A stretch of DNA of 21,714 nucleotides, from IMG/VR virus record IMGVR_UViG_3300008110_001076, positions 1-21,714 of that record. One strand, given 5' to 3'. Shown here piece after piece: positions 1 to 21,714 of the stretch. The notes beneath the pieces were generated by a model. It was not told the origin of the DNA and made no database searches. It was given only the letters and a program-made list of their open reading frames with translations. The stretch's first letter is position 1, and every line of letters starts with the position of its first letter. The position numbers and the translations under genes were made by a program. The stretch comes from a virus.

Positions 1-539
1 CTCTTCTGTGCCTGCGTCCATCCAGACCGTGAGGTTTTCAAATCAATAATTGTAACCTTGCCCGTCTTTTCATTCTTGGTAATGATATCCACATACCCAA
101 TAAAGGTCACACCAGGACGAACTTCCGTTTCAATAGGATATTCAATACCCGCAAGTACGGTGTCTTTTGACGGGAAAATCTTATTACGATGTTGCTGTAC
201 ATACGACAGAATCTCACACCCTTGATTGTAAAACTCCATTAGGGTTTTCTTATCACACAAGAATACTTTATTCCCGTTTGCATCAACCGTAGTGTTTTCT
301 TGGAACAATGTAATGAACTTTGTTTTGAGGGGTTCACTGAGGTCCACACTCTTTGCAAGATTGTCCTTACCCGCATATACCGTAGTCTCCAACCATTCTT
401 GGATAACTTCGTGCATGGCAGTACCGAACACGGTGTTAATTGATGCGTCATCAAATCGGACACCATCAACGTACTTCAACTTCCACGAGAGTGGACAGTT
501 TGCCCACAACGAATACTGCGAGTAGCTAATCTTATTCAT
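1..539 (-). CDS. PD-(D/E)XK nuclease, RecB/Cas4-like (3' end cut by window)
   Basis: This gene starts at ATG 539 and runs off the left edge, giving the first 179 residues. The N-terminus has the SYSQYSLWANCP pattern typical of RecB/Cas4-type nucleases. A GTAMHEVI helix follows with a candidate His at 43. The catalytic core is GYVDII (Asp151), then after a beta turn IIDLKTS (Asp166, Lys168), the D...DxK metal-binding signature of the PD-(D/E)XK superfamily. Such enzymes cut DNA with Mg2+ and, in phages, often act in recombination, repair or host DNA degradation. Its start overlaps the stop of the upstream 78-residue gene as ATGA, so it is probably translationally coupled to it. The C-terminus, where some relatives carry a Cys cluster, is outside the window, so Cas4 and plain RecB types cannot be separated. 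Confidence 0.85.
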   Translation of the reverse strand, partial: MNKISYSQYSLWANCPLSWKLKYVDGVRFDDASINTVFGTAMHEVIQEWLETTVYAGKDNLAKSVDLSEPLKTKFITLFQENTTVDANGNKVFLCDKKTLMEFYNQGCEILSYVQQHRNKIFPSKDTVLAGIEYPIETEVRPGVTFIGYVDIITKNEKTGKVTIIDLKTSRSGWTQAQK

Positions 540-772
540 TCGATACCATCCAAGAGTTTCTGCATAGTTTTCTGTTCACGTTTATCGTAAGAGTTTACGG
601 GCGTTTTATTGTTTGTGTGGTCTAGTATAACTTGTACAGCATCCTTCACCACTTGTAAATCATTCACTCGAAATTCAAGTGGTCCATGTCCTTCTAACTC
701 AATAAGGATACTCATTTTACCTGTGAACTTCAAGTTAAGTTCTTTTTCTGATTTAGTTTTCTTCTTCGGCAT
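536..772 (-). CDS. small basic phage protein, function unknown
   Basis: I do not recognise this 78-residue protein. It begins with a lysine-rich stretch (MPKKKTKSEK) followed by a predicted beta-rich then helical region ending LLDGIE. I chose ATG 772 because a GGA element sits about 7 nt upstream. An alternative ATG at 778, two codons earlier, has poorer spacing, and still longer versions would run far into the upstream gene. Its first 20 bases overlap the end of the upstream zinc-binding gene, and its stop overlaps the start of the nuclease gene as ATGA. Its place in the operon suggests co-expression with the nuclease. No catalytic motif is visible. Confidence 0.65.
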   Translation of the reverse strand: MPKKKTKSEKELNLKFTGKMSILIELEGHGPLEFRVNDLQVVKDAVQVILDHTNNKTPVNSYDKREQKTMQKLLDGIE

Positions 773-1106
773 CGTCATTTCCGTGTGTAAGGTCACCAGG
801 TTTTGCGTGTTCAACACACGATGTATAATACCAACCTTTACCTCGTACTTCACCAGGTTTGCCGCAGGTTTCACAAATTTTAACACTTTCATATCCCACT
901 TCACGAATTACTTGATCAAGTTCATCATTACCATAATCTGTGTAGATACGAAGTCCTCCAAACTTTTCCTTGACCTGTACAATCTTTACCGTACCTTTAA
1001 TAGATTCCAGTACATCGTATACACGATTAATTAGGCCAGCCCACCCAGCACCAACACTTGCAAGTGCATCTTCTCTGGTATATCCTTTATATTTCACAAA
1101 TGACAT
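753..1106 (-). CDS. conserved phage protein with CxxC...CxxH zinc site
   Basis: This 117-residue protein resembles a widespread phage hypothetical: an N-terminal GAGWAGLINRVYDVL helix, a VKEKFGGLRIY strand segment and a C-terminal zinc-binding part. The putative zinc ligands are Cys78, Cys81, Cys97 and His100 (ICETCG ... TSCVEH). The start at 1106 is supported by a GAGGAAACT ribosome site directly upstream; an in-frame upstream extension would run back through the promoter and terminator. It is the first gene after the promoter at 1134..1162. The tail is acidic (DDAEEEN). The molecular role is unknown; a structural zinc fold binding nucleic acid or protein is the most that can be said. Confidence 0.8.
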   Translation of the reverse strand: MSFVKYKGYTREDALASVGAGWAGLINRVYDVLESIKGTVKIVQVKEKFGGLRIYTDYGNDELDQVIREVGYESVKICETCGKPGEVRGKGWYYTSCVEHAKPGDLTHGNDDAEEEN

Positions 1107-1133
1107 AGTTTCCTCGTGGGTAGATACACTTAA

Positions 1134-1162
1134 AATATAACAAAAAACCCACTCAAAGTCAA
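1134..1162 (-). promoter_or_regulatory. sigma70-type promoter, TTGACT-N17-TATATT
   Basis: The minus strand carries TTGACT (1162..1157), a 17-nt spacer and TATATT (1139..1134). The -35 element lies in the loop of the terminator hairpin, so termination of one unit and initiation of the next are interleaved. It would start transcription near 1127, about 20 nt before the ATG at 1106. The same architecture recurs at 2691, 12898 and 16765. Confidence 0.8.
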
Positions 1163-1169
1163 GTGGGTT
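1142..1169 (-). terminator. rho-independent terminator
   Basis: On the minus strand an 8-bp stem AACCCACT / AGTGGGTT (1169..1162 with 1153..1146) encloses an 8-nt loop and runs into a T tract ending at 1142. It begins on the stop codon of the 75-residue gene, closing the gp62/dCMP deaminase unit. Confidence 0.85.
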
Positions 1170-1395
1170 ATGCAATAATATCTATTTTTGAACCTATTGG
1201 AAATCTATTATATAACTCCTGTTCCAGTAATAATATATTATTATCTAAAAATTCTATGCTTGGTGGATTTTCAAAACCTTCGTATATTACGAAATCACCT
1301 TTACCAACACTTATGTGAAACATATTATTTTCTTGAAGTATAGAATACCAACATCCAGTGTTAGTCGTTCCCTTTTTCTTCCCGTAATGTGTCAT
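1168..1395 (-). CDS. small hypothetical protein
   Basis: This 75-residue product has no family I recognise. It contains a predicted beta segment (FVIYEGF) and a leucine-rich helix (FLDNNILLLEQEL). The start at 1395 lies inside the 3' end of the upstream gene (35-base overlap) and has a GGGAT element upstream. An internal ATG at 1323 would give a 51-residue product but has only a weak AAGAA upstream. The stop codon coincides with the base of a strong terminator, which supports its being a real last gene of the unit. Confidence 0.6.
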   Translation of the reverse strand: MTHYGKKKGTTNTGCWYSILQENNMFHISVGKGDFVIYEGFENPPSIEFLDNNILLLEQELYNRFPIGSKIDIIA

Positions 1396-1669
1396 ATAAT
1401 CCCGTTAATTGTGATTCTTTGCTAAGTATGGCCAGTTTCCATCTTGCTTGGTCTTGGCTCCAATCACCAGTTAACCCAGGAAATAATTCCCAGAATAATC
1501 CAGAGGCAAGTAGTTCTGTGTATTCTTTATCAACATCATCATAACTTGCTGTGTGTGGGAGTCCACTATACTCACAGATGGGTGTACCGAAGGCACGTTC
1601 CCAGTTATTTGCGAATGTTTTTTGATCTACACTTAATGGTCTTGGGGAGTCACCTTTTCCATTACTCAT
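1361..1669 (-). CDS. conserved phage hypothetical (GKGDSPRP N-terminus)
   Basis: This 102-residue protein opens with MSNGKGDSPRPLSVDQ followed by FANNWERAFG, an N-terminal signature I recognise from small uncharacterised proteins in many tailed phages. The rest is acidic and probably helical. An AGAGGT ribosome site lies about 9 nt before ATG 1669. It overlaps the end of the dCMP deaminase gene by 8 bases, so the two are likely co-translated. The family has no assigned function that I know of; the conserved GKGDSPRP segment could be a binding element, but this is speculation. Confidence 0.8.
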   Translation of the reverse strand: MSNGKGDSPRPLSVDQKTFANNWERAFGTPICEYSGLPHTASYDDVDKEYTELLASGLFWELFPGLTGDWSQDQARWKLAILSKESQLTGLYDTLREEKGND

Positions 1670-2144
1670 AATAAAGTACCTCTACACCTGCTTCACTGAA
1701 CATAATCATACTTCGTTTAATACTCTCTTCCCATATTGGGCCCTTTGCTCCATCTTGACTAAAATGCTCAATATAAATTTTCTTAATGCCGGCGTTTATA
1801 ATTCCACGTGCACAATCTGCACACGGCATTCCACACGTAAGATACATTGTACAACCTGTTGTAGATACACCAATTCGTGCTGCGTTGTATATCGCATTTC
1901 GTTCTGCGTGTTCAAACCAAAAATACTTCTCAGGACGTTCTTGCCGTTCAAGAACATCATCGTTAATACCACGAGGAAACGAATTGTATCCAGTAGAAAC
2001 AATTTCATTATCTTTACCAACAATCACCGCACCGATTTGTGTATACTTGTCTTTTGACTTTTGTTTTACATGCCCAGCAATTCCACGAAAATATCTGGCC
2101 CAACTCAGGTTAACCATTTTTATAATTTCCTCTGTTGTTGTCAT
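1662..2144 (-). CDS. deoxycytidylate (dCMP) deaminase
   Basis: The 160-residue product is a zinc-dependent cytidine/dCMP deaminase. It converts dCMP to dUMP, feeding thymidylate synthesis and balancing phage dNTP pools. The zinc/catalytic motif HAE is at 79-81 (FEHAERNAIYNAA) and the second motif PCADC gives Cys108 and Cys111. TGYNSFPRGINDD at 51-63 is the characteristic substrate-side segment of dCMP deaminases. Length agrees with phage members of the family (T4 cd is slightly longer). The start overlaps the stop of the small clamp-loader gene as ATGA, so the two are coupled. With the dUTPase at the other end of the window it completes two routes to dUMP. Confidence 0.95.
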   Translation of the reverse strand: MTTTEEIIKMVNLSWARYFRGIAGHVKQKSKDKYTQIGAVIVGKDNEIVSTGYNSFPRGINDDVLERQERPEKYFWFEHAERNAIYNAARIGVSTTGCTMYLTCGMPCADCARGIINAGIKKIYIEHFSQDGAKGPIWEESIKRSMIMFSEAGVEVLYYE

Positions 2145-2620
2145 AGTTTAGCCTTCTTGATTACTTTTTCTTCCGTTCCGTACATTTGACACAACTTTCG
2201 TAATTCTTCTTTGTTGTGCTTGTAGTAGATTTCGAGGTAGTCTGTAGCTTCTGCTGCGCTAATGTCATAATGTTTCCTAACCAAGTCAACCATCCACGAC
2301 TCATATACCGACTCCTTTTTACTCTTAATGTACTTATTAAACTGTCGCCCTTTCGGAATAACTCGGCTGAAGAAGGCGTAGTGTATATCATTTGGTAATG
2401 TGTATTTCTGCATCTCGTTCACGAACGGAGATTGATGCGGATTCATACTCAGAAATTTATTGACCATATACACACTGTATGATTTCTTATCAGCATCGGA
2501 CAATGTATCAAAATAGTCTGGATTCTGCCCAACATAAATTTGCTCTATGTGGTCAAACAGTCCCTTCGTTTTCGATTGATTCGTTTCCTTCGTCTGTGCT
2601 TGTTTCTTCTTCGGTGGCAT
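2141..2620 (-). CDS. 62: clamp loader small subunit, gp62-like
   Basis: This 159-residue protein resembles the T4 gp62 family: YSVYMVNKFLSMNP, then an FFSRVIPKGRQFNKYIK segment matching the conserved PRGKRYGKW-type region, then a helical C-terminus. In T4, one gp62 joins four gp44 subunits to load the gp45 clamp. The first 19 residues form a lysine-rich extension. The start at 2620 has GAGAG upstream and lies 68 bases inside the upstream sulfotransferase-like gene. The gene is about 2.4 kb downstream of the gp44-like gene rather than next to it, but a strong promoter at 2691..2719 precedes it. Similarity to gp62 is low but positionally consistent. Confidence 0.85.
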   Translation of the reverse strand: MPPKKKQAQTKETNQSKTKGLFDHIEQIYVGQNPDYFDTLSDADKKSYSVYMVNKFLSMNPHQSPFVNEMQKYTLPNDIHYAFFSRVIPKGRQFNKYIKSKKESVYESWMVDLVRKHYDISAAEATDYLEIYYKHNKEELRKLCQMYGTEEKVIKKAKL

Positions 2621-3299
2621 TGGTTAGCTCTCGTTTAATTTCTTCTATTACATCACGAAGTTTGTGGGCTTCAATGAAGGGTGTATAATCAATATACGTT
2701 GGATTTGAAATTTTGTCAACATCTTCTTGTGTAAAATCAATCCCCAAACGTTCATTTAACTCTGGTAGATATTCCGTAGATGGTTTCTGCATCATTTCGT
2801 GGTCAACCATACTAACGTGTAATCCAGACTTTAATAAATGTGGTTTAATTACATCGTAATAATATAGAATAGTTTCCAAAATATACTTTAATAAACTTCT
2901 GTCAAGTGGAATATTTTCGGGTGTTTCCAATTGCTCAGTTAAAAACTCTACCAGTGCTGCGTGTTCACCATTACCATTTTCCTGTGCATACGACAATAGT
3001 AACCAACTTGCAGCTTGTTGCGTGATATCCAATCTTTCGGCCAAAACAATTCTATCAAATGCATGCCACGGAAATGTCTGGTAATCTAATATATTTTTAT
3101 AACTTGTCAATGTGGTACTGGTAATCTTAACAGAAAAATCATCCGTGTTCGTCATCATGTCTAATTTTTCTTCCACGGATTTTACAATCGGACCTTCGGA
3201 AAACAATTCCGAATAATCTGTTAAATTAAACTTTGTAGAGAAAAGTGTTCCCAACATACTTGAACACGTACGTGGGGTCGAAACAATAGCTACTCTCAT
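2553..3299 (-). CDS. sulfotransferase-like P-loop protein (copy 1)
   Basis: The 248-residue protein begins MRVAIVSTPRTCSSMLGT. The STPRTCSS loop (7-14) matches the PAPS 5'-phosphate-binding loop of sulfotransferases, which lack the GKT of kinases. A second segment RIVLAERLDITQQAASWLL (83-101) corresponds to the strand-helix with the Arg/Ser that binds the 3'-phosphate. If active it would move sulfate from PAPS to an unknown acceptor. The C-terminal 30 residues are acidic and low complexity. The start at 3299 follows a perfect AAGGAG and overlaps the upstream stop as ATGA. The 3' end overlaps gp62 by 68 bases and contains its promoter. The exact sulfotransferase subfamily is not clear. Confidence 0.7.
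   Translation of the reverse strand: MRVAIVSTPRTCSSMLGTLFSTKFNLTDYSELFSEGPIVKSVEEKLDMMTNTDDFSVKITSTTLTSYKNILDYQTFPWHAFDRIVLAERLDITQQAASWLLLSYAQENGNGEHAALVEFLTEQLETPENIPLDRSLLKYILETILYYYDVIKPHLLKSGLHVSMVDHEMMQKPSTEYLPELNERLGIDFTQEDVDKISNPTYIDYTPFIEAHKLRDVIEEIKRELTNATEEETSTDEGNESIENEGTV
2691..2719 (-). promoter_or_regulatory. intragenic sigma70-type promoter, TTGACA-N17-TATATT
   Basis: A perfect TTGACA (2719..2714), a 17-nt spacer and TATATT (2696..2691) lie inside the 3' part of the sulfotransferase-like gene. Start of transcription would be near 2684, about 64 nt before the gp62 ATG at 2620. It would express gp62, dCMP deaminase and the two small genes up to the terminator at 1142. Confidence 0.75.
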
Positions 3300-4123
3300 A
3301 CATTCTCCTTCAATTCTACTTTCTGAGGTTTCCACCCATTATCTACACCTTGAATAACTTCGATGTTTTCCACAACTCCATCGGTAACAGTGACCTTTTG
3401 AATCAACTGTACGTATTCTTTAATATCGTTATATGGTATGACTGGAATTTTTAAGTTTTTCATCATACGCTTCTTTTCCTTCTTGTCACAGAGAAAATAA
3501 ATATACCGATGTTTGGCTGTTTCCTCTTTTCTCCAAAACGTACGACCAATTCGTTTTGCTAGATTCTCCACGGATTTATTACCAAACTTTGCCCCCACTG
3601 TTCGTGAGTGCATCCACAATCCTCCTTCCTCTAAGAGAAGTGAGAAATCAGGCATCAACTTGGAATATCCACATCCCTGATATATCCAATTCGTTGCTCG
3701 GTAAATACCACCCGTGTGTGATTGTTCTGGGTCTGCGTAACTGACCAATACTTTTACTCGTGAATCATTATCTCTCATCCAGTGGAAGGATTGTGCAATA
3801 GAATAACTTTCAATATTCTTTCCATACCCATCAAGAATAACCAATCTGGTGAGTTCTAATACTTCGTCTAGTTCTAATCCGTCTACAATACTATCAACCG
3901 TTCTATTACTTACAGGATGCCCATAAGTCATACAACCAATCAACTGTTCGTTTTCACCGGCAAAGAACATATGTTCAGTTTCCTCACGATAAAAAATCCC
4001 TAGGGCATATCGTGTGGAACTGAACTTATGTGTGTAATGGTGCTTTTCGATAAAATCCCGTGCCACAGCTTTACTAATTTCTCTAACTGAGACACGGGAC
4101 TTATCAACAAACGTTTGTTCCAT
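3296..4123 (-). CDS. Mom-like GNAT-fold DNA modification protein (copy 1)
   Basis: This 275-residue protein carries the core of the Mom-like family: FIEKHHYTHKF near the N-terminus, LIGCMTYG (61-68), ELTRLVI (90-96), then VSYADPEQSHTGGIYRATNW (127-146). Phage Mu Mom is a GNAT-related enzyme that modifies adenines to block restriction, so a DNA-modifying or nucleotide-modifying role is plausible but unproven here. The C-terminal 90 residues after RTFWRKEE form an extension absent from the second copy at 10847..11431. The start at 4123 lies two bases after the ClpP stop with only a weak ribosome site, suggesting coupling to ClpP. It is translationally coupled through ATGA to the sulfotransferase-like gene. 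Confidence 0.75.
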   Translation of the reverse strand: MEQTFVDKSRVSVREISKAVARDFIEKHHYTHKFSSTRYALGIFYREETEHMFFAGENEQLIGCMTYGHPVSNRTVDSIVDGLELDEVLELTRLVILDGYGKNIESYSIAQSFHWMRDNDSRVKVLVSYADPEQSHTGGIYRATNWIYQGCGYSKLMPDFSLLLEEGGLWMHSRTVGAKFGNKSVENLAKRIGRTFWRKEETAKHRYIYFLCDKKEKKRMMKNLKIPVIPYNDIKEYVQLIQKVTVTDGVVENIEVIQGVDNGWKPQKVELKENV

Positions 4124-4126
4124 ATA

Positions 4127-4714
4127 TTACTTGATGTCCTGTACCTTATCACAGATTTTATATTTCAACGCTTCCTGCGGAGCTAACCACACATCCTGCG
4201 GTGGAAGAAGTCGTTCACGAACAACCTTTTCTGCCAATCCAGTACACTTCTTGTAATGATTAATCATACGAATCGTAGTCAACTCAAACTCACGCATCGT
4301 TGCGATGAGTTCGTGCTCCTTACCTACCTGTCCCCACGACCACTGATGTGAGAGAATACTCGTATTCGGCGTAATGATACGATGTCCCTTCTCACCAGAA
4401 ATGAATGTTAACAACCCAGCCGATGCGATACATCCAAGACCAATCGTACGAACAGGGATTGCACTACCTCGCATTACGTCAATAATAGCGAATGCAGCTG
4501 ACAAGTCACCACCATAACTGGTAATCATCAATGTAAGATGGTCATGCTTCTTACTTTTCTGAATGTTTGAATCTAGTATCCACGTAACGACATCTTTTGC
4601 TACATTGGTATTAAACTCATCACACAAGTAATAAATTCCAGCATCTCGCATAGTTGTTACTGGTGCTGCTGGTGCCGATACAATTGGTGCTACTGCGTTA
4701 GTAGTTTTTGACAT
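4127..4714 (-). CDS. clpP: ClpP-like serine protease
   Basis: The 195-residue protein has the ClpP fold and catalytic triad: Ser98 in GLGCIASAG, His123 in ILSHQWSWG and Asp174 in PPQDVWLAPQEA, in the right order and spacing. YGGD (67-70) is the strand that forms the oxyanion/substrate region. ClpP assembles as double heptamer rings and normally needs an AAA+ partner (ClpA/X/C) for protein unfolding. No such unfoldase is in this window, so it may use a host partner or degrade peptides alone. Residues 1-24 are an Ala/Pro/Thr-rich N-terminal region without a clear signal peptide. It sits immediately after the zinc-ribbon gene, with GAGAAG before its ATG. Its phage role could be host takeover or processing of phage proteins. 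Confidence 0.93.
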   Translation of the reverse strand: MSKTTNAVAPIVSAPAAPVTTMRDAGIYYLCDEFNTNVAKDVVTWILDSNIQKSKKHDHLTLMITSYGGDLSAAFAIIDVMRGSAIPVRTIGLGCIASAGLLTFISGEKGHRIITPNTSILSHQWSWGQVGKEHELIATMREFELTTIRMINHYKKCTGLAEKVVRERLLPPQDVWLAPQEALKYKICDKVQDIK

Positions 4715-4715
4715 A

Positions 4716-5033
4716 TTACTTCTCTAAAATGAGTGAGGGCTTGCTCGGAGCCTTTTCCACTTCGGTTGCTGCTTCCTCTTCCATTCCCTTGGGAATTACA
4801 GGAAGAAATGACTTATTAATATGACCACATGCATTACACGAAAAGGTAGGAATAGGTACAATTGCTTCCTTACCAGTTGGTGAAATAAGTGCAGACATCC
4901 GCTTCATCAACATCACTTGTTCAAAGGTGTAATTACCACAACGTTCGCAGGAAACATCGTCTGCCTTTGACAAATCCACATTCAACTGCGGCTGTTGCGG
5001 TGGTGGTCCACCAAATCGGTTATTCTTTGACAT
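4716..5033 (-). CDS. zinc-ribbon protein
   Basis: This 105-residue protein has two CxxC knuckles, Cys29/Cys32 (SCERCG) and Cys66/Cys69 (SCNACG), separated by about 34 residues. They should form a single treble-clef or zinc-ribbon site. The N-terminus is rich in Pro and Gln (GGPPPQQPQ) and the C-terminus is acidic and low complexity. A GAGGAATT ribosome site precedes ATG 5033. It lies just downstream of the large clamp-loader gene and upstream of clpP. Small zinc-ribbon proteins of this kind occur near replication genes of T4-like marine phages, but I cannot assign a role beyond probable nucleic-acid or protein binding. Confidence 0.85.
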   Translation of the reverse strand: MSKNNRFGGPPPQQPQLNVDLSKADDVSCERCGNYTFEQVMLMKRMSALISPTGKEAIVPIPTFSCNACGHINKSFLPVIPKGMEEEAATEVEKAPSKPSLILEK

Positions 5034-5039
5034 AATTCC

Positions 5040-5954
5040 TCAACCATTTAAAATGTTATACAACGCTGCTACAAAATTAATTTCCTTATCTACTACAAAA
5101 CTATCACGATACTGTCCCTCTGCGATTTCTCGGATAGTATGTGGTACTTTTGCCGGTGCGTAATCAGTTACCTTATCAAAGAGTAATCTATACAGTTCAG
5201 CAAAATCCTTTACATTACTATCTGCCACAATCTGTCTTATTTCATTAACCTTATCTTTCAATGGAAGATTACTCATCAAGACATCCAACACCTTCAACTT
5301 GTAATCCCCAGCGATTACTTCCTCAACGTTGAGTTCCAGTCTACCGCCACTTGTTTGATTTTGCGAAGTATTAATAATCCGGCGAATGTCTGGGTAATAT
5401 GCGTTAACCAAGGTTGCGATAACAGACTTATCAAATCCAACATGTTCCTTCTCCAAAATTTTCATTAAGTGAACTGCCACCTCTTTTTTAGATGGTGGGG
5501 TCAACTTGAATACTTGTGCTCTACTAATCAGAGGATCAATAATACGTTCCACGTAATTACAGGTCAAGATGAAACGAGTATTCTTACTGAACACTTCCAT
5601 CAAGTTACGAAGTGCTGCCTGTGCCTGTGGGGTAATGTAATCCGCCTCGTCGAGTACGATAATCTTCAAGGGTTTAAAACTCATTGTTGCTGCGAAGTTC
5701 TTAATCTTAGTACGAATCGTATCTACGGAGTTTTCATCCGATGCATTGATAAACAAGTAATCACAATCAATATTCTTGACCAGAATCTTCGCTGCGGTGG
5801 TCTTACCAGTGCCAGCTGTACCGCAGAAGAGTAGATGCGGAACATCTTGCTCTGCGATAAATTGAGTTAACTTGTTCTTTACGTGTTCGTTACCAATGTA
5901 ATTCTCCAACGTATCAGGCCGGTAGCGTTCTGCCCAGATTGTATTATCAATCAT
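5040..5954 (-). CDS. 44: clamp loader large subunit, gp44-like AAA+ ATPase
   Basis: The 304-residue protein is an RFC/gp44-type AAA+ ATPase that opens and loads the sliding clamp on primer-template DNA. It starts with the typical WAERYRP segment, then Walker A GTAGTGKTT (45-53), Walker B IIVLDEADY (98-106), sensor-1 FILTCNY (128-134) and an SRAQVF box (144-149) matching the RFC SRC arginine-finger motif. Length is close to T4 gp44 (319). The start ATG overlaps the stop of the DruA-like gene (TAATG), with GGAAGA just upstream. Four copies should assemble with one gp62-like subunit encoded at 2141..2620. Confidence 0.97.
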   Translation of the reverse strand: MIDNTIWAERYRPDTLENYIGNEHVKNKLTQFIAEQDVPHLLFCGTAGTGKTTAAKILVKNIDCDYLFINASDENSVDTIRTKIKNFAATMSFKPLKIIVLDEADYITPQAQAALRNLMEVFSKNTRFILTCNYVERIIDPLISRAQVFKLTPPSKKEVAVHLMKILEKEHVGFDKSVIATLVNAYYPDIRRIINTSQNQTSGGRLELNVEEVIAGDYKLKVLDVLMSNLPLKDKVNEIRQIVADSNVKDFAELYRLLFDKVTDYAPAKVPHTIREIAEGQYRDSFVVDKEINFVAALYNILNG

Positions 5955-7390
5955 TATCTTCCAACCTCATTCAAGTAAGTGTTCTTGGTTTCATCCCAAG
6001 TCATCTGAACCATTTTACGATAATATAATGTTTCACCATTTAAACGGTTATTATCAAATAGATTCAAATATCTTTTGATTGCTTTATCTCTCCACCATAA
6101 CATAACACTCTCAACATCATTTGTCAACTTCTGTGATAATATTAGTTTATCTTCGTTGATTTCTCCACGAAGAAATTCACGAGTATTTTCATAGACAGGT
6201 GCGAAGTATACACCACGTTGAAATCCATGCTCATAATCACTTGCTTTAATACCTAATATCTTAAACAACAATAACATAGTCTGTTGCTTTGGTCCCGTTG
6301 GTGGGAATTTGTGTCGTGATTTTTTATCGTATACTTCACCAGATGTATGAACAGAATAATTGTCTGCTTCTAATTTAGCAATCAATTCTTCTTTGGTGGT
6401 TGCAGTGATACGGATAAACTCGTCCGCACATACCCATTCTTCACCTTCTTGTGTAATATCTGCGACATACGGAATTGTTGCTTTATCAAATCCTTCCGAA
6501 TGATTAACTTTTAGATAGTTTGCCCACTCTTGGAAAATATCATCGTCTGGTTTCAATGCAATCTTACCGGCGGTAACTCCTAATTCTTTCCAGAATGGAA
6601 TTCGTTGGTACATACTGTGTGAACCATACAACGATGTGGTGGTTAATCCCACAAGGATATTTCCAAATTTAGAATTCCAGTAATCACGGACAGACTTCGT
6701 TGCCAACAACGATGCAACCAATTTACCACCAAGGAAATTATACCCAAACGGTTGTGTTGGTACGATGGTGGTTCCGATTGATGTTGAGTTGAGTAATCCA
6801 TCTTCAAATTTATTCTCCTTAGTCCATCCAATCCATTTATCACGAACACCAACAGAGGCAACATCAGAACCCAATGCACAAACGCCAAGGTACTTACCAG
6901 AGTTCTTGTCACGAATAAGAATACGAACAAGACGACCTGGATTTGCCGTAAACTCAAACGTAGAACACATAACACGAAGATATTTCCAATCACTAAATAA
7001 CGAAGTATTATCGGGTTCAACAATAACAACTTCTGGATCTAATTTATTGATTTCTTCAACAGTTAAATCTTTGTTGAGAATATCTGTTGGCCGCCATATT
7101 TTGGCTTCAACAATTTGTGCAAGCTGAATATCTTTTGTATTATTAAAATCCGTTGTTAGTTCTTTCCACTTCTTATACAACGTATTTTCTTGCACCGATT
7201 GATTTTTCAACATACCCATATGTTGAACAAACTTATTTTTTTCTATGTCAAAATCAAACGATGTACCTTCACCACTGAAAAAATCAGTGGCACTGGTGTT
7301 CAAGACAACACCACCCTTCGGCGGTTTCTTCGCAGAAGGGGGTGTATACTGTGCTTGCTTTGGAGTATCGTTGAACTCAAAGAATGACAT
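5954..7390 (-). CDS. DruA/DUF4338-like protein with GNAT-like core
   Basis: This 478-residue protein has a flexible N-terminus (about 1-60), then a core at roughly 130-285 that matches the DUF4338/DruA pattern: RLVRILIRD, YLGVCALGSD, VRDKWIGWT (182-190), then LVGLTTTSLYG and FWKELGVTAGK. DUF4338 is known from the Druantia defence system and from mobile elements. The core resembles the Mom-like GNAT fold, with WKELG in the place of the Mom YRATNW segment. The region after 300 contains an EVYDKKSRHKFPPTGPKQQT segment and a helical tail that I cannot assign. It lies between sliding clamp and clamp loader, joined to both by TAATG overlaps, so it is expressed with the replisome. A DNA-directed role is inferred. 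The DUF4338 match is from memory of the motif. Confidence 0.65.
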   Translation of the reverse strand: MSFFEFNDTPKQAQYTPPSAKKPPKGGVVLNTSATDFFSGEGTSFDFDIEKNKFVQHMGMLKNQSVQENTLYKKWKELTTDFNNTKDIQLAQIVEAKIWRPTDILNKDLTVEEINKLDPEVVIVEPDNTSLFSDWKYLRVMCSTFEFTANPGRLVRILIRDKNSGKYLGVCALGSDVASVGVRDKWIGWTKENKFEDGLLNSTSIGTTIVPTQPFGYNFLGGKLVASLLATKSVRDYWNSKFGNILVGLTTTSLYGSHSMYQRIPFWKELGVTAGKIALKPDDDIFQEWANYLKVNHSEGFDKATIPYVADITQEGEEWVCADEFIRITATTKEELIAKLEADNYSVHTSGEVYDKKSRHKFPPTGPKQQTMLLLFKILGIKASDYEHGFQRGVYFAPVYENTREFLRGEINEDKLILSQKLTNDVESVMLWWRDKAIKRYLNLFDNNRLNGETLYYRKMVQMTWDETKNTYLNEVGR

Positions 7391-8109
7391 TAGGAAGCTG
7401 TCTGAATCTGAACGAGGTAGTAGTCGGTGTTGTAATCAGTGACACCAAACTTGACATATGCCAATCCCTTACTACTAACCTTCAAGACACCACTAGCTGC
7501 TTCCTTATTGGCAGCGATGATTTCCTTGAAGTATCGTGCAGAGAAATTGATGGGAGTAATCTTTGCATTCTTTGTAGTTTCTACATCAAGAGTGATACGA
7601 TTGGTATTCATATCAGAATATCCAAGAACAATCTGTGCAGAATCACCATCACTAAGGACGGTAAAAGTTTCTACATCGGACAATGCACCTCGAGCCTTCA
7701 AGAAGGTATTCATCACCTTCTGGTCCAGCTTGATTTCAATATCAAATGCGGGGAGTTGCTTCAAATCAGGCGCAGCGGGGATAACTGCGGAATCCGCCAA
7801 TACGTAATCAACCTTTGCGTTACTATCGGTGAGGTGGATAGCAGAAACTCTATCACCGACCTTCTTAGTGGTAATCGTAACAGCTTCACCAAGAACTGAT
7901 AGCATTGATGACAACTGCTTAGTATCAAAGATACCATAGTCACCTTCGTCCAGCTTGGCGTCCTTAACCGTGACGATACCAAGTACATTCTTGTCGTCGG
8001 AAATACACTTTACGGTGATATCATTACCGTCCGACTTCCACAACACACTTTCACAAGAACCACCAAGAGAATACTTACTAATGAACTTTTCTAACTTTGT
8101 CTTTTCCAT
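7390..8109 (-). CDS. 45: DNA polymerase sliding clamp, gp45-like
   Basis: The 239-residue product resembles T4-type sliding clamps, which form trimeric rings around DNA and tether the polymerase. Features are the repeated beta-alpha-beta pattern, the GDYGIFDTKQLSSMLSVL segment (equivalent to the T4 IYDLNGFLGILSLV stretch) and the second-domain FNTFL/ARYFKEIIA-type helix region. Length is close to T4 gp45 (228). A GAGG element lies about 10 nt before ATG 8109. It is first in the cluster clamp, DruA-like, clamp loader, zinc ribbon. The polymerase at 14214..16736 ends in a short aromatic tail that would dock in this clamp. Confidence 0.92.
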   Translation of the reverse strand: MEKTKLEKFISKYSLGGSCESVLWKSDGNDITVKCISDDKNVLGIVTVKDAKLDEGDYGIFDTKQLSSMLSVLGEAVTITTKKVGDRVSAIHLTDSNAKVDYVLADSAVIPAAPDLKQLPAFDIEIKLDQKVMNTFLKARGALSDVETFTVLSDGDSAQIVLGYSDMNTNRITLDVETTKNAKITPINFSARYFKEIIAANKEAASGVLKVSSKGLAYVKFGVTDYNTDYYLVQIQTAS

Positions 8110-8129
8110 AACCGTTTAACCTCTGTTGT

Positions 8130-8798
8130 TTAATTAAAACCGAACCAATCACCGTAATGTGATGGGCGTACCGTACCAAAATCTGCACTTATACTTGCTG
8201 ACAATCGTTTACTTCTTGGAATACACTTATGATACCTTCTGTATGGAATATACAACACATCCCCAGGATGTAAAGTGTACACCAAATCTTTTTTTAATAA
8301 ATCATCATTTAAACAAATAACTTCATTTGGATTTCCGTTCCAAGTTTCTGCGTATACTGTCCAATCGGAAATTCCATCTAATTGTAATATTAACACATAT
8401 TGGGAATCTGCGTGTGCGTGGAATGACTTGGAAGTATTTTTCAATCCACCGTAAATATTTGTACTGACATATCTATTTTGTATCTGTGAAAATATATTTG
8501 ATGCGTAGAATAGTCCTTTGGTATACCGTTCCATTGCATTTAATATAAATGATTTACCATCATAAATTTCAGAAGCTATAGTTTTAGTAGGTGTACTACT
8601 TGTTTCTGTACTTCTGTATGTTTCTATTTTTGATTTATTATCACCAATAATAACAATATCGGAATTGTGGTAATTATCATTTATATAACTTTCTACATTA
8701 CTCCACGTAAATATAGATTTGGGTGTACAAGAATTGGTAAGAACAAATGTACGTTCTTTATCTTCAATAATTTTTTCAAAAACTACATCGTTTACCAT
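8130..8798 (-). CDS. JmjC/cupin-type Fe(II) oxygenase-like protein
   Basis: This 222-residue protein has a C-terminal cupin (double-stranded beta-helix) like the Cupin_4/JmjC ribosomal oxygenases. Candidate iron ligands are His129 and Asp131 (FHAHAD) and the distal His190 (IPYRRYH). The segments QYVLILQLDG and LHPGDVLYIP are the expected flanking strands. Members hydroxylate protein side chains using Fe(II) and 2-oxoglutarate. The N-terminal 80 residues are less recognisable. It overlaps the upstream 74-residue gene by 7 bases and lies 20 bases upstream of the sliding-clamp gene. It is noticeably more AT-rich than the clamp gene, which may hint at separate acquisition. The substrate is unknown. 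Confidence 0.75.
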   Translation of the reverse strand: MVNDVVFEKIIEDKERTFVLTNSCTPKSIFTWSNVESYINDNYHNSDIVIIGDNKSKIETYRSTETSSTPTKTIASEIYDGKSFILNAMERYTKGLFYASNIFSQIQNRYVSTNIYGGLKNTSKSFHAHADSQYVLILQLDGISDWTVYAETWNGNPNEVICLNDDLLKKDLVYTLHPGDVLYIPYRRYHKCIPRSKRLSASISADFGTVRPSHYGDWFGFN

Positions 8799-9016
8799 CT
8801 ATCCCACTCCCGCATCCACAATCTGTCAAGTTTACCATAACTAAATCGTGCGAAGTAATCGTATTTTTTCCCGTCTATCGGAATACCATTGTAAAATCTA
8901 ATATCACCGTGCAAATCTGTCAAGTAGTCCCTGCGATAAGTACCTTCTACTTCGTTAGTAATAAAGGAATATCCCGGTAATTGTATTTCACATTTTATAT
9001 AATCAAACATTCCCAT
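8792..9016 (-). CDS. small conserved phage protein (MGMFDYIKCE family)
   Basis: The 74-residue protein begins MGMFDYIKCEIQLPG, a start shared by many small uncharacterised phage proteins. It continues with a Tyr/Asp-rich region ending LDRLWMREWDRW. The ribosome site AAGGAG sits ideally before ATG 9016, and the A of this site is inside the stop region of the upstream gene. It overlaps the cupin gene by 7 bases. No catalytic motif is visible and the function of the family is unknown to me. Confidence 0.8.
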   Translation of the reverse strand: MGMFDYIKCEIQLPGYSFITNEVEGTYRRDYLTDLHGDIRFYNGIPIDGKKYDYFARFSYGKLDRLWMREWDRW

Positions 9017-9019
9017 ACT

Positions 9020-9625
9020 TTACTCCTTTACAAAAGCAGTTTCTTCTGGATTAATTCCTATACTTTCTACATAATATATTTTGTGATTCACTTTTAATTT
9101 TATTGGTAATTTCCAATTAGTGAAGCTATCTTCCCACCATCGTACCCGATTGTTTGGCATGGCTGCGAGATACCCCTCTTCCGACACCAACATATTAAAA
9201 CTTTTATCTTGTTGTGGTGCGTTGGAATAACCATCATCATAAAATTCGATTGCCCATCCCAATCCACGGCCGGAAAATTTGTTACCGTGCGAATCTATCC
9301 ACTCAGCACTTAATCCTTTGGAAAACTTCATATCTATAATACCAAATTCTGTACCGAAACATCCCCACACTTGATGAGTATGTAAATTTTTTGCAGGAGG
9401 TATTTGTTTGGTGGTATCTTGTCCAATAACAAGTCCGTGAATGGGTACACCACGATATTGTGCACCATTTTCCAATAACACAGAAAATGTCAACGCTTGG
9501 GTGGGTCTAACTGAGACTGCATGAATAATACAATTATCTAGTCCAGTGTCCGTTCCATTGGTAATAAATTCACGACGAACTTTACCATATAAGTGATACG
9601 GAAGAGATGCGGTCAACGAATACAT
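9020..9625 (-). CDS. conserved phage hypothetical
   Basis: This 201-residue protein looks mainly beta-stranded and soluble. The segments MPNNRVRWWEDSF (about 155-167) and VWGCFGTEF recall uncharacterised phage proteins that share an AQPNNRI-type motif. I cannot name a function. The start ATG at 9625 overlaps the stop of the HExxH gene (TAATG), so translation is probably coupled, and its stop is embedded in the ribosome site of the next gene. No signal peptide or transmembrane segment is seen. Confidence 0.75.
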   Translation of the reverse strand: MYSLTASLPYHLYGKVRREFITNGTDTGLDNCIIHAVSVRPTQALTFSVLLENGAQYRGVPIHGLVIGQDTTKQIPPAKNLHTHQVWGCFGTEFGIIDMKFSKGLSAEWIDSHGNKFSGRGLGWAIEFYDDGYSNAPQQDKSFNMLVSEEGYLAAMPNNRVRWWEDSFTNWKLPIKLKVNHKIYYVESIGINPEETAFVKE

Positions 9626-10479
9626 TACATTAATTTGGATAATGTTTTAAGTGTGTCTTTATATTCTTCTTGATAATCACGAGTCCATCGGTACAATCCA
9701 AGAAGTAATTGTGCTCCCTTTTCCGTGGTATGTGCCTTTAACATCAAAGCCTCCAAGGATTCGTTCAATCTGTCTCCCCACTTCTTCGCGTAACCCAACC
9801 AATGGTAATGTGCTTTAAAATCGTGTTGTACGAAACGTAGAGATACTTCAGCTTCACCTAAGAATGAGGCATATGCATGAAGTGACGCACTAATGGGACG
9901 GCCTGATGCTTTGTGTCCAACAGCAGCTTGTGCTGTGTCATCATAACTATTCACAATAGAGTGATGTAGTTCTTCAACTGGATTTAAGACAAATTCATTA
10001 TTGTGATGTAACATATCGAATACTTCTGGTGTACATCCCTTTCCAAATCCTAGTGCTGTAAATTTCCAATGAATCATTTCGTGATACATGTTTCGAACCG
10101 TAACCACTGCATCACCAGGAAGAGGAGCCATAACAATCCAAGAATTTGGATATTCAACTGCCGCCAACTGACATGAGAATTCGTTCCTATCGGCTGCAAG
10201 TTCGATTGGAGTGAATACATCCACTAAATTTGTTATGGTATTCCATATAGTAGGTACTGCTCGTGGAGCAATTTGTGCCAATGTATTTAAGTGAGAATCG
10301 TTATTGGCAAATGAGGTGGGTAATGTAGATGGATTAAAAGAATGAACATACATACCAGAAACTTTCTTATATGGAAATTCTTTTTTAACAAATCCCTTTT
10401 GCAACTTAATTTGTTTAAACACCTCTACATCATAACCATCGGGTTGTGCTTGGATAACCCTACTATAATCTATTGTCAT
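9625..10479 (-). CDS. HExxH-motif protein, metalloprotease-like
   Basis: The 284-residue product contains HEMIH (133-137), a zinc-binding HExxH motif, in MYHEMIHWKFTALGFG. Later Glu residues at about 209-211 (LGEAEVS) could supply a third ligand. The arrangement of WIVMAPLPG, the HExxH helix and the SGRPISASLHAYASFLGEAE segment resembles the HExxH-containing putative peptide-modification family more than classic secreted proteases. No signal peptide is present, so it should act in the cytoplasm. I chose ATG 10479, which follows AGAGGTTTT and overlaps the stop of the DUF2452 gene as ATGA; an ATG 15 bases earlier is less well placed. Activity and substrate are unknown. Confidence 0.7.
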   Translation of the reverse strand: MTIDYSRVIQAQPDGYDVEVFKQIKLQKGFVKKEFPYKKVSGMYVHSFNPSTLPTSFANNDSHLNTLAQIAPRAVPTIWNTITNLVDVFTPIELAADRNEFSCQLAAVEYPNSWIVMAPLPGDAVVTVRNMYHEMIHWKFTALGFGKGCTPEVFDMLHHNNEFVLNPVEELHHSIVNSYDDTAQAAVGHKASGRPISASLHAYASFLGEAEVSLRFVQHDFKAHYHWLGYAKKWGDRLNESLEALMLKAHTTEKGAQLLLGLYRWTRDYQEEYKDTLKTLSKLM

Positions 10480-10850
10480 AAAACCTCTTCCCATGCATAC
10501 TGGGCGTTTAATTTAAAGGTACCGACATATCCACCCCAGAACGCTTGAGCAGGATTTACCAGTGATATAAAAGCAGATCCATTTTGCTTCTTATATAGAT
10601 AGTAAGTATCCCCAATATTCGGCTTAAAACTTATTGAACTTTCATACAACATTTTATTGATAGAATATTCTCGTACCAACTTTTCATAATCCCGTACAAC
10701 AACATCATACCGTTCTTTAAAATAATGTTTAAACGTGGGAGACACTTCTGCTTTCCAAGTATCAACATCAACTGGATGAATTGTTGCTGGTGCGTTAGGT
10801 GTGATTCCATACGTTAATGCGTTTGGATTTTTATTTTCATCATCGTTCAT
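10476..10850 (-). CDS. DUF2452-like protein
   Basis: This 124-residue protein matches the DUF2452 pattern: NPNALTYGITPNAPAT at the N-terminus, a central helix with YEKLVREYSINKMLYES, then FKPNIGDTYYLYKKQNG and FISLVNPAQAFWGG. The family occurs in T4-like phages, bacteria and as a eukaryotic protein, without an established function that I know of. Both ends overlap neighbours as ATGA: the start with the Mom-like gene, the stop with the HExxH gene. This indicates tight co-translation of the three. Confidence 0.8.
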   Translation of the reverse strand: MNDDENKNPNALTYGITPNAPATIHPVDVDTWKAEVSPTFKHYFKERYDVVVRDYEKLVREYSINKMLYESSISFKPNIGDTYYLYKKQNGSAFISLVNPAQAFWGGYVGTFKLNAQYAWEEVL

Positions 10851-11431
10851 AATGCGTAGGTATAGATGTGTTTTGGTTTGGTTTTTATTACCTGTACGCC
10901 TGGGTCACCACGTTTGTATCTGTTATTGATTTCCACCCCGTATGGTCTATCCACCATAGTAAGTGTGCGAACGTGGAACGATTTTCCGTCTACCATCAAT
11001 GTAGTTCCTGGCGCAGTCATACCTTCGTATTTAAAGTTTGCTGCTTTATAAATAATACCTTTGTGTCCTTGCTGTTCGTCTGCATAGCTGACTACGAATT
11101 TCCACTCACTATTTTTTCGTAACCATTTTAATGTCCTACCTACAAAAAAACTTTCAGCGTTCTTTGGCGTGTCATCAATTAAACATAATCTACGAAGTTC
11201 TAAACATTTGTCAGGATCGGTGGGATAATATTTCTGTGCCGCAGAAGCACCTGCTGGACGGGTATAAACGCAAACACCCACCAATTCTGGCAGGAATGTT
11301 CCTTCGCGAAATAATCCAAATGTTTCTTTTTCTTGTATATTCACATAATCCGAATAATGCCAACGACGAAGAAAATTTCTAACTGTTTCCGAAAAACTGA
11401 TATGCTCTACAAAATAGTTTTCTAATGCCAT
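10847..11431 (-). CDS. Mom-like GNAT-fold DNA modification protein (copy 2)
   Basis: The 194-residue protein is the compact paralogue of the protein at 3296..4123. Shared landmarks are FLRRWHYSDYV, LVGVCVYTRP (50-59), ELRRLCLID (78-86) and VVSYADEQQGHKGIIYKAANF (113-133). Conserved Ser115, Tyr116, Asp118, His123 and Tyr128 align with Ser128, Tyr129, Asp131, His136 and Tyr141 of copy 1. Mu Mom modifies adenine in DNA; whether these phage proteins do the same is inferred. The ATG at 11431 has a GAGGTG ribosome site; a GTG two codons upstream is inside that site and was rejected. It follows the tRNA-like element by about 14 bases. Confidence 0.75.
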   Translation of the reverse strand: MALENYFVEHISFSETVRNFLRRWHYSDYVNIQEKETFGLFREGTFLPELVGVCVYTRPAGASAAQKYYPTDPDKCLELRRLCLIDDTPKNAESFFVGRTLKWLRKNSEWKFVVSYADEQQGHKGIIYKAANFKYEGMTAPGTTLMVDGKSFHVRTLTMVDRPYGVEINNRYKRGDPGVQVIKTKPKHIYTYAL

Positions 11432-11444
11432 AATCACCTCATAG

Positions 11445-11561
11445 TGGCGGTGGGGGATTCGAACCCCACATAGGTTTCCCTAAGTCCTTGGCTAGCGTAG
11501 TAAAAGATATAACGAGTAGCGAGCCCAATTTACTACCGTCGTCCCGACCGACTGCACCGCC
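11445..11561 (-). tRNA. tRNA-like element, 117 nt, anticodon unresolved
   Basis: On the minus strand a 7-bp acceptor-like stem GGCGGTG/CACCGCC encloses a canonical T-arm (GGGG-TTCGAAT-CCCC) and a D-arm-like hairpin (GTCG-GTCGGGA-CGAC). Between them lie an 8-bp stem GTAGTAAA/TTTACTAC capped by a 24-nt loop, and a variable-arm-like hairpin TAGG-GAAA-CCTA. The order fits a class II tRNA, but the anticodon stem is too long, its loop is not 7 nt, position 8 is C and the T-stem has only 4 clean pairs. It could be a tRNA with an insertion, a decayed tRNA or a tRNA-like structured RNA. It sits between ligase and a Mom-like gene. No CCA is encoded. Confidence 0.5.
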
Positions 11562-11567
11562 TGTATT

Positions 11568-12668
11568 TTAAAAGTCTCCCAATTCTCTAATACCGACTCC
11601 CACTGGGAAGATGGGTATACCATCTCTGGATAATTCTTGATACCTCACAGTCACATATAGACCAATCAGTTTAGAGCGGTTCTTGTAAAGTTCTCTACGA
11701 TTTTCTTGTGATCCCTCCGGACGGCAATTAAAATGCTGTCCATCATCGGTTTCGAGAATAAATATGGCGAGATTCTTATCGCTTCCATCACCGTCAATAA
11801 TATCAACAATACGATATTCAGCATCAATAAAATCCTTTAATTTAAGTAGTGAATATGACCGTTTTCCAATTTCATACTGCATATCTGGATTTCGAATCAT
11901 CGTTCCTTCAAACCCATCACGAGTGAATGACTTATGCCAGACCAACACATCCGCCTCATTGAAAGCTTCCCACGTAGGAACACGAACAACGTTGGGGGGA
12001 GCATCGTGGAGAATATCGTGAATAATCTGCTGACGTTTCGCATAAGGAAGTTCACTATCCACAATATCATATACGTGATATAAAAGATTTGGTGACAATT
12101 CTGGACGATATTTCTTGATTGCCGTCATACTCTCCTGCAACAGTACGTTGTTCGGCAACATCAGCTCACCATCAAGAATAAACCCGCCTGCATCAAACTT
12201 CAAGTGCTGAATAACTTCGGGAATGACTTCCTTGTTTCCCCGACTCCAGCCGTTCTCACCATCGAACAGCATTCGCATCCCGTTCAACTTGGGCTGAACG
12301 TAAACAGGAAATTCCACCTTTCCTTTATGGTCAGAGAACTTATGGGCGAGCATCGGCATTGGACGAACATCTTTCCGTTCACCCTTTGCACGGAATCCCT
12401 TGTCACGTTGCTTCTTGATAACGGCATCATACTCAAAGTCTGCCTGCTCTTGGGAATTTCGTTCATTTGCACGACCAACGTTCGTGGGAGCAGCAAAGTA
12501 TGGTTCGGAGGTCTGACGTTTCGTTTCACGACCAGTCTTACTAATCTGGTACCATTCAGTCTGCGTGTAATAGTCTGCACCGTCCTTGACGATGTGTAAA
12601 CGCCAGAACTTTTCACCACCATTCTTGTTTTCGGAAATTAACCATTCACTTGACTTGACGATTTTCAT
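11568..12668 (-). CDS. ATP-dependent DNA ligase
   Basis: The 366-residue enzyme seals nicks using ATP. An N-terminal WGR-like domain (about 17-95) precedes the adenylation domain. Motif I is QPKLNGMR with adenylated Lys127 and Asn129 where KxDG is usual. LDGEL (165-169, Glu168) is motif III-like, VYDIV follows, EGTMIRN (254-260) is motif IV and LLKLK (274-278) is motif V. The C-terminal OB fold (about 283-366) ends GVGIRELGDF. I chose ATG 12668: it overlaps the stop of a 27-codon ORF as ATGA and has AGGG upstream. A longer reading from 12743 would run across that ORF. The ligase would join Okazaki fragments with the polymerase and clamp. Confidence 0.93.
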   Translation of the reverse strand: MKIVKSSEWLISENKNGGEKFWRLHIVKDGADYYTQTEWYQISKTGRETKRQTSEPYFAAPTNVGRANERNSQEQADFEYDAVIKKQRDKGFRAKGERKDVRPMPMLAHKFSDHKGKVEFPVYVQPKLNGMRMLFDGENGWSRGNKEVIPEVIQHLKFDAGGFILDGELMLPNNVLLQESMTAIKKYRPELSPNLLYHVYDIVDSELPYAKRQQIIHDILHDAPPNVVRVPTWEAFNEADVLVWHKSFTRDGFEGTMIRNPDMQYEIGKRSYSLLKLKDFIDAEYRIVDIIDGDGSDKNLAIFILETDDGQHFNCRPEGSQENRRELYKNRSKLIGLYVTVRYQELSRDGIPIFPVGVGIRELGDF

Positions 12669-12748
12669 TTGATAACCCTGTCGAGGATGAACATAATGAT
12701 TAAAGAAATCAGAAACAACTTTGCACCGAATAACCAGTCCCATGTCAT
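12665..12748 (-). CDS. 27-residue single-pass membrane peptide
   Basis: A short ORF begins MTWDWLFGAKLF and continues with an uninterrupted hydrophobic stretch (LFLISLIIMFIL, residues 11-22) ending DRVIK, which would put a positive end in the cytoplasm. A GAGAGGG ribosome site lies 7 nt before ATG 12748. Its start overlaps the stop of the 40-residue ORF and its stop overlaps the ligase start, both as ATGA. The coupling and ribosome site argue that it is translated; function is unknown. Confidence 0.6.
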   Translation of the reverse strand: MTWDWLFGAKLFLISLIIMFILDRVIK

Positions 12749-12867
12749 GAAATATCCCTCTCCGAATCCATCTTCATAATAGCATAACTGATATGGGCAT
12801 ATATTGCACTAATCAACACGAAGATTGCGAACAATCCCACAATGATAACACTGGTTTTGAATAGCAT
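12745..12867 (-). CDS. 40-residue single-pass membrane peptide
   Basis: The ORF starts MLFKTSVIIVGLF and holds one clear membrane segment (VIIVGLFAIFVLISAIYA, about residues 7-24), followed by a charged tail MKMDSERDIS. GGAG precedes ATG 12867 at good spacing. It is the first ORF after the promoter at 12898..12926, with a leader of only about 24 nt, and overlaps the next micro-ORF as ATGA. It may be a small inner-membrane protein of the lysis or superinfection-exclusion kind, but nothing in the sequence proves this. Confidence 0.65.
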   Translation of the reverse strand: MLFKTSVIIVGLFAIFVLISAIYAHISYAIMKMDSERDIS

Positions 12868-12886
12868 GTTAATCTCCAAGGAATAG

Positions 12887-12914
12887 GGGATGTATGAAAT
12901 ATATCACACATCCC
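12887..12914 (-). repeat. 11-bp inverted repeat centred on the -10 box (operator candidate)
   Basis: Arms GGGATGTGTGA and TCATACATCCC (minus strand) pair over 11 bp with one G-T, separated by TATATT, which is the -10 box. Such symmetry across a promoter is typical of a dimeric repressor site. In RNA it would be cut by the start point, and there is no T tract, so a terminator is unlikely. Confidence 0.6.
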
Positions 12915-12926
12915 ACAAAATGTCAA
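12898..12926 (-). promoter_or_regulatory. sigma70-type promoter, TTGACA-N17-TATATT
   Basis: Perfect TTGACA (12926..12921), a 17-nt spacer and TATATT (12903..12898) lie in the 74-base gap between the SET-fusion stop and the first micro-ORF. It should start near 12891 and express the micro-ORFs, ligase, the tRNA-like element and the Mom-like gene. The -10 is embedded in an inverted repeat. Confidence 0.85.
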
Positions 12927-12941
12927 GTCCTTTATTAAATA

Positions 12942-14204
12942 CTATTTAAGAACTTCTAACTTAGGTTTAGTATTTTCTAATTTATAAGTACCCAAAATTT
13001 CTTCACCCAAACTAATATCTTTTAATGCTTTTCCTGTGTTGGAATCCACGTTACCATTTTCTTCTGCGGTGTTCATATACACATAGGGATTAGCTAAGTT
13101 AAAACAACCGTCTTTATGTAACTTGAACCAATAGAAATTTTCTTTGGTATTTTCATACGATTTCAGAATAATATTCTGCACGTATGTTGGCAATGCATTA
13201 AATTCTTTTGGGGTTACACCATATGTACCACTTTCACCCGTCCATTTTGGAAATACTTCTTCACCTTTTTTAATATCACAGAGAGCAAACGTCCCGATAC
13301 CATGAATTGGACTTGGCGCTGTATCGGTTTTGATACAGTCTCGTACATACTCGTATGCTGTCTTTTTCACTTCATTTACATTGACAAACGTATCGGTGTG
13401 ATTGTGATTATACTGGGTGTTAGTTACGATAACAGTATTGGACACCAATTTTTGATCTTTGGGATCAACCAAGTTTAATTTGATAGCGTGTCTGTCCTCA
13501 CCGATTTCCGTATTATTTCCTACTTCCATTCCATTAAAATAATGCCGCTGCCAATCCTTGTTATGCTTTCCAGCTTTTTTATCTGCACTGAATTGCATAC
13601 GTGAATTATTATACGTATGAAATTTTTCATACAACTCAGGATTTTCATCCAAATGTTTGATTTCAAAATCAAACGTTTCCGCATAATTGTGTGGAATTGG
13701 TTGAATGAAACAGATGGGGTCACCCTTTTTAAACTTTACAATTTTATTTATTTCTGTAACACGCCAGTTCATTGTAAATGTGTAGTTTAACCAATCTGTT
13801 TCAACTACACCCTCCAAAGGATGTGCCCCATCAATAAAGAAATTCGGTGCACCACGAACCAACATATTAACTTTTTCGTTTGTTTTAACTAAGAAATCAA
13901 ATTCAAACGTGATAACTCCGCCAACAAAATGACACTTCACCCACTGATTTGATACGTTATATTCTGGGTCCAACCAAAAGTGCATAGAACGTTTGTCTTG
14001 TCCACCAAACCAAACAGCACTGATGTCACACGGACATTCAATAACCCATCCGTTTTGATTTGCGATAGTCATTGGAAGGCATCGGTACATATGCTTATAC
14101 TCGTCCATCCACGTTCTTTTTGGTGATGCAGAACGAACGTTCCACCCAGGGATTAACTTATTTCTTTGATTTCTATAAAACGTAATCTTGTTTGGTCGTT
14201 CCAT
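12942..14204 (-). CDS. DUF6065-like domain fused to a SET domain
   Basis: The 420-residue protein has two parts. Residues about 10-230 (GWNVRSASPKRTWMDE, YRCLPMTIANQNGW, WFGG) recall DUF6065, a family without known function. Residues about 297-410 look like a SET domain: SPIHGIGTFALCDIKKGEEV at the N-terminal end, NLANPYVYMNTAEENGN in the place of the NHS/pN pseudoknot, and ISLGEEILGTY at the end. SET proteins methylate lysines with S-adenosylmethionine. The usual NHS is replaced by MNT, so activity is uncertain. AAGAGG precedes ATG 14204, which lies 9 bases after the polymerase stop, so it is in the polymerase unit. Both domain calls rest on motif recognition only. Confidence 0.7.
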   Translation of the reverse strand: MERPNKITFYRNQRNKLIPGWNVRSASPKRTWMDEYKHMYRCLPMTIANQNGWVIECPCDISAVWFGGQDKRSMHFWLDPEYNVSNQWVKCHFVGGVITFEFDFLVKTNEKVNMLVRGAPNFFIDGAHPLEGVVETDWLNYTFTMNWRVTEINKIVKFKKGDPICFIQPIPHNYAETFDFEIKHLDENPELYEKFHTYNNSRMQFSADKKAGKHNKDWQRHYFNGMEVGNNTEIGEDRHAIKLNLVDPKDQKLVSNTVIVTNTQYNHNHTDTFVNVNEVKKTAYEYVRDCIKTDTAPSPIHGIGTFALCDIKKGEEVFPKWTGESGTYGVTPKEFNALPTYVQNIILKSYENTKENFYWFKLHKDGCFNLANPYVYMNTAEENGNVDSNTGKALKDISLGEEILGTYKLENTKPKLEVLK

Positions 14205-14213
14205 AATAACCTC

Positions 14214-16736
14214 TTAGAATGAAAAGAATTCATCTGCTTTTTGATTGACATCAGTAGGAAGAAGTCCCCATCCTAATGCACTGTAAAAATCTTCTAGTTT
14301 TGTTTTTAATTCGTTCACAAACAATGCCTCGTAATCAATATACTGCGAAGCGATATCCGTAATTTCCTTCGGGTCATTGTATCCCTTTACGGCAATGGTT
14401 TCTAGATTCCACGGATTTGTTTTGAGATACACATACTTAATCTTTTCACCGTCTGAAATTTTTTCATACTTGTTTTGTATGTTAAAATGACGCAACATTC
14501 GGTTGTATGTAATACACGCCTTTACGTGTGCGGGAGTTCCCTTCTTAAACTCACCCAATTGTTTACCAGCACCCTTTTCATATTCTGAGATGTTTTTAAC
14601 CGATGTGTTTCTAGCAACGTTGATATAGTTCTCATTATCCAACGCGACACGAAAATCTAATACTTTTTTATCCATATCACCCTTGGTGATGCCACCTAGT
14701 ACGTCCTTCAATACCCCATTCATAAACGTACGGAATGCCGGCGGAAATGTTGACCGTACTACATCCAATCCCTTAATCTTGATTTTATTATCAACATCTA
14801 GGTTAGATTCCAAATCATACACCGCGTTCATAGCGTATCGCTTCTTAGCAATCCACACACCCTTACTGGCGACAGACTCACCCTTAATATAGAACCTGTG
14901 CTTATCACAGAAAAACAATTCCTTCGACATTACGTTATAGTAGTCGTTCAACTTGTTTTCCACCGCACGAGCCAATTTAATAGTAAAGTCCTTTGGTTCT
15001 GCGTTTTCTGGTAGTAGTGCTTTGGATGAAAAGTATAACGAGTCGGTATCAATATAGATACAATAATCCTTATCGTCTTTCAGTCTGTCGTTATACAAAT
15101 TATTTGCAAACTCTGCACTATTCTTAATAACATCTTGGCCCGTTGCTGTAACGGCCAATGCGTTGTCAATGTCAAAGAAACGGAAGATAGGAAGTCCAAG
15201 AACACCATACAAGGAATTCAAGAAAATCTTCTGAATGTGTTGACGACGATCGTAATAGTCTGCCAACTCTGCGTTACCTTCGTTCTTATACTTCTTCATC
15301 AAATTCTTATATTCTACTCGTTCTGCGAACCAACGGTCAAGTACTTCTGGAATAATACCCGTCTTGTTAGCATCATACAATACACCATTAGAACTGATGT
15401 ACATATTTGCCGTGTTCATAAACTTAATAAAGTTTTCACGAGGCAAACGAGTAATCGCGTCCGTGTCCTTATCACGTACCAGATAGATATCAATTTCACC
15501 CTTACGGTGCTTCTCAACGTCCCAATTCGTCACAAACCCGCGTTTAGTCTCTGGACTAATATTGAGACTCATAATGATACTTGGGTATAGTGATTGCAAG
15601 TCGAGTGAATAAATCCAATCGTACAAACCTGGTACAGGAGGTTTCACGTATGCACCAGAGAATCCTTCATCATTATTCTCTACACGGTCATTCATCAACT
15701 GCCGACCATCGGCAGGCTTGTTGCTTACCACCAATCCCTTGCGGTGTAGATAGGTAATGATTGTTCCTTCGAGGAACTTGGAGCTGTAACAATAATCTTC
15801 GTATTGTACATGACCAACGTGACAAATACCACGAACCAACTCAATCAACTTCATTTTCTTGTCAATTTCCACGATGATACGTACGTCTTGCACGTTATAA
15901 TCAATAAACTTATCAAGGTCATTTTCAAACAGGTCATCAAGTGACCCTTCGTATTCTACCTTACCCATACCAACTTCAATACGACCAATCGTATCCAGAC
16001 GGTAGTTTTGCTGTTGTCCGTAGGTGAACTTCTTATAAAGGTCAAGATAATCCAGTGATGTCACACCGGCAATCATCCACTTCTTTCGAAACTTGGAATA
16101 CTTCAACTTTCCAATAGGGGACAGTCGGTTTGCAATACCGTTTCCACACTGTTGCTTTAACCGATTGTAAAGATAAGGTACGTCAAAATAATCACTATTC
16201 CATCCCGTAATAATAGTGGGACCGATAGCTTCATATACATCAATGAACTTGTAAAGTAAGTCTAGTTCGTTATCAAAGAAGTACGTGTCAATATCACCCT
16301 TCTTATAGTTTTGTCTAGACCCTGTTTTGTCTAGTACCAATACCGTATATTCCTTCGTGACATTATCATAAAGGGTAACGGCGGTAACTTCATTGTTCGG
16401 GTTTTCAATATTCGGAATACCATTTTCCATTGACACCTCAATGTCAAAGAAAATAACTTTGTGACCCTTTGATGGTTCGTCACTATCCAAATATAAATCT
16501 GTGATTACACGAGTTTCACGGGGAATATCACTTTCAAATAAGGTTGGGTCATCCCACTTATACATCTTGGTTTTACTAACACGAACACCTGTCATACTCA
16601 ACTTAGACCCATTACGGTCAGCCTTATATGCATAATCAAACTGTGAAAACGGCAACGTGGTATAGCCTTCCTGGTCATCCCAGAGATGTACTATACCACG
16701 ACCTTCACCATCTTCAATAAAAATATTCTGATACAT
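14214..16736 (-). CDS. 43: family B DNA polymerase, gp43-like
   Basis: The 840-residue replicative polymerase has an intact 3'-5' exonuclease: FFDIE (Asp98, Glu100), GWNSDYFD (Asn180-Asp185) and YNVQD (Tyr280-Asp284). The polymerase motifs are DLQSLYPS (379-386), KIFLNSLYG (503-511) and YIDTDS (561-566), with a thumb-side AKKRYAM. The last residues, DEFFSF, resemble the C-terminal clamp-binding tail of T4/RB69 gp43. I chose ATG 16736: AAGGAG lies 9 nt upstream, it agrees with the family N-terminus and it lies about 22 nt below a strong promoter. An in-frame start at 16793 would be upstream of that promoter's -10. No intein or intron is seen. It is somewhat shorter than T4 gp43 (898). Confidence 0.98.
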   Translation of the reverse strand: MYQNIFIEDGEGRGIVHLWDDQEGYTTLPFSQFDYAYKADRNGSKLSMTGVRVSKTKMYKWDDPTLFESDIPRETRVITDLYLDSDEPSKGHKVIFFDIEVSMENGIPNIENPNNEVTAVTLYDNVTKEYTVLVLDKTGSRQNYKKGDIDTYFFDNELDLLYKFIDVYEAIGPTIITGWNSDYFDVPYLYNRLKQQCGNGIANRLSPIGKLKYSKFRKKWMIAGVTSLDYLDLYKKFTYGQQQNYRLDTIGRIEVGMGKVEYEGSLDDLFENDLDKFIDYNVQDVRIIVEIDKKMKLIELVRGICHVGHVQYEDYCYSSKFLEGTIITYLHRKGLVVSNKPADGRQLMNDRVENNDEGFSGAYVKPPVPGLYDWIYSLDLQSLYPSIIMSLNISPETKRGFVTNWDVEKHRKGEIDIYLVRDKDTDAITRLPRENFIKFMNTANMYISSNGVLYDANKTGIIPEVLDRWFAERVEYKNLMKKYKNEGNAELADYYDRRQHIQKIFLNSLYGVLGLPIFRFFDIDNALAVTATGQDVIKNSAEFANNLYNDRLKDDKDYCIYIDTDSLYFSSKALLPENAEPKDFTIKLARAVENKLNDYYNVMSKELFFCDKHRFYIKGESVASKGVWIAKKRYAMNAVYDLESNLDVDNKIKIKGLDVVRSTFPPAFRTFMNGVLKDVLGGITKGDMDKKVLDFRVALDNENYINVARNTSVKNISEYEKGAGKQLGEFKKGTPAHVKACITYNRMLRHFNIQNKYEKISDGEKIKYVYLKTNPWNLETIAVKGYNDPKEITDIASQYIDYEALFVNELKTKLEDFYSALGWGLLPTDVNQKADEFFSF

Positions 16737-16764
16737 TAACGAGTTCTCCTTGATAGTCTCTCTT

Positions 16765-16793
16765 AATATATCCTTAGTCGGCGTCTTTGTCAA
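16765..16793 (-). promoter_or_regulatory. sigma70-type promoter, TTGACA-N17-TATATT
   Basis: Perfect TTGACA (16793..16788), 17 nt, then TATATT (16770..16765), overlapping the 3' end of the DUF2061 gene. Transcription would begin near 16758, leaving a leader of about 22 nt with the polymerase ribosome site. It explains how the polymerase can be expressed apart from the upstream sulfotransferase cluster. Confidence 0.85.
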
Positions 16794-16992
16794 CTCCGAA
16801 TTTTATCCATCTATACCAAACTCTCTCGTGAATATAATATTGTATTGGTTTCCACAATAATTCTGCTATACCAAACGCAGCACCAACTTTTATAGATCCA
16901 CTAACAACCCATATAGTAAAAAATCCAATAGTAGTACTAAGAATTCTATAACTTATTGTTTTTGCTATATGTCGTTTTGGGTGAATCATCAT
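16774..16992 (-). CDS. DUF2061 small membrane protein
   Basis: The 72-residue protein follows the DUF2061 pattern: HPKRHIAKTISYRILSTT, a membrane segment (IGFFTIWVVSG), a second hydrophobic/amphipathic stretch (AAFGIAELLWKPIQYY) and the diagnostic YIHERVWYRW. DUF2061 proteins are small predicted inner-membrane proteins of unknown function, often found beside sulfate-assimilation genes such as cysC and cysN in bacteria as I recall, which would fit this neighbourhood. ATG 16992 has AAGGAT upstream and overlaps the sulfotransferase-like stop as ATGA; the adjacent ATG 16989 is equally possible. A partial copy of its first codons lies at 17805..17826. Confidence 0.85.
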   Translation of the reverse strand: MMIHPKRHIAKTISYRILSTTIGFFTIWVVSGSIKVGAAFGIAELLWKPIQYYIHERVWYRWIKFGVDKDAD

Positions 16993-17717
16993 ATCACATC
17001 CTTGTATATAGAACAATATTTGTTCCAGTTTTTATTAAATTCATCTATATTTGTTATTTTAGCTACTAAATTATTATCTATCGTTTTTTGAACTACTTTG
17101 GAATAATTATCTAATTCTGGTAAATCTAAATATTTTAACAATTTTTCTGGATCGTTTACATAATCTTCAATATAAAACACATAATCCGTTAATTGTTTTA
17201 TTCTGTGTAATCTGCACAACCACTCAAACCACATAGTAAACATATCTTCGGAAACATATATGCCCGACATCATCTGTCTTTTTTGGTGTATGATATGTGG
17301 ATCTCCGTGAAATGTTTTTGTGTACATAGACAAAATAAAACTTAAAAATTGTTGTCGCAAATCTCGTCTTAGTAGGGTTATAGTCTTGTATCTTTGGTTT
17401 TTTATAAATTTATTTATTATGTTATACGACTTACCAACTTTTAAATTAATTATTGGGAGTGGTGTAGTGTCAATTATCTGCTCATACAGTACATACGGAC
17501 TGATTTGTTCATATACCGAATTTTCTCTATGTAATATATTTTCTACACCAGCTTTATATTCAAATATTTCTATACTTTTTTGAAAAATTTCAGGAGTAGT
17601 ATTTAATAAATTATCAGCATATTGTTTGTATTCCGGATACTTTATACTCAAACTTTCTAATATCCACGAATGTATTGCAACACTGCTTGCCCTTGGTAAG
17701 CTTATAATGCAGAACAT
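16989..17717 (-). CDS. sulfotransferase-like P-loop protein (copy 2)
   Basis: This 242-residue protein begins MFCIISLPRASSVAIHSWI; the LPRASS loop (7-12) is the PAPS-binding loop type seen in the copy at 2553..3299. TITLLRRDLRQQFLSFILS (112-130) is the counterpart of the 3'-phosphate-binding strand and helix, with Arg117/118 and Ser126. The C-terminal VFYIEDYVNDPEKLLKYLDLP segment also matches sulfotransferases. It would transfer sulfate from PAPS to an unknown acceptor. The start overlaps the stop of a 24-residue ORF as TAATG and lacks its own strong ribosome site, so it is probably coupled. Base composition is visibly more AT-rich than in the replication genes. Confidence 0.75.
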   Translation of the reverse strand: MFCIISLPRASSVAIHSWILESLSIKYPEYKQYADNLLNTTPEIFQKSIEIFEYKAGVENILHRENSVYEQISPYVLYEQIIDTTPLPIINLKVGKSYNIINKFIKNQRYKTITLLRRDLRQQFLSFILSMYTKTFHGDPHIIHQKRQMMSGIYVSEDMFTMWFEWLCRLHRIKQLTDYVFYIEDYVNDPEKLLKYLDLPELDNYSKVVQKTIDNNLVAKITNIDEFNKNWNKYCSIYKDVI

Positions 17718-17791
17718 TATAATTGCAGTTGTTTAGGAATATTTATTGCGGAAATAATTTCAATTTTATCATCTAATTTAACATGTACCAT
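17717..17791 (-). CDS. 24-residue micro-ORF upstream of sulfotransferase-like gene
   Basis: ATG 17791 follows AAGGATATT at workable distance. The peptide starts MVHVKLDDKIEII and ends KQLQL, and its stop overlaps the next gene's ATG as TAATG. No membrane segment is present. It may serve mainly to deliver ribosomes to the sulfotransferase-like gene, which has no good ribosome site of its own. It is short enough to be a chance ORF. Confidence 0.4.
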   Translation of the reverse strand: MVHVKLDDKIEIISAINIPKQLQL

Positions 17792-17826
17792 TATAAAATA
17801 TCCTTATGTCGCTTTGGATGAACCAT
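17791..17826 (-). pseudogene. remnant of a DUF2061 gene start (11 codons)
   Basis: The 22 bases at 17826..17805 match the first codons of the DUF2061 gene (16989..16968) at 19 of 22 positions; all differences are transitions and mostly synonymous. The reading frame gives MVHPKRHKDIL then stops, with TAATG overlapping the next micro-ORF. There is no ribosome site. It looks like a truncated duplicate left by recombination. Confidence 0.45.
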
Positions 17827-17828
17827 AA

Positions 17829-18491
17829 TTAATCAGTTAAATAATTTAATGGGTAATTAAATGTAATAAAATCTTCGTGGAACAAATGCTCCGCCAACTC
17901 AATAAATTCAGGGTCAGTAAAGTCTAGGTTATTCAAAGGATCGGTTTCTATCAAGTCCAATGCTTCAAGTTTACTGATGTCATATGTAAAATTATTTGTT
18001 ATCCAGTTATTAAATTCAGATATGTTTTCATATTTAAACACAGTGATTTCCGAACTGCTTGCCCAGAACTTTTGTGTTTTAAAGAATGCACCAATAAACC
18101 ATTCAGATTGCGTATTAAATATTTCACTTAATGTGTTTCCTTTTGGTTGACAATTTCTATTGAAATTTTCATAGAAAAAAGTAACCATATTGTGAATAGT
18201 ATCATGTGGAAGCACAAAAGAAATTCGCGGGTCTGTTGCTTTACGTTCAAACATATAACGTAAAGAAGAAATAAATCTATCAACAGGATTTCTAACTACT
18301 GTGAAGTACTTAACAGAACTATCATTGACTGTTGATAATATACTGTATGATGAATGACCCAGTGGATAAAATTTATTAGCTTTCAATTCACTTGCAAATG
18401 ATTCATCAAATAAACTGTTATATGCTTTCGTACCAGTTCGTGGTATTTTTACATAGCACCACTGGTTACCGTTCGTATCATTTATAATCAT
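17829..18491 (-). CDS. sulfotransferase, Sulfotransfer_2-like (copy 3)
   Basis: The 220-residue protein has the two PAPS-binding signatures of carbohydrate-type sulfotransferases: VKIPRTGTKAY (14-24; the 5'-phosphosulfate loop) and FTVVRNPVDRFISSLRYMF (63-81; the 3'-phosphate site with Arg67 and Ser75/76). GHSSY (45-49) lies where relatives keep a catalytic or substrate His. Bacterial and phage members sulfate surface glycans or small molecules. It lacks a signal or membrane anchor, so it would act in the cytoplasm. Its ATG overlaps the stop of the nucleotidyltransferase gene as ATGA, tying sulfate transfer to the putative activation genes just upstream. Confidence 0.85.
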   Translation of the reverse strand: MIINDTNGNQWCYVKIPRTGTKAYNSLFDESFASELKANKFYPLGHSSYSILSTVNDSSVKYFTVVRNPVDRFISSLRYMFERKATDPRISFVLPHDTIHNMVTFFYENFNRNCQPKGNTLSEIFNTQSEWFIGAFFKTQKFWASSSEITVFKYENISEFNNWITNNFTYDISKLEALDLIETDPLNNLDFTDPEFIELAEHLFHEDFITFNYPLNYLTD

Positions 18492-18844
18492 ATTCCGAGT
18501 TCCTTACGAATTTGGGTTGCACTAATTGATTCAATTTCATCATCCAACTTAATTTGTTCGACTTTATAACCAACATCACGACCATAGTATACACCAGAAA
18601 TATTTGGCAATTGCCAAATGGTATACTTACCTGCGTAATCTTGTTCTAAATCTTCGTGGATTCTAGAAATAACATCTTCGATTGGCAATGGGTCTTTTTC
18701 GGTTGTTCCGTGAGTATCACGAACGCCGATACATACTTGTCCGGCAATAGACAAAATCTTTTCAAATAGAGCACGATGACCTCTGTGCCAGGGTTGATAT
18801 CTTCCCACCATAAGTCCAGTGGGTGCTTTGGGGTTAAACTGCAT
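18488..18844 (-). CDS. nucleotidyltransferase, HxGH cytidylyltransferase-like
   Basis: This 118-residue protein is a compact alpha/beta-phosphodiesterase-type nucleotidyltransferase: GRYQPWHRGHRALFEK with HRGH at 20-23, and ISATQIR at 107-113 as the ISSTxIR counterpart. In these enzymes HxGH contacts the ATP or CTP phosphates. Families with this core include NMN adenylyltransferase, phosphopantetheine adenylyltransferase, CTP-type transferases and ATP sulfurylase. YGRDVGY is a distinctive insertion I associate with phage proteins next to adenylylsulfate kinase. An ATP-sulfurylase-like role (APS formation) is inferred only from neighbours. ATG 18844 follows AGAGGTG; the GTG two codons earlier is inside that site. 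Confidence 0.85.
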   Translation of the reverse strand: MQFNPKAPTGLMVGRYQPWHRGHRALFEKILSIAGQVCIGVRDTHGTTEKDPLPIEDVISRIHEDLEQDYAGKYTIWQLPNISGVYYGRDVGYKVEQIKLDDEIESISATQIRKELGI

Positions 18845-19496
18845 GTTCACCTCTGTGTTTTTTCTTTAAGGTTTCACTAATTTTTCTTTTCGTTTCTTCC
18901 GATACATGTTTTGTTTTTCGTTGCCCACTTTTCCATGCATCTTTTTGTTTTTTTCGCATCATTTCTTTATTTTTTGGATTGCTCCAAAATTCTTTAATTT
19001 TTTCTGATCGTTTTTGTATGGTTTCATCACTCTGTTTTTTTCCAGTTAAACTATCAGATATTTTATTTTTCCAATCTTCGGTTCTTCGTAAATTTGCTTC
19101 TTTTATTTTTTCACGAGTTTCCAGTGAATGTTTGTAATTTTTACTCAATCTACTTTTAGTCACTTTTTCAATATGCTCTTTTGTTTTGTATTTCATAGCA
19201 TATGTTAGATTACCAGTTCCAAAACACCCTTCATTCAGCCAATTTGTGTTATGTATTAAATTACATTTCTTTATTAATTTTTGTTCCCACGCAAATGCTT
19301 CTTCTGGGGTATCAAATAGTTTTCTAACCTCTGCTATAAAACTATCCTTACCATATGATTTTATTAAATCTTTTACTATTTTAGAACTTGAAAAATAAGT
19401 AATCCATAAATTTTCTGGATGTGAGTTTTTACCGTATTTTACACCATAGTATCGTTTTCCAGTGGGTATGTGAGTTAATAAATAAGTATAAGCCAT
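18834..19496 (-). CDS. homing endonuclease, GIY-YIG-like with NUMOD3 repeats
   Basis: The 220-residue protein has a degenerate GIY-YIG-type N-terminal domain: YTYLLTHIPTGKRYYGVKYG, then a conserved FSSSKIVKDLIKSYG region and a candidate catalytic Glu71 in FAWEQKLI. Basic NUMOD3-type DNA-binding repeats follow (KHSLETREKIKEA, KKQSDETIQKRSEK, KHVSEETKRKISETLKKK). Such free-standing endonucleases cut alleles lacking them and copy themselves into the break. It is inserted between the APS-kinase-like and nucleotidyltransferase genes, which in related phages I would expect side by side. ATG 19496 has GGAGATACAC upstream. A weak hairpin and a T4-late-promoter-like box precede it. Its stop overlaps the next gene by 11 bases. 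Confidence 0.85.
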   Translation of the reverse strand: MAYTYLLTHIPTGKRYYGVKYGKNSHPENLWITYFSSSKIVKDLIKSYGKDSFIAEVRKLFDTPEEAFAWEQKLIKKCNLIHNTNWLNEGCFGTGNLTYAMKYKTKEHIEKVTKSRLSKNYKHSLETREKIKEANLRRTEDWKNKISDSLTGKKQSDETIQKRSEKIKEFWSNPKNKEMMRKKQKDAWKSGQRKTKHVSEETKRKISETLKKKHRGEHAV

Positions 19497-19518
19497 GTGT
19501 ATCTCCAAAAATACCATA

Positions 19519-19526
19519 TACTTATA
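19519..19526 (-). promoter_or_regulatory. T4-late-type -10 box candidate (TATAAGTA)
   Basis: TATAAGTA differs at one position from the T4 late promoter TATAAATA and lies about 23 nt before the homing endonuclease ATG, a setting where T4 homing endonuclease genes often carry late promoters. One mismatch in an AT-rich gap can arise by chance. Confidence 0.25.
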
Positions 19527-19553
19527 CTTATCATTAAGCCTCTCAAAAACACC

Positions 19554-19570
19554 GATTTTTACAAAAAATC
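19554..19570 (-). terminator. weak terminator-like hairpin
   Basis: Just after the APS-kinase-like stop, GATTTTT-TGT-AAAAATC forms a 7-bp AT-rich stem, followed shortly by GTGTTTTTG. The stem is weak, so termination would be partial at best. It could insulate the homing endonuclease from upstream transcription. Confidence 0.35.
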
Positions 19571-19571
19571 A

Positions 19572-20009
19572 TTAACACTGTTGATGCTTTAGAATTAAAT
19601 TGCATATTCTCTGTGCCTCTTCCTCTACGGGATTAAATTGTGTAATACGATCGTTATATTCGTTATCAGTAGGTACTTGCCACACTTTGTTAGTATCTTC
19701 AAACCGACCCTCTGTAATAGTGTCCATCCATACTGCAAAGTGTGGTTCGTAGATAGCACGGAGTTCTGCGGTTGGGGCCACGAAATCAGATACTACATAT
19801 TGCACCCGACCCTCTTCCAAAATATTATCGGACATGGTTCTCATACGAAGTGCTTGTCGTGCTCGTCCGGCGGGACTAAAATCCCAATCTTCAAATGCTT
19901 TACGGATGGCGTCTGCGTTTAGATGACCTGCGTTTGGAAGTAACTTAACCAACTCTTGTGCTAATGTAGTTTTTCCAGAACCAGGTAAACCAAATAGTAA
20001 AATTCTCAT
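19572..20009 (-). CDS. cysC: adenylylsulfate (APS) kinase-like P-loop kinase
   Basis: The 145-residue kinase starts with the Walker A GLPGSGKTT (7-15). Next come HLNADAIRKAFEDWDFSP (29-46) and GRARQALRM, which align with the APS-kinase DGDxxR...FSxxDRxxNxRR region, and DFVAPTAELRAIY, which corresponds to the FxSPxRxxR segment. APS kinase makes PAPS, the sulfate donor for sulfotransferases. The enzyme is shorter than CysC (about 200 residues) and has NAD in place of DGD, so another small-molecule kinase activity is possible. The start has GAGGGG and overlaps the stop of the Vsr-like gene as ATGA. The link to sulfotransferases is inferred from context. Confidence 0.75.
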   Translation of the reverse strand: MRILLFGLPGSGKTTLAQELVKLLPNAGHLNADAIRKAFEDWDFSPAGRARQALRMRTMSDNILEEGRVQYVVSDFVAPTAELRAIYEPHFAVWMDTITEGRFEDTNKVWQVPTDNEYNDRITQFNPVEEEAQRICNLILKHQQC

Positions 20010-20392
20010 GACCCCTCATCTAATTTAATATGTTTCTTTATTTTTGATTGAACAATTTTCGGATTATTTCTAATGTCATTTTCCCATAAACATAAAAATT
20101 TAAATCCCATCTGCTCAAATTTTTTCTTTCGTTCATTATCACGTTGCCAAATTTCTTCGGCTGTCTTTTTCTTACCTTTATTAAAATAGGAAGAAGTATA
20201 TTGCTGCGGGTTACAGTGCCAAAAGTCACCATAACATTCCACGATATATTTTTTATTTACCAAAAAATCAACGGTGTATCTATCCACCGAAACTTGTTCT
20301 TCAAAAGGAAGATTAAGTCTTGTTAATATTGTAGAAACCGTTTGTTCAATTTTATTACTTGTACACTTAGTTTCTTTTTTCTTACGACTCAT
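20006..20392 (-). CDS. Vsr-like PD-(D/E)XK endonuclease
   Basis: The 128-residue protein matches the Vsr/DUF559 endonuclease core: YTVDFLVNKKYIVECYGDFWH (39-59; candidate Asp42, Glu52, Asp56, His59), WQRDNERKKKFEQMGFKFLCLWENDI (82-107). Vsr nicks DNA at T-G mismatches; related EDxHD enzymes are homing endonucleases in phages. With no adjacent cytosine methylase, a homing or DNA-degradation role seems more likely than mismatch repair. The N-terminus is strongly basic (MSRKKKETK). It is coupled at its stop to the APS-kinase-like gene through ATGA and at its start overlaps the oxygenase stop by 4 bases. Confidence 0.8.
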   Translation of the reverse strand: MSRKKKETKCTSNKIEQTVSTILTRLNLPFEEQVSVDRYTVDFLVNKKYIVECYGDFWHCNPQQYTSSYFNKGKKKTAEEIWQRDNERKKKFEQMGFKFLCLWENDIRNNPKIVQSKIKKHIKLDEGS

Positions 20393-20961
20393 AAGTTATA
20401 TTGTGTATTGAAACTCAACGTAATTCTCATATTGGTTTTATTTGGTGGAACGTAATGTTGAACCCAACTTGGAAATAATACTAACTGTCCTGTTTTCGAC
20501 TCCACGTTTTCTATATTAGATGTATACATACCAGGTGCATCTTTTCTTGTATGCTGTACGTCCAACATTCTAAATCCTTCCGTTGCACTTACAAATGTAA
20601 TTGGTGCGCTTCCTTCGTCCACATAAGGATAATATGCTCCACTAATTACACTATCATAATGTCTATGAACACCAACAGAACCATTCATACTTAGAATATT
20701 CATCCAGCTTTCATAAATATAACTGGTGTGAATTCCAATTCTATTTGAGTACTCGTCAATACACTCTTGGAATTTATTGTATAATGGTTTTAGTGCGGGT
20801 ATCTTACTTGGGTCTGCGTCACCACGAATTCCATCTACTAAACTATTCGTTGTGTATCCAATATTTTGTAATGCGTGGTTTACATCATCGGTGACGAAAT
20901 CCGATAAATTAAAAATTGCTACTGGTGTGGAAAATAACCATAGAGTATTTATTTCTGTCAT
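20389..20961 (-). CDS. 2-oxoglutarate/Fe(II)-dependent oxygenase
   Basis: The 190-residue protein fits the small phage 2OG-Fe(II) oxygenase type. ESWMNILSMNGSVGVHRHYDS leads to the HxD iron site (His101, Asp103), followed by VISGAYYPY. GQLVLFPSWVQHYVPPN gives the distal His169, and MRITLSFN gives Arg179 for 2-oxoglutarate. Such enzymes hydroxylate proteins, nucleobases or small molecules and are common in T4-like marine phages, where substrates are mostly unknown. The start at 20961 follows the IscA-like gene by 9 bases. No signal peptide. Confidence 0.88.
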   Translation of the reverse strand: MTEINTLWLFSTPVAIFNLSDFVTDDVNHALQNIGYTTNSLVDGIRGDADPSKIPALKPLYNKFQECIDEYSNRIGIHTSYIYESWMNILSMNGSVGVHRHYDSVISGAYYPYVDEGSAPITFVSATEGFRMLDVQHTRKDAPGMYTSNIENVESKTGQLVLFPSWVQHYVPPNKTNMRITLSFNTQYNL

Positions 20962-20970
20962 ATAGATTTC

Positions 20971-21321
20971 TTATGCGGAAAAACTACTTCCACATCCACA
21001 TTTAGCAGTAGCGTTTGGATTTTTAAAGGTAAACCCAGATCCCATCATGTCTATGACATAATGAACCAATGTACCATTTAAGTAAGAGCTGGAAAAGGGG
21101 TCTATGACAATCTTCAACCCATTTTCCTGCTCTACAACAACATCATCCTCTTCTGGATTATCAATGATATTGAAGTTATACTTAAATCCCGAACAACCAC
21201 CAGGTAATACCGAAATACGGAAATATTCACTATTTTCCGCTTCGGAAAACTTTTTCATTTCACCCAATGCCGCGTTGGTGAAGGTAATACTAAAATCAGC
21301 CGCCTGTTGAACCGAATCCAT
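20971..21321 (-). CDS. iscA: A-type Fe-S cluster carrier (IscA/HesB-like)
   Basis: The 116-residue protein has the three cluster-binding cysteines of A-type carriers: Cys43 in LPGGCSGF and Cys108/Cys110 in CGCGSSFS, plus the DMMGSGFTFKNPN segment. It would accept and pass on Fe-S clusters, perhaps to host or phage Fe-S enzymes. IscA, SufA and ErpA cannot be told apart here. I chose ATG 21321 because GGGGGAGCA sits right before it; an upstream ATG at 21336 would overlap the dUTPase more and has no such site. The overlap with the dUTPase is 26 bases. It heads a group of Fe(II)-related genes with the oxygenase. Confidence 0.92.
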   Translation of the reverse strand: MDSVQQAADFSITFTNAALGEMKKFSEAENSEYFRISVLPGGCSGFKYNFNIIDNPEEDDVVVEQENGLKIVIDPFSSSYLNGTLVHYVIDMMGSGFTFKNPNATAKCGCGSSFSA

Positions 21322-21714
21322 TGCTCCCCCTTCCATCTTCCGATGTGAGTTCAGTAACCTCTTCTACTGCAAAATCCACTGTTGGTATTAAGATTAGTTG
21401 TGCAATCTTGTCACCAATGTAAACTGTCTTAATATCTGGTCCACCGTTGTGTAATGCTACCTGAATTTCACCTGTATATCCGTTATCAATTATACCCGCT
21501 ACTACAAATAATTTTTTCTTCGTAGCGATGGAAGAACGATCACGAATAATACCACCATACCCAGCGGGAAATCCTATAGCGATACCGGTCTTTACCAATA
21601 ATGTTTCATCTGGATATATTGAGACTTGTGCATTGGCGTATAAATCATACCCCAAATCTCCAGCGTGTGCTTTTGATGGGAGTATAGCCGTGTCATATAA
21701 TCTTTGTACTTTCA
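21296..21714 (-). CDS. dut: dUTPase (deoxyuridine triphosphatase), start cut by one base
   Basis: All five motifs of trimeric dUTPases are present: GDLGYDLYA (I), RDRSSIATK (II), AGIIDNGYTGEI (III), GDKIAQLILIP (IV) and RGSNGFGSTG (V, the mobile C-terminal arm). The enzyme hydrolyses dUTP to dUMP and pyrophosphate, keeping uracil out of phage DNA and feeding thymidylate synthesis. At the window edge the reading frame begins TG AAA GTA, so the ATG very probably loses only its A outside the window, giving 139 residues (MKVQRLYDTA...). The TTG at 21655 is internal to motif I and is not the start. Confidence 0.97.
   Translation of the reverse strand, partial: KVQRLYDTAILPSKAHAGDLGYDLYANAQVSIYPDETLLVKTGIAIGFPAGYGGIIRDRSSIATKKKLFVVAGIIDNGYTGEIQVALHNGGPDIKTVYIGDKIAQLILIPTVDFAVEEVTELTSEDGRGSNGFGSTGG

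Follow-up and report, generated by a model that had tools for sequence, protein, structure and literature searches.

Does this viral locus code for its own route from sulfate to PAPS, and do the sulfotransferases encoded next to it use the product? The window, that is, the whole stretch of 21,714 nucleotides that was analyzed (positions 1 to 21,714 of IMG/VR record IMGVR_UViG_3300008110_001076), matched no phage record by megablast. The original prediction placed an APS-kinase-like gene, an HxGH nucleotidyltransferase, and two sulfotransferase genes in one block, and the ORF listing contains all four on the minus strand, with the ATGA overlap that couples the nucleotidyltransferase to a sulfotransferase located at 18488-18491. 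The gene cassette in the window, a candidate for sulfate activation, is real. Upstream in the same minus-strand block, and not assigned to the pathway, are a 2OG-Fe(II) oxygenase (20389..20961; PF13759, 72.6 bits) and a Vsr/DUF559-like endonuclease (20006..20392; PF04480, 35.7 bits). They are followed by a divergent APS-kinase-like P-loop kinase of 145 aa (KIN, 19572..20009), which overlaps the preceding ORF by ATGA, a GIY-YIG homing endonuclease (18834..19517), a NadM-like HxGH nucleotidyltransferase that is our candidate for a new ATP sulfurylase (NT, 18488..18844 from its ATG, or up to 18850 from the GTG start of the ORF list), a Sulfotransfer_2-like protein (ST_A, 17829..18491), a second putative sulfotransferase (ST_B, 16989..17717), and, after this block and likewise on the minus strand, a small DUF2061 membrane protein (16774..16992), whose gene overlaps ST_B by ATGA. 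The homing-endonuclease gene, the DUF2061 gene, and the fact that KIN and NT make up one family had been overlooked before.

The APS-kinase-like label of KIN holds, with a PF01583 score of 31.3 bits (cut-off, 21.1) and with APS kinases ranking first when the family profile was searched against the PDB; KIN also matches AAA_33 in Pfam. Its score with the NCBIfam apsK model (TIGR00455) is far under the cut-off (24.4 versus 138.7), so we describe it as APS-kinase-like and not as a filed member of that family. The predicted structure of a fused KIN-NT protein gave Foldseek matches mostly to T4 polynucleotide kinase and APS kinases, and as it did not resolve NT, the latter was modeled alone.

In PHROGs, KIN corresponds to the first half and NT to the second half of phrog_10255. 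Of 65 related viral loci, 61 carry both parts, either fused or as near neighbors, and contig ends truncate the other four; this recurrence indicates an association beyond chance. The gene between them in the window carries both SegE GIY-YIG and NUMOD3 domains (PF19835, 30.4 bits with a cut-off of 25; PF07460, 26.7 bits with a cut-off of 20.4); it is 100% identical in five of the loci (L002-L006) and was not found in any other of the 65. A group I intron splitting KIN and NT was considered and rejected, as there was no Rfam match and relatives have a free-standing homing-endonuclease gene.

NT is indeed an HxGH nucleotidyltransferase (PF01467, 24.4 bits versus a cut-off of 21), but the hint that it belongs to the ATP sulfurylase family was not borne out, as its nearest relatives are the NadM-type NMN adenylyltransferases. 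Its profile matches that of nine archaeal NadM sequences at 99.5% in hhalign (the five of these that were scanned all pass NF002243), the best PDB match is MJ0541 (7.8e-12), and the model of NT alone is predicted to resemble 1ej2 (Foldseek TMq, 0.71); among solved structures, NMN and phosphopantetheine adenylyltransferases come closest. NT nevertheless scores 28.7 bits with NCBIfam arch_NMN_Atrans against a cut-off of 181.2, which four of five true NadM proteins pass, and in the alignment it is missing about 25 residues that hold a Pro column and the invariant Trp of NadM, which we take to be the residue that binds NMN. Homology to Sat or CysD was ruled out by family scans and profile comparison: NT has no PF01747 match, scores 11.8 bits with TIGR00339 (cut-off, 322.95), and compares weakly with the Sat profile (28%), and no Sat was listed in the PDB profile search. 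Among the 50 VIA matches listed for NT are PPAT and NMNAT but no Sat; by itself, this rules nothing out.

At the level of motifs, NT combines HxGH, GRxVG, and SxTxxR. HxGH is invariant in the family, as is the Ser of SxTxxR, with the Thr and Arg conserved in at least 90% of 56 rows. The Sat motif combination HxGH plus SGTxxR is found in NT, with Ala in place of Gly in most rows, while the QxRN loop of Sat is not, and GRxQP stands there instead. GRxVG is present in 87 of 87 chosen NT rows, as GRDVG in all 43 phage rows (the window counted) and as GRGVG in the forms linked to bacterial apr and cys genes, so the Asp of the GRD loop is not a family-wide feature. All these forms, together with the NT domains fused to APS kinases, make up one group against NadM (100/100).

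In bacteria, the gene surroundings of NT speak for sulfate activation. In 11 of 11 SAR11 loci examined, NT without KIN is located directly upstream of aprM-aprB-aprA on one strand, with AprA and AprB, one copy of each scored, reaching 1000.5 bits (cut-off, 641.75) and 187.7 bits (cut-off, 135.65), respectively. In the available text on Allochromatium, it is sat that holds this exact place before aprMBA in A. vinosum (PMC3779200). PF01747 is absent in 57 of 60 SAR11-order genomes tested, including all 11 with the apr-linked NT. "Ca. Pelagibacter ubique" has aprBA and, as far as the available text goes, reportedly neither sat nor cysDN (PMC5069961), without an evident fate for its APS. Other SAR11 genomes now offer a candidate ATP sulfurylase, encoded within their apr operon. 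NT seems to supply a function that was missing from the sulfur metabolism of these very common ocean bacteria. A search of 247 genomes of the SAR11 order detected KIN and/or NT in 195. The KIN-bearing loci count against a PAPS synthase, as the neighbors in the 19 viewed are mostly not sulfate genes, a Rieske oxygenase adjoining in 16 and an enoyl-CoA hydratase in 17.

A second context is assimilatory. In a marine alphaproteobacterial order, KIN-NT closes a cobA-sir-cysH-DUF2061-KIN-NT operon in five of five loci (protein families verified for L085). No CysD was found in these five genomes, the sole PF01507 match over the cut-off being CysH in each, and the same model does find a CysD in another genome; no Sat was found in four of the five. 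Fusions of NT with a true APS kinase occur in two bacteria (L082, PF01583 at 215.9 bits; L081, apsK at 150.1 with a cut-off of 138.7), and NT in this fused form carries the phage-type GRDVGY. Some family-bearing genomes argue the opposite way, since a Sat homolog also occurs in G009, G017, G019, G049, and G113 and a second strong PF01507 protein occurs in G002, G005, G006, and G015, that of G015 being a true CysD.

From sequence families, gene order, and recurrence, we consider it quite probable that KIN and NT work together as a compact PAPS synthase that supplies the neighboring sulfotransferase(s), with NT as a third ATP sulfurylase lineage beside Sat and CysDN; an HxGH protein related to NadM but without part of the acceptor region, and with a GR(D/G)VG loop like that of Sat, points to such a lineage. 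NT would adenylylate sulfate (ATP + sulfate -> APS + PPi), KIN would phosphorylate the product (APS + ATP -> PAPS + ADP), both presumably in these directions, and the adjoining sulfotransferase(s) would move the sulfuryl group from PAPS to a putative acceptor. More broadly, NT is likely an unrecognized ATP sulfurylase of about 115 residues that evolved from an NMN adenylyltransferase, supplies the absent final step of SAR11 sulfite oxidation (APS + PPi -> ATP + sulfate), stands in for CysDN or Sat in assimilatory operons, and, paired with a divergent APS kinase, gives a very small PAPS synthase that phages carry for their own sulfotransferases. ATP sulfurylase holds a central position in the sulfur cycle, and NT is apparently a kind of enzyme not recognized for sulfate activation before; if this is true, phages would make their own PAPS and sulfated products of infection. 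Sulfate activation feeding sulfotransferases, as originally proposed, is supported by the bacterial contexts (SAR11 apr operons, cys operons, and NT-APS kinase fusions); membership of NT in the ATP sulfurylase family and the second sulfotransferase are not supported.

Known systems offer partial parallels. PAPSS1/2 and the Sat-APS kinase fusions likewise unite an HxGH adenylyltransferase with an APS-kinase-like domain, within one protein or as a gene pair, with the kinase first in PAPSS1 (residues 55-141 of 630, 1x6v), but KIN is shorter, and NT is a NadM relative instead of a PF01747 domain. Sat itself shares with NT the HxGH, the GRD loop, S(A/G)TxxR, and the operon position, and differs in its domain family, in its QxRN loop, and in having further domains, for which there is no equivalent in the 120 aa of NT. 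CysD-CysN is comparable in cys operon context and, putatively, in reaction, although NT falls outside PF01507. Archaeal NadM has the same fold and GRxQPxHxGH motif, and what sets NT apart is the GR(D/G)VGY and the absence of the Trp region. Virus-encoded cysC and cysH have been described, and those cysC genes are, like KIN, viral and APS-kinase-like; unlike the case here, the available text names neither an adenylyltransferase partner nor a sulfotransferase (PMC9529941).

The evidence for the sulfotransferases is uneven. ST_A is a marginal match to PF03567 (22.9 bits with a cut-off of 22) and also matches phrog_3347 (28.2 bits); by sequence, the PDB gave nothing useful (two chance rows at E values of 0.6 to 0.8), and no phage record matched (E, 1e-3). 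ST_B is unconfirmed, as it has no family match over the cut-off and is suggested solely by an N-terminal SLPRASS motif: Pfam returned just DUF7318 (13.7 bits; cut-off, 27), there was nothing in PHROGs or NCBIfam, a five-row profile found no PDB match, and no phage record matched (E, 1e-2). Relatives of ST_B are found at the corresponding position in L010 and L011, with weak ones (22 to 24%) in L019 and L020. Among pair-bearing phages, 11 of 23 sulfotransferase matches lie within about 2 kb of KIN-NT, versus 3.3 expected, and in L052, L057, and L059, the sulfotransferase overlaps KIN by 4 bases.

The original prediction regarded related phages with the pair and without a sulfotransferase as evidence against it, and three cultured phages partly fit that description in the stretches examined: with two local profiles, which are weak detectors, and the annotations, no sulfotransferase appeared in 49 of 55.6 kb of Xanthomonas phage AhaSv, 16.7 of 56.6 kb of Stenotrophomonas phage Bhz60, or 16.7 of 168 kb of Stenotrophomonas phage DLP_6. 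These phages, and the GRDVG of phage NT versus the GRGVG of the apr and cys forms, would fit a split family in which the SAR11 apr-linked and the cys-linked forms are ATP sulfurylases and that of phages switched to a different acceptor, leaving the window without PAPS synthesis. We find this improbable, since the phage-type motif occurs in the NT fused to a true APS kinase and several phage lineages have sulfotransferase genes adjacent to the pair.

NAD salvage by a NadR-like pair, with KIN converting nicotinamide riboside to NMN and NT adenylylating the NMN to give NAD, possibly as a counter to a NAD-depleting defense, would explain the strong NadM matches of NT and the position of the Bhz60 KIN-NT gene after one annotated with a NADAR domain; the missing Trp and Pro region, the APS-kinase-like character of KIN, and the lack of any NAD link in the apr, cys, and fusion contexts make it an unlikely explanation. 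Activation of another small anion or group (e.g., phosphoramidate, phosphonate, or sulfonate) via a nucleotide, with a 3'-kinase step like that included in cytidine-diphosphoramidate synthesis, would suit the divergent, AAA_33-like kinase and the SAR11 loci with mostly non-sulfate neighbors, but NT at the place of sat beside APS reductase and within sulfate assimilation operons, in genomes that yielded no CysD and, in four cases out of five, no Sat, makes it about as unlikely.

Returning to the PAPS synthase reading, the pair has a further companion in the DUF2061 protein (PF09834, 51.4 bits; cut-off, 23.1). We found no paper naming both DUF2061 and sulfotransferase, and the available portions of the DUF2061 literature contain no link to sulfur. 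The protein recurs beside the pair as a membrane partner, encoded downstream of NT in 39 of the 65 viral loci and directly before KIN in all five cys operons.

The window spans one entire virus record (21,714 bases) and, since the nearest relative of its DNA polymerase is that of Microcystis phage Mel-JY01 (43% identity), it would represent a T4-like phage, perhaps infecting cyanobacteria. All four ORFs named in the original prediction are present, and family scans placed the APS-kinase-like gene (KIN, 19572..20009, minus strand), the HxGH nucleotidyltransferase (NT, 18488..18844, minus strand) and, barely, the Sulfotransfer_2-like gene (ST_A, 17829..18491) over Pfam cut-offs, while the other gene labeled sulfotransferase-like (ST_B, 16989..17717) had no match over any cut-off. 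The ATGA coupling of NT and ST_A was confirmed by reading the sequence, and overlaps of this type also join a Vsr/DUF559-like endonuclease gene (20006..20392) to KIN and ST_B to the following small membrane protein gene, DUF2061 (16774..16992). A GIY-YIG homing endonuclease gene (GIY) sits between KIN and NT. Elsewhere in the window, ORF 2553..3335 has a sulfotransferase-like N terminus with only a subthreshold match to PF00685, and ORFs 3296..4123 and 10847..11437 presumably resemble Mom-type DNA modification proteins.

KIN and NT form one family, as the first half of the 230-position PHROG 10255 model matches KIN and the second half matches NT. A scan of IMG/VR yielded 65 loci: 39 have both parts fused, 22 have KIN as a neighboring but distinct ORF, and 4 lack KIN, their contigs starting inside NT or slightly ahead of it. 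Of the 65 (near-duplicates counted), 39 have DUF2061 downstream. KIN and NT overlap in different reading frames in L007 to L013, are separated by GIY in L002 to L006 as in the window, and are joined in frame in L001, where the junction (2890-3010) retains bases identical to those that end GIY and looks like the scar of a GIY loss that fused them. GIY (18834..19517) occupies the position of the overlap in L007 to L013, which looks to have been duplicated, leaving both genes whole. GIY is 100% identical in L006, whereas the KIN of this locus is 89% identical. In another phage, a different ORF without a Pfam match (L057:7247-8008) separates the pair, perhaps a second independent mobile insertion. 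PP-loop-ATPase-like ORFs, read by eye, were seen near the cassette in some phages (L014:2352-2867 and L053:3760-4464).

The best PDB matches of the family profile were APS kinases and the kinase domains of PAPS synthetases (E values of 3.6e-13 to 4e-12). The invariant positions of KIN (P-loop, N-A-D-x-x-R, D-x-x-F, R, and D-F-x-x-P) align with LDGDNIR, LGFS, DR, and FISP of APS kinases; as KIN falls below the NCBIfam apsK cut-off, we term it APS-kinase-like. Profile comparison of NT gave 99.5% with archaeal NadM, an NMN adenylyltransferase (nine sequences, with the label checked for five), versus 28% with the ATP sulfurylase Sat. The predicted structure of NT alone (pLDDT, 93.9) matched NMN and phosphopantetheine adenylyltransferases, but NT lacks a stretch of NadM with an invariant Trp and a Pro column. 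Each of the 87 rows selected for the tree has GRxVG. In the Allochromatium Sat, according to PMC3779200, the sulfate of APS is held by the Ala299 backbone NH (GRD loop) and by Gln199 and Arg201 (QxRN loop), and Arg365 comes from SGTxxR. NT shares a GRD-type loop, with Gly in place of Ala, and SxTxxR, but not QxRN, a resemblance to the Sat active-site loops rather than proof. We found no description of NT as an ATP sulfurylase in the titles and abstract openings that our searches of open-licence PMC papers listed.

The genomic context of bacterial homologs points to sulfur metabolism. In the SAR11 order of G010 (Pelagibacteraceae), 195 of 247 genomes had a family match at an E value of 1e-20, and 198 coded for AprA over the cut-off. 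Both were found in 182 genomes, only the family in 13, only aprA in 19, and neither in 33 (odds ratio of 24, Fisher P of 2e-17, uncorrected for kinship or genome gaps). In all 11 loci examined that show NT without KIN, NT, AprM, AprB, and AprA lie in this order on one strand, followed on it by an ORF of 116 aa and a TauE/SafE-like permease gene (L203, L217 to L220, and L224 to L229). AprA and AprB exceeded curated cut-offs in the one copy of each scored, while AprM was labeled by gene position and a weak QmoC match. G265 has a second NT, also beside aprA. Sat was absent from 57 of the 60 genomes of the order tested (40 with the family and 20 without), including all 11 with NT-apr. In Allochromatium, sat is directly upstream of aprMBA, in a single transcript, but it does not have this position in some other Chromatiaceae (PMC3779200). 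"Ca. P. ubique" is reported to have aprBA, cysC, and cysQ and to lack sat, cysDN, and cysHIJ (PMC5069961); its reported cysC may be KIN. The 19 KIN-bearing SAR11 loci viewed have no clear sulfate context, with enoyl-CoA hydratase (17), Rieske oxygenase (16), and a CoA-binding ORF as the commonest neighbors, and in some loci thiosulfate-transporter-like or methanethiol-oxidase-like genes, both far under NCBIfam cut-offs.

With the family alignment as query, GTDB contigs yielded 54 loci, 24 bacterial (L067 to L090) and 30 archaeal, the latter aligned over NT alone and NadM-like in appearance. L085, from a marine alphaproteobacterial single-cell genome, codes in a row for a sirohydrochlorin chelatase-like protein, CobA (275.9 bits; cut-off, 185), sulfite reductase (707.8; 457), CysH (251.9; 154), DUF2061, KIN, and NT. 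KIN-NT was present in five of the six genomes searched of this order, all five with the cys operon, the contig of L208 being cut within CobA. Each has a single PF01507 match over the cut-off, CysH, and none has CysD by this search, which does find the true CysD of G015. Sat was not found by PF01747 in four of them, and the fifth, G019, codes for a 354-aa Sat homolog within an apparent glycan gene cluster. Outside these genomes the family is not exclusive of Sat, also found in family-bearing G009 and G017, or of a second strong PF01507 protein (G002, G005, G006, and G015), and some family-bearing bins may contain phage contigs (L248 and L249). Short Sat homologs (ca. 335 to 354 aa) of SAR11-like genomes (L209:1793-2857, L221, L222, and L223) lie near glycan-gene-like ORFs, with pyruvate-kinase-like, NeuB-like, or APS-kinase-like neighbors (most labels by eye).

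In L082 (OCS116) and L081 (a gammaproteobacterial MAG, cut by the contig end), NT forms one protein with a canonical APS kinase. In a tree of the 87 family rows against NadM, whose deep forks are unsure because only 115 columns were used, the family formed one group (100/100), with single clades for NT from apr (100/99) and cys (100/90) operons. The window falls within a mainly phage group (99/93), next to a group (99/94) in which some phages join the SAR11, apr, and cys rows; the APS-kinase fusions diverge beneath these two groups, at an uncertain fork.

Among 44 dereplicated phage records, PF13469 matched 8 (4 over the cut-off) and PF03567 matched 11 (5 over the cut-off). Of 23 places with such matches, 11 lay within ca. 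2 kb of the pair versus 3.3 expected (P of 3e-5), a clustering that is indicative, since related phages were counted individually and only pair-bearing phages were scored. In L052, L057, and L059, KIN shares four bases with an unambiguous sulfotransferase gene, in the order sulfotransferase-KIN-NT-DUF2061, interrupted in L057 by the additional ORF between KIN and NT. Local profiles gave a candidate just upstream in L039 and L034, and in bacteria KIN-NT adjoins a TPR-sulfotransferase (140 bits) in G686 and lies 2.7 kb from a sulfotransferase in G496. Taken together, the neighborhoods (apr and cys operons, APS kinase fusions, and sulfotransferase genes) are most economically explained if NT makes (or uses) APS and KIN makes PAPS. 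Both reactions, the direction in which they would run in a given host, the product that would be sulfated, and the function of DUF2061 are inferred.

Viral cysC genes were reported earlier (PMC9529941), so an APS kinase in a virus is not novel by itself. A search with a fused query found the gene in five cultured phages, in each as one continuous match. In the portions read of three of these phages, no sulfotransferase is annotated and local profiles detected none, which counts against the predicted partnership with sulfotransferases. In Bhz60, a NADAR-annotated gene lies beside the fused gene, and two cultured phages have another sulfur gene, an annotated cysteine dioxygenase, ca. 3 kb upstream of it (L256:4117-4812 and L258:4187-4864).
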